Source of the DNA: Lepidurus packardi
Taxonomy: Eukaryota; Arthropoda; Branchiopoda; Notostraca; Triopsidae
Assembly (NCBI GenBank): GCA_023053545.1
Contig: JAKZAN010000007.1
Coordinates: 4,712,001-4,776,000 of the forward strand
Direction: 5' to 3'
Length of the DNA: 64,000 nt
Shown here: one piece after another, positions 1 through 64,000 of the stretch
Numbering within the stretch: the stretch's first letter is position 1
Layout: each line of letters opens with the position of its first letter
Notes under the pieces: model-generated
Seen by the model: only the letters and a program-made list of their open reading frames with translations
What the model was told of the DNA's origin: nothing
Databases searched by the model: none
Made by a program: the position numbers and the translations under genes

Positions 1-2700
1 AGCCACCACTCCTCTTCACCCTCCACTTCGTCCCGCCTGTCAGCGCCCATCACCATAGCCAGGTTAAACGACACGCCCAACCTAGAAGAAGCCGACCTGG
101 TCGACCGTCAAGTGCCCACACCGAGCAGTCACACTAATCCCAGCAGCAAAGAAACCTCGGGATCCTGGCCCATGCTCATCTTACCTACCCAACCCCCTAT
201 TCTGGTCCCTTTCCACATCGTGCAATCAGCCAATTTCTGGCCAGATCATCTAACGGCGCCGCCTCAATCGCTACTCGTGATGCCGGACGGATCCGTACAG
301 GGTTTGCCTTCTCCCGTACCTAACCATACCATCGCAGCCAGTAAACCCCACCATGCTCAGCGTCACTCAAGCTCTCCTGACGGCAAAGACCGACCGCTGC
401 GAACCCAACCCACTCGTACGCCTCCTTCCGTGAGCGGTCCGTTGAATCCGACGCCGAGTCCGTATCTCACACGCTCACCCGTGACCAGAGCGGACACCCA
501 TAACGCAGCTCCAACTACGGTAACGAACTTGGACGGTGCCTTGGACCTGAGTGTCAAGCACGGTACATCCGATGTCCTGAACAGCACCGGCGATACACAG
601 AAATCGCCTACGCCTGAAATTGATGTCGCTATTGCTACCAAATGCGAAGTCATTATCAAAATGGAGACGGCGTCTCCCCAACCACCGTCGGCCACAACGT
701 CACCCTTCACTGGTAGCCCCGCGATGGATTTCAGTAACAACGTAAGTGACTCCGGCGTCAGCCAACGGCTGTGGAGAGACGCGAAAGAGCTGCATCAGAG
801 TAGCAATCTAGCCCCAGGTCCAGTTCCGCTACCGTTAATGAGACAAGGCAGAAACAGCTCACCTGCTAGTGCTGCTGCAGCAATAGCCAGTCCAACCTTG
901 ACTGTGTCGAGCAAACCGGACGCCAACAACAAATGCGAAGATTGCAATATTTCATTTCACCGCTACGAAAACTACCTGATTCACAAACAACATTACTGTG
1001 CGGGTCGCAACGCCGTTGGCACCGAACAACCAAGGCCACCAGGGGGGTCGCCCAGTAGTGCGCGGCAAGACATGAGCGTCCACTCAGAAGAGAGCGAAAG
1101 CCCAGACCAGAGCAAAGGCACGTCAAGTTCAAACAAACCTTGTTTCCAGTTTATTTGCGTTACCTGTGGGATCAAGTTCGGCTCGCTCAACAACTTGAAA
1201 GCTCACCAAACGTATTACTGCAGTCGCAGTAAAGACCCCGAGTCGCAACATGTGCCGGCCACGTCACCAATGTGCCCGACCACTGCTCGTACCGCCTCGA
1301 CTTCTTCAACGACAACCGACCCGGCAGCCGCAGAGGCGCCGAGTAACTTGGCGTTGAGTCCAATACCTTCGGCGTCACCGGTTCCAAGTCGGAGTTCGGA
1401 GACGGAATCCATCGCGATGGCGGAAAGCCTTTCGGCCAACTCGGCGGCCGCGTTTAATAGCAACAGTAGCTCCTGGAAGTGTCCATGCTGTGGTGTGATG
1501 TGCACCTCTTTAGTTTCGGCACAAAAGCACATCGAGTCCCATCCCAATATACGCGCGTTTCGCTGCACCTTATGCGGGTACCGCGGAAACACCTTACGAG
1601 GCATGCGCACCCACGTCAGAACGCTGCATTTTGAACGCAAATCCGCTGATATGCAAGAGGAGAACTACATCGCTTGTATTTTCCAAAACGAAAGCAGCGT
1701 ACCCAACGACAGTACCAGTCCGACCCGCGACTTCCCCACCAGAATCACGCCCACCATGACTTTGACGTCGTCAGCGTCATCCTCGAATCATCCCTTCGCG
1801 GGCGATAATTTACATCCGTTTAATCTAATGGCTGATTTCAATCGTTTATTTGCGAACAACGGAGCCGAACAAAGCGACCTGGCCTCACTAGCAGGGACGA
1901 TGCCCCCCGAATTCGCCATGCAAATGGAGGCGTACTTGGCTCGTTTGCAACATCAGCATCCGAACGGTGATAAGATGCTCATTCCACCCGCCTTTCTAAA
2001 CTCGCTGGGCAAACCCCCGAGCACGGGGGTAGGATGCCGCTCGGACAAACTTTTCCTCTGCGATTTGTGCTGCTATAGCTCCAGCTATCGTGGGAATGTG
2101 TTGCGCCATGCCAAATTAGTTCACAGCCGGGACTTGATTGACGTCCCTGTGGTGAGTCCGGCCTTTTTACAAGCTCAAAAACTATTAAATCTGAGAAATC
2201 TCGATTTGCTGGCACAATCTGACAAAGTTCTCACCTCGCCAGAACCGTTGCACGTCAAAATTGAGCCTGAAGGATTGATGCCGTGGCCCAGCCATTCCTC
2301 GTCAACCGACAAAGCTGCGCTCAGTGGGAACAGCAACAGTAGCAGCAGTAGCAGTAGTGCTACGCACAACTCTCATCACTCGAGTAACGGCTCTCATGCA
2401 AACAATAATAACAACAACACGACCAAAATCGAGTTATTGTCCCCTGCCGCCGCAACCAATTCGAATACGTCTCCTGGTCCACCCCGTCTTGTCACTACGC
2501 CAGGCGCGGTCATTTCACCCAAACTGGCTAACGGGTTTCCCGATATGCAGGACGTGGCTCAAAAGACATGCAAGTCTTGTAAAATTACCTTTACGTATAT
2601 GTCTACTTTCTTAGCTCATAAGAAATACTACTGTGGGAGTCAAGCAGGAAGCGAAAGCGCGGAACAAACCAAATCACCCTCTGAAACCCCAGTCCAGTGA
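1..2700 (+). CDS. ush: FOG/u-shaped-type multi-zinc-finger transcription cofactor, 3' exon (5' truncated)
   Basis: FOG proteins are nuclear cofactors that bind GATA factors through C2HC fingers and recruit CtBP. The reading frame is open from base 1 to TAG/TGA-type termination at 2698-2700, giving 899 residues with no start codon needed inside the window, so earlier exons lie to the left. Fingers, numbered from base 1: C2HC starting at Cys312 and Cys386, C2H2 pairs at Cys494 and Cys522, a C2H2-like finger at Cys687, and a last C2HC at Cys857. The C2HC fingers share the HK..YC ending typical of FOG. ALDLSVK (around residues 180-186) resembles the PxDLS CtBP-binding motif. Between fingers the protein is Ser/Thr/Pro/Asn-rich and disordered-looking, with Ser and Asn runs near residues 778-810. 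Family assignment is strong. FOG versus another C2HC cofactor rests on finger order and the DLS motif. Confidence 0.82.
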   Translation, partial: SHHSSSPSTSSRLSAPITIARLNDTPNLEEADLVDRQVPTPSSHTNPSSKETSGSWPMLILPTQPPILVPFHIVQSANFWPDHLTAPPQSLLVMPDGSVQGLPSPVPNHTIAASKPHHAQRHSSSPDGKDRPLRTQPTRTPPSVSGPLNPTPSPYLTRSPVTRADTHNAAPTTVTNLDGALDLSVKHGTSDVLNSTGDTQKSPTPEIDVAIATKCEVIIKMETASPQPPSATTSPFTGSPAMDFSNNVSDSGVSQRLWRDAKELHQSSNLAPGPVPLPLMRQGRNSSPASAAAAIASPTLTVSSKPDANNKCEDCNISFHRYENYLIHKQHYCAGRNAVGTEQPRPPGGSPSSARQDMSVHSEESESPDQSKGTSSSNKPCFQFICVTCGIKFGSLNNLKAHQTYYCSRSKDPESQHVPATSPMCPTTARTASTSSTTTDPAAAEAPSNLALSPIPSASPVPSRSSETESIAMAESLSANSAAAFNSNSSSWKCPCCGVMCTSLVSAQKHIESHPNIRAFRCTLCGYRGNTLRGMRTHVRTLHFERKSADMQEENYIACIFQNESSVPNDSTSPTRDFPTRITPTMTLTSSASSSNHPFAGDNLHPFNLMADFNRLFANNGAEQSDLASLAGTMPPEFAMQMEAYLARLQHQHPNGDKMLIPPAFLNSLGKPPSTGVGCRSDKLFLCDLCCYSSSYRGNVLRHAKLVHSRDLIDVPVVSPAFLQAQKLLNLRNLDLLAQSDKVLTSPEPLHVKIEPEGLMPWPSHSSSTDKAALSGNSNSSSSSSSATHNSHHSSNGSHANNNNNNTTKIELLSPAAATNSNTSPGPPRLVTTPGAVISPKLANGFPDMQDVAQKTCKSCKITFTYMSTFLAHKKYYCGSQAGSESAEQTKSPSETPVQ

Positions 2701-3117
2701 AAACTTTGTGCGTCTGGTGACTAACTACATATTTGCTTCGTCCTCACCTCATTGTTTAGTTGCGCCCCCAGTCGACGAAAGTGAGTTTTAACGAGCGTTT
2801 CCGCATAGCGTTCAGCAAAATACCCTAGCTCCTTCCCTTTATGTTCGCCCAGCAGATTTTGGTTGGCTTTGTGATTCCTTGTGTCTGAAATGGTTTGTGA
2901 TTGCTATTTGTCAAGCGCTAAAACTTTGGCAATGGACCTCGTAGAGAAATTTAAAACCGAAATTTTAGTTTTCGCTCTTGAAAAGGCGTACACACATGAA
3001 ATAAAAAGTTTGGTAAAAGGTCAAGATGTAAAAGAAAAAATAAGAAAAAAATAAGTCATACTGTAATGTATATGGGTTTGTTGTCGGTTGACTGTTCTGT
3101 TAAGTGTCGCGTGACAC

Positions 3118-3123
3118 AATAAA
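3118..3123 (+). promoter_or_regulatory. Poly(A) signal of the FOG-like gene
   Basis: AATAAA lies about 420 bases after the stop codon. The stretch 2701-3117 is the probable 3' UTR. A second AATAAA at 3000-3005 could give a shorter transcript. Confidence 0.55.
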
Positions 3124-3290
3124 TACGGTTTTTCAGTCCTAATTAGCTAGCATTATCTTTTTTTAAAAGAAAAATACTTACCATAATACCCAGCATTGGA
3201 TACAACACCAAGAACAAAGAACCATTCGATCGTTTGCGTTTTCCCGCGTAGAGCACAAGATTCCAAACCATAACAATGGCTGCCGGCAAG

Positions 3291-3445
3291 CCAGTGACTT
3301 ACGGGCTCCGCTGTACGCCATGCAGCAAGCGTTACTTGTCGGAACCGCCTCATCGGTCCCATTGACAGGGACCATGCACAATGATAGTTTCGATGGGCTG
3401 TTGACTGCGAAGCCGACCCGAAACTTGCCCAAACGCTCTCGGGCG
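3291..3445. repeat. Dispersed repeat, copy 1 (second copy near 38238-38380)
   Basis: This segment aligns in the same orientation with 38238-38380. Shared blocks include GGGCTCCGCTG, CGGAACCGCC, GCGAAGCCGAC and CGAAACTTGCCCAAA. Both copies are GC-richer than their surroundings and neither carries a convincing reading frame. It is probably a fragment of an unclassified transposon. Confidence 0.6.
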
Positions 3446-3499
3446 CGGGTCTTGGCCCAGCAGTGACGGCAAGCTACGGCGATCGCGCGAAGGAAACAA

Positions 3500-3845
3500 T
3501 GTGATCTACATAACTGTCACGGTAATTTTTAAGGTTAGATCGAACGACTTTTGTTTTGCTTCTAGCAGCTTGGTTTCAATGAAAAAAAAAATATGTGATC
3601 CACATTACTATCACGGCATTTTGTTAAAGTTCAAGATATTCGAATCGGATGATTTTTGTTTGTCTGCCAGCAGACTTGTTTCGAGTCCGATTTGCATGAA
3701 GCCTAACCTAACCTAACCTAACCGAAAATCGTTCGAACAGAACGTTCTAAACACAACAAGCTTTCGGTTCGAATGGAATATCGTTCGAACTGAACTTTCT
3801 AAACGCAACAAACTACCGTCACAGTAATGCAGATCACGGTGATCT
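3500..3845. mobile_element. MITE-like element with about 25-bp inverted ends
   Basis: The left end at about 3501 (GTGATCTACATAACTGTCAC) and the reverse complement of the right end at 3810-3843 (GTGATCTGCATTACTGTGAC) match closely. A third copy of the motif lies at about 3595 inside the element. Related motifs sit at 4590-4616 (inverted) and 4683-4710. The interior holds a CCTAA run and repeats of CGTTCGAAC. No transposase frame is present, so this is a non-autonomous element or a nested cluster of them. Confidence 0.5.
3702..3723. repeat. Interstitial CCTAA (TTAGG) run
   Basis: Slightly more than four tandem CCTAA units. TTAGG is the ancestral arthropod telomere repeat. It is followed by CGAAAATCGTTCGAAC, and a similar flank follows the run at 5051, so it appears to be part of a dispersed element and not a chromosome end. 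Confidence 0.75.
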
Positions 3846-3921
3846 AGAGTACGTTTGTTCATTTTTTATGTAAATTGGACTGCAAACCAATTTGATGGAA
3901 GAAAATTATTATCTTTCTAAT

Positions 3922-4556
3922 CGAACAGCTTAAAGAGAACAAGGATGCGCCAGAAGGGAAAAAACTAGAGAACCGCGAACCACAAGAATATCAGCGAACA
4001 GACTACAGAGAATGAAGAACCTAACCTGGACAAAAGTAGGACATAATGTACTGTACCGGTGCAGTACTAGGGTGCACTGGGGTGAACAGTGTGCAGCACT
4101 GGTGTGTATCAACTGCTAGGCTGGTGCGGACTTGGTTCAGCACCAGGATGCACCGAGTGCTGAACTAGTGACCACTGGTGTAAACCGAGTCAATAGCTGA
4201 TGCAAACCGAGTGTTGCACTGAACGCACTGGTTTTACACAGGTGCAGTACCAGTGTATATTGAGAGCAGGGCATGTGCAGCACTGTTGCGTACTCAGTGC
4301 TACATTGGTTTGGCGCTGGGTGTTGCACTGGGCACAAAGCATGCTACACTGGTCCTGCAAGGGCGCAGTACTGGTGCATGCTTGTGCAGTACTGGTGCAC
4401 ACCTGTGCTTTACCAGTGCACACTGGTGCCTTACCAGTGCACTATCGTTCCAATCGAAAACCTTAAAGAGATAAGGATCCGTCACAAGGGAAAAAAGGAG
4501 AGAACCACAAGATAGCAGCAAACAGATTACGGAGAGAATAACAAACCTAACAAAAA
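3922..4556. repeat. Direct repeats of about 105 bp flanking a GTGCAGTACTGG-type array
   Basis: Segments 3922-4032 and 4455-4556 align in the same orientation, sharing CTTAAAGAGA, AAGGGAAAAAA, GAGAACC and CCACAAGA. Between them, 4045-4445 is built from degenerate units around GTGCAGTACTGGTGCA and CACCGAGTGC, several of them self-complementary. Short open frames here in every phase follow from the repeat and are not genes. The structure suggests either a tandemly duplicated element or a repeat-bearing transposon. Confidence 0.6.
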
Positions 4557-4810
4557 TCCTCGAATTCAACGTTTCAAAGATATCAAACTACCGTGGCAGT
4601 AATGTACATCACATTGTTTCTACAACATTTATTTAAAGTTCAATTTTAATGAAACATACACAAAAACTTTTTTAAATAGTTCGAGCTACATTACTGTCAC
4701 CGTAGTTTTTAATCGATTTTGCTTCTTACAAATTTGTTAGAATTCTGATGTGCAAAAAACATTACCAAAACGTTTGAGAATAGTTGCATCTAGATTACTG
4801 TCATAGACTG

Positions 4811-4990
4811 AGGATAGACGATACGGTGGCTGCGTTACAAGGAGCAGCATTTTTCCCCACTTTGGATTTAATAAGTGGGTATGACCAATTAGAGCTGGAG
4901 TGAAGAGGACAAACAAAAGACAGCCTTCCAAACTCCCCAAGGGCTTTATGTGTTCAATGTCATGCCTTTCGGATTGTGCAATGTGGGACA
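4811..4990 (+). mobile_element. Ty3/gypsy reverse transcriptase remnant
   Basis: Translation from 4811 reads RIDD, then LDLISGYDQLELE, and ends at a TGA at 4901-4903. From 4917, in another frame, it reads KTAFQTPQGLYVF and then MPFGLCN. These are adjacent conserved blocks of Ty3/gypsy reverse transcriptases. The in-frame stop, the frame change and the absence of the YxDD block or neighbouring gag/integrase show a dead fragment. Confidence 0.75.
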
Positions 4991-5050
4991 AAAGTGGGAC
5001 AGATTGCAGACAGAATGTTCCTTTTCATGTTTTATGTAAATCGGAATTCA

Positions 5051-5073
5051 AACCTAACCTACCTAACCTAACC
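5051..5073. repeat. Interstitial CCTAA run
   Basis: Imperfect CCTAA units with one CCTACC variant, followed by CGAAAACCTTTCGAA. That flank resembles the one after the run at 3702, so both probably belong to one dispersed family. Confidence 0.65.
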
Positions 5074-7175
5074 GAAAACCTTTCGAATCAAAGTCAGTTC
5101 TGTGATTGAGCTTGCAAATTAGCCAAAGCACCCAAAGACTTGATTGAGGATTAAAAATAAATACAATGGTGCATTCCCTACGAGTCCAGAGATTGATTTT
5201 CAATGAGCTCATAGGTAAAGGCGCTGGGAATCTAAACTAATCAATAAGTAAATCATATCAGAGCACGCTTGCGAGTTAACCTTCGTTTGGAAAATTTCTG
5301 TTTTGGTGAAGGAAAGGAAGGAAGAATCTTGAATCTTTCGAGTCCTTTCCGATGCATAATGATAGCTGCAGCACTTGATGGCAAATTGCAGATTAGCGAT
5401 CAGACTAAATTGAAAGGATTCAACTAGGTCTCAAATGCTCAGGCGAATTATGGTTCATTTTTTGCAATGTTCTCCAGAAAGTGGGTTGCCATTCCCATGT
5501 GATTCGGGAATTAAGTGTGTACTGCAAGTAAATAAATTACTTATAGAGCTCCGAGTATTGCAAAAGTGTGTTCGAACCGGACCTCGGTACCATTATCTGT
5601 TACCGAATGAAAAGAGTTAAAAGTTTTAATCCACTGGCCTAAAACTCACTTTCCGATACTCACGAAATCCGCAAACTTCGGGATTTTCCCCGCAGTTACT
5701 AAGAAAGTTAAAAAAAATATTCATACCAAAACGTTCGGTATCTCCTCCATAAGAATTTTTTTTATCTGGTCCAAATTGTAAAGTATGAACGGCAGCAGCT
5801 CGAAATAGAACCCCACTTCAACGAAAATTGAGACCAACCTTGTTAAGATAAATTAAGATAATTTTGGTATATGAAAAAGCAGCAATTTAAATGAAAATCG
5901 GAGAAATAATTATGTATCAACTAAGTTCAAAAATGCTGAAATATGTTTACATCGAATATTCTGTTCTTGCATCTAATATAAAGACGCAGCAATTGATTAC
6001 TAAATCACACGTTACTTTTAACCGGATACATCAGAAGCTCCTATCTGTACAGCGACCTCATAGTATTGATACACATTTTTCGTTCCACTTATCTTTTCAC
6101 TAACGCCGAAGGTTTGATTAACTAACATGTAAACATCAACCGTAAGGGGGATAAAGAAACTGGTTCAAAACCAAGTACAAACAAAGATTGTCTTTTCAGC
6201 CATACAGCAATCAAATTAATAAGCGGCGCTGAAACTAATAACTTAGTTTTGTCAAGCTCTTTTTCTGAGTTTTTTTTCTTGTCGTATCTAATATCGTCAA
6301 TAACAGGATTACAATTTAAGAACTTCACTGTCATCTAACATGGGTCGCAAAAAGAGGATATACGCAATAATTATCTTGCGTAGGAGCTATTGCTTAACGA
6401 ACCCTATTGAAACACTTATTAAGTTTCTATTGGATGATTTTCTCCCGTAAATTCTGTTGCGAGACCAGGAACATAAGACCACATCATTTTAAATGCTGGC
6501 CTTCAAAAGTCTTCTTTGAAGGGGGGAAGAAAGCAAGACGCAAGCAGGTTCAAATTTGAACGCAAAAGTAAAAAATCAACGGAAAAAACAAACTTGATTG
6601 AACTTCCGTCTCGTTAGCACCCTGCATCACTAGTTGAAATAAGCTAATTGCCAAGGCACACCCAATCGAAGTAAAACGAGGACAAAGCCGCCATGCATAA
6701 TAATGATAAGGCAGTTTCACGCAAATTGATTAAAAATGATACGGACGAACAAAGGGAGAGGGGAATTTCACCACCACAAGATATAACGAACTACCCCATG
6801 GTTTCGCAATGAAAAGAGTCGAAAAGTACTCACAATAAAATCAGAAACCGAAAAAATTATGTCTGCGCGAGCTTACCTGAGTCAAACTATTCATCAGCTT
6901 AATGAAAAACTCATTAATATCAACCAAGAAGTTCGGCTGCTACAGCTGCTTACTGCGGGATATGTTCAAACACCCTCTCAACTATAAACAAACTATACAG
7001 AGCTAGCGTCATCTGTAGACGGAAATAGTTACACATAAACGCAAGGTCAATAATGGAAATAAAGCTCACGTCCAATACCTTACGGAGAAAAAGCTCCCAT
7101 CTTTCGCGAAATGAATAAAAAATAATGTCATAAATAGCAAATCAAGGGGGGAAACCTGTTAAAGCTAATTTAGCG
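5074..7175. other. Intergenic stretch, no supported gene
   Basis: AT-rich spacer between the convergent FOG-like and cyclase genes. Its right part should contain the cyclase 3' UTR. Short frames at 5435-5620, 5891-6103 and 6122-6334 have no recognisable motif or splice context. Confidence 0.5.
6859..6987 (+). other. Unassigned 42-codon open frame
   Basis: ATG to TAA encodes 42 residues with a helical, Leu/Gln-rich middle (LNEKLININ, EVRLLQLL). I do not recognise it. Its composition is more protein-like than the surrounding spacer, but length alone gives no support. It could be an exon of an unknown gene, a small protein or chance. Confidence 0.15.
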
Positions 7176-10100
7176 CTAACACTCGCTATCGCCTTCTGTT
7201 TCGCTCGGACTTAGCCGCGGTTGGCCAAAGCTGCGCGTAATATTTCGAGAAACACGACAAATATTCTCTTCCCTCGACTTCTGTGACCTTCCAAAACTGT
7301 CCTGTGCACTCCCGTTGTCATTATAGTTTTCATACTCGGAGTCGTAAAGCGGAAGATTAGCACCACCAAGATGCGTCCCCACGCCCATAGCTAAATGATC
7401 CAGATTCAAAAGTGCATCTGAATCAAACAAACGTGAAGACGCTCGAGAACTCAAACTTGTGTCGTCCGCCAAATCGAGATCTCCATGGCACCCGTCATTC
7501 AGCACAGAGTTAACGTCACTCATAGCCCCTATTGGAAGAACAATATAACTTATACTAACCATGCTTTCCAACATTCTACATTCAAGAATCTTACCTTCCG
7601 CATCTGTCAAACCAGCATCGTTCGTTACCGAAACGTTCTCCAAGTTATTGTCATCAGTCAGGTACCCGGTACTTTCCGCATCACATTCCATGCCAAACCT
7701 TTGCTCAATTTTCTTTAACAACGGACCGTCCCCTTCAAAGAGCTCGTCATCATCAGTCGCGTCATCATCGTCACTCCATTCCGACTGGCTAGTATCGGGC
7801 GGTAGACTTAAAAGGTCCCTTAACTCTGTCGGCGCATGGGCACTTGAAATGGGTAGAATTCCGCGTTCCAAACTTCGTTTCTGTCCCAGTAACCGCTCCT
7901 TTTCCCCCGAATCTTCATCCGGGTTGTCGCTTTCCCCATTCTCGTACTCGCTGTGTTTATTTTGCGACCGAAAACTGGGGAAACGTGTCAACTGTGTCTG
8001 ATGATCCGCCGCCAGTTCTAACGGAAATTTGGATTGATAGTTCTGACGAGCACCAGGAGACAACGAACGATCTGTGGGAGACAGCGTTTCCGTGGCCGAA
8101 TTGGTCAATTGCAAGGTCATTTTGTTCTCCAGCGGATCAAACCTGAGTCCAAAGACTTTCCCGATCTCCGTAGGATTTGCTACCATGGCCCCCTTGTCGC
8201 TTTGCACGTCCACAGCTGCTGCAGCTGGATCTTGGCTGCCGTCAGTGGGCGTGATTCGATTCTTGTGATAGCGAATCCCCAAGTCCCCCTGACTAAACTC
8301 GCTGAGAATGGCGTTGACGTTCTTCAGCTCGTCCAGTGAGATCTCTTTCTTCAACCGTTGTTTGCTGGACAATGGTAAGAGATGGGAACTGTCCATCAGG
8401 CGCTGTAAGTTGGCAGGCGAGATCGGAGCCAAGTCGTCCACTTTCTTATCGCTCGCGTGACGGACTCGACGCGGATGCTTCCGCCAGGATCCACTCCCCG
8501 TTTTTCTCTGCTCGTCATCTTTATCAACAGACGACGGTCGCTCACCTTCTCGTGCAGGTTTATCCATGAACTCGAAACTCGCACAGCTCTCCCCTATATA
8601 CGACTCGGCTCCTCCTCCTCCTGTGTCCCCACCCCCAGCCGCCCCGCTCGGACTCGTCGCACTCGTTTCGGACCGATACGTACCGGTACCTGTTTCTAGC
8701 GTATCAAAAAGCCGCTGACGATGTTGGGACATGTTGGACAAGGGCAAGAAAAGCTTGTCCCTCGACGGCAGACTGCTCTTGTGCTCTTCCGACGTATCGT
8801 CACGTCGGATTTCCGAAAGCGGAATCCCTTCAAAGTTGAAACCCATTTGTGCCCACGCCTTTTCCAGATCGCACTCCAGGCGTGGGTGGTGCAAAGGCGG
8901 AGACGAAGAAGACATGTCTGTTTTCGTAAAACTTTCATCGGAGGAACTGTCTTCACTTACCGAACGGTTGACCGAGCTAATATCATCGGCCGAAGAATGG
9001 ATTCTCCCGCCAGTCCATTCCTTTTGGCTGCCCGCGATTCCACTCAGACTTTCGTCGGAACGGTGTCGTAAAGCCATCATGGCGGGAGAACGGCCTATTT
9101 GCTTAAAACCCAGCTGCTGAGCGAAGGGAAATGCTTGCAAGGGAGGTGGCACTGAAGGTGGCGGGGGAGGCGGTGGAAGCATGGGACTAGGCTTGCTGGG
9201 AAAGTCTACGCGCGGAGGTAAATGGGGCGACGGCGAGAACCTCTTCTTGGGCAGAACAGGAGGCGGAGATACGGCCAAAACAGCAGCTTGGAGGAGGTGA
9301 GGTGCGTTTTCTCTTCTGGATCTGTCGTCTGCCACTTTCTTGCTACGTTCCACGGGTGGAGAAGACGGTTCCGAGCCGCTGCGGATGGGACTCAACACGT
9401 TGGGTTGTAGAGGAGGCTGGGGTGAAGGTAAGTGCTGAGGATGAGGTCTTCGGGGCGGCGTGGGGAGACGCCCGTTGTGCGGGGGGGTGGGAGTACGGAG
9501 GTTTGGTTTGGGAACGGCGTGATATAATACTGCGGGCGGTGGTGGTGGGATAACAGGTGGATTTTCTTCTTGTAAAGACTGGAGACGTAAAGGAGGCTTT
9601 AATTTAGGGGGCTGCCTCATTTGCTGGTGAACGAGAGCCAATGGCGTGACTACTCCTCCATATAATGCCATCACCGCTAGAAATACAAGTGTAATTTTAG
9701 GTATTTAAGTTAATTTTTTTTTTAGGGATGATTCATTGTTACTCGGTCCACTGATGTGCACAGGAAGTTTCATGGCGGGCAAATCTTCCACCCGTACGGT
9801 GGGCGGTGGCTTTCTGTCCGTTAGGAAATACGTTGTCATCTCGCCTTTGCCTTTGACTTTAACTCGACCTCGGCATTGGAACTCGTAAGGCTGCTCTTTG
9901 AGTACGAGATAGACATCCTCGGTCACCTAGTCAATAATAAAAATTACAAATAATCTATAAATTTATAATAATAAATTAAAACATTAATAAAATAATAATA
10001 AATAATAATTTTAATTATACATATTTTAATATATACATACAGTAGATGCTTATTGTAATTAAGTTTGTCACGCGAATATTGATTCTATTAAGCGGAGGTT

Positions 10101-12289
10101 CTAATAACCGAAAATCGGAAATGTGCAATAGAATGCTACGATCAATCGGCGCGTGAAAGAAGCTGGGTTTTTTAAACCAAAGAAGCAAAGCATCGTCTAT
10201 TTTTTTACACTTTCTCACGCACTTGCTTTTTCTAGATTCACTAGACTCACCCTTGTTTATTTCGTAACGATTTTTCGACAATTCTGATTTAATTCCTGAC
10301 TTAATGGCCGCTTCCCTTTGTGACACATCTTTTAAATTTGACTTGTAAGTTTGAATGAGCCGCAACTTCTCTTTTACATTTACATCAACTCTTTTCTTGT
10401 TCGTCGACAGTTTTATATAACCACGCGTCTAAAACATAAATAACACTGCGACTTTCCTGTACATCTGCTGTACATTAATATATAAAATAATAAATTAAAA
10501 ATAACAGATAATAAATTTAACAAAATATTTCATAAACAATCTATATAATAATACCCTAAACGAAAAAAGGAAGCACAAGTAACAGGAAATAAACCCTAAT
10601 TACTTGAATATGGTTAGGTAAGCCGGTCGAGTCCATTCTGCTTGCTACGTTGACTGTGTTGCCCCAAATGTCATATTGGGGCTTTTTGCTGCCAATCACT
10701 CCGGCCACAACAGGGCCAATATTCATGCCTGTTAAATGACATTTATTATATGTTTACTATATTTCGTCCAACATGTTGTGCTGAAATCTCCCCGTTATGG
10801 TTAAGCAAACTTACCAACTTTCATGGTAAAGTTGTTGTAGGAATTTTCGTTGATCACTTGCAGCTTTTCTCGAAGGGCAAATACAAACTCAACTAACATG
10901 GTAGTATAGTAAATAGCGGAGCGTTCATCATCATCAGCAATCCGCTGTTCGGGCATCAAACCGACAGCCGCCATGTAACTCGACCCTACCGTCTTAATTT
11001 TGTCAATGGCCGAAAATCGCTCTTCTCCGAGAAGCTATAACCAACGCATTTATTTTATAGGGGTTGGCAGAACTATTATAGAAGCTAACCTCGTCGAAGT
11101 CTGCGATGATCTCGTTTAGTAAACGAAGGCATTCGACACCTTGATTATTGCCATCCAATTCGGTGTAGAATTCATGAAAATTAGGAATCGAGGCGAAAAC
11201 AACTCCGACGCGAGAGTAGCTCTGATGGTACAGCTCCTATTCAAGTCACACCCATAAATAACCGGGTATATCCGTACCTTAATACCACAAACTCACCATA
11301 TTATTGCGGAACTGATTGTCCAGAAAATGTGTTGCCACATGAGCAGGTAACAAATTAAACAGAATTCTACGATTGCTTTGCTGCAATGCATCCATTTCGT
11401 ATTTCTCTTCTTTAGCCTAGTAATACCCCATTAACATACTATAAAATTTACACAGAAATTGTCTAATGTTTAGCTAAGTACCTGCGATTGCCACAAGAAA
11501 TCCAATCTGGCCGTCCATTCCACTTGTCTCCCGTGCAATAAAATGGCGAATAAAAATAGCAGGATGTAAAGTGTCCCCAAGGCTGTTAAAGGAACCACGG
11601 CTCTAAAAAAAAAAATCTTCTTTAGAAAGACAAAAAGCATCCGGAATGAATATGGAAGCTATAGTCACCTAACGCGGGAGTCGTAGCAATCGAAAACGGC
11701 TCGATGCGACAAGTGGAAGAGCAGCAAGTACACGGTCGCCATGAGCATCAATAAAAACCCTTTGACGGCAATGGGCAATCTGAGGAAAATAGCCACTCCC
11801 AGGAACCCTAATACTGCTGACAATATGACATAATGGGGCAAAGGACAGGCTCGATGATCTTGAATCAGAGGGGTAGATAGAGAAACATTGCTGGGGAAAG
11901 CTGTGCACGTGGCTTCTGGACGGCAGGTGAACTGGAAAGACACATATTTTTTTTTTACATTTTTTTTTATAGAGAATGCTAGGTTTAGTGAATCAAGACT
12001 CCCCCCTTACCACATTGACTTGAGCGACGGCCCCCATGAGAACGATGGAAAAGACGGTGATGGCTAACCGTAACGAAAAGGATCGAGAGACATCCCAAGC
12101 TAGCCATCGCAGTCGAGCTGCAAGCATGAGCATGAGCAGAACGGCCGTCCATATAAAAGCTGTCAGGAATAACAGCAGGAGGATCAAGGTCCGCGGCAAG
12201 ATTGATAACTGAAGCCCGCCTAACAAGACCAGCAGCACCAGATTGCACGCCAAAGAGCTTCCAAACCCGACATCACACTCGTTTTGATA

Positions 12290-12332
<43 letters not shown>

Positions 12333-15300
12333 ATAAAAATAAAAATACAAAAAATTAATGTATGTATTAAATAAAGCACCTGTCGTTCTTTAGCAGAGTC
12401 GCGAAAGCATAACGTCAAAGCATGTACGTGCTTGGACTTTTCTTGTCCTACAGAGCGGGCTTCAATAGCTTGTGCCAAGTACTTGTTGACGCGATTTGAA
12501 GGCTGGTGCTGGTGGAAACTCGAGTGCCTCTTCTTGAAAGGGCGCTTGAACTTATCCGTTACTTTAGACTTCTTGTGGCACTGGTTGCGGTGATCTGGAC
12601 TCGTCCCGATAAGGCCCAACCCTGTGGGGTTATGGCTGCTGCTCCCGTTGCCTGCGGTGGCCATGTTGGAAAAGGGCACTTCAACGGAATACTTGATGGA
12701 GTGCAACAACTGGACGACCATGTTCGACACGTTGCGAAAAGACAATTTCCGGCGTTGGGATGGTCCGCCCGGCCCCCCTTGACCCAAAGCGCTACGCACC
12801 TGGAGTGTGTTGAACAGCAGAGGCTGGTTTGTAAAGAAAAAAAAATATCCACGGAAACCAAAATATACCCCCCAAAAAGGACGAGAAATGCAGTTAGTTA
12901 CATAAGCTTATACCTAGCCATTTGTGAGTAAAACTAGCATTCTAGACTAACAATTTAAAGCCTTTTCCAGTTAAAATGACATGAGAAATTCAAGTTGACT
13001 TTCGCCCGTAATTGCACGCTTTACGTGAGCACGCGAATCAGGAATGCTGATTCCTAATTCGCTTATATTTCCATTTCGAACAATAATAAAGTAGGAATCT
13101 TTAGAGCAGCGATTCGAAGGTTTCCCCCATGCGAAATTGCCTAAACAAATCTTTCAAAGACCCTCGCTGAAAGACATTTCTCCCACGCCCGCTTGCCGAA
13201 ATGATGGTACCAGTTCCAAATGAAGACTAGGATAGCTTCCTTAAGTCTCCCGAATACCTTAGCTTATTGACGCGAAACAGTCACAGATGTCATCGATGTT
13301 TGTTATTGTTTTGTCCAACAGGATCTCCGGTTTAAAATCCGGGGGTCAAAAATGACACTTGTGTGTCCGATTGTGCAAAACGTTCTCCGGAAACGAATGA
13401 CAAACAGTGACAAACTGGTGTCCTTCGAGTGAAAATTGGCAGTTGGATTGGAAATGAATGAGGTTAGGTTTTAGCTTAGGTTAACGATTCTCAACAACTT
13501 TCATTGATGAGAATCGTAAAAATTTTTACTTTCTTTCACTCCATTAATTGTAAAAAAAAAAATTGTTCGAAAGGTGACACACTAGTGACTAGTGGAACTT
13601 TTGACAGCGGGATACATTAGACCTGTTTGTCACTAAATACAGAGAACGTGTTGGTTTTGACGAAGCTTTGCGTAAGAAAGAAATAGACAGCTAATTGCCG
13701 GTAAAGTTTCTACGCGTGTCTTGATTCTGAAAGTACAACTTGTCACCACAATTTGCTTAGCAGCACAATATCCTAAATCAAGTCCTCGAACTTTCGAAAC
13801 AAGATTTCTCGAAAACGGCTTGTCACGCCAGATTTGAAAGCAATCTAAAACATAAGTTTTTTTTTGTTGGCAGTTAGTGGACAATCAAAGAAAATATTTT
13901 TAGGCGAAGTATTTCTCATAGTAGCAAACTTCATTTGCATATTGCTAATTTAGCGCGCTACCTGTTCGCAAGCACAAGATTAGCGTCAAAGAATTTTTTC
14001 ATGAAATGAACTGGTTTTCTCCAAAGTTGTTATGAATTTCCCGTGCTAACCACCTATACCGAGCTAAGGTATGCGGAAGCCTTACAAAAAGTATCGGAAC
14101 ATGAACTTATTTCCCGGCTTCCGTACAACACATTTCCTGTGAGAACCTGCACAATTATTTTTAGAAGCAAAGATGGTGTAACGCGTGTTTGTGCAAGAGG
14201 GCGGCAATAAAAATATATAGTGCTTTCCGATACTTGAATAACGTATATAAATGGGAAGTCGGGTGTCAAACGTCGTGCGTTTGGACTGTTTTATAGCATA
14301 TAAAGTACCTGACGAAAGTCAACTTGTCCAGCCTCAAAAAGACTATTAACGCTTTACCTTACGTCGACGAGCTGGAGGTATAATAAAGTACGTTTTGATA
14401 TTACGATCACGTAAGTACTGGTTGCGAGTACCACCATGGCCGGGATCCACATCGTATTCGCCGTGTAGACAAGCTAACGTAGCTTGTGTTACGTGCACAC
14501 GCCTTAAAAAAAAAAACCTCTTTCAAGTTAAACTTGCTTTGTGTTTGCCCAAAAGCAAAGGACTAGAAACTAAAGCAGTCATATAATCTTACCCAGCTTC
14601 CCCGCCCGCTTCCATACAGTTGGCGATCGTAACATCATTGGACCACACATCATACTGCCATTTACGCAATCCCAGTACTCCACACAAAACTCGGCCCGTG
14701 TGGATCCCTACTCGCATGTTGAGGCGGACGTCCGTAGCTTCTACCACGGAGCTAAACAATCAATAACTCGGTCAGCTATGTTAAGGTTACGCTTACCAGA
14801 CGAGGGATAAAGAGTAAGACTTACGCTATGGCATCAATCACGTCCAAACCCATTTCGACACAGCAATGGGCGTGGTCTGAGCGTGGCTCAGGTAACCCCG
14901 ACACACAGTAATAGCAATCTCCCAGAATCTTGATCCGCAGACAGTGATTATCCTTCGGGGACACAAAATGTGTTCAAAATAACTCATAACAGTAATCCGA
15001 ACTATTCCATCACTTTATGTGATGGAATAGTTAAGTTTTTAACTATTAGTTTTAACTATAACTGGAATAGTTTTTAACTATTCCATCACTTTACGTGATG
15101 GAATAGCTAAAAATTCTTAAAACTTACACTCGCCAACTGGTCAAATCTGCCAAAAAGCTCATTGAGGAGGCGAACAAGCTCTTGGGCTGTGCACTGCGAC
15201 GCCAATACGGTAAAACCGACGATATCCGCGAATAAAATACTACATGGCGAACAACAATATTTGTATTAGAATAATAATAAATCGTGTTAATTAAGATTTC

Positions 15301-18300
15301 CTTTGACGGTAGCAGATTTAGACGTCTTTACCTGACGTTTTCATGTTTCTGAATATAAATCTTATGGAATTGACCTTCCACAGGGGACATAAGATCTGCT
15401 TTCATCTCAATCGCCACGTGCTGGGGGAGCACGCTCAGCAAGAGCTTCTCCTGCAATTACAAACCCCTCTTCCCTTTAGAAACTGACCACATAACCAGGG
15501 TATATGACTCTCTCGACGTAACGTTACCAGTTTTTCATTTTCATCTTCAATCTCAAGTCTGGCTCCGATGCAATTCCGCGTGTCCAGAAAGGCCTTTCGT
15601 TGCGCGCTCTCCATCACGGTGTGCAGAAACAAACCCACCATGTTTACAGCCAGGAGAACCAAAACATTTCCAATAATCTTGGCATAAAAAAAAAGATATT
15701 AGATCTAAGCTACAACATACTTTCGGCGCCTTGCTACTTGTTATAAGTAAAGTTAAAAAAAAAAAAAAACTGATGCAAATGATTCGCAAAGCCCCGCACC
15801 TTTTTTTTATAACAGAACGCTAAAAGCCTCCTCGGAAACAAACGGAAAAACTCGAATAAAAATGTAAAAAAATAAACGGCAAATAAACGGAAATGAATTC
15901 TGAAGGGCGGGAAAACATGCCTTTCAAGAGTGAGGGTCACTGCATCCTGAAAGAGCAACAAAAGCTCACCTGATGCCAAATCAATGCTTGGAACGCCGAC
16001 GACGATAGAGGCATAAAAGCCACTGTGGCTAGATGCACGCAACCCGTCAGGAAACCGGACAATCCGGCGGCCCAAGTCGGTAAAGGCAACAATGCATACA
16101 TGACAAAGGTGACAAAGACAATTTCCCACAACCCTTCAGCACCGGACCATTTTTGAGCCATGTTTTCTTTCTTATTGGGTAGAAGTGGTAACGGTATGGG
16201 TGTGGTAGAGGACTTCCACTTTTCCTTTTTATTAGACTTCGCACCTTTGCCTCCACGCTCGCTACGTGAGGGGTTCTCCCAATTCGCACCGCGGCCGTAG
16301 ACATCATTCGGATTAAGTTGGGGCTGCTGATGGATTGACGGGTCTGATGATGATAACCAGACACCTCCACTTTCTCCCATTGCGTCTTTGTTGGCGGAAT
16401 AGCTCCTGAAGAGGGGCAAGGGTAAGCAAACGACGCACAGGAGCACGCAAACGGCTAGCAAGATGTAGGCAAGCCAGACCAGATATCCATCTTGCATTTT
16501 CTGAGATAGCAGGAACGTCAAAACTCCAATACATACGACGGTCTGGAGCAATAGATAGACAGACTGGACGCTAATAGTCCCCGAAGAATACCACAATACC
16601 AAGAAAGACAGTACGGCACCCAAAATCAAGAGGAGACACGAGGAACTGATGACGGAATTCTGTAAGATAAAAATTGATCAGAATAAATAGAAAACTGTGT
16701 TAATACATTTTACATGAATCAAAAGCACAGTCGCCCACGGAAACTAAAAGTTGCACCAAACTCTGCACACAACCCTAGTTTCCTTTTCTTTGCTTTACGA
16801 TTCCTGTTTCTCGAGATAAACGACACAAAATAATGGTTTTTTCATAGATACAGTAAATAAAAAAAGATAGACGACACTAGCTCCGATTGAAAACGTGCGA
16901 TAGAAGCTGAGGTAGAGAATGAATCACGTGCACGTCAGTCTAAATTCTTCGCTCGAACTCTTCGACTTAGGAGACACGTGTGCAAATCAAAACATTAACT
17001 TTGTATTAGAAAATAACGCAAAAAATTTTGATTCTAGGAAAAATTGTTTTTCTATCATACGTTACGTGAGAATTAATCTATAAAGAATTATCTATTAAAT
17101 CTATCACGCTTAAATCTATTACAGTAGTTGCAGCTTATTGTGATCTGTGGTTATAAGAATCAGCCGCTTTATGGAATCAAATTTAAAGGACCAATTCAAA
17201 ATGGTAAAATTAATTGCATTTTAATCCGCTATTAGAATCACACTTTCGGATATTAGAATCAATTTATAAAGAATCTTCACACGTACAGTAACAAAACTGC
17301 TGTACTGATTGCTACATGGACTTTGCATATTGACCAATGACATGGCTTTTACGTCGTTTTGACCAACTTTGGCCTACCACTAGACTTAGAGAGAAATCTC
17401 TTCTAAACTTCCCGGTCAATTAAATGAGCAGGTTATTCAATTGAATGACCGGTTTCTTTAATTGACTGGGAAAATTATAAGGGATGTCGTGTTGAGAATC
17501 CTACCTAAACCTAGGAGTAGGGTTCAAAGGCGCAGTGTTAATTATGATTTAGACGTGTGGTTATATAAAAACGGCGACGAACACGAAAAGAGTTGATTTA
17601 AATGTAAAAGGGAAGTTGCGGCTAATTGAAATACATGACAAGTTAATTTTTAAAAAAATGCCAGAAAGGGCAGCGGTCGCTAAGTTAGGAATTCCTTAGT
17701 CATCTCTATAATCATTGTTGAAAAATCGTTACGAAATACACCATAGTGAATGTATAGTGAATCTAGGAAAGGAACGTGTGGGAAAGTGTCAAAAAGTAAA
17801 CGATGCTTTACTTCTTTGTTTAAACAAGTCAGCTCGTTTCCCCCGCCGATTTACCGTAGCATTCTATTGCATATTTCATATTTTCAGTTATTAAAATCTC
17901 CGGTTAATAGAATCAATATTCACTTGAAAACGTGATCACAACATGCGGCATTTACTGTATTAATTTTGTCTTGGAAAATAATGCAAAAATTTTAGAAAAA
18001 TTGCCTCTCCATCATACGTTAGGTCAGATTACTCTACTAAAGAAAGAATCTAAAGAATAAGGATCACGTGACTTTTGACATCATGGACTTACGACGGTAC
18101 CCGAGAGCTCCGTTTACTGTTTGGAGCATGGAAATAAAACAGTAACCATGTCCAAAAAAAAAAAAGAAAGTAAACCACGCTATGACGTCACGACAAACCA
18201 TCAACATGTGATTTTTGGTGAGCACAGCCCGTTGAATTGAAAATAAAAATAAGGGGCTCTCGAATAACCCATTACAAAAATAAAATATTGCTTCGCACAC

Positions 18301-19264
18301 GAGTGCTTGTTTGGAAGTCACAACCTCCTTAAATTTATGATAGTTGGTTCCACACATAGTGTAAATCCGGTCCTCGTTTCATGAGTTCATATCATTAAAG
18401 TTCTTGGTTATCCGCTCGGCTGAACTAGTTAACAAGATAGGGATTTTTTCGTTACTTATTTAAATGACTTGTATGATTTCTGAAAACAATTTCTGGGAAC
18501 AAGGATTTTCGGGAAAAAGTCTTTGAGCCGATACACTTTTCTTTCTATCTTTTGTTTTTGTAATGAAATTTCGCCACGGGGCTTACCGACAAAACTCAAT
18601 AAACAAGGGTCAGGTTTTTACCCTAAAATAACAAAATCCCTGCAAGCAAAGCAGCTGTCCATATTGAAAAAACCCTCTAAAAACTAACAATAGTACAAAA
18701 TGAAAAAGGCCAGGAAAAAGGAAATTGCTTTTCTTAATTTTTGTTCCGTTACATTTACGTCGCTACCAATGTTTGCTATTTTCTCATCTATTTACACTCG
18801 CTGGGTCAGTCATCACATTTATGACAACACATTCCAAATAAGCCATGTCCTTTTGGGCAAACCTCCATCCCCACACGTTATTTTTAGCAATTTGCCAAAA
18901 CGTAAAATTCGCCAAACGAGCTCATGGATTGACTAGATTGAGCCAAGGACGCAAATAAACACCAAACAATCCACGTGCAAAGTCACGCGTAGTCACTGGT
19001 CGATGGCAGCTATCAATTAACCTACTCTACTTTCGACTTAAACAAGAAACTATTTTTTTTTCTTTTTAATATTTTTTTCCGAAGTATTTTCGTGACCTGC
19101 AGAAATCAGACAAATATGGACATCCAAATAGCTACCTGCTGCAGTCGGCAACTGTAACGTTGATACAGGGATTCCAATTCCTCGTTAGCAAAGCGATGGG
19201 GTTGCAAAAGCCGTGCAAACGTCACTTTCCGGTGCGAAGGCATCACTTTGACACGGTGATCCAT
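7176..19264 (-). CDS. rut: Ca2+/calmodulin-type membrane adenylyl cyclase (rutabaga/ADCY1)
   Basis: It makes cAMP from ATP at the plasma membrane. Exons, in order: 19264-19136, 16659-15970, 15677-15528, 15450-15332, 15239-15128, 14952-14825, 14751-14593, 14502-14358, 12799-12380, 12289-12011, 11931-11669, 11602-11482, 11416-11297, 11236-11090, 11034-10815, 10728-10604, 9926-9743, 9676-7176. Total 6012 nt, 2003 aa. Visible parts: a short N-terminus, a first set of membrane helices (about 50-300), C1a with both metal Asp residues ([15 protein letters not shown]), C1b with a calmodulin-binding-like segment ([20 protein letters not shown]) followed by VPFSN, a second helix set (685-905), and C2 with [17 protein letters not shown], the catalytic Lys in [11 protein letters not shown], and [16 protein letters not shown]1b and C2 match ADCY1/rutabaga better than other classes. 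The long tail (1171-2003) has a proline-rich start and an acidic patch; rutabaga also has a long tail. The start follows the first ATG before [20 protein letters not shown]. Confidence 0.93.
7529..7594 (-). other. Probable 66-nt in-frame intron inside the last cyclase exon
   Basis: On the minus strand GTAAGATT opens and TTCTTCCAATAG closes a 66-nt segment. It is AT-rich and encodes a hydrophobic stretch ([12 protein letters not shown]) unlike the acidic tail around it. Neighbouring introns are 55-92 nt. Removal keeps the frame and shortens the protein to 1981 residues. Confidence 0.6.
10040..10470 (-). mobile_element. pogo/Tigger-like DNA transposon fragment in a cyclase intron
   Basis: The ends CAGTAGATGC (10040) and, inverted, CAGCAGATG (10470) are flanked by TA, the pogo target site. 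On the minus strand it encodes a CENP-B/Tigger-like N-terminal DNA-binding region: [20 protein letters not shown], then [12 protein letters not shown]. The DDE nuclease domain is missing. It lies between cyclase exons ending at 10604 and starting at 9926. Confidence 0.65.
12292..12329 (-). repeat. 38-nt homopolymer at a splice acceptor
   Basis: An uninterrupted A run on the plus strand is a T run on the gene strand, ending directly at the TAG acceptor of the cyclase exon that starts at 12289. It serves as an extreme polypyrimidine tract and is likely length-variable. Run length may also carry assembly error. Confidence 0.85.
13311..13605. repeat. Dispersed repeat in a cyclase intron, inverted relative to 62735-63017
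   Basis: The sequence matches the reverse complement of 62735-63017 over almost 300 bp. Shared blocks include GGATCTCCGG, AAAACGTTCTCC, GTTGGATTGGAAATGA, TTAGCTTAGGTTAACG and TTTCTTTCACTCCATTA. It contains TTAGG-like units (GAGGTTAGGTTTTAG). No coding capacity is seen. The copy lies in the intron between exons ending at 14358 and starting at 12799. Confidence 0.7.
15001..15106. repeat. Two near-perfect 30-bp palindromes in a cyclase intron
   Basis: Segments 15001-15030 and 15077-15106 each read ACTATTCCATCAC, a short loop, then the inverse arm. The two copies differ mainly in the loop (TTTATG versus TTTACG). Each can form a hairpin, and the two copies can also pair with each other. They occupy most of the intron between exons ending at 15128 and starting at 14952. 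Confidence 0.8.
17122..17957 (+). mobile_element. pogo/Tigger-like element, second copy, in cyclase intron 1
   Basis: The TA-flanked ends CAGTAGTTG (17122) and the inverted CAGTAAATG (17957) resemble the element at 10040-10470. Positions 17550-17957 align with the reverse complement of that copy, including GAAAAATCGTTACGAAATA and GTAGCATTCTATTGCA. The coding part is more decayed, with frame changes, and the left part adds about 400 bp. The two copies lie in opposite orientation inside one gene. Confidence 0.6.
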
Positions 19265-21777
19265 TTTCGATACTCGGCAGCAGCGCGGCGACTTTAGCCC
19301 ACAACGCCGTTACGTATCAATGTTAGAATGCTTTTAATTAACCGAAAATCGCACCCACTAACCAATAGACGATGCTCTAACTCGTGTATAATGCAATTAG
19401 GTATAATGCAATGGCGTAATTCGCAGCCCCACTAAGTAAAAAGATCCAGACTCGGTCGATCTAATGAAACTGCAGAAACGATGGGACTTTGAAAGATGGG
19501 TTGGTTGGATTAAAACGGAAGTTTGCAGGAACCGCACGTCATCTGGTAACAAATGAAAAGAGAGAAACACCATTAATTTTGCTAAGAGTCTCAAATTAGT
19601 TCCTAATATGACACAAGAAACCTTTTAATGTCTGTTTTTTCGCTTTCGGCTCTTTTAAATAAAGTGATATATATTACCCAAAACACACAAAAGAAGAAAA
19701 AAATAGGCCCAAGACCCAAGACAGAAATAAACTTGGCTTCTGACTGATAAACGCTGACAAACAAATTATTAAATCCTAACAGACATCGAAACGCGTATGT
19801 GACGGCATAAAGAAACGGAGCAAATATGAGGGCGGGATGTTGCGAACAATATTAGAAGCCATAAACTTGACGTTTTATGTATTTATGTATTGGACTGGCG
19901 CTTGAGATTTAGAAAGAAAACCTTGGAACGCAATCAACTCTTGCTACGCAGTTAGCCAAAAAATATCGGTGTTTTATTAATGGTAACAAACAGCTTTCCA
20001 TTCTTAACTTGGCCTAAATGCATCTTTTGTTTCTTTTATGTGCCAAAACCACTTCTGAAAAGAAAAGAATGCCGGGAGTTTGTCAATTTTTACGCTCTAC
20101 GTGAGATAATCACTGAACTGAATGAGAAAAAAGCGGGTGTAAAACCCACCAAAAAAGCAATAAGAAAAGTCACTTCTTAATGCCTCTCAAATGAAACGAA
20201 ATCCTAGATACTAAATAACCTCTGGCTCCATAAATACTTGGGGCTTTTACATAAATAGAATGCGAGATGCCCAAGATATATATTTCCCCTCTTCTCAGGT
20301 TGGAGAGAAAAGGCGCATCTCCCTATCAGAGCAAAGATCGATCTGTCACAGCGCATTTGTAGCTGTTGTTTGCTACTGTTGGTACACGCAAAGGCCAGCT
20401 AAGGTCCAGTAGACAGTATTTGAGTTAGTTACTACAATAAAGCTTGCAACTACATACATTTCCCTTGCTTGGGATTTGAAGGGAACTAATGAGACGGAGA
20501 GCGGACATAGGGGACATAGTGACTCGTGACCAGTCGAACATGGGGTAATTCGTAAAGGAACAGAACTTGGCCAGATGAAGGTCTTAACGAATGTGTGCAC
20601 ATTTCAAGTTGGCACATATGCATGCACCTGTTAAAGCACGGTGTTAACTTACAGTCGCGATGTTTAAAAGGAAAGTGACCTACGGGGACGGAAATAGGAC
20701 CACAAGCTGAGGGGAGCGTAACAGCAGGAAGAGATCTCATATAAAAAGATGGTTTGAAAAGACAGACCGTCGGTATGAAGGGTGCTAACGTTGGGGAGAG
20801 GCCAGAGGAAAAGCAATGACGCTAATGAACTCGGCAGATTTCTTTTTCTCGCCGTCGTCAATGTTTGGAAACGCGAAGAAAGAAATGTTATTCTCGATCA
20901 ATAGTATCAGTATGCCGTAATATATAAATAAACTACTAGTAGCCTCTTTCAATGAATTTCCAATATTTGAAATTCATGACGATTAAGATGAGCATGACAC
21001 CCAATCCAATAATGTTTCTTTCTAAGAACGAGCCAGAAAACACTCGAAACGTGTGCCTTTGCTCGACGGAAGGCTTGATAGTGACAATCCCGGGCTGGAT
21101 CTAGGTACTGTAGCGAATCTAGAGCAAGAGACTCGAGGCGAAAAGACACGATAAGTCTGAGAGAAGTTTCATACGCTCAAAAATATTCATGCACTGCAGC
21201 CTAGGGCGCTGAAGGTGGATTGAGTAAGAGCAAAGTACTGAGAGCACGTTAAAGGGCAAACACAAACATAGCAAGGAAAGGCACAGACGACCAAGTAGCG
21301 ATGGCAAATGCTGACGTTAGGTTATAAGTCACCGGTCTTGATCTCCACTCGACTTTCAACCCCAGACACGGATAGCGCTCCTCATAAACCACAGAATCTG
21401 GTACGCGTTTATTGAGCCACACAAATACGATGATAGGATGTGCTGACTTACCGTTAAAGCTATCGCACAAAACATTTCACACAGCCGACACAGGTATGCA
21501 ACTTTACCAACAAAGGAAAACTACACATTGTCAAAGAGCAAATAGGTGGAGGCGTCCTTCTCACGTTCTATCCACAACAAAGCCATAACTCGTCTAACTT
21601 CCGACGAGAGCAGCACATACAAGACCCTAAAAATAGGATTTAGTCAACAGGCCCCATAGTTCAGCTCACAGCCACCTTCACACAAGCAGCACCTACCAAT
21701 GAGGAGGTTTTTCTTGATTTGTTTTTCTTGTTCAAATTTTCTGCGAAAACAAGGTAACAAACCTTATAGAAATACAA
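19265..21777. other. Divergent intergenic region between cyclase and Clp1
   Basis: About 2.5 kb between two genes transcribed away from each other, so it should hold both promoters. I see no recognisable coding exon, RNA gene or clear core-promoter motif. The short frames here have no family signature. Confidence 0.5.
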
Positions 21778-23542
21778 ATGGATAGGGATAGAAAAAGGAA
21801 GTTTGGGGATACAGCAGAAGAAGGGAAAGATAGCACCAGTTCTACTCCACGGGAAACGCCTAAAACGCAGGAATTTAAATTAGATCCAGAATCCGAGTTG
21901 CGTTTTGAAGTTGAAGGAAAGCACGAGAAAGTCATTTTGGAGGTAATGTTTAATGTTTTCTTTCTTTGTCTACCAGCATTTATTAAGCATTATTCTAGTA
22001 TAGGTAAAAAATGGCATGGCAGAATTATTCGGGACCGAGCTTGTCAAAGGTAAGACCTACACCTTCATTGGAGGAGCCAAGGTGGCCGTTTTCACCTGGC
22101 AGGGGTGTACAATCGAGTTACAAGGCAGAACTGAAGTAGCCTACGTGGCCAAAGAAACACCCATGGTACAAGTCACCCTTACCTGAGAATATAACTGTTA
22201 ATTCCATCTTCTTTAGATGATCTACTTGAACACTCACTGGGCATTGGAGCAAATGAGGAAACAGGCTGAGACTGATAATACGAGAGGTCCAGTTTGCATA
22301 ATCGTTGGTCCTACGGATGTAGGAAAGTCTACGCTTTGTAAGCTTCTCATCAATTACGCAGTTCGGATGGGTAGAAAACCCATATATGTGGATTTGGACG
22401 TCGGCCAAGGGAACATTGCTATTCCTGGAACTATTGGTATGAACGTTCTCTATGAACCTATAGTTAAATGACTGTACGCTAAACTTCCCATTCAAGCTGC
22501 GCTGCCAATTGAGCGACCAGCAGACCCTATGGAAGGATTCATTCAGTTGGCTCCCCTTGTCTATCACTACGGTCATAAGGAACCGGGAAGTAATGCAACC
22601 CTCTACCAAAGGCTAGTAACCCAACTTGCGGAATCAGTAGCTGAGAAAATGGATGCAAACAAGAAAGGTATAATTGGTCATGTCGAACGCCATTAAATAT
22701 CGCGATCTCATACAACAATAGTGCGAGCATCTGGCGCCATTATCAATACGTGTGGATGGGTAAAAGGACAAGGATACAGCCTATTAATTCGGGCAGCTCA
22801 AGCTTTCAAAGTAGACGCAGTTATTGTGCTGGATCAGGAGCGCCTTTACAATGAATTAGTCCGAGATCTGCCTAACAAAGTTCATGTTGTTTTCCAGCCT
22901 AAGAGCGGGGGGGTATGTTGTTTTTGTTGGCTTATCCTTGTGGAATTTACGAAAACGAAATTTTTTATTTTTATGCCCACAGGTTGTCGAACGCAATCGG
23001 CATATTCGTGCAGAGGGCCGTGATCAGCGTGTCCGAGAATACTTTTATGGAACCACGCACAACTTTTTTCCACATTCGGTGGAAGTCAAATACCATGACT
23101 TGAAAATATACAAAATCGGCGCGCCAGCCTTGCCAGATTCGTGCATGCCATTGGGGATGAAAGCTGAAGATAACATGACCAAATTGGTTACAGTTCAACC
23201 AGGTGACTTTATCTTGGCACAGAAAAAGTGGAAAACATTATCTTCCTTTTTTATAAAGGCCCATCACTTCTGAACCACATTCTTGCTCTGAGCACAGCTG
23301 AGTCAGCGGACGTTAATGTAATTAACTCCAGCCTGCTAGGATTCCTTTGCGTGTAAGTTATAGTTCCCAGTTTTCCCATAGTTTTCCATTTTCTCAGGTA
23401 AAATTTTTTTTGTTTCTTTTTTTGTATTAGAACCAACGTTGATCATGAGCGCCAGTCACTTACGCTGTTGTCAGCGCAACCTCGACCTTTACCCAAGACT
23501 TTGATGCTTCTTTCCGATGTACAGTTCCTTGACACGCAGTAA
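21778..23542 (+). CDS. Clp1: Clp1 polynucleotide 5'-hydroxyl kinase, pre-mRNA 3'-end and tRNA processing
   Basis: Clp1 phosphorylates RNA 5'-hydroxyl ends in the nucleus and works in cleavage factor II and the tRNA splicing endonuclease complex. Eight exons: 21778-21942, 22004-22165, 22217-22436, 22497-22667, 22722-22912, 22983-23202, 23259-23352, 23431-23542. Total 1335 nt, 444 aa, slightly longer than the human protein (425). Visible parts: the N-terminal beta domain ([34 protein letters not shown]), the P-loop GPTDVGKST at residues 140-148, the Walker-like [29 protein letters not shown], and the C-terminal domain ([23 protein letters not shown]). An in-frame TAA precedes the chosen ATG. 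Introns are 50-78 nt, and all phases join correctly. Confidence 0.97.
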
Positions 23543-23616
23543 AATTTCAAATTGACTTCAAAGTTGCTCGTTTCTTATTTTTTTCACCGTTGTACCATGC
23601 AACCATACGTTTATGA

Positions 23617-23622
23617 AATAAA
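23617..23622 (+). promoter_or_regulatory. Poly(A) signal of Clp1
   Basis: AATAAA lies 75 bases after the Clp1 stop codon. The stretch 23623-24130 beyond it separates Clp1 from the convergent acyltransferase gene and shows nothing else I recognise. Confidence 0.65.
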
Positions 23623-24130
23623 CAGAGTTTTTTCAAGTTAGGGAGATTATATTTCCCTACATGTTAGACACAGCACACATTTCACGGTCACCCTAGGCTA
23701 CGATGGAAATCCAACAGACATGATTTTTGGGCTGGCCATCAATACAGAGATGTTTTTAAATTCCGTTCAGCACATTCAAAAAGATGACACTCTGCATTGA
23801 CTAGCCTACAACAAGGGGCACTCAGATTGGCAAGATCATATTTAGACAAAAAAGCAGTAAAAATTAGCTTGAAAACAACTTTCGTAAAGTTGGAATGAGA
23901 AGAGCCTGATTGGAAGTTCATTTAGTACTGTGGCAAATTCAAAGCTAAGGCGTTCGCTTATCTCCAAGAGAATTTCTTTTTAATACCGTGCACGAAAAGT
24001 AATTTACGCAAAAAAATAAAAATAAAGAAAAAACCATCCGTTTGTCACGAACTACGAATGAGCTGGTAGTACAAAGGCGTATTCCGGTTTTCGTTCCAAG
24101 AGATCACAAAAGTCGCCTAAAAAAATTTTC

Positions 24131-27100
24131 TTAAATACAGAATACATTTGTGCGGGACTCGAACATACTAAAACTTGCTGAACCTCGGGAGTTGACGTCT
24201 AATTCACTAAAAAAATTTCCAACGTCAATGCCATTGATGTTCAGATCGCTTCTTTCTATCCGTCCTTCTTTTCGAATGTCCCATTTATCAAAAATCTTTC
24301 CTAGATTCTGAGTGTTGATGAGCGGTCGTACGTGTTTTACCACGCCAATTAAGTATTTCTCGAAGTTAATTGTACCGCTATTATCCTGCAGTTGAAAATA
24401 TATTTAATTATAAACCCTCTTATAAAAAAATATTAGGAAATGTAAGACTATACATTGTCAAATAAGTCAAACAGCTTCCTCACGACAGGATGATTTGCCC
24501 GACAATGTAAATACCGGGCCAGATCCTCGACAACAATTTCCCCATGCTCGGGGTTCGCAATTCGAGCATATTGATGCAATAAAACCTTTTCAACCTCCTT
24601 GTGCTCCAAACTATAAACATCAATCTCATCAGTCTTAATAACAATAAACTTTCAAAACACTTTATACTTCAGTTCCGTGCGAAGCTTATCAATGCATACT
24701 AAGCCCAAGGAGGGAGGAAAACCTAGTTTCTTGAATTCCGTCATCAAGCGAGAATCTTCATATGTATAATCCGTTATAGGAATGCCGGAAGCCCTGCGAA
24801 AGAAACGTACTAATTAATCCCCCACAAAAAAATAAATAAATTTGATTACTCGGCCATTTTACGCCGTACGTTCATGGCGTATAACTTCGGATCTAATTTT
24901 TCTTCCGCACTGGGGTGATAGACAGGCAAAAATTCTAACTCACAATGTGTCGTAAATTGCGTCAAGGTCAACCAGAGCAATTTCAACCTAAACGAAAAAA
25001 GAATTGTCTTTAGTTACAAAAAATAAACCGCCAGAAATTATCCTACGCTCCAGGGCCTTCCCAAGTCCACGAAACAGTATCCAATCGGTTCGGATAATTG
25101 ATGCAAACTGGTTGAACTGGAACGCCTGGAATGAAAGCTCCAGGTTTGAAGGTGATGAAGGTAGTGCGGTTGGTGCAAGTGCCTTCGGGGAAGATTAAGA
25201 TCTGCACAACAAGAAGTTTTTAGCATCACAACGGTAATTTTTAACTATCAGTTAAATAATATTTTTAGTTAACTAATAGCGCGTTCCACTGGCTGCACCG
25301 GTGCAATGTTTGGCACTCGGTGTGTAAACATACACATGTCTACATACTGAGTGCCAAAGATATACATGTTTAACATAAAGGTAAACATACACAAAACACA
25401 TGTGTAAACATATACATGTTTACACATGCGTTTTTTGAAACATAATTTTTGACACACCGAGTGCCAAAAATATTGCACCAGTGCAGCCAGTGGAACGCGC
25501 TTTAAGTTAACTAAGCTACGCACTTGCTGCCAATCGTCGTCTGAGGTGGAACGTCTCACAATCTCCTTGATTGTATTTTGGCGCGAATTAGGATCATCTC
25601 GCCAGACATAAACCGGTTGTGTGAAGTTGATTAGTTCTGTTACACGACACAAGAAGCGCCTATTAGTCTTACGCCGGACGAACGAGGCTTTTTAATTTAG
25701 CGCAAAATGTCCCATCCTTTTTAAAACCCAAAAGAAGCACAAGCCAAAGCAAGCAAGAGACCTCACATGACCTCTAGAGACTTACTTCCCAACAAAGGAA
25801 CACTGCTATCTTCTGAGCGAATAACCAGAGAAAGGTAAGGCGTCCAGTGTCCAACAAATGCATCCATGTAAGAAGTATGTGGCCCAAACACAACAACGGA
25901 TGCTTCGCGACGGTCTACCAACTTGCCTTTAATTTTTACAGAAAAGCCCAGGCATCGAAAAAACATACGTCCGGCAAAAGTAACACCCTTAGTCAGCGCT
26001 CTACATACGGAAGCACCAAATGTGGATGTAGGAATACTCAAAAAACACTGTAAGTCCATTTCCCAAATCCCGCCTTCCCGCATTCGAGACACGAACCCTT
26101 TCGAAAAACCCAAATCGACGCAACTTGGCTTCTCTGGAATTCTCTCATCTCTCACCTGCGCATTCATGTTAGTCAACACCCCAGTTATGTTAGCAAGCTC
26201 GGTAGAAGGGTAGCGTGCCTGACTTTAATGCGCCGATTCTTTAAAACTCGTTAAGGTCATATGAGGTCTACATCTTACTCATGAAAAAAAAATTAAAACA
26301 AATGCTAACTAAAAACATCCGACTACATAAGAATCACATGACAAGAATCTTTGACACGGTAAATGCCCTAGCCACAAAAAAAGACCCGATAACAAAGAAA
26401 GGACTTAAAAAACGGTGCTGAACAGAACAGGAGTAAACTACCATGCCGTACGCAGGCTCAAGAGAAAAATACAGGTAAGACGAGAAAAGCCAAGCAAGAC
26501 CAACAGATCAAACGCAGTAAACCCCGAGTGTAATTAAAAAAAAAAACCTTCAAAATGGGTCCCAACCCTTGTTTCTAGGATTTGCTTAACAAACAGAACG
26601 AACAATTGGTTGAAAGCAATTACTTCCAAAGAATGGCACAGCTTCGGTTTCTGCCTTAGCCACAATTGACGGGGCGCCCAAAAGAATGACGGGTAAAGCA
26701 TCGAAAAATGTAGAATGGGGCGCTAGAGCTAGTATGGGCGCTTCTTTAGCGCTCGCTTGCTTCCCTTTGTAGGATATCCAATGAAATCCTCCGCTCATAA
26801 AAAGGCAACGCATCACGAGGCAAATGAACGCACGCAAGTCTCTATACATATGCGGCCGACATGACGATTCGTTTTTAAGAACCGAAAAGAATATACGTGA
26901 CTCAAGCAAGACAAAGGCTATTCAAATTCCGAAGAAATTCGTAAACACTAATCCAGCGTCAAAGACAAAAAGGAACTTGAAATACTACGTGGCTATAATA
27001 ACAGTTCGTAAAACAAAAGGAATTTCTGAGGATAAGTTAGGTTTGAACAGCTTTTGTCCATGTCAACAACAGGTATGCCCAATTCGTACTCGCTTGATAA

Positions 27101-27512
27101 ATTACCAAGGTCTACTTACGTACCTTCTCCACCCCTTGAGTGGTTTTTCTCTCAAATCTTGCTCCGGTATACCGATGAGACCAACGCACGCTAGGATCCA
27201 TGCTACAACAAGAAAAAACGCGGCGCCCATTACACGGAAAGGCAATACTATAACCGTCAGTACCGCAATCTATATAATTGGTATTAGCTTTATGATGTTG
27301 AATTAGAACGTAATAATTACTTTGATATAATCATATATGGTCATCTGAATTTGGTGAACGAAGGGGTTAAGAATAGGTTGTTGGGATGCGTACATGGACT
27401 TTGAGGCAGCATTGTTACAGTTTCTATCCGTTGTTTCATTTGCTCCATGTCTCTGTCGCAAGATATTTCCTCCATTTTCCGATAAATTACATATATTTTG
27501 CTTGGCAGCCAT
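24131..27512 (-). CDS. LPCAT: Lysophosphatidylcholine acyltransferase (LPCAT1/2 family)
   Basis: A membrane enzyme that re-acylates lysophospholipids in the ER or on lipid droplets. Exons: 27512-27321, 27269-27124, then either 26841-26624 (3A) or 26000-25786 (3B), 25636-25524, 25201-25047, 24987-24850, 24793-24668, 24610-24454, 24385-24131. Total 1500 nt (499 aa) with 3A, 1497 nt (498 aa) with 3B. Visible parts: NPFVH near residue 52, a hydrophobic helix in exon 2 ([20 protein letters not shown]), the HX4D block in exon 3, [10 protein letters not shown] at about 227, and EFLPVYHPS with NVRRKMAEA. The EF-hand-like region follows with [12 protein letters not shown], but Lys follows Glu where a Glu is expected at loop position 12. 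The tail beyond it is degenerate, and no KKxx retention signal is seen. Confidence 0.93.
25265..25514. mobile_element. Palindromic MITE in an LPCAT intron
   Basis: Two inverted arms of about 60 bp (25265-25325 and 25452-25514) share TTAGTTAACTAA, AGCGCGTTCCACTGGCTGCA and GGCACTCGGTGTGT in inverse orientation. The core is CATGTGTAAACATATACATG-type sequence with its own dyads. There is no coding capacity. It fills most of the intron between exons ending at 25524 and starting at 25201. Its arms share CACCGAGTGC-like words with the array at 4045-4445. Confidence 0.8.
25786..26000 (-). CDS. Alternative LPCAT exon 3B (divergent HX4D block)
   Basis: 71 internal codons, entered in phase 2 and left in phase 1, exactly like exon 3A. 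It encodes GFSVKIKGK, then [10 protein letters not shown] with the His and Asp of the HX4D motif, and ends VPLLG before the donor. It aligns end to end with 3A but is strongly diverged. The flanking constant exons join it in frame. Including both exons in tandem would duplicate the catalytic block, so mutual exclusion is the likely use. Expression is not shown by sequence. Confidence 0.8.
26624..26841 (-). CDS. Alternative LPCAT exon 3A (canonical HX4D block)
   Basis: 72 internal codons with [13 protein letters not shown], then APHSTFFDA (His155 and Asp160 of the motif), ending VPFFG. It is closer than 3B to the LPCAT1/2 consensus (LAPHSSYFDA). Acceptor ATGTATAG and donor A|GTAATT carry the same phases as 3B. 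Confidence 0.85.
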
Positions 27513-28206
27513 ACTCTACAAAATCCAATAAATGAATCACAAATCACATTAATATTATTATGTTCAAGTTTTAGTTTACAACAATTCCGTACAAGACTCA
27601 GCTGAAACAATTCATTTCAAACCTATATAAACTCAAGGCCACATTTACCTTGATCGACGCAACGAACGAACGTATAATGATAAAAGAATAATAAATAACA
27701 GCGTCTAGTTCACGACATGATAAGCTATGCCATCGCACGACGTCATATCGAAAGACATTAGGAAGGAATGTGGGAGTGTAACTAGAACGTATGTACGAAG
27801 TTAAGATTGCAGTGCCTCTATGCATATTTAAGTAAACTAAACTACTCAAATTACAAAAACATTATTTAATTAAGAAGTAAGGATTTTGTTTATTTCTGTA
27901 AGACTTAAAATATCTTACTGTACTTTTTTTACCTGTTAAAAATATTTTTTACATATTCTAAGGATGAAGCAAGGAAGCAAACATATCGAAGCAAGGAATG
28001 AAGCAGCGCTGCGATCGTTTTCTTCTTGTTATCTTATCTGGTCCTCCTCCTCAACTATTTCTATTCTTTGACTAAGCTGCGCCTTCAAAATCACCACGCC
28101 CCTTGGCCCTGTTGCACATCGGATGTTTTGCTGGTCGAGTTTGATTTTGCTTTTGGATTCCTTGTTGTGTTTGAGTGTATTCTTAAAGATTAGGCTGTTG
28201 ATAACA
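27513..28206. promoter_or_regulatory. Divergent promoter region, LPCAT and ZC3H3
   Basis: About 690 bp separate the two start codons of oppositely transcribed genes. The region should contain both 5' UTRs and promoters. I see no clear TATA or initiator pair that would fix the transcription starts. Confidence 0.4.
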
Positions 28207-30221
28207 ATGAGTTACAGCCATTATTGCCATAGCACACATGGTGCATATAACACAAATCAATATTCCCTTGCCCTAAATAACGCTAACGGGCAATTGAAAA
28301 TTAGAAAGCGGACGAACCCTTTTTCTGCCACATCAGTAAGAAAATACTCTAGCGTAAACCCTTACGTTTATAAACCTTCACCAACATTAGCGCCTGTAGT
28401 AAAGAGTAATTCGACTACGGGTCATTTAAAACGAGTTGTTGTCAAGTCAGCAACAATGGCTGTAACGCCCGTAAATCAAAAAGTAGCTAGAAACGCTCTT
28501 AGAGTAGAAAGGGCAGTCTCTTTGGGTTCCAGCAAATCGAATAGCGCTCCAGGTTTAGCTGATTTAGAAGAACGAGTGAAAGCTTTTATATCAAATTCTG
28601 CTGAAACAGACAGTTCTTCTGTTAAAAAACCAGCCTTTCCGCGCACAAGTGATTCGCAAACGTATCAATTAACTCCCCGGGTTAGCAAATATAAGAAATG
28701 TAACAGCGGTTCGGTTTCTCTGGCATCTAAAGTTACGGTTGGTTCTACGCAGGCAAATCAGGTTTTACCCGTGACCTCAACATCAGCATATAAAGTGTTT
28801 AACAAAACTAAATTAATTCGTAAACCCATTTCTACCAAGCTGAAACCCCACGTAGACAAAAATGTACCCTTAATTTTATCCAAGACCAAACTTGTTCGTA
28901 AACACAGCAAAAGCCCATTGTCCAAACTTCCTAAATTGGTGTCAGTAGGCAGTAGCTTGAGGAAAACCTCCTTTTCTTCAACTACCCCTTTGAAGCTAAA
29001 AACTCGCTACAAATTAATAAAAAAACGATCACCTAGCGTTGGCAAAACACCCGTTTTTGTAAATTCAAGGTTTCGCCTTATTAAGGACCGTATGACGAGT
29101 CGAAACCAACTTCAGTTGGAGAGACGTTCCATAACTAAAAACCATCTCCGCACTTATCCTTATTTCCACACCAAATATGCCCCATTCCGATTTTTCCCAG
29201 TTAAACGGCAAAAAAACATGTCAACTTTACTGAATCATAAGCTTGTCAAGTTACGCGGTGCTTGTTTTGAGAGTCGCAACAATGGTAAAACGCTCCGCAG
29301 GCTTAGTTCTCAACTGTCCGTGAAACCAAAATTGCAAGCGCAGTCGGTTGTCAATACGGCTAGGTAAGTTTCGTCTGTTGGGAAAGGATCAAGTTACTTG
29401 ATTATTATTATTATTATTTTTGCAGCCTTGTCAAGCATAGAAGTATTGCTACGTTGATCAACTCAAGACGGAAGATCAACTTACCCTGTCTTCTCTATAA
29501 CCGGTTGGGAAAATGTGCTCGTAATCAAAAAGGTTTCTGCAAATATGTCCATGACCTTAACCGTGTTGCTGTTTGCCGTGGGTATGTTTACTCTATGAGA
29601 GATTGTTTTGAAAGTATACATTTTCTGGTTTACTAGGTTCCTTGCTGGAAAATGTCACAAAGAAAACTGTTTGCTTTCGCATAAAGTTGACTCGAATAAA
29701 CTCCCCACGTGTCAGTTTTTCCTGCGGGGTGTTTGCATGAAAGGATCAGATTGTCCATTTCGCCATGTAAATGTTTGTGCTGATGCACCTGTTTGCATCG
29801 CCTTTACTAATGGCTATTGCCCTCTTGGAGAGGAGGTATTTTTTAAAGTATTTTTTAAGACCTTTTTTTATTAACGTGTAATGTACAGTGTCCCAAGAAG
29901 CACGAATCAGAATCGCAGCAGAGCAAAAAGACTTTCGTGAAGAACAATATTGGAGAAGCCAAAAGGAACGTTCCTAAAATATCAAATCCCACACAGTTTT
30001 CGACGGAGTCAAAGGATGCAAAACCGGAAACTACTCAACGCTACTTTGAACCAAACCTGCAGAGCATACGGCAAAGGATCCTACAAAGAATGGCAAGAAT
30101 TAAAGGTGAGACTTCTGTAGAAGAATGCAGTAATCAAATTCAGTCAATTCATGCCATTGACGAAGAGGGGAAGAGAATCCGGCCTCCTGTAGGCGATTTA
30201 CCTTCGTTTATTTCAATCTAG
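28207..30221 (+). CDS. Zc3h3: ZC3H3-type CCCH zinc-finger protein
   Basis: ZC3H3 (Smicl) works in the nucleus in polyadenylation and export of polyadenylated mRNA. Exons: 28207-29363, 29426-29581, 29637-29835, 29889-30221. Total 1845 nt, 614 aa. The first exon encodes a basic, Ser/Lys-rich region without clear domains. Exons 2-4 carry consecutive CCCH fingers: CLLYNRLGKC at 407, then VAVCRGFLAGKCHKENC, CQFFLRGVCMKGSDCPFRH, and CIAFTNGYCPLGEECPKKH, whose last finger is completed across the exon 3/4 junction. Spacing and order match ZC3H3. The C-terminus is short and charged. I chose the ATG at 28207 for its good context (ACAATG). An in-frame upstream ATG at 28123 would add 28 mostly hydrophobic residues. 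Confidence 0.9.
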
Positions 30222-30326
30222 TATACTAAGAGTAGTGTGGAGTACGGGTTATCAAAACAAGCTGTGAACTAAAAATATGTTGTTAAGAAATACATAAATT
30301 ATTGGCGAAAAAAAATTTCCTTTCCT

Positions 30327-30332
30327 AATAAA
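30327..30332 (+). promoter_or_regulatory. Poly(A) signal of ZC3H3
   Basis: AATAAA lies about 105 bases after the stop codon. The stretch 30333-31290 holds no supported gene. It should include the 3' UTR of the convergent 3CxxC gene, with a minus-strand AATAAA at 31150-31145. Confidence 0.55.
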
Positions 30333-31290
30333 ATCTGAGAAGACAACCAGTCAAAACTTTCATTGTTTTTCGAAAGAGTCAATTGATCAACCTTTTGTCG
30401 ATCTTGGAATTAACAAGATTATACTGCGATTGAAAATACATTTATACCTAGGCTAGACGGGACAAGTTCATGACCATTAGCACCATCTAGCTGAATTAAT
30501 CCCACTTACGTCAGTCGTCTAGAAACAACTCCTTTCAGTTTAAAGAGCATGAACAGTTGACTAAGCTTTCCAATTCATGAGGTTGTTAAAACTCTCGTAA
30601 CTTTAACGAACATCAGCTAATCCCAATCTAAGTCCAGTTATAGACACCTTAGTGCTTATTAAGTCAAGTGGAAGTTGACAAATAAGCATATTTCGTCACT
30701 TCGGAAAAAGTTTTGCCCAGGTAAAGTACGCTTATGAAATAAACAACACGGATTTGAAAGAAAGAGTCCCTTTTCGCTTGAGTAATTTTCTTTCTCCATG
30801 AAGCATAACAAATGAGAGATCCGGATAGAAGGGAAGCACTCTTTTTACATTATTTCAATATTTTTTCCCCTACAACAATGAGTTTTCATTATTTTTTCTT
30901 GTAAAAATATTTTCACGGGACAAACGTGAACACAAAAACGTTTATCCTTTGCTGTTGGTAAGACTCGACAGGAAAGTGGTTAATCGTGTGAAGGTGCTAC
31001 ACCTTAAATGATAAATTAAATTATACATTTTCTGTTATCTTCACTTATATTCTTATTAAGAAATAATTCGCTTGTTTATTTAAAAAAGGCTATTTGTAAT
31101 GTTCAAAATTATTTTGTTTTAATCCAGGCTTGTAAGGTTAATATTTTATTTCCGATTGCTTTTTCGAGATTAACTCAAGATCCGCTTAATGGTGAAATAA
31201 AATTAAGCCGGGTAACGTTAGTGCGTGTAGGAATAAGTACTGACAAAAATCAAACTTGTTAATTACGTGTGCAGATACCTCCAAGTATAT

Positions 31291-32112
31291 TTAGTGTTTA
31301 ACGCCATTTTTGCAAGCTTCACATAAATCTTCTGCGTGTGGGGCGTTCATCCGACTTCGTTGCCCTTCATAAGTACGCTTTTCCCCAATTCCGTAGATAT
31401 GGAACTTGACTGTACCAAGAATGCTTTCCAATGCCTATAGTCGAACATTCAAAGTAGATTCTTTCTTTTTTTTTGCTTCTTAAACTAAAAGAGTAACGCA
31501 CTTTTCGAATTTCAGCCTCCGGCCAGTTTGCATTTTCGAAAACCTTCGTGCACTTACTGCATTTTTGACCCCATAGGCGGAAATAAATTTTGGGCTTAAT
31601 GGATGGTTGACTGCCAACTATGTCCTTCACGGAACGTTCCTAACACGAGATTTCGTTAACGATTTTCTTCCATCAGTAGTGTATCAAAAAGGATTACTTT
31701 GTTTCCCACAGTTAGCGCTCCCATTTGAGCCGATAAAAAATCATCGCTAAATTCTAAAGCGGAATCAATCAAGTGTGAGGGTTGTAAAGGATTTCCATAC
31801 CTGGATGCCGTTTTTTCTTACAGTCATCAAATGGTATCCAAAAACTAGCCGTTGCCATAATAGAACTCCAAGTTTTCTCGCATTCCTTTTGGGATATGTA
31901 TTGTGAGTTTATATCTCGGGATTGAATGCACTATAGAAAAGGTAGAAATAAAAACTTACAGAGCAAGTGAAGGAGAACTTGCTGGTGCAATTCCTTGGAT
32001 TTCCGCGTGTCTCAGGGCAGCCTTCTTCGTCGTATTCCAGTTGCCAGAGATCCGGAGATAATTCAGCGAATACTTCCATGAAAGTGCGTCTCCATTTCAA
32101 CGTATCAGCCAT
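31291..32112 (-). CDS. 3CxxC-type zinc-finger protein (RTP/ZAR1-like domain)
   Basis: Five exons: 32112-31960, 31885-31801, 31753-31698, 31639-31502, 31434-31291. Total 576 nt, 191 aa. The start reads MADTLKWRRTFMEVFAELSP. The three CxxC pairs are FTCSECEKTWSS (starting at Cys50), LWGQKCSKC, and the C-terminal DLCEACKNGV. Between them lie FHIYGIGEKRTYEGQ and a Lys-rich insertion. This order, with W+S after the first pair and a penultimate CEAC, is the zf-3CxxC pattern of receptor-transporting proteins and ZAR1. RTPs help deliver receptors to the membrane and ZAR1 binds maternal mRNA; which role applies here is unknown. No transmembrane tail is present, unlike vertebrate RTPs. Exon 3 (56 nt) is the least certain, but it alone makes the phases fit. 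Confidence 0.8.
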
Positions 32113-32709
32113 GTTTGCACGCGAAAAAGTTACCTTATTTATTCAGCGAATGAAAAATTTGGCTTAACAGCTTTCCACTGACTAATGTTGTTTACTAGCC
32201 AAGGTTACATGAAAGAAGTACAACTGCGACTCGGCGTATTTAAAATAGCTTTCAGCCACTATCACGAGCCTGGAAGTGACCCGCGATGACGGTAGAGGCG
32301 GTAGACCACGTACATGTTATATGAGCAATCCATCTCGGTTTGCAGTCTTAGTCTAATATTCCCTTGTTAAATTGCGCAGTTTTTGCTGGCAGGCGTGACT
32401 ATGTCAGACGTGTAATTATGAATAATCTTCCCCGAAAGATAAACGAATTCCTAGTAAATAAAATTTTATTTTTTTGTGCATTAAATTACACAAAGGGAAC
32501 TAAGAAACGGGTCAAGCAGCCAAACATGTAAGCGTATAAGCTACAACAAAAGACTTAAAGTACATTAAAACAAAGAAACGCGATAAACAAATAATAACAG
32601 TTTTGTATTGTTTAAATATCTTTTAAATGCCGTAAATCGGACATGAAACGCTCTGTTGAGTTAAATAACTAAGTCCTTCTCCAATTTTGTGTTTTTTACG
32701 AAGTCGCAT
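32113..32709. other. Spacer between the 3CxxC gene and the first transporter
   Basis: Contains the 5' region of the 3CxxC gene and, at right, the 3' UTR of the transporter. A minus-strand AATAAA at 32470-32465 is its likely poly(A) signal. Nothing else is recognised. Confidence 0.45.
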
Positions 32710-34430
32710 TTATTGATAATCGTTCGCTGATTTTTGGGTAACGTCGACGCTGTTTTCCATTTCTTTTGCAAAAACTGGATTCGCTTTATCAACTCCGCCA
32801 GACTGTGCGGTGGATACAGATCCTTGTGCGGATGAAGTACATCCGTCTGTAGCAGAGGACATTGCGACACTCGGTTCTTGCGGGAAGCACGGAATAGCAA
32901 TTATGTTATTATAAACGCAAGTTCCAATTAAAAGTACAGCAAACCCAACCAACTGCCGATGCATATAATTACTATCCTTTTTATGCAAGTATCCCGTTAA
33001 CTTACGTGAGGCCATAGGAATGGCTGCCATGCTAGAGCCAAACTAACCAACCAAACAACGACAGTTCTGGTGCTGTCAATCACCATTCGCGTAGTAGCTG
33101 ATAATTCTTTGGTCACGCTAACCCCAGCGAAATTAAAGAAAGCGAGGCTGAAGATTGACACTAATACACAAGATATAAACAAATATTAACTGTCATCTGT
33201 TGAAATAACAGTCGGGGTACTTATTAACCCTATAAGAATGAGTCCGTTATTTCCTATCTGTACAAACGCATCCAAAATGTCCTCCATTACGTTACGGGGA
33301 TTTCCTGAAAATGATTCCGGCACAGGAATGTAGTAGAACGGAAGCAACAAAATACTTAACGTGAAAAACCCAAAGACTCCTGAATAGACCGGCAAAGATT
33401 TTAACCAGGAAAAAATAAATAAATGAATGCACGTCTGTCTACCTTCAAACCCCACAGCTTGCAAAGGAGCAATTTGGTATTTCGAATAAAATTTCTCTTG
33501 GTACACCAAATGGATTGCGGTTATAACTTGAGCTATAACGATTAGTACATCGCCTAGACAGAGCAGCAATAAATGTATGTACGTCGCCTTTTTCATAACC
33601 CGCAATGCGAGATTTTTACCAGTAACAATACCCGATACCGTATAGTCTGATTCTTCGGTAGGTTCATTCGAATCAGTGAAATATTCTATAGGAAACTGTC
33701 GAGGTGCGTCAGTTGAATTAACGATGGTCGAATCTTCGCCGGCAAATAAAAAGTCCGTCAAACCAACAATGATAAGACCAATCACCATAAGCAACATCCC
33801 ACTCCAAGCAGCCATAGAGAGCCTTCGTTTCAAGAATATGACCGAAAGTATACCAGTAAATATGATTACCGAACCTAAATGAAACAAAACAGAGCACATA
33901 GGATGTGTCCAAATTTTACTTTTCAAGCAAAAGAAAAATGAAAAGGCTTACCTCGCAAGATTTGATAACTCGACGCATACGTCATTCCAAGCCCGGTGTA
34001 CATAAGGCACGATGATAACATATCGAGAAGTGCCGACGGATAGAAAAGTAACAAAGTGTGTTTGTCAGGTGTCCAGGACGATAAATCCATCTGTTAAAAT
34101 TGTGCCTAGTTATATCTACACGTCATAAGTAAATACCACTTACATCATTGCTCCTTCTGTAATGCACGATAGCGTCGTATGCTATAAGGCAGAGCATTTC
34201 CCCCATAAACATTACAACACTCTGCACAAATGCATGGTTAAAAGGCACAGCCTCTCCAACGGAATTCACCGCATCCATCATATCAACCCATCTTAATTCA
34301 AGCAGTCAAATATGAATTACAATCAAGGTGGTGGATCGAAATTACAAAGTTACTTGGTAACTAATGTGGCGAAGGATCCAGTGATCAACATGGTCATCAT
34401 AAGCGATAATTGATACTTTGTGAACGCCAT
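32710..34430 (-). CDS. Slc35f6: SLC35F6-like drug/metabolite transporter, copy 1
   Basis: A multi-pass protein of the nucleotide-sugar/DMT superfamily; human SLC35F6 is found in lysosomes and mitochondria and its substrate is not established. Exons: 34430-34354, 34291-34144, 34090-33952, 33874-33620, 33553-33443, 33379-33221, 33160-33006, 32952-32710. Total 1287 nt, 428 aa. Conserved segments: MAFTKYQLSL at the start, YASSYQILRGSVIIFTGILS, MVIGLIIVGLTDFLF, VYQEKFYSKY with LQAVGFEG, FYYIPVPESFSGNPR, EDILDAFVQIG, and FFNFAGVSVTKELSATTRMV followed by STRTVVVW. The C-terminal tail after the last helix is polar and about 55 residues longer than needed. It lies head to tail with copy 2. Confidence 0.92.
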
Positions 34431-35212
34431 ATTTGCAGTATTCCAAAGATGCGGCCGTTCTATACCAAATGTAACCTTTTACTGATTATGAAATGCCCGA
34501 AGTTGTGCTGAAACCCATTTCGTAATAAAAAACAGTGGATTAGTGTCAATAAAGAAGACCGATAGCTCTGAGATAAGATTTCTTTCGCGTGTCAAACTTG
34601 GCCTTTCTCTAAGCAATTTTAATCTAGGATTCAGTCATAATAACTCCGAATATCAAATTCATATATAAGCAATATGGTAATTATAATAAGGGTAACTTAC
34701 TAGTAACTAGCTCTTAGCTCCCACAATACCTTTAAAAACCAGGTTGTATTCCTTTGAGCTATCGCACCAAGTATTCCATATTTGCCAAATACTGCTTTCT
34801 TATCATTACACAGTGCATTGAATTGTATTTCACATCTTAAGTGGTTCTATTTCTTGTTGCTGGTACAATCTGAAGTTTTAGCTGTCTCTATAGGTTTGGA
34901 TTTTGGCTCCCCAGCTTTCCGCGGAGCAGGAGACGAGGGTCTTTTCTACCCGGTCCTATAAGCATTTCTGCGCCACAATACTACCCTCGCGAGAATCTGC
35001 TACCTCTGCGAGGTGGTATCGCTCTACTCAGGAGCTTTCTGAAACCATTACACTGTAAAACATAGAACTGTTTGTGAGCGTAATTTATTTTGCCATTCAC
35101 GTATTGGCTTCGTTTGCATTATGCAATGCACTATATAATAGTTTGTGTCTTTCAAAAACCTCTATCGATGTTGAGTGCTTCAATTCCCTGTCGTTTATGT
35201 AATTCAAAGTAG
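34431..35212. other. Spacer between the tandem transporter genes
   Basis: Holds the promoter of copy 1 and the 3' UTR of copy 2. No gene or repeat is recognised. Confidence 0.4.
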
Positions 35213-37036
35213 TTAATCTTTAGCTTCCTCCATGGCTGGATTGTCGTTCCCTAGTAGATCACTTGTTTGAACGCTAGAAGGTTCAGAATTACAAAAAGGC
35301 AGCGGGATGATCTTGTTGTAAATACACGTTCCTATTATAAGCACAGTGAACCCAATAACCTACAAAAAACTGTTAAATCTGTCTCAAGAGCGAAATCAAA
35401 CTGCTTACATGAGGCCAATAGAACGGTTGCCAAGATAGCGCTAAGCTAGCCAACCAAACCACAACAGTTCTCGTACTGTCTATCACCATTCGGGTGGTAG
35501 CGGATAGCTCTTTGGTGACACTGACGCCCGAGAAGTTAAAAAAGGAAAGGCTAAAGATGGAAACTGCAAACAAGGAAACGTCACTCGGATACTTTATATA
35601 CAGACAAGATAAGTTCAAGTTACTTATCAACCCGATTAGAGTGAGTCCGCTATTTCCCATTTGTACGAAGGCGTCTAGAACATCTTCCAGTACATTGCGG
35701 GGGTTTCCTGACATGCTTTCCGGAACAGGAATGTAGTAGAAAGGTATCATTAGAAGACTCAAGGTAAAAAAACCGAATACACCTACAAGCATTTTTAGCG
35801 ACCAGTATTCTGAAACATTGTAAAAATACCTTCAAAGCCCACAGCTTGTAAAGCAGGGATGTGATGCTTCGTATAATACTTCTCCTGGTACACTAACTGG
35901 AAGGCCGTTATAACTTGGGCTACAACGATGAGGATATCACCTGAAATTAACCATAACATCAGAGACAGAATTTTCTATGTCAACTTGGCTTTACCGGTGA
36001 CAATCCCTGAAACGGTGTACTCCGTTTCTTTGAGAGGAGATAAGTTAGTATGACCGGCTTCATTAGAGTATTCCATAGTTGATGTCATGGGCCATTCTGT
36101 CGGCTCGTTCGAAGAACCGTCTTCGGTGAAGAGGAAGTCAGTTAGTCCGACGATAATTAGACCTATCATCATGAATAGCATTCCTATCCAAGCCGAGAGA
36201 GGGAGCTTTCTTTTTAGCAAAAGAACGGAAAGAATTCCAGTGAAAATGATCACAGAACCTGTTACGTGAAAATGCTTAGAAAAATAAAAGGAGCAAATCG
36301 GTGTTTTTATTAACTTACCTCTCAGAATTTGATAACTTGATGCGTAGGTCATCCCCAGCCCCATGTACATGATACAAGACGATAACATATCTAAGAGTGC
36401 TGATGGATAGTAGACTAGAAGACTGTGTTTGTCTGCTGTCCAAGCCGAAAGGTTTAACTGAAATTAATTTGTACGTATTAGGAAAATCAAAAATGGAATG
36501 ATTCAGATATAGTTGTTATAAGACATCCCGAGTACCCGAACTTTCTGGCTACAATGGAAGGCATTCCAAGGATTACGGATAAAGTATTGGCTTGCTAATA
36601 ACTAAGTAAAACTACGATTCTAAACTAAAACTTTGTCCCTTTTTGTCTTTTTTGTATAAGTGAAATTTGATAAGTGAAATTTGAATACGCGGACAGCATT
36701 TAGGGTACCAACGCAACATCCTAGATATAAGGAGAGTGAAAGATTGCCGTTTTACGTCTTCGTTTCGTCTATAGTGAACCACGGCATCGAAGGCTATTAG
36801 GCAAAAAACTTCTCCAATAAACATGGTAATACTTTGCACGAAAGGATGATTAAATGGCACAGCTTCTCCTGCCGAGTTTACGGCGTCCATCATATCCACC
36901 CATCTAAAGATAAATATTTGTTTCCAAATTGAACAGAATCGTAACCACATGTGATATACTTCGTAATGAGGGTGCCAATAGACCCGGTAATGAACATGGT
37001 CGCTACAAGCGAAAGTTGATACTTGGTCCACGCCAT
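35213..37036 (-). CDS. Slc35f6: SLC35F6-like drug/metabolite transporter, copy 2
   Basis: Exons: 37036-36960, 36903-36756, 36457-36319, 36258-35995, 35940-35830, 35782-35624, 35563-35409, 35359-35213. Total 1200 nt, 399 aa. Six of the eight exons have exactly the lengths of copy 1 (77, 148, 139, 111, 159, 155 nt), and all splice phases agree, so this is a tandem duplicate. It begins MAWTKYQLSL, closer to human SLC35F6 (MAWTKYQLF) than copy 1 is. It keeps YASSYQILRG, FSGVSVTKELSATTRMV-type and FYYIPVPESMSGNPR blocks. The polar tail is about 30 residues shorter than in copy 1. Both copies are intact, so both are probably expressed. Confidence 0.92.
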
Positions 37037-40000
37037 TTTTTGGCTACTTAACAACGGATCTTCGCTCTTTTAACTGATTCTACACAATAGCGACATTCAC
37101 CAATAACCCAAAATGACATACATCGGAATAATAGTGACAGATTAGATAAAAGATACATACATTTCTAGATAAGCCCTGTCGATGAGATGCTGACAATGGC
37201 AGTGGACAGTGATTGGTGAAGCAGAGATAAAACTTGGAAACTCCCAAGTTTAGTCTTTTGCTTATCTATCATAACAAGTCTGAAGGTATTCGCATCGTAA
37301 AGCTTCTTGGTAAGAAATGTTTTCCATCGACAAAACTCTAAACCATGGTGAGAATGACTAAGGTTAACATTGCGACATTGTGATTTTAGTTAAGGTACTT
37401 ATTTCTTTTATTTTAATCTACGTTCCTTATAGTAAGCAAACCAGTTTAAATTGTTAATTATGGTGTATATATTAGAATCAAATTCCTGTAATGGTTACTA
37501 AAAATTATGCTCTACAACGGATTAGCGGATACGAAATCTAAAGTTTGTCCTGAAAGGGAAGCGAACGTTTTCCGTCCAGATCTCCGTCTGACCTATGTGG
37601 GGTAATTTTCAATGTACGCATTAGCGACGAAGTACGGATGTTATCGTTAGCATCGCGTTCATTATAATCATGCCCTGTATACTCCATAACGAACTAGAAA
37701 ATTTCAACAAATGTTTATGCTGTGTCGCGTCCTGTCAGTTTGTGTATTGCCTTATTCTCTATCCTCTTTGATACCTTGTAAGCTGAGGGAGCCGCGTCAC
37801 TAAAAGTCGAGTAGCACTATTAAAATAGGGATGACAGAGAAAGACAGAGTGAAATAAAAAGATCGACCGGTCACCGTAGACGAACTTTAAAGAGGGAGTA
37901 AGGTTTCCAAATGAAAAAATATGTTATAGAAGAGACCAAGTTACATGTTCTTGCTGGAGAACTCCTATGTCAATTAGCATATTAATCGAGTAATTAATTA
38001 TTTAGCGATTTAAGTTCCGCCCCTTTACTCCAAAATTCAAATTTTCCTATGCTTAAAACATTGGGGGGCAGTTGGCCGGAGTCCCAGCGCCTTTACCTAT
38101 GAGCGCATTGAAAATCGATCCCAGATGTCATAGGGACGGTATTTTTAACTCTTTTTTTAATGCTCCCACAAGTCCGTAAGTGCTTTGGTTAATTTGCAAG
38201 CTCAATCACAACAAAAAAAAAATACTTTGTCTTCGCGCCGTGACTTTCGGGCTCCGCTGAACGCCATGTAGGAAGTGTTACCCGCATACTCGGAACCGCC
38301 GCGCTCGGTCCCATTGCCAGGGGATAGGCTCTCGACTGCGAAGCCGACTCGAAACTTGCCCAAAAGGCTCTCGGACAAAATTCGAGTTAACACGGAGCGG
38401 TATAAAACCGCGGGTAACGAGTAGCATTGAGGCACTGAACCTAAAAGTTGCTCGTCAACCTTAAATTTTCCTAGCCGTACAGAACAGAAGTGTTAAACCG
38501 GGAGTCCCCTGGGGCTGTGACGTCATTATGACAAAGCAGTGCCTTTCCTGTTAGGTATCGATATGTTAGGTTCCAATTACATGTTAACGAAAAAAAATTT
38601 TAGGTAATGTTTTGTTTCGTTACATCAACAAGCCAATTTTTACAAGATTTGTTGTTCTTGAACTTCATTGGCGGGGCGAAGCTAGTTTGTCTTACAACCG
38701 TCCTTATTAAATCATATCACTAAAAGAGAATTCTTGGAAATTTTTCATCGAATTAGCGATTTGGAACTGGACAAGTATATAGCAAGCCTATTATTCATTG
38801 CAAGTTATTATCACACTTTCTTCGACAACATTAATTACCAATTACTTGCTTTCGGAAAGGGAAGAGAATTCGATTTTAGCATTCAAGAAACTGTATTTCA
38901 ATTTTTTCATTTTGAAACCTTACTCCCCCCTCTAAATGGCAATCTAGTTCCCATCTCCATGGATAGGGAGCAACAGCAGCGTAATTATAGAAAATCCGGA
39001 GGTACTACCCAACCACAAGTAGTGTATTCAATGTTTTAGATTTGTAGTAGCAAATCATCATAAATAGTCACCGTATCCAACCAAATGATCTATTAATATA
39101 CTGTGCATATACTGCCTAATGTTGTAGTACTAGACAGTTGTTTTAAATGAGTGAGCTAGTTGCCGAAGAAAACTTTTAATAGTGGGTGAAGAAGATTCTG
39201 GACGTATGTAAGTAAGGTATACCCTACGATTCGCAAGCGGTGGTTTTATACGGTTGTGGATTTCATGTTATGACTGCGAGGTAATTTTACATTTGGCATC
39301 TAAAAAATTTGGTACTTTTGCTCAGCTTGTCGAAAGTAATGTTCACCTTCAGCTTCTCTACTACGTTTCGCATGTAAGGTTCTCTCAAGTACCTGCCATA
39401 GTTCACCCCAGGGACCAGATACCGTTGTTCGCTTAAGGCAGAAGGGTGAAGGAAGACTTAGTTGATACTGACATGATAAAATCTTGCTAACTCGGCTAAC
39501 ATGTATAATACAGTTACAAGATTTGCTTAATCTTTCCCGTGTTTTTTATTTTTCATTGTTGTCATAAGTAAGAGATGCAATTCACTCTAACCTGCGCTCT
39601 CAAACTATTCTCTTGGTTCCGGTTAAATTTTTTCCTCAATTTTTTGGGAACGGAAATGGACGTGGACTAGCGCACTTGCTAGATACGACTTTCCCATTGT
39701 ACAAATATTGGCTTTAAAATCGCAGCATCACCGCGTATTTGTAGTTCTGCAGGGTGACAAGAAAGTTTTACGTGAGCAGTTCGATCGAATGCGAACAGAT
39801 TCGATTGTTAAACAAAAACCTCCACACTTTATTTGTGCAACTTCCCGAATGACTCTTGGCTCGCATAATAGCAAACTAATTTGGTCATTCACCTTGAGAA
39901 GCAACGCCTCACTACTTTTTTTCTTGATAATTTTCTTGTCGAACTTGACTTCGAGCGTGAAACTAGTCATCCTTGGAAGGAAAAAACGCTTCCTGTGCCA

Positions 40001-40899
40001 CATAATTATGGACGTTAAGCCTACTTTGCATCTAGTCTCTAATTCTTGTATCCTGAACCACAGTGAATAGATCTTTAAAAACAAAACTACTAAAAATCAT
40101 ACTATGACTTGAACACTATCATGGAAAATCCGGGAAATCTATCGGCTTTAAGTTTCGAGTTTAGTAATTCCTCCAAACTTATAATTATCAGCGTAGTTCC
40201 CCTCTTCGTCAAATTTCTTTCGTACTAACGATCGAAGCGTGACTAACGGAGTTTTGTTTCTGCCTTGAAGAACAAGAATTACGTGGCATACGTTGGCGTT
40301 TGCAATCCTCGATACGACGAACGAGGTATAGTTTCTGGGATTACCCGTCTTATTCTACATTTATTCTTTTTATAATTCCTGTCCTTGTCGCCTGTTCTTT
40401 CTTGGGAATATGCAAAACCAAGCCACATCTTTGCCGCATATGGTCCTCCATTGCCCTTCCCTTCCATCGCCGCTAGCATTTTACCTGCGTTACCAAGGTA
40501 TCGCGGATGCCATTCTGCACTACACCTTATACCTGAGTGGGAAACCAAGCGGGTTGTATCTGTTTTTTTGACGGTGAAGGAACTCGTTTCTTTTTTTGTC
40601 GTATTGCATGCTGTGTAGTTTTGAGGTGTTTAAATCGTAAGCTGTTGGGAAGGAAGAACCCCTGTTTTGCAGTCGTCTTGTACCTTAGGTAAGTCAAGTG
40701 AAGTGACGTCAAAACGGAAGGAAAATCACCGTTAGGCCAGGCAAATTTCGTAAAAGCTTGGGAGTTGGCTCTTCTAAGTTTCTACTTCAGTTCGATAGGA
40801 TGTGTACTGTGTAGGCGTGTTAGTGGCACCTTCTCTTAACATTAGGTTGGCATTCATTTAAATTAAATAACTAATTTTGCCGTTTGCGTTGGTTTCAGA
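37037..40899. other. Divergent intergenic region, transporter copy 2 and thioester protein
   Basis: 3.9 kb with the promoters of both flanking genes. It contains a dispersed repeat at 38238-38380. Open frames at 38734-39039, 39708-40070 and 40385-40618 have no recognised domain or splice context. A polypyrimidine run and CAG directly before the thioester-protein ATG (40899) suggest a 5'-UTR intron, so an untranslated first exon may lie here. Confidence 0.45.
38238..38380. repeat. Dispersed repeat, copy 2 (compare 3291-3445)
   Basis: Aligns in direct orientation with 3291-3445 through GTGACTT.CGGGCTCCGCTG, CGGAACCGCC, GCGAAGCCGAC and CGAAACTTGCCCAAA. Copy 2 lacks a short central segment of copy 1. 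Confidence 0.6.
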
Positions 40900-43800
40900 A
40901 TGGTCGTCATGAAGACTGTTTGGATTGGGTTTGTCGTGGCATTCCTACCTTATATTGCAGTTGCAACTTCAGGGTAAACTATTGTACCTTACTACCTACA
41001 TTTCGAAATGGAAATTAAATAGTAAAAGCCGTTTGTACTAAAAACTTTTGTTTATTCCCTTAGAACGTACAGTATAGTTGCGCCCAAAGTTTTGAGACCT
41101 AATATAGATTTCCATGCGTCTGTGAGTTTACACGGGGATGTTGGTGCTACAAACTTTGAAGTGGCCATCGAAGGCAATCAAGATGGTAGTGGACCGTTTC
41201 GAAATGCTCAGTCCGTTCTTCTCGAATCGAATTCAACGCAAGTTGTCAAGTTCCAAAACGGGGAGTTAGGTCCTGGCAAATATAACTTGACCGTGCGGGG
41301 CTCGGGTGGATTGTCGTTCTTTAATTCTACCAAGTTGGAGTACACCCAGAAAAGCTACTCTGTTTTTATCCAAACGGACAAAGCTATCTATAAACCAGGA
41401 CAATTGGTGCAGTTCCGCGTCATTGTGGTCAACACACAGCTCAAGCCTTCCGTGACGGGCTCCCTGGACATTCACGTCACAGACGGCAAAGGCAATCGGG
41501 TCAAACAATGGAACCGAGTTTTTACCAAACAGGGCGTCTTTTCCGGGGAATTACAATTGTCTGATCAACCACTTTTGGGCGATTGGAACATGACTGTCAC
41601 CGTCTTGGGACAAACTTTTACGAAGAGCTTCCAGGTGGCCGAGTACGTCTTGCCCAAGTTCGAGGTCACTATCGATCTTCCACCTTATACAACTTTCACT
41701 GACTCGAACATTGTTGTCACCGTTAAAGCCAAGTAATACGCTTCGAAATTGTATCCTTTTTGCAAGTTATTTCATAATAAAATTATCTTCAGGTACACTT
41801 ATGGCAAGCCTGTTCGAGGAAATGCTACCATAGCGGTGTATCCTGTGTACCGCGTGTCCTACATTCAACCGTTCTTCACGGAGCCTTTGCGCAAGACTGT
41901 GCAATTGAACGGCAAAGCGGATGTAGAATTTAACTTAGCTAAAGAACTAAGGTAAGCTTTAAGTTACATTATATATTGGGGTATGTTACGGTAAAGGGGA
42001 GTAAGTTACAGTATATATTGGGGTTATATTACATATTGTGATGTTGCGGTTAAGTTACAGTATGTATTGGATATGAAATGAAGACACATCTTTGGGTAGG
42101 TTAACGGATGATTTCGAACGAGACATTCGTTTTGATGTGACGGTAATTGAGGCTTTGACGGAACGGAAACAAAACACGAGCTCCACTATGACCATTCATA
42201 AGTACAAGTATAAGATGGAGTTGATTAAAACCTCGGATTCTTTCAAGCCTGGTCTGAAGTACACCGCATTTGTAAGATTTTTTTCAACTTTCAATGTTTG
42301 GGTGTTAATTAATTATACGCTTTGCTAGTTGAAAATAGCGTACCAAGATAATACCCCAGTTCAAGACACCGATACTAGTATTACCGTAAGACACGGCTTT
42401 TCTCATAACCAGGAAGAGTACAACAGCACCCTGTATACCGTCCCTCGCAATGGTATAATCGAATTGAACTTCTACCCTCCTGCTGATGAAAATGTGTTCA
42501 CTTTGGGCATTGAGGTAAACTTGTATTTTCCAAGTCTCCTCTTCTAACTTTTCTGCCCGTAAATTTGTATATAGGCTCAGTACAAAGACTTGATTGAATG
42601 GTTTTCAACGATCAACCGTGCCCAATCTCCCAGCAGTTCCTTCCTGCAGGCTCTTTTGCGCACTGAGAAGCCCACAGTGAATCAAGAGGTCACGATTGAC
42701 GTCAATTCCACACATCCCTTGGACTACTTCATCTACGAAGTCATGGGTCGGGGCAACCTGTTGCTCGCCAAGACTGTCCCGTTACAAGGGCAAAGGTTCC
42801 ATAGCTTTAGCTTTACTTTGCTTTCGGCCATGGCCCCTCTCACTCGCGTCCTGGTCTACTATGCACGTCCTGATGGCGAAGTAGTGGCAGATGCTCTAAA
42901 CTTCGATGTTGATGGCTCCTTCCAGAACTTTGTAGGACAAACCCTTGCTTTCAAAACATTCGTTTTCAAAACTACCTGCTTTAGGCGGAAGTTACTGTTA
43001 ATCGGGATGAAGTCCAGCCTGGCCAAGCAGTTGACGTAAGGGTCAAAACCAAGCCGAACTCTTTCGTGGGCGTTTTAGGGGTGGATCAAAGCGTTCTATT
43101 GCTACGTACTGGGAACGACATCACCAAAGTAAGTTCCATATCTTTCTTCTTCATATACTTACCACAGTAAAAATACTAATACTAATAAGTAAATGATAAG
43201 TTAACTAATTAGTTAACTTGTGTATTAGAATGACGTGTTGGAGGAACTCAAGTCGTACGATTCTGGACGTCGCCCCGATTACACCTCCTGGTTCCCTGAA
43301 GTTCAGCCGCGCTGGTTGTCTTGGTGGCCGGCTTCTTCTACAGCGGGAGCAATTTTTGACGTAAACACTTTTTTTTTAAAAATTAACACAGGTAAAATTG
43401 CTTAACCTGTGATTGCTTTCACAGGATTCTGGAATGGTTATAATCACAAATGGTTACGTGCATGAACAGACGCCTTTTGGTAAGTAGACTTCTTCTCTTT
43501 ATCACAAAATCAGTTGCCCCGTAAAGATGTGATCAAGAATGTTTCAGTGTTACTTTATATTTATTATTATTATTATTATTTTGTAATGATAGTGCATGCT
43601 AGACTGAAAAGTTAATTTCATTGACCTGACGATGTAGTTTATACTAATTTCACTTGAGGTGCCGTCTGGTTTTAATTTTTCGGGTATTTGTGCATGGGCT
43701 CATGGCAACACGTCAGAATCTGTTTTCGACGTTTTTGGGGTTAGCTTAGACTGCTCTTATGAGGGAGACGCTAACTATTTTGCTGCTCCTGAGAAATCTG

Positions 43801-46800
43801 GTTCAATGGACTCTGATTCAAACGCGAACGTCTTGAGAACTAGGAAATATCTTCCCGAGGTGTTTCTTTGGGAGTCTCAGTAACAGGGTAATTCAAAGGC
43901 TTTACTGGTACTGCACTGTCTATCTTTCATGATCTGTGGACTTTTGTTTATGTTCTCCTTTTTCTTGTGGCGTAATCGGGTGTCGGTGTGCTCAACGGCT
44001 TAGCTCTCATTTGTTTGCTAAATGTGCATTTAACTCACCGTATTAACCTCCATGGCATTAGTCTATTATCGATCGGCCATCGATAGTGATGTTATGTTGG
44101 ACGCCATCGCGGCCGAACCACGCCCTGTCTATTTGCCCGGGCCAGTCGGAGTAGACAGTCAAGATTTCGGCCAGATACGTCTACGTCAGCGCTTCCCCGA
44201 AACTTGGCTTTGGGAAGAGAAACCGGCCGAGTATAACCACCCCAATACTAAACTCGAGCAGTTGGTGCTAAGCATGGGTTGTGGGCCTGCTCCCTTGGAA
44301 TCTTCCAGTTTTTGCACCCTTAGATTGGCTTGTGAAAAGGGATTGGTTTGATGCAGGAAAATTGGGGCAGTCAAAGCTTTTAACATTCATATTGGGGATT
44401 TTGTACCCTTTAGTCTTCTATAGATCCATCTTGCGAACATCTCTTGACGATGAAAGGGATGGTACTGCTGATGCATTCGCTCCTTTGCCCGAATCTTCGT
44501 CAGAATCGGGGTTTCGAGTTAGGCGCAATTTTCCTGAAACGTGGTTCTGGGAAAGTCGCGAGGCCGAGTACTTTTCCTTAACTTATTTACCTTGCATGTT
44601 GCCCGCAATTTCTACGAAACCTGCACGTACATTGACGCAATATTTGCGAACCAAATGCTTCTTCTATGTTAATTAGTAATCGGTTACACTTTCCTACACA
44701 AGCATTGTTGGCCTAGTGAGTAGACGAAACTAGTCGCATTCCTCTTAACACGCTTTGTTGCTTTAGCTTGGTTCCGATCCATGGATAGTGCCACGCCCAT
44801 ATTCCCTGCTATGCAGTCTTTACCTGTACTTGATGATTCGCCAGATGCATTGTCAGTAACTGGTTCTTCCAAGTCTGTCAGACTGAGACACCGATTTCCC
44901 GAAACGTGGCTCTGGCTTAACAATACGGCAAAGTATTGACTTTCTTGAGTAACTTTAGTTTTGAAAACAGGGTTGGGTTTACCTTATCTTCCTAACTCAA
45001 TTTCCATAGTGTATAGGTTTACGGTTGATCCAGCTATATACATAACTACTGTGACTCTTCCTAACTCAACTAAAAGACTCGACCGAATGACGCCACTCAA
45101 TTTTTCCCTCTTATGCCGTGACGCTTATTTTTATGAATGTCGTGATTGTTTCGTCTTAAAATTATATTTTCCTATCCATTCCTGGAATTTCCCTTTGCTC
45201 AGGCCGCTTTACTACCGTTGCACCACGCCCAGCGGCCGCCAACCGGCCTACCAATCAACCCCAACCTGCATTTGGTGTATCCACCGTTCGTGTAGACCGA
45301 GGTCCAGCTCTTACTTTACGGCCTTTAATAAGACCACCTCTTGCTGGGCCTTACGCCTTCTCTCGAATTCCTCAACCCGTCGACGACAACCCGAAAGTGT
45401 ACTTACTAAGAGATCCACCCCCAACTTGGATCTTCGCCACTAAAGAGGCCGGGTACTTGTTTCCCAACTTCCTATCTACTTTCGTGGCTTTCTGGGATAT
45501 TTCTTTCCCCACACTAAAATGAAAATCGCTGGCTAAACACAGCCCATTTAATCAGCCTTATTAAGCGTTTACTGACCATTTAACGACAAATTACCGTATG
45601 CGAACCGAAAACAGCTCTTAGGCATCTGTCCTTCTTTAAATGGAATTTCTAATGCTGACGCGGGACTAGGTGATAGTTTACCATTCAACCTTAATAGTAA
45701 AGGTTCAAAGCAGAAGAAAAGCTAACCAGCGAGTTCTGTAACTCTTAAGTAGAAAGTTGTCCATTTTTTTGGCACATTAATAGTCATATGGACGTGATTT
45801 ATGTAGTGCAATGGCGCAGCTTGGACGCAATGCCCGTGGATTCCAATCTTCCTGTAGCCTACAGTCATCCAACAGGGGCGGAAATGGAGTCTATCGACAC
45901 CGGCATTAGAGTTCGCACTCTATTTCCCGAAGTGTGGCTCTTTAGTGGGTCTTTGGCGGGGTATTTATTGCTAACCAATCACAGCCTCTGCTTATACCAA
46001 AGAAACCCTACTGACGACGCTGCTTAGAATTTGGGTTGACTTATCTGACTTCACGACGCTTTTGTGTTTGTAATTGGTTTTGGGTCTTATGGGGATTTGA
46101 ATTTCAATGGCGCCACGCAAATTTGCACGAGGCTTTTTGGGTAAAAAGCTTGGCGTTGCATGTCGGTGTATGGGTTTCGAAACGTTAAGGTAAGGGTTTA
46201 AAATTAACCTAGCTTTCGTTTTACTTATCTAGCAATGATGGAACTGCCCTATTCATCAAAGAAGCTCCAGACACTATTACCTCCTGGGTTGTTACGGCCT
46301 TTGCATTAGATTCCTTCCATGGATTGGGAATTTCTGAACAACCAGCAAGAATGCAAGTCTTCCGCCCTTTCTTCATCCAGTTAAACTTACCGTACTCGGT
46401 GATCCGCGGAGAAGCTGTAGCCGTCCAAGCCGTGGTATTTAATTACATGAAAAAGGACGTTACTGCTGAAGTCACTTTAGAGAGCACGGGTGACTTTGAG
46501 TTTCTTGGATCCGCCTGGCAGGATAATGAGATTTCCAGTATGTTTTTTTATTTATTTTCTTTTTATGGAAATTGGGCGTGTGAATTACATTGTTTGGGTT
46601 TTCTTGCTCTCTCTAGACGAAGAGTTATTCAGGAAAAAGTCCGTGTTTGTGAAAGCGCAAGACGGTTCCCCAGTATCCTTCTTAATCAGACCAAAGACAA
46701 TTGGTAACTTGGACATAAAAATGAAGGCCACCAGTCCATCAGCTGGCGACGCCCTGGTGCGCCAATTGCTAGTCAAGGTAAGCAATTCTTCCTTTTATGT

Positions 46801-49307
46801 CTTGGGTGTTTTCCAACTTACAGTAAGGCCACGGAGAACTGCAAGTAGGTGATCATTTTTGTCAAAAGATGGCACTGATGTCATGTGATGAGAATGCAGC
46901 AACTTTAAACAAAACCTTATAAGAAATTTGACGAAATTTATATGGTTATTTTTCTTTTATATTTTTGTTTAAAGTTACTGCATTCTCGTGATATAGGGGG
47001 TGTGATATCAATGACATCTGATGACAAAAATTATCAACTACGTTCACCGTGGCCTTCAGATAGTCCAAGGGTCTGAAGAGCTTCCCACTTATAGTACTTT
47101 TGTTTTTCTTGTTTTTAGGCGGAGGGAGAAGCCATTTATCACAATAAAGCAATTTTACTTGACATGCGGAGTTCGCGAACGTTTACGCAAAATGTAACCA
47201 TTGCCATGCCGAAGAATGCAGTACCAGGCTCACAATTTGTGGAATTTTCAGCCATTGCCGACATTATGGGTCCTAGTATAAACAACTTGGATCAGCTACT
47301 GCGCATGCCGTTCGGATGCGGGGAACAAAACATGCTACTCTTCGTACCCAATATTGTAGCCACTGAATATTTGAAAAATACCGGACAGCTTACCGAAGCG
47401 GTCAGAGCCAAGGCTCTCCGGTTCATCGAAACTGGCTACCAACGAGAATTAACCTACCGTCGCGAAGACGGATCTTTCAGTGCGTTTGGCAAGTCGGATC
47501 CATCGGGCAGCACTTGGTTAACCGCGTTTGTAGCGCGCTCCTTCTACCAAGCCTTACCTCATATTCCTATCGAAGAATCGGTCATCAACGACGCCTTGCT
47601 GTGGCTATCTTCGAACCAGCATTCCAATGGCAGCTTCCCCGAAGTCGGCAAAGTGTCGCACTCGGATATGCAGGGAGGATCGGGCAAAGGTGTGCCGTTG
47701 ACAGCTTACACATTACTCGCCTTTCTGGAAAACAAGAACAGGAGCAAGTTCACAAATCCGATCAACAAAGCCATCGATTTCTTGGCCAAGGAATTGCCGG
47801 GCATCACAGATTCTTATACCTTAGCTGTAGTAACCTACGCTTTACATTTATCTGAGCATCCCTCGAGGAATCAAGCCTTTGACAAGCTGGATGCCATGGC
47901 TAATTCCACCGATGGCTTCAAGTTTTGGTTCAAGCCCAACCCAGAGTCCCTAACCAAAAACCCCTTTGCTTCGGAACCCCGTTCCGTAGACGTGGAAATG
48001 ACTGCGTACGCCTTGCTAACTTATCTACAGAGAGGTTTAGTTTCCGAAGCTCTACCCATTATGAGATGGATGGTGGCTCAGAGGAATTCCAACGGAGGAT
48101 TTGCTTCAACCCAGGATACTGTCATCGGCATTTATGCCTTAGCCAAACTGGCGGAGAAAATCACGGTTCCCAATACCAATATTGAAGTCAAAATTAAATA
48201 CAACGAAGGAGTAGAGACGGTTAACCTCAAACGAGAAAATGCCATGGTCCTGCAGAAATTTAAGGTAGGAAATTGAAGTCATCTGATTTATTATAATTCC
48301 ATAATTAAGTTTCAAGTATTTTTCTTTATATATTATAATTCTCGATATTTTATTTTTATATATATATATATATTAGTATATTTTTATTTACATTTATATA
48401 TTTTTATTATCAAATTATAAGTGTATTTTTTTAAATTCAATTAAAAGTATTCTTGTGATGGGTTTAGTTGCCTCGGAGGACAACTGACATCACCATTGAA
48501 GCCAGTGGGAGTGGTTTCGCCATTTTACAGGTTTCCCATGGCTACAACCTGAACGTGACTGGCGAATGGCCGCTTTTCACTTTGGATCCACAACTTTTTA
48601 AGAATGCTGACCGAAATCGTATGCAACTTACCATCTGCTCAAGGTAATGTCAACTTTTTCATTGAGAAATGTTCATAACGGATTCCCCTCCCCGTTCAGT
48701 TTCGTAGGCGAGGAAAGTAATATGGCAGTCATGGAAGTCACGCTACCGTCAGGTTACGTGATGGATGTTGATTCCTTACCGAGTTTGAAAGCGTATAAAG
48801 ATGTCAAGCGGGTGGAAACGAAGGACGGTGGTACAGGTGTGATGCTGTATTTCGACAAAGTAAGCTTTTAATTCCAAAGCAGCTAATTACGAAAATGTAA
48901 ATTGTTTGGTTTCATAGATGACGAGGCAAACGGTCTGCCCTGCTATCCTGGCCCAGAGGATATTCAAAGTTGCTGAGCAACGTAAAGTACCGGTCGTCAT
49001 GTACGATTACTATGATCGATGTAAGTTTATCTTATTATTCAAGTGAAAAGCAGAACTAATTCTCGCTGTAGCACGACGCGCACGTGTGTTTTATGAGCCG
49101 ATTAAAGCTGACGTTTGTGATATTTGCCATGGCCCAGAATGCAAAACACAATGTGCTTCCAGAGAAGGCTGGACCGCAGAGGAGGAAGATGGGAAGGGAT
49201 GGGGTACGTTGGAACCCACAAGCCTAACTACGAGTGGACATCGGTCTCTACCTACCCTTCTAACTGTAATACTTTCGGGTTTATTGAGTGCGCTTTTACT
49301 GTTGTAA
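40900..49307 (+). CDS. Tep: Thioester-containing protein (insect TEP/CD109 type) with alternative variable-region exons
   Basis: A secreted or surface opsonin-like protein of the alpha-2-macroglobulin/complement family. Constant exons: 40900-40973, 41064-41732, 41793-41951, 42100-42271, 42329-42514, 42575-42931, 42985-43128, 43229-43360, 43425-43479, one of six cassettes (43717-45960), then 46233-46537, 46617-46777, 47119-48264, 48468-48643, 48700-48859, 48918-49020, 49072-49307. With cassette b: 4404 nt, 1467 aa. Visible parts: a signal peptide (VWIGFVVAFLPYIAVATSG), macroglobulin domains with IQTDKAIYKPGQ and EYVLPKFEV, the variable region, DTITSWVVTAFALD, an intact thioester GCGEQN at about residues 927-932, the alpha-alpha barrel (DGSFSAFGKSDPSGSTWLTA), and the receptor-binding-like domain. 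It ends with a Cys-rich stretch (CDICHGPECKTQC) and a hydrophobic tail (LLTVILSGLLSALLLL), suggesting GPI anchoring as in CD109. Confidence 0.95.
43717..43879 (+). CDS. TEP variable cassette a
   Basis: 53 internal codons, entry phase 1 and exit phase 2. It is acidic and ends with TRKYLPEVFLWES before the donor CA|GTAACA. The acceptor (CACGTCAG) has a weak pyrimidine tract, so its left edge is the least certain of the six. Confidence 0.6.
44062..44230 (+). CDS. TEP variable cassette b
   Basis: Starts YYRSAIDS, ends RLRQRFPETWLWEEKPA before donor GA|GTATAA. Entry phase 1, exit phase 2. Acceptor GGCATTAG follows a pyrimidine-rich stretch. It has the canonical insect TEP ending FPETWLW. Confidence 0.85.
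44414..44567 (+). CDS. TEP variable cassette c
   Basis: Starts FYRSILRTS, ends RVRRNFPETWFWESREA before donor GA|GTACTT. Entry phase 1, exit phase 2. Acceptor TACCCTTTAG. Confidence 0.85.
44767..44932 (+). CDS. TEP variable cassette d
   Basis: Starts WFRSMDSATP, ends RLRHRFPETWLWLNNTA before donor AA|GTATTG. Entry phase 1, exit phase 2. Acceptor TTGCTTTAG. Confidence 0.83.
45203..45452 (+). CDS. TEP variable cassette e (long, proline-rich)
   Basis: Starts RFTTVAPRPAAANRP, continues proline-rich, ends LLRDPPPTWIFATKEA before donor GG|GTACTT. At 250 nt it is about 80 nt longer than the others and lacks FPE, but it keeps TW+aromatic. Entry phase 1, exit phase 2. Acceptor CCCTTTGCTCAG is strong. 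Confidence 0.75.
45807..45960 (+). CDS. TEP variable cassette f
   Basis: Starts QWRSLDAMPVDS, ends RVRTLFPEVWLFSGSLA before donor GG|GTATTT. Entry phase 1, exit phase 2. Acceptor GATTTATGTAG. It is the cassette nearest the downstream constant exon at 46233. Confidence 0.83.
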
Positions 49308-49837
49308 AGAAATAACGAGGGGCATTGAATATTTTTTTTTATTGTTTTAATGAGAAACCCGTTATTTTAAATACTTCTGTATAAAATTGTGCCTTGTTCA
49401 TTTTCTTTTTTTCTTTATTAGATCTCAAATGTATTGGAATAACTTAACCATAAAGTAATGTAGGGACTAAAATGTGATAGTGGAATTAGTATTGTCGGTT
49501 CTCCACACGGAACTTTTCCCCGGCACTCGATAATTGTTCTTTGCTCTAATATTTTCGACTAGCTTGAAATATAGCTTGTTAACTTAATTTTGCTTTCTTA
49601 TTTTTCAGTTCTATTATTAAATTTGGCTGGGTTTTAATCGAATCGTAGAATTATACGCACACATGCAAAAAGGAAAAATTTCGCTGTTTTCGGTTGGGAA
49701 GGACTTTTCGCATTTTGAGAATTATTTTCGATGGGAAGTATTATTTTTTTTTTAACATTATTACATACGTATTATAATAAGTATTACATACGTATAAAAA
49801 AATGCGTCACAAGGAATCCGGAACCCGACAGAAGGAC

Positions 49838-49895
49838 GCCTAACGTAACCTAACCTACCTAAACTAGCCAAATCAAACCTAACCTAGTCTAACCT
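49838..49895. repeat. Degenerate interstitial CCTAA run
   Basis: Mixed CCTAA, CGTAA and CCTACC units over about 58 bp, resembling the runs at 3702 and 5051 but more diverged. Confidence 0.6.
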
Positions 49896-50344
49896 TGTGA
49901 CATATTTTCATTACGGCTTAAGCACTTTCAAATCTCGTAGGCGATTAACCAACGTGCAGGAATTTTGTTGAAATTGAAATTTTATTGGTCCCTTGAAAGG
50001 TTATGGACCTGGCGTCCTTCTGTTGGGACACGGCATCCTTGTGTCGGGGCCCGGCGTCCTTGCTTCCGGTATACGGAGTTCTTTGATCGAGTCCTCCCTG
50101 TGTCGTGTTACCTTTTGAGGATATGGGGCCCGCTGGGAGTATTCAAATGTCACTAGGTGTCGTCTGGATGCAGCGAGTGGGGCCTGAGACGAAGGGAGCC
50201 GCCATTTTAGGTAGTGTTTAAATGTTTTTGGCCTGATCGTGGAGCTTAACTGTGCGGTGATGAGTGATTAACTATGAGTGGATAAGTATAAGTGAATATA
50301 ATGAGTGAATAACTATAAGTTGTAAGCTGCAAGGTTGGAAACAC

Positions 50345-50350
50345 TTTATT
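50345..50350 (-). promoter_or_regulatory. Poly(A) signal of the Rho GEF gene
   Basis: AATAAA on the minus strand about 230 bases beyond the stop codon at 50580-50582. Confidence 0.45.
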
Positions 50351-50579
50351 ACTTCCGGCCCGGCACAGTTATTTTTACAAGTCAATATGCTCATAAAATA
50401 GCAATAGAAAATAAGCCAGGTTAAGAAATAGCACTCCAGCATATAAATATCTCTCCTATTTCAACCAAGTATTTAAGCCTTATTTACAGCAGCTAACATT
50501 GTAGTACTACAATGTATCGTTTCTCCATCTTAAAGTCAATGCCACCACGAGAGCTAACTAAATCCCTCGATCTTTACAA

Positions 50580-53500
50580 CTACAAGGAGGAAAAATCTAT
50601 TAAAATACTGGAACATAAATTAGCTGCAAGAAACTTTACCTCCGTTCTTGGCACTTGCTTGAATGTGCCTGATGTAACGCTTCGAAAGCTTCCTGTCATG
50701 GTTATTGTGGAACTTAAGTATCCGAACAGATCAGGAGACAATGGAGACATAGGCGTCCCAGAATCCACTGACATAGTGGTAATGGAACTGTCAGACCTTC
50801 CCACTCTTCTATGGGCATTATTAACATCTGTTTCGTCGAAGCTACTCGGTAGATCTGCAATGATGCCAGATTCTAAACACCCAGAAAATACAGTTATTAC
50901 TGCCAGTACAAAGATTTGTTCGATATGGGGATTTACCGTTCGAACATTGGCTTTGATTAGTAGAGCGATTGGCTCTGGGACTATCCACCGGATCAAAAGC
51001 CAGGTTCAAAGCTCCAATATTCGGGTTTACGCCTGAAGAACCCGAACTACTTCCTGAACTGGAGCTTACTGAGATTATGGAATGAGGTCTTTTACTATGA
51101 CGTCCATCGCTGAGGTTCACTGACGTGATTGACTGCCGAAATCGGGGAGCTGGTTAAACAAAGACCGACAGTTAATTGACAGTTAAGAATTAATTGACGT
51201 TTTTGAAAGTTTTCTAGACTTACTTGTACCTTTGCAAAGCTGGCTGTAGCTTATGGATCTGTCGTTAATTTGGTCCTGACTGGGCCGTATATCTAAACAA
51301 GGTTTGCTGCCAACTCCCATTTCTACCATCTCTGCCAAACGTAACTCTGTCCAAATTTAAACACACAAGAATAAATACCAAAAGAAAACTGAAAGAAAGA
51401 AACTAAGAAAGAAAGAAAGAAAGAAAGAAAAGGATTATGTTAATTGTTTCATACCTCGATTGCGAAACGCTTGCTTCCATAATAGCCTGGACAAATCCTC
51501 AACCCAGACATCCTTGGTTTCGGGAGACATAGATTGCAATAGAAACAAGTCGTTCAGTTTGCGCTTGCGGAACCAAATCTCAAACTTGGTCGTAGATTCG
51601 CCCACTTGAGCCGTCATTCCGATATCGCTTATTTTCATGCTATGCTTGTAGATGTAAATATCCAAGTTCTGCGAAGCAATTCTCATTTGAATAAACCCGC
51701 TCACTCCTATAACTTCCAAAATAGGTATTACCTTGCGCTCAGGGTCTCGTTTGGCTTTGCTGAACAGTACAAGGTCTTCAAATAAGAAAACATGACGTAA
51801 ACCCTTCTTGCGCCCTTGCCATACCAAGAATTCGTTTTGGCGTAGCAGCCTTCCTTGTTCTTTCACATTAATCTGAAACCAGAAACAACAACAAAATATT
51901 AGTGCCGGATTAAAATAAAAATTACTATAAAAATTCGTACGTCGCAATCGCGAAGCGAGTCCATCGCAAGCAAATCGTTGCCATGCCGTAACTGAAATCG
52001 CACCATTTGCTCAGCCGCCAACAAGTCTGGATATTCGGGTTCCTTTTCGTCGCTTTCTTTCAGCAGCTGCTTTAGCAATAACGCGTACTTTCCCATTCGT
52101 TGCACCGGCTTCAATAAGTAGCTTGCCACGTCCATCTTATCCCCTAACTCCATTTGTTTTGGCTGTTTAAAAAAAAAGAAAACTTAACCTAAGCTCGAGA
52201 AGATATATAGTTGAAGAAACTTACCCTGAAGAACGCTGTGCCATATTCCGATAACAAGGTATCCGACTTGGGCTTATTTTTGTTGTATAACGCGTATAAA
52301 TAGAATTGTTGCTCCTAATGACAAAAATGTTACACAAATCTGAATTACATTGAAACTAGTAATTTACGTGTCTTAGGAAGCACTGCCCCACTAAAAACGG
52401 CATACTTTCGCACATTTCGAGTTCTTTCAGGAAGTAATGACTATGGAATTCGTGAATCTTCTCCAGGTTGCCAAAAATAACGTTGCGCTTCCCTCGCAAA
52501 GCTTGGGGAATGTCTTCTCGCGATAACTCTGGGATGTAACTTTCAATAATGTACTCGAGAGAGCGAACATAATCCCTTTCTGTGTGAATCATTTCTCTCA
52601 TGATGAGCAGCAATGTTCTATACGAGTTACAAAAAAGAAATTAAAATCCGCCTGGCTTTTTGTTATCGAAAAAAAGGGCGCTATTTACTTTTGAGTTTTA
52701 ATTTGTTGCTCGTTAAGGCCTGCCTCTTCCATCTCAGCAAGGGGCAGAGATAAATTGAGGTTGGACGCCCGCGAATAAAGGTGACTGTTCACCGGAATAG
52801 GTGATACAGGGGTACTAGGTATGTTGGTGGGCTCTGGAGCACCTTCAGTATCCGTTGGCCGTCCGTCAGAATCTCCTTCAGGGTCTTCGGCGTCTTCCTG
52901 ATCTTCACGATCATTATCTCCCTGCGCAGACGGAGACCCTACGGAGGCACCAGAATCTTCGGTCTCGCCCAAACTAAAAACAGCGAAGAATGTATTCATT
53001 AGAAAATTGAAATTTTCTCGGAACTATTTTTATTGGGAGAAAAATTTTCCCTTACCTTTGAGAGCTAGACATGGGTGCACTTTTCTCCGGGGTCTCGCTA
53101 CCCGTCGAAGATACGCTATCTTGATGTTGCAAACGAGGTTTCGTCGCCGGTGGTTCGTAGGACAGGGACCGAGCTAAGAGATTGGCTTTGTTTGCAAAAT
53201 TGCCGCCATACGATAATCTCCCATGGGAGATTCCCATATTGCTTAAATTCTGCGGAACGGTAGTACAGCGTTTGGTCATTTCGTTAGAACTGCAACTAAC
53301 TGAACTCTGTCCCGACGAAGAGCTAGACGAAGTCGTTGTGGATGTAGAAGACGAGGATTTCGAAGAGGCAAAACTTTGTACGGATGTTCTCGAAGTGTAG
53401 ACCAAACTACCTCGCGTAATTGGCGATACGCAACTTTTGTCCACTTCATCACGACTGATGGGACTTGTCATCTCAGCGCTCGAACACGAGCAACTTGTGT

Positions 53501-56500
53501 TCGTGGTAGTTGCTGCTGCATCTATATTACACCAGCAAATTAACGCATAAGGAATATGGGAATATAGAATTGTGCTGTCACCTGTGATTATAGGGGAAGA
53601 ACCGGTGACTATTTTTGGCGTGCTGGCTTGGAATTCGGTTGGATGACTGACTTGGGGCGATTGGGGGGTCTGGTCATGTGATGAAGATGTTGGATCCGCA
53701 TCACTGCAGTCTCTTTTCATGCCAGGTTTTTTGCTGTACCGCTGCAAAACGCTTTGTCGGGTTTTCATTAAATCCAGTGTCTCTTGACATCGCGCTCGGG
53801 CCACCTGTGAGGATTCCATTAAGGAGATACAAATTTAAACAGGTTTCCAGTTTAAAGTAAGGACATACCTTGCACTGTTCTAAAAGTGCCAGATTGCCCA
53901 GTTTCTCTGTCAGACTTTGCATATTGTCGAAAATCGACGTTTCTAATGGAGGACGATTGCGAAGAAAATTTTCCAATTGCCGAAGCAAATGATTGGCCAA
54001 CGCAGGGCACGGACTTGCGCTTGGCTCCAACTTGAGCCGCGAGGCCATTTTCATCGCTTCCAGGCCCCAGTCGTAAGCCTGATTGGACAAAAACGCCAAG
54101 GGGAAATTATTGATTTAGTGTCTACTTTTCCAATCGCTTAAGGGATTTTTTTTTTATACGAAGAAACTCACCACAAAACATTTCAAACATGTCTAAGTAT
54201 AGACCATAGACCCAGAAGGAATCTTTTATTAGGTTTGGAAAAACAAAAGTTTCTTACTTTATCGAGAAGTTCATAGCAACGCGTCGTGTCTTCCAAGCGT
54301 TCTCGCGTGTCCTCTAGCCGGTCGCTGAAGCGGCACAATTGCGTTTTCAATGATTGCGCAAGGTCTTGGACTGAAGTATCGCTGTTAGCATTGTTGGGAT
54401 TATCGGTATCAACAGGTGAAACTCCTGCGTTGGTCGAAGTTTCCGCATAGCTAAGTTCCTCGAGTAGATCGTTCCCTTTCTCTATCTGCTTCTGTAAAGA
54501 GATGGTAAATAAGACAAAAGAGCGTTGAGTAACAGGTACATCCTTTCTTATTGCGATACGAAATCCTCATTATCAAAGCTCCATTATTGCAATTTCTCCG
54601 TTACACCGAGTCCAGACCGAGATAAACGTTAACATCGCAACACCCTAAGGAAGAAGCATTTCCTAAAGGAGAGTGGCTCTCTGCATATTAATGAACTAGC
54701 CAACCGTGCTTTTTCAACCCGCGGCCAACACCCTACCGTGTTCTGTTTTTTGCTTGTCTGATTTGTTGTAACCTGTTATAAACGAAAGTGAAAAAGAGGA
54801 CGAGTCAGCTCCTTTAAGAGAGAAAGTGCTGGGTCGAATATTACACATTTCTTGACGTTGGCGACTTATTATTGTTATTTTTACCAGAAACGGTATATGG
54901 ACATTCTCTACGGTCAAAGGGATCATTCTAATTTAGAAGAATATATTTTTACAGCCCTCTCTGGGCCTTTTTTAATACACCTGGCCTGTAATCAACTGTT
55001 GCATTGGTTTCATAAATAAGAACCATGAAGTTTGAATTCTTGGTTTCCCCAGCAGACATTCTCATGCAAAAGAACTGTCTAATTGACATGGGAAGTTGGG
55101 GAGGTGTTTTATGCATCGCACGAGTTTTTACACGAATATTCTTGCTTGTCAACTCTGAGCCAAGGCCAAGACAATTACAATCAAAGAACGACTTAGTAGA
55201 AAATATGTGGCGAACATGTGTACTATTAAATCACTTTTACTAAGTTCCTTGAAGCGATCGTTCTTCGTTTGTAAGCTTCATGCGTATTTACTGCTTCTAT
55301 TAGAATGTTAAAATTTTCCGCGGAAATGGGCAGTTTTCTCGGTATAGTAGAAGTTTGCACGAGTTGGTTGACCTCACCTAGCCCTTAAACCCGAACGAAA
55401 CAATAACGAACCCGGAAAACGAAAACAGTTCGTTTCATGCTTTTTGCGGTTTGGCACTTTTATATGCGAAATACCCAAAATGAATAAAGGTGAAACTCCT
55501 TGACCTCAGTTGGCCTTGATCTTGGGAGCAAAAGGCAAGCAAAAAGTCCCCCCCCCCCTTTTTTGGGCCAATTCGCATAGTTTTGAGCTTATCAATGGTG
55601 GAATTCTTTGGTGGGGTTTGGAATGCTTTCATCACTTGTGGCCCCGGATCTAGAGCAATAAGCCACAGTATTCGGCACTTACCCGAAGCCTTTACTTTAT
55701 GGGTCCTTGGACAGTGACTATGATTATTTAACCCTCCAGCCTAAGCTAGCAGGTCACGGAACTTGCAGCGACCTTTGACTTGACGGGACAATTAACCTAC
55801 TTAATGCGTAACGCAGTTGTGTATTTGCTGTCTAAGTTACATGCCCTTTCATCCGTGGGAGAACCATTTTCTGCTCATTTTAATGCATGCACAGTACTCT
55901 TTTTAAAGAGGTGCTGAGAGGGGCCTATTGATGTCATCACCTCATCCGGTAAGTTTTATTTTAAGAAGAACCGTTGACGAGTTTCTTTGTTGCCCTATTA
56001 GTGGAGAAGTCATTAACGAGACTTGTTTCCCGTGACATGGAACAGCATGGGTATGCAGCAATGGGGCTGTAAGCGGGCATTTCCAAGAAGGGTACTAAGA
56101 TGTCCTAGCGATAGGCAAGTGAGCGGAAATGCTGCTCGACAAGTGTGAAAGACAGACACATTGCGAGATCTACGGAAGATTCTTGTACTACAGTTATGTA
56201 AATTGTCGTATGTAGGACGTTTCGAGAAATTAGTTGTCTGGGCCTAAAAATACCCTTCGCTGTAAGGACTTGCAATGAGGGTAGAAGGGTACCCTGATCC
56301 ATTTTGCCTTGGAATCCGTAGATTTGACAGGATTTGCGTGCGGGTATGATGCGATTTGGAATCAAGGAAACTGGGCTATTAGCACACACATTAATTTCCT
56401 TTTTAGCATACGGGTTCCAAAGGACGAATCCATTAGTGATCGATTTTCGTTCGACACGAGATGAAATGCGAAAAGAATATACCTATATTCTTTACTTTTT

Positions 56501-59500
56501 CTTATTATTTATGTTTTTTTTTATTTATTATGTTTTTTGTATTTTATTATTTTTTTTTACTTTTTTATGTTATTATTTTTTTAGACCTAGGCGTGAGCAT
56601 CGCTCATTGCCGTCCTGTTATTTAATGTTTTTATTTCTTATTATTTATGTTTTACTGTTTATTTTATTTATTTATTTTTTATGTTTGTTTTTTAATGTTT
56701 CTATTTTGTATTATTTATAATTTTCTGTCATTTTTAATCAAAGTAAGCCTTAACTATAGTAGGTCCATGTCAGAAAACTAAACCAGAAATTGCTTGTTGC
56801 TCAAAGTAATTATTTCAAGTCTGAAAATTTACTAGTTTCCGAAGGCAAGGCTGTGGGACATTGTTGCCGATTGATATTCGTCAATCTTACCCAAAGCTGG
56901 ATAGATAACCTGACAAGCGCCTTCAATTACACTTTATACTTTGCTGAGAGGTGTGAAGGAACAAGAGAAGCCTTCATTTTCAATACCTATCACCGTGCTA
57001 GATAAAAGAGAATATATGTTCACACATGGGAAATCAAATTGGAAAGCCAACAAGCCACGAAAAGTGGATCGTTCTAGCTAACCACACGGAAATCTACATA
57101 TAAAGATTCAGCTTGAAGGATGTGCCCTATGTGGAAGCCATGGGGGCAGGAAGTTGGCTATTGAGCGTTCTTAATTAAATTTGGTCTCGTTTTGGGGATT
57201 GCTTACTTGCTCGTTTAGCGAAGCTTAAATTAAATGTCCTGGCTCAAAAGTGGAACTTATAAAGCTTCACAATTTGCCCCGAACCGAGCCAGTATTGTTA
57301 TACATAGCCAGTACTATATAATATACATCACACCCCCGACGCGAGGGACTCGTGTCACAATTACAATGCTACTACGGATCCCATTGTGGAAGGGTGGTCC
57401 TAATTTAGTTGAGCATACAGAAAACAGTGTTTGGGGGAGCAAGCAAGCAAGCGCCGAATCTATCGGACGCCCAGCTGCCTCCGCGCCTATTGTTGTTCTA
57501 TCTGCAATCCCTGCAGATGTGTTTAGAGGTTATGTACAAGGGTTATATGTGTGTGGGTCGAGGTTTTGGAAGTTGGGGCAAGAGGAAAAGTCCCGAGAAG
57601 GCGCGACCAATTGGGCAGTTAATTCGGTCAATTCATTGTTGCGTTCGTGGCGTCCCCCTCACTTCTGTTCTCGCATAGGACGCACATGGCATCCTCGGAA
57701 ATCGAAAAGAGAAGAGGCTTTTAAGGACAGCATCCCTTGGATTTTCATGTGATATGTGACAAGATCCAAATGACAGGGCGGCAATAGGTCCCTCTAACCC
57801 CCTCTTTGGTTTACATTTGTTTATGTAAAGCTTAAAGCCCCATATGAGAGACAGTCCTGAATCAGTTTAAAAGGGAAACCTGGTGGAACTGCTTTAAAAA
57901 GAAAGGGCTGAAATGAGGTTGTTGTTCCTGATATAGAAGATGAAATGCATCTGTGTCGGCGAAGGACGACAGCTGCTGAACAATCAGCGGCGTATACATG
58001 CATGTAATAACATAGCAAGGTTTATATGTGGGAGAGACCTGTCCATTAAGTGCAAATGGCGTCTTTGTTCTTCACGACCATCTAACTGGCCTTTGCCAAC
58101 AGTCCTACTTTGGTCTATGTGACATTCTTGGATGTTGCACCTTACAACGACATATAATTGGCACTTGCCAAAAGCCCTAATTTTGTCTACGTGGCATTCT
58201 TGGATGTTTCACCTTACAATTAAGGCTTTGGCAGGCCTAGGCGTAGGCTTAGGAGTGCTAAGTGCGGAGATGATGACTATCTATGCTTAGGTTGTCGAAA
58301 GTTCACTTCTTGCCCTCTTTGCGAATTGTACATTAGATTCAGACACACCCAACCCTTTATGTTAAAAAGAAATATCAGTGCTGTAATAACGAGAAAGCTG
58401 AGGTATTTTTTAGGGAAGGCAAAGAAAGAACAACTGGGGGAAACTTTTAAGAGGTAATGCTAAGTGTATACCTGCCCAAGACGTATCAAGGTAGGGATAA
58501 TTGGACTCTCGTTCGCGGTTTCTTCGTCTTCTTCCTCTTGGTAGGATGACGGAGGGAAAGCAGGTGTTATCCAGAAAGAAGGTACGGACTTACGATATCG
58601 CTCGGTCCTAGCTCGTACACATCTCGTAGCTGAACGAGAGTCGGCGTAGGAACTGATTCGATGTCGTTCAAACGAAGGTACACGTTTTACACGAAGTAAG
58701 CGACAGGACTCGACGCTGTTATTCGCTCCTGGAACACTCATCCTGTCAGAATTCTCAAGCTGCTCGTGATCCGGCCCTAAGCTCGGACTTTAGACTTCCC
58801 AGAAGATGAGGGGATGCTCTTTGGCAGAAGCTATGACATGCGTGGGCACTTGGACACTTTTGAAAATTATGACTTCACGGAATGTCAGAATTCGGAAGTC
58901 CGTGTCAGGCGCCGAAACCGAAATAGGATGCGAAGGTTCGGTCACGTTCAACTTTCGTTGTCCCTGTCACGCAACAGCATCTGTTGAAGTTTAGATTTTA
59001 CCGGGCGCAGGAGATATAGCTTGGGCGACGTTTGTAATTACAAGGAGAAAGGGTTCACCATTGGCTACCCACTCGACACTGCACATCAGCACAGCTGTGT
59101 AAAAAGTGAAAAATCTTTCACGTCTAACGAAATGATGTGGCCCACTTTACCGTCGAAGCGCAAGCAAAATTTCAACGTCTGCTCTTTTCGCTTGTGCAAC
59201 AATGTGTGCGAGTTTCTCCTTCATAGGGGCGTAGGGGGACGGGGAGGGAGCCCTTGTAATTCGAGTGTTCGCTTAGAAGTAAATAGTCTGAAAAACTGCA
59301 CCCATTTCCGTCACTTGAAATCCTAACAAAGCTGCACGCTTTACAAATCCCTCGCTTCCATATCCAAGACGATTTCCAGAATACTTTCTGAACTTGAAAA
59401 TCGACGTTGGCCTGATAACGGTCTTTACAGTCAGAATGATACTCGTAATTGCGATACATGAAAGCATCTCGTCAACATGCAGAACACACGAGAAAAAGTG

Positions 59501-62500
59501 CCCTACGTATGTGTGGATACCTCTTCGGGAGGCAGCTGGCAGCGAACTAAACTGTGCGGTATAAAGGTGGATCGTCAGGCTGTTTCTCTATGCATCAGGG
59601 TACATTTTGGAAGCTGCGGGGCGCCAGCGAGCGGAGGAAACTTTTCCCGCCACTGGCACAATGTCAAGATATTTTTACCTGAGTGTGTCCAAACGTCGTG
59701 CTTAAGCAGAAAGTGCAGATGAAGAAGTAAGGGAACGGCTATTGTTAATCAGACGACATTGTCGAAGATTATGTGACAAGGTGACTGAGGTGAGTGCGGT
59801 TTTGTCACACGAATTTTCCACTTAGGATAGCAAGTTCGCACTCCAGAACTAATTGGACAGGTCTGTGGTCTGATGGCTTTGGCCGATTATAAAAAAGAAA
59901 CACACGAGTTGTTAGTCAGGAGAATTTATTCGATATTCATTTGCATTTCGAAAAAAGCAGTTTGGACGACTTCGTACTTGTACCCGGTACCCGGAGTTGA
60001 AGGGATGGGGAGATAGGGCTGGACTGGACCTCTAGGGTATATACTATGCATGAGAAGGTTCTACCAAAAGGGGGAAAGTGTCTACATATAGCAGGTATAT
60101 CACTTTCGCTTTTCTATTCCGTTTTTATATTTCGCCAGGAGCACATGCTATAATTTGGTTGGCTTGGTTGGTTGGGTTAATATATTGGGTTTGCCCAGAC
60201 GTTAGCTCTTTGAAAACGGACCAAACATGCATGAGAATGATTGGTGTTCCTTTTCATCTTTAAGCTTGGAAATGAAGGTGAACGGACGAAGAATTTGGTG
60301 GGGACTGGGCGATAATTTGAAAAGATTCCCGCCTGACTATGCCAGCAATGTCGAGAAGGGCGATGGTGAGTGTTCTTTGAGCCTCGAAGGGCTGTTTATT
60401 TTTAGTGTTCGGAGACTTAAAAGGGTGTGAAAAGGACAAGCAAATGGACGAGGGTAAAAATCGGTTGACGTAGATTTTGGAGCCTCGAGCTCCAATAACT
60501 CAAGAGTAAACTGGACTGGCTACTCATTGTTGTGATGATGACAAGTGTCTTAATAGAGGGGAACGTACGCTAGGTCAGTAGCCCTGCACAAGGACACACT
60601 GGGTACTCTACCGGTCTTTCAAGAAAAGGTAGCACCGTGCACACAGAAAAAATGTGGCCAGCGTGATTTGCACAATTTGTCGCTTGTAAACGACTTAATC
60701 GCCTTAGTAACTTCCTTTTCCCTATGCTAAAGGCATGTTAAGTAATGATCCCACGCCCTTGAACTGCGATTACTACCCAACTTGGTTTTCTTTCCTTTAC
60801 TGTAATTTTAGTTGCAATTGCAATTCTAGGAATTTTTTAAATGTTTGAAAAAGGATGCCTGTAGTTCAGTGTGGAGCACTAGAAGGTCCTCAACATGACA
60901 TCAGAGGTGACAGACATGCCCCTAATGTTGAGAACCCGAAAGGCATGTTGGCTAGATTAAAAAGAGTCCAAAAGAAAAAAGCATATTCAAGAAGTCAAAA
61001 TACGGCGTCAAGGTTAAGCAGCAAGTCGTGTTAAGCGCACGTACGACAGGTGGTCTTTTTCGCGCGGGCAGTGACCCACTAGCTGATAGATTGGTAGTGT
61101 TTTTAAGCCTATTACCTGAGTTGAACCTCTTCAACCAATCATTTCTGAGTTACAAAATGAACAAAGTTACGAAATTCGGAAGACCTTTTTTTAAGGAAAA
61201 GCGCCGAACAGAACATAAATCTGTCACCAGTATCTTGATTATTCTGGCTTGCATACTGATTCAAGGTTCTTTATCAGGTATATTCCCCGAACGACGCTTG
61301 CAGTCACTCGTTAATTAGGAGCTCCTTAAAGTGCATAACCAGCTAAATTGCAAAACAAACCTACCATGCCTATAAACTTCTTAAAGTTATTACATTACTA
61401 TTTAATTACAGAATACAGAGGCACTTCATATCGTTTGCAAAATTATAACTAAAATATTACAAAATGTGTTCAAATTGCGAAAATGTAAGAAGGAATAATT
61501 TATTTTTATTACTACATTTATTTGCTACTTCTCTACTGTATAAAATCTATGAACATTTAATAGTAATTAAAAAAAATATTTCTCTTTCCAAAATTAAGCT
61601 ACTAATTAACTTAATATTTTCATACCTATGCTAGATAGTTTCCTAAAGACAATAACGAACAGCAAAAGTATTCTACATTATTCGGTAGGGTATTTAAAAA
61701 TTATCAGTATTGATATTGTGCTAATTTTGAGGTAATACACTATTGTCATTTCAAAAACTAAAAATACATGATTTACAAAAGGCTTGGCAATTATGAAGAC
61801 GTAACATAAGTTACATATAGTATTTTAAGAGTACAATTATACGTCGAGTTAAACGTACGATGGAACACTCGTTCCCACATTGCCTAATTAGCGTGTGGCT
61901 CTCCGCTTGGGCCTAAAAAACCCGTATGGCTTTGCCTCACAAGTACTGGGTTCTCTTATTTAGGTCACGGGCTTGAATTTTGCATATGAAGGCTCACGGA
62001 GCCAAAAAAAGTCTTTTTCTCTACCGATATGTGTGCCGTCACGCATCTTTGTAAAGCTACTGCCGTAATATAGGAAGTCGGGCGTCGTTTTTCATGGTCA
62101 GGCAACTTTGTTAAAGAGCTTGTCACGCTTGTGCCACGCACCATGGATCGCAACCCTTTCGCGATGCCTTTATGTATTTATCCAATTAATGTGTCTCTTT
62201 CTCATCGCGCTTGACTCGCGTTTGGTTACCATGGTTATTGGAAGCCAGCCGACAAAAGTAACGAATAGAATAAAAGTAGAGCGGATGAATAAGAAACATC
62301 AAACATAGAAAAGGAGATTCCACAGGGCAACCTATTTCCCAGCCGGGACCCATAAACGGAGACTATGGAACCCATAATTATTGGTTCATAACATGCAGTT
62401 CTGAAAAAAAGGGGGCGAATTATTTTCCCCGAGGTGCTTACCATTGCCATGAAGTAGAACTGCTCGAAGTCTCGCTCTTGTTGCTTGGCACTTGCCAGAG

Positions 62501-62564
62501 TTTCCGCGTAGATGGCATGGCGTTGTAATGTTTCTTCACCTCGGTGGCATAGCCAAGAAAGAAC
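50580..62564 (-). CDS. Plekhg4: PLEKHG4/puratrophin-like Rho guanine nucleotide exchange factor (N-terminus outside window)
   Basis: Dbl-family exchange factors activate Rho GTPases; PLEKHG4/quattro members act on the actin cytoskeleton. Exons in the window: 62564-62442, 54491-54258, 54078-53869, 53804-53056 (with a likely 60-nt intron), 52973-52689, 52617-52368, 52314-52225, 52162-51941, 51872-51455, 51346-51230, 51149-50937, 50872-50580. This gives 1047 residues. Visible parts, numbered from 62564: a spectrin-like region (HRGEETLQRHA, IEKGNDLLEEL; 1-190), a Ser/Thr-rich linker, an acidic stretch, the DH domain (about 515-700; TERDYVRSLEYIIESYIPEL, YLLKPVQRMGKYALLLKQLL), and the PH domain (705-838; ISDIGMTAQVGES, KFEIWFRKRK, LSRLLWKQAF). 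The DIGMT and FEIWFR motifs are specific to this subfamily. The C-terminus is Ser-rich. Phases agree at every junction, including across the long intron. Confidence 0.9.
51404..51431. repeat. GAAA microsatellite
   Basis: Tandem GAAA units in the intron between exons ending at 51455 and starting at 51346. Read as TTTC on the gene strand, it lies upstream of the acceptor. Confidence 0.8.
53522..53581 (-). other. Probable 60-nt in-frame intron in the Rho GEF linker exon
   Basis: GTGACAGC opens and TGGTGTAATATAG closes the segment on the gene strand. It is AT-rich and would encode a hydrophobic insert (YSHIPYALICWCNI) inside an otherwise Ser/Thr-rich linker. Removal keeps the frame. Confidence 0.6.
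54492..62441. other. Long intron of the Rho GEF gene (about 7.9 kb)
   Basis: This intron is about 100 times longer than its neighbours. It contains a T-rich low-complexity stretch (56480-56740), a short C run near 55547 and an imperfect duplication (58089-58220). Open frames such as 56334-56720, 57234-57752 and 59021-59326 have no recognised motif, so I find no nested gene. Confidence 0.6.
58089..58220. repeat. Imperfect tandem duplication, unit about 70 bp
   Basis: 58089-58150 and 58159-58220 share GACATTCTTGGATGTTGCAC-like sequence, CTTGCCAA and CACCTTACAA in direct order. Confidence 0.7.
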
Positions 62565-62734
62565 CTATAATTACAAAAAAACGTAATGGTTAGCTTCCTA
62601 ATTACAGTACACATTATCTAGAATTGCTCTATTGAACCAACTTGGAAAAATTCTTTTATTAATTCATAGTCCTCTCCATTTCAATCTCAACACGTTCTTC
62701 GGATTTCATGACAAAAGTATGTAGTTTTTACTAC

Positions 62735-63017
62735 TGTAAAAAGTTACAGTACCGTGTCAATTTGAGCAATGAATTTTTGTTTTGTTTTTTCAACTAATGG
62801 AGTGAAAGAAAATACATGTTTTAACGATTCTCATGAACGAGATTTGACGAGAAGCGTTAACCTAAGCTAAACTAACCTAACTCATTTCCAATCCAACTAC
62901 CAATTTTCAACTCGACTGACACCCATTTGTCATTCTTTTCTGGAGAACGTTTTGCAACAATATGACCAACTTAGTGTCACTTGGATCTCCGGGTTTTTAA
63001 CCTGGAGAATCTTGTTC
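62735..63017. repeat. Dispersed repeat, inverted copy of 13311-13605
   Basis: Matches the reverse complement of the element in the cyclase intron over almost its full length. It contains CTAACCTAACTC. It lies upstream of the first visible Rho GEF exon, probably in the preceding intron. Confidence 0.7.
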
Positions 63018-64000
63018 AATCCGCCGCGACTCTCCTACGCCATCTACGTTCAAGGACCTTACTTTCTCAGTTGGTACACTTCGTATGAAACTGTCTCCTG
63101 TCCATTCCTGTTATCGAGGCTTATTTATTTTCCTGTGAAATTACTCTACTGTTTTGTTTACAATTTCAGCATGTGCTGGTAAGTTATAACACAAAGCTTA
63201 CCTAAAAGAAATTATATGAAATCGGGATTTAGAATCGTAAGGTTTTTACAAAAACGAAATCTAATCTCGACTAAAGACGGCAAATTTGACTTGAATATCG
63301 AACATCATTTACATAACAATGTTCGATCTTGAATTATGAATTATGAATTATGAGTTATTAACATGAATGTTGAGAAGCTCGGAGATCATACACATTCAGC
63401 AGAATCTAAGTGTGTGTAAAAGTCGTTGATCCAAGCACAGTGATCTTATTGTCTGAAAGGAATGCTTTTAATGTACCACAAATGATGTTTATATGGCCAA
63501 CAGAAAGGTGAAAATGCTTAACTTTTTGTAATTTTTTCTTTATATTATGTAGAACAGGGCTTCAAGCTGTGAGTCACAACAAAATAGCTTGTCATGTACA
63601 AGTCATTGAGACACAGAATACCCCATTTCTAAGCAATTGTTTAGTCCACTTTCAATTCTGGCCTTGTTCGCGGTAATGTAGGAACAAAAGAGTTGTTGTT
63701 AATCAAACGCAGCATCCTATCTTTCCAATACTTTATCATAACGTTTTCCACTTTTTCTAGTCCTAACAATAGTGGAACACTATGTTGGCGGACCACCCAT
63801 ATTTCGAAAAGTATTAAGAGTCTACGAAGCCTGCTTTCGTCTTGGCAAATTCCCCTATCGCCCGAACCGATTTAGAAACGTTCTTCCTTTCTCGTTTAGG
63901 AAATCAACTCCAGCACGTGCTATGTAGCTTTGGGTTCAAGCAGTTTAGTCAGGGCAATCAATTTCCCTGTACACAGCTCGCAGCGAAGCTTATAGAACTG
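63018..64000. other. Right end of the window, no supported feature
   Basis: Probably intron or upstream sequence of the Rho GEF gene. I see no further exon that joins in phase. Confidence 0.4.

Follow-up and report, generated by a model that had tools for sequence, protein, structure and literature searches.

A tandem-duplicated cluster of mutually exclusive bait exons is very probably present in a TEP/CD109-type gene of Lepidurus packardi, located within the window (the whole 64,000-nucleotide stretch of DNA that was analyzed). Based on its predicted product, the gene which hosts the array is a complement-like immune gene of the TEP/CD109 type. It is proposed that the constant part, up to position 43479, would be joined to one of six candidate exons (here termed cassettes) and then to position 46233, and that this one gene would probably give rise to several versions of its protease trigger. 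The best reading is that of about four to six putative isoforms.

The coding part outside the cassettes comprises 16 constant exons of a thioester protein gene, all on the forward strand, as defined by the gene model and Pfam, with the start codon being our own choice. Nine of these lie upstream of the cassettes (40900-40973, 41064-41732, 41793-41951, 42100-42271, 42329-42514, 42575-42931, 42985-43128, 43229-43360, and 43425-43479) and seven downstream (46233-46537, 46617-46777, 47119-48264, 48468-48643, 48700-48859, 48918-49020, and 49072-49307). The upstream block (40900 to 43479) encodes a hydrophobic start followed by MG2, MG3, and A2M_BRD and exits in phase 1, while the downstream block (46233 to 49307) is entered in phase 2 and encodes A2M, the TED, the receptor-binding domain, a Cys-rich tail, and a hydrophobic C terminus. 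Every Pfam domain in the resulting order (MG2, MG3, A2M_BRD, A2M, TED, and A2M_recep) scored above its curated cutoff, and the TED carries both GCGEQ, within the thioester motif FGCGEQNM, and SHSDMQGG, the latter being seen by motif scan alone and representing what we take to be the catalytic histidine site. With MG, A2M, TED, and receptor-binding domains in order, coupled with GCGEQ, the gene belongs to the TEP/alpha-2-macroglobulin superfamily. The best protein matches were CD109 (8s3o; E 2.1e-230) and TEP1 (4lnv, presumably that of Anopheles; E 2.6e-203), and, among the best 60 of 80 phmmer matches, these two were followed by A2ML1, A2M, and C3. By this phmmer ranking, the gene appears to stand nearer TEP1/CD109 than A2M or C3.

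The six cassettes lie on the forward strand at 43717 to 43879 (cassette 1, with the motif LPEVFLW and an uncertain 5′ end), 44062 to 44230 (cassette 2; YYRS...RLRQRFPETWLWEEKPA), 44414 to 44567 (cassette 3; FYRS...RVRRNFPETWFWESREA), 44767 to 44932 (cassette 4; WFRS...RLRHRFPETWLWLNNTA), 45203 to 45452 (the divergent cassette 5, ending in PPPTWIFATKEA), and 45807 to 45960 (cassette 6; QWRS...RVRTLFPEVWLFSGSLA). At the coordinates originally given, all six are preceded by AG and followed by GT, their lengths (163, 169, 154, 166, 250, and 154 nt, respectively) all equal 1 modulo 3, each is free of stops in the required frame, and the flanking constant exons end at 43479 in phase 1 and start at 46233 in phase 2. 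The associated claim that joining two cassettes breaks the frame was borne out for 15/15 ordered pairs. When the stop positions of all 64 translated, ordered cassette combinations were compared, the natural stop was reached by six, namely, the single cassettes, and by none of the other 58, which stop early, at codons 674 to 785. The expectation that most cassettes begin with an aromatic residue followed by RS held for cassettes 2, 3, 4, and 6 (four of six) and not for cassettes 1 and 5, and the anticipated FPE(T/V)W(L/F)(W/F) ending was strictly present in four of six, being LPEVFLW in cassette 1 and PPPTWIF in cassette 5. Mean codon log-odds ranged from 0.14 to 0.68 bits per codon across the cassettes. 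On the training sets themselves, the same measure gave 0.50 and 0.48 (constant exons) and -0.81 (introns of the gene).

Homology among the cassettes was assessed by a held-out test, in which a profile built from three cassettes was searched against the 1,634 six-frame open reading frames (ORFs) of the window (at least 25 codons). Cassettes 2 (E 1.5e-8), 3 (E 1.2e-6), 4 (E 4.1e-8), and 6 (E 4.2e-5) were each recovered from the 1,634 ORFs when held out, and cassette 1 was ranked next in all five profile runs (E 0.00088 to 0.0068), while cassette 5 was significant in none of the five runs over these ORFs (best E 1.2). A profile of five bait exons from paralogues in this genome, consisting of open-frame parts with some possible intron residues and including one of the two matches at locus L033, placed cassettes 4, 2, 3, 1, and 6 as the top five of the 1,634 ORFs (E 9.3e-6, 1.8e-4, 0.0071, 0.068, and 0.12, respectively), with cassette 5 missing from its matches in the window; this test is not fully independent, because its exons were found with a motif modeled on the cassettes. 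Conserved residues are encoded by differing codons between cassettes, RS, for example, by CGA TCG, AGA TCC, CGA TCC, and CGC AGC. For 15 conserved codons pooled across cassettes 2, 3, 4, and 6, a region picked for its conservation, pN was 0.31 and pS was 0.69. Cassettes 2, 3, 4, and 6 are clearly homologous by these sequence comparisons, and cassette 1 is a probable member of the array. A search for a seventh cassette, using a profile of the four clear ones against the 1,634 ORFs of at least 25 codons, returned only cassettes 1 to 4 and 6 above the inclusion threshold. Mutually exclusive exon clusters have been described as sharing similar length, the same phase and splice-site type, and sequence homology (PMC3228551); as given in that description, these properties are found in cassettes 1 to 4 and 6, with the homology of cassette 1 being weak, whereas cassette 5 shares the phase and splice sites and not the length or homology.

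The exact 5′ ends of certain cassettes required reconsideration. The acceptor originally assigned to cassette 1, at 43717, scores -11.6 and ranks 119th of 126 AGs, and an in-phase, open acceptor at 43750, which scores -1.4, may be the true one. Higher-scoring in-phase open acceptors are also present for cassette 3 (44324; score of 7.7) and cassette 6 (45858; score of 9.2), and the 5′ ends of these two are, likewise, not certain; the initially proposed positions, 44414 and 45807, are favored because aromatic-RS codons come directly after both. Donor scores averaged 0.8 for the cassettes versus 6.6 for the gene's 15 constitutive donors (Mann-Whitney P 0.0017), weaker donors being expected of alternative exons.

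Cassette 5 comprises 82 codons rich in proline and arginine and has a coding-like composition. Its lack of an RS start and of FPETW, its profile E value of 1.2 at best, and the low acceptor rank of cassette 1 all favor a partly dead array, in which splicing would draw on two to four of the cassettes, with cassette 1, cassette 5, or both representing decaying copies or unrelated open stretches. Such partial decay is a real possibility, if short of probable, and is compatible with a mutually exclusive cluster composed of the remaining cassettes. Weighing against it are the coding score of cassette 5 (0.53 bits per codon, level with the constant exons), its acceptor rank (11th of 126), and the chance of about 0.0065 that 82 codons would stay open at the stop frequency of the neighboring introns. 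Cassette 5 also carries GAGGCCGRGTACTT, which exactly fits a 14-base pattern spanning the donor boundary; this pattern is common to cassettes 3 and 5 and was chosen after both had been seen. Cassette 1, for its part, was repeatedly the next-best profile match and has an in-phase alternative acceptor, and in-frame stops occur in none of the six cassettes.

It is far less plausible that a single default exon is used and that the other cassettes are pseudo-exons left by tandem duplication. Splice-site scores do vary widely, and the array is known here from genomic sequence, but amino acids are kept at synonymously saturated codons in several cassettes, none of which contains a stop, and the phases are all preserved. 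A further proposal, that exclusivity is achieved by selector sequences in the introns competing to base-pair with a docking site, the mechanism of Dscam exon 6, concerns the mode of choice and does not conflict with the mutually exclusive cluster. While such pairing is described for other exon arrays (PMC8042237 and PMC6071210), the first and last introns of this array pair with the other introns no better than shuffled sequence; in eight tests of ungapped pairing in this one genome, which could miss a weak or gapped docking signal, 297, 293, 282, 289, 273, 140, 226, and 191 of 300 shuffles reached the observed value. Complementary intron elements of the Dscam type beyond chance were, accordingly, not found by ungapped pairing in this genome, and we regard this mode of choice as improbable.

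The favored mutually exclusive cluster is positioned in the protein between Pfam A2M_BRD (residues 448 to 579) and A2M (residues 697 to 788), and the cassette falls in a poorly alignable stretch preceding the FPETWIW of CD109, which we take to be the CD109 bait region. The prediction of a TEP gene with a bait-like region as the array site fits both this position and the CD109/TEP1 matches. The Pfam “bait region domain” stops approximately 70 residues upstream of the cassettes, and the term bait, as applied to the cassettes, therefore rests on position and on the literature. Each cassette consists of a variable stretch and a conserved segment running into FPETWLW, and would supply the whole bait stretch, with a core of about 28 to 60 residues, and the RxRxxFPETWLW segment next to it. 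The protease specificity of A2M is described as having been redirected by replacing the bait (PMC8267569), and the end of the bait is described as threading a channel, with bait retraction triggering activation (PMC9352918); the arrangement seen here suggests that duplication acted on the bait and its adjoining channel plug as one unit. Because a cassette holds the whole bait and the next segment, a swap should change the triggering proteases and leave thioester attachment the same, such that bait choice would set protease specificity. The “recognition variants” of the original prediction are better described as variants of the bait plus the segment after it; the thioester domain, predicted to attach to targets, is constant. 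The cassettes are probably used, one per transcript, with mis-joined transcripts presumably removed by nonsense-mediated decay. The frame argument would also fit the production and subsequent destruction of mis-joined transcripts, or the actual use of no more than one or two cassettes. As to the proposed six variants, the reading as alternative cassettes is supported and the frame admits exactly one, and six is to be read as an upper estimate, because four cassettes are backed by strong evidence, a fifth by moderate evidence, and the last by weak evidence.

When ten paralogue stretches (5 to 10 kb, with one of the four C46 copies scanned upstream) were scanned with a motif, at most one bait exon per gene was identified, bearing in mind that a degenerate exon would escape and that, in the window, this motif picks up five cassettes and misses cassette 5. 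FPETWLW-type matches occurred once each in loci L029, L030, L031, and L032 and twice in L033, the spacing of the latter two indicating two neighboring genes, and the scan for this motif gave no match in L034 to L038. Among the TED loci motif-scanned in this genome, only the window gene showed the thioester motif in combination with the putative catalytic histidine. Correspondence of the C46 cluster to Daphnia pulex TEP4-7 was considered and dropped because the C46 copies carry GCGEQ; a run of A2M-domain matches on C5 (378-392 kb) is a better candidate. The genome also contains TTAGG repeats and a GH7 cellulase fragment, whose best solved match (4xnn, presumably from Daphnia pulex) differs at many positions, and which could be a paralogue. 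As indirect evidence, the repeats and the cellulase favor a crustacean over an insect.

The arrangement of bait exons in an array is already known from fly, scallop, and snail and is suspected in Daphnia. A 2009 survey of D. pulex describes extra putative exons at the corresponding site of Dappu-TEP2, presented there as the sole D. pulex TEP in which the thioester motif and the catalytic histidine are combined (PMC2685406). The two motifs likewise occur together in the window gene among the loci scanned here, and the likeness of the extra exons is one of position, as described in that survey. Drosophila melanogaster Tep2, cited as precedent in the original prediction, is indeed described with alternative exons for the bait region and five variants (PMC2685406 and PMC7016707), compared with up to six here, and an RNA-seq study handles these exons as mutually exclusive (PMC11765297). 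According to the account in PMC7016707, Biomphalaria glabrata BgTEP2 has 12 mutually exclusive exons over 30 kb, a larger array than that of the window, and its alternative exons each carry conserved residues in their C-terminal portion; Chlamys farreri CfTEP has six mutually exclusive exons and seven isoforms. Both resemble the present array in having mutually exclusive exons in a highly variable region, and differ from it in being mollusc genes whose expression was shown. Fenneropenaeus chinensis A2M-2 is also reported with six variants (PMC7016707), but is an A2M, unlike the window TEP.

The analysis provides a model of the coding gene with precisely placed junctions, directly countable in RNA data. 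What it describes is probably a bait-exon array of a crustacean, an arrangement that was no more than suspected in the 2009 survey of Daphnia immune genes. Duplication of bait and plug as a unit would, in addition, yield a clear prediction of protease specificity for each isoform. Trypsin-like enzymes would be expected to cleave cassette 5 readily, and to cleave cassette 6, the core of which contains neither K nor R, solely at the conserved arginines flanking it. The C terminus of the predicted protein, SLPTLLTVILSGLLSALLLL, resembles a GPI-anchor signal, and CD109 is GPI anchored. We tentatively raise the rather doubtful possibility of a membrane-tethered complement-like protein in which bait and plug were duplicated together and cassette 5 represents a different class (basic, proline rich, and with an altered plug). 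If this is true, the pathogen or host proteases able to set off an opsonin bound at the cell surface would depend on the cassettes that the cell chooses.

The coding part of the thioester protein (TEP) gene extends from 40900 to 49307 on the plus strand and comprises 16 constant exons, nine of them ahead of the six candidate cassettes and seven behind, on contig C6 of the 108.6-Mb, 344-contig assembly that was searched. Conceptual joining with any single cassette yields a predicted TEP of 1462 to 1494 residues which lacks internal stops and harbors the Pfam domains MG2, MG3, A2M_BRD, A2M, TED (thioester domain) and A2M_recep. Its nearest solved proteins (best 60 of 80 listed) are CD109 and TEP1, the latter from Anopheles. 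The last exon (49072 to 49307) specifies a Cys-rich stretch followed by a terminal hydrophobic tail, SLPTLLTVILSGLLSALLLL, whose predicted sequence resembles a GPI-anchor signal. RhoGEF and PH domain matches adjoin the gene on the minus strand (51435 to 52640), and the intron between 46777 and 47119 holds a palindromic repeat element with inverted arms (46825 to 47056), which has relatives genome-wide, 85 being among the matches listed (both strands, element itself counted; 40 of 200 candidates scored).

Cassettes 1 to 6 (43717 to 43879, 44062 to 44230, 44414 to 44567, 44767 to 44932, 45203 to 45452 and 45807 to 45960) are located between constant exons ending at 43479 and starting at 46233; at these boundaries, as originally proposed, all six are preceded by AG, followed by GT and have a length of 1 mod 3. 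When all ordered subsets were joined in silico, 6 of 64 reached the natural stop, these being the six singles, which bears out the claim that any one cassette retains the frame; subsets of two to six cassettes ended early (codons 706 to 785), as expected if joining two breaks it, and the join without a cassette stopped at codon 674. The required frame is the sole stop-free frame in five of the six cassettes, cassette 3 having a second open frame, and is the top-scoring of the three frames in all six. Its coding score lies between 0.14 and 0.68 bits per codon; the two training sets of the score, constant exons and introns, give approximately 0.5 and -0.81, respectively. Because the boundaries had been picked to be open, openness by itself is weak evidence, and homology is the better test.

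Cassettes 2, 3, 4 and 6, each held out and searched with a profile of the other three, were recovered among 1634 ORFs at E values of 1.5e-8, 1.2e-6, 4.1e-8 and 4.2e-5, respectively, and cassette 1 ranked next in all five profile runs (E 0.00088 to 0.0068). A second profile, built from five bait exons (bait being the protease-sensing stretch) at other L. packardi loci, placed cassettes 4, 2, 3, 1 and 6 in its top five positions, with E values of 0.068 for cassette 1 and 0.12 for cassette 6; this represents supporting rather than independent proof, since its exons were located with a cassette-modelled motif. Conserved cassette residues are spelled by differing codons, and pooled pN/pS over conserved codons was 0.45 (cassettes 2, 3, 4 and 6), or 0.51 when cassette 1 was added; the stretch had been selected because it is conserved, and pS is close to saturated there.

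Cassette 5 was significant in no profile run (best E 1.2 among 1634 ORFs) and was absent from the matches listed for the paralogue profile. Its support is limited to the length of its open frame, its coding score, an acceptor of fair quality and a 14-base pattern across the donor that it matches exactly and has in common with cassette 3. This pattern, chosen after both sites had been seen, had three matches in the window with two mismatches allowed, versus 0.37 expected, a number equalled in 1 of 100 shuffles.

On a splice-site matrix derived from the gene's 15 constitutive introns, the donors of cassettes 1 to 6 (1.1, 1.3, -1.8, 3.2, -0.7 and 1.9) are weak relative to the constitutive mean of 6.6 (P 0.0017, Mann-Whitney), while one constitutive donor, at 46537, lies below them all (-2.8). 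Among the acceptors, that of cassette 4 scores highest (8.8) and that of cassette 1 lowest (-11.6). The predicted start of cassette 1 at 43717 does follow an AG, but the in-phase, open acceptor at 43750 (-1.4) is judged the more likely site. Better-scoring in-phase acceptors also exist for cassettes 3 (44324, 7.7) and 6 (45858, 9.2), despite which the aromatic-RS codons directly after 44414 and 45807 agree with cassettes 2 and 4. The top donor-like site of the array region (46190, 10.4) belongs to the last intron and precedes the 46233 acceptor by 43 bases; no recognised exon accompanies it, and it is possibly a decoy.

As regards the selection of a single cassette, spliceosome incompatibility receives no support, since all sites are GT-AG, and the introns between cassettes, at 182 to 354 nt, would be long enough to rule out steric blocking. 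A common docking site was sought in the array introns of this one genome by ungapped pairing, and nothing rose above shuffled sequence. Frame disruption is the only safeguard visible in the sequence, with decay of wrong transcripts presumed, and a further, putative regulated mechanism of cassette choice is likely.

The cassette begins at residue 650, past Pfam A2M_BRD (448 to 579), and overlaps the start of Pfam A2M (697 to 788). Aligned to CD109, it spans a poorly alignable stretch, which we take to be the CD109 bait, and then the FPETWIW segment (the putative plug). The A2M bait is reported to be exchangeable as a whole, inserted substrate sequences setting the triggering protease (PMC8267569). 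Considered with this literature, the position of the array suggests that bait and plug have been duplicated together, as a single unit. The bait core is acidic in cassettes 1 to 4 and 6, with a net charge of -3 to -5, and in cassette 6 it contains no K/R; in cassette 5 the core is basic (net +5) and contains 13 prolines and 8 K/R.

The other TED loci include three spread over contigs C4, C1 and C6, together with four located on C46, that possess GCGEQ, and the histidine-site pattern was unmatched at these seven loci in a six-frame motif scan, which may miss split or variant motifs; among the TED loci fetched, the window gene alone presented both. Exons of the FPETWLW type were found in five of ten paralogue stretches and in none of the other five; they number six in total, and after each comes DLYTTE or a sequence much like it. 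No paralogue gene in these ten had more than one, and the array is therefore, within the scanned range, particular to the window gene and not common to all relatives here. One paralogue stretch (L033) and C5:378000-392500 show four A2M-domain matches spaced approximately 4.5 kb apart; GCGEQ was not found by motif scan of these fetched stretches, which are probably a tandem MCR-like cluster. Another (L038, C52:74500-79500) has its A2M-domain match inside an unbroken 1848-codon frame, unlike exon-split animal genes, and is possibly a bacterial contig within the assembly.

The same arrangement is suspected in Daphnia pulex TEP2 (PMC2685406), of which the window gene is plausibly the counterpart, judging from the type of gene and from its combination of the thioester motif with the histidine. 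It is also described for Drosophila Tep2 (five variants; PMC2685406; PMC7016707), scallop CfTEP (six exons; PMC7016707) and snail BgTEP2 (twelve exons; PMC7016707). The bait-exon array is thus an arrangement already known, to which the L. packardi gene adds another case.
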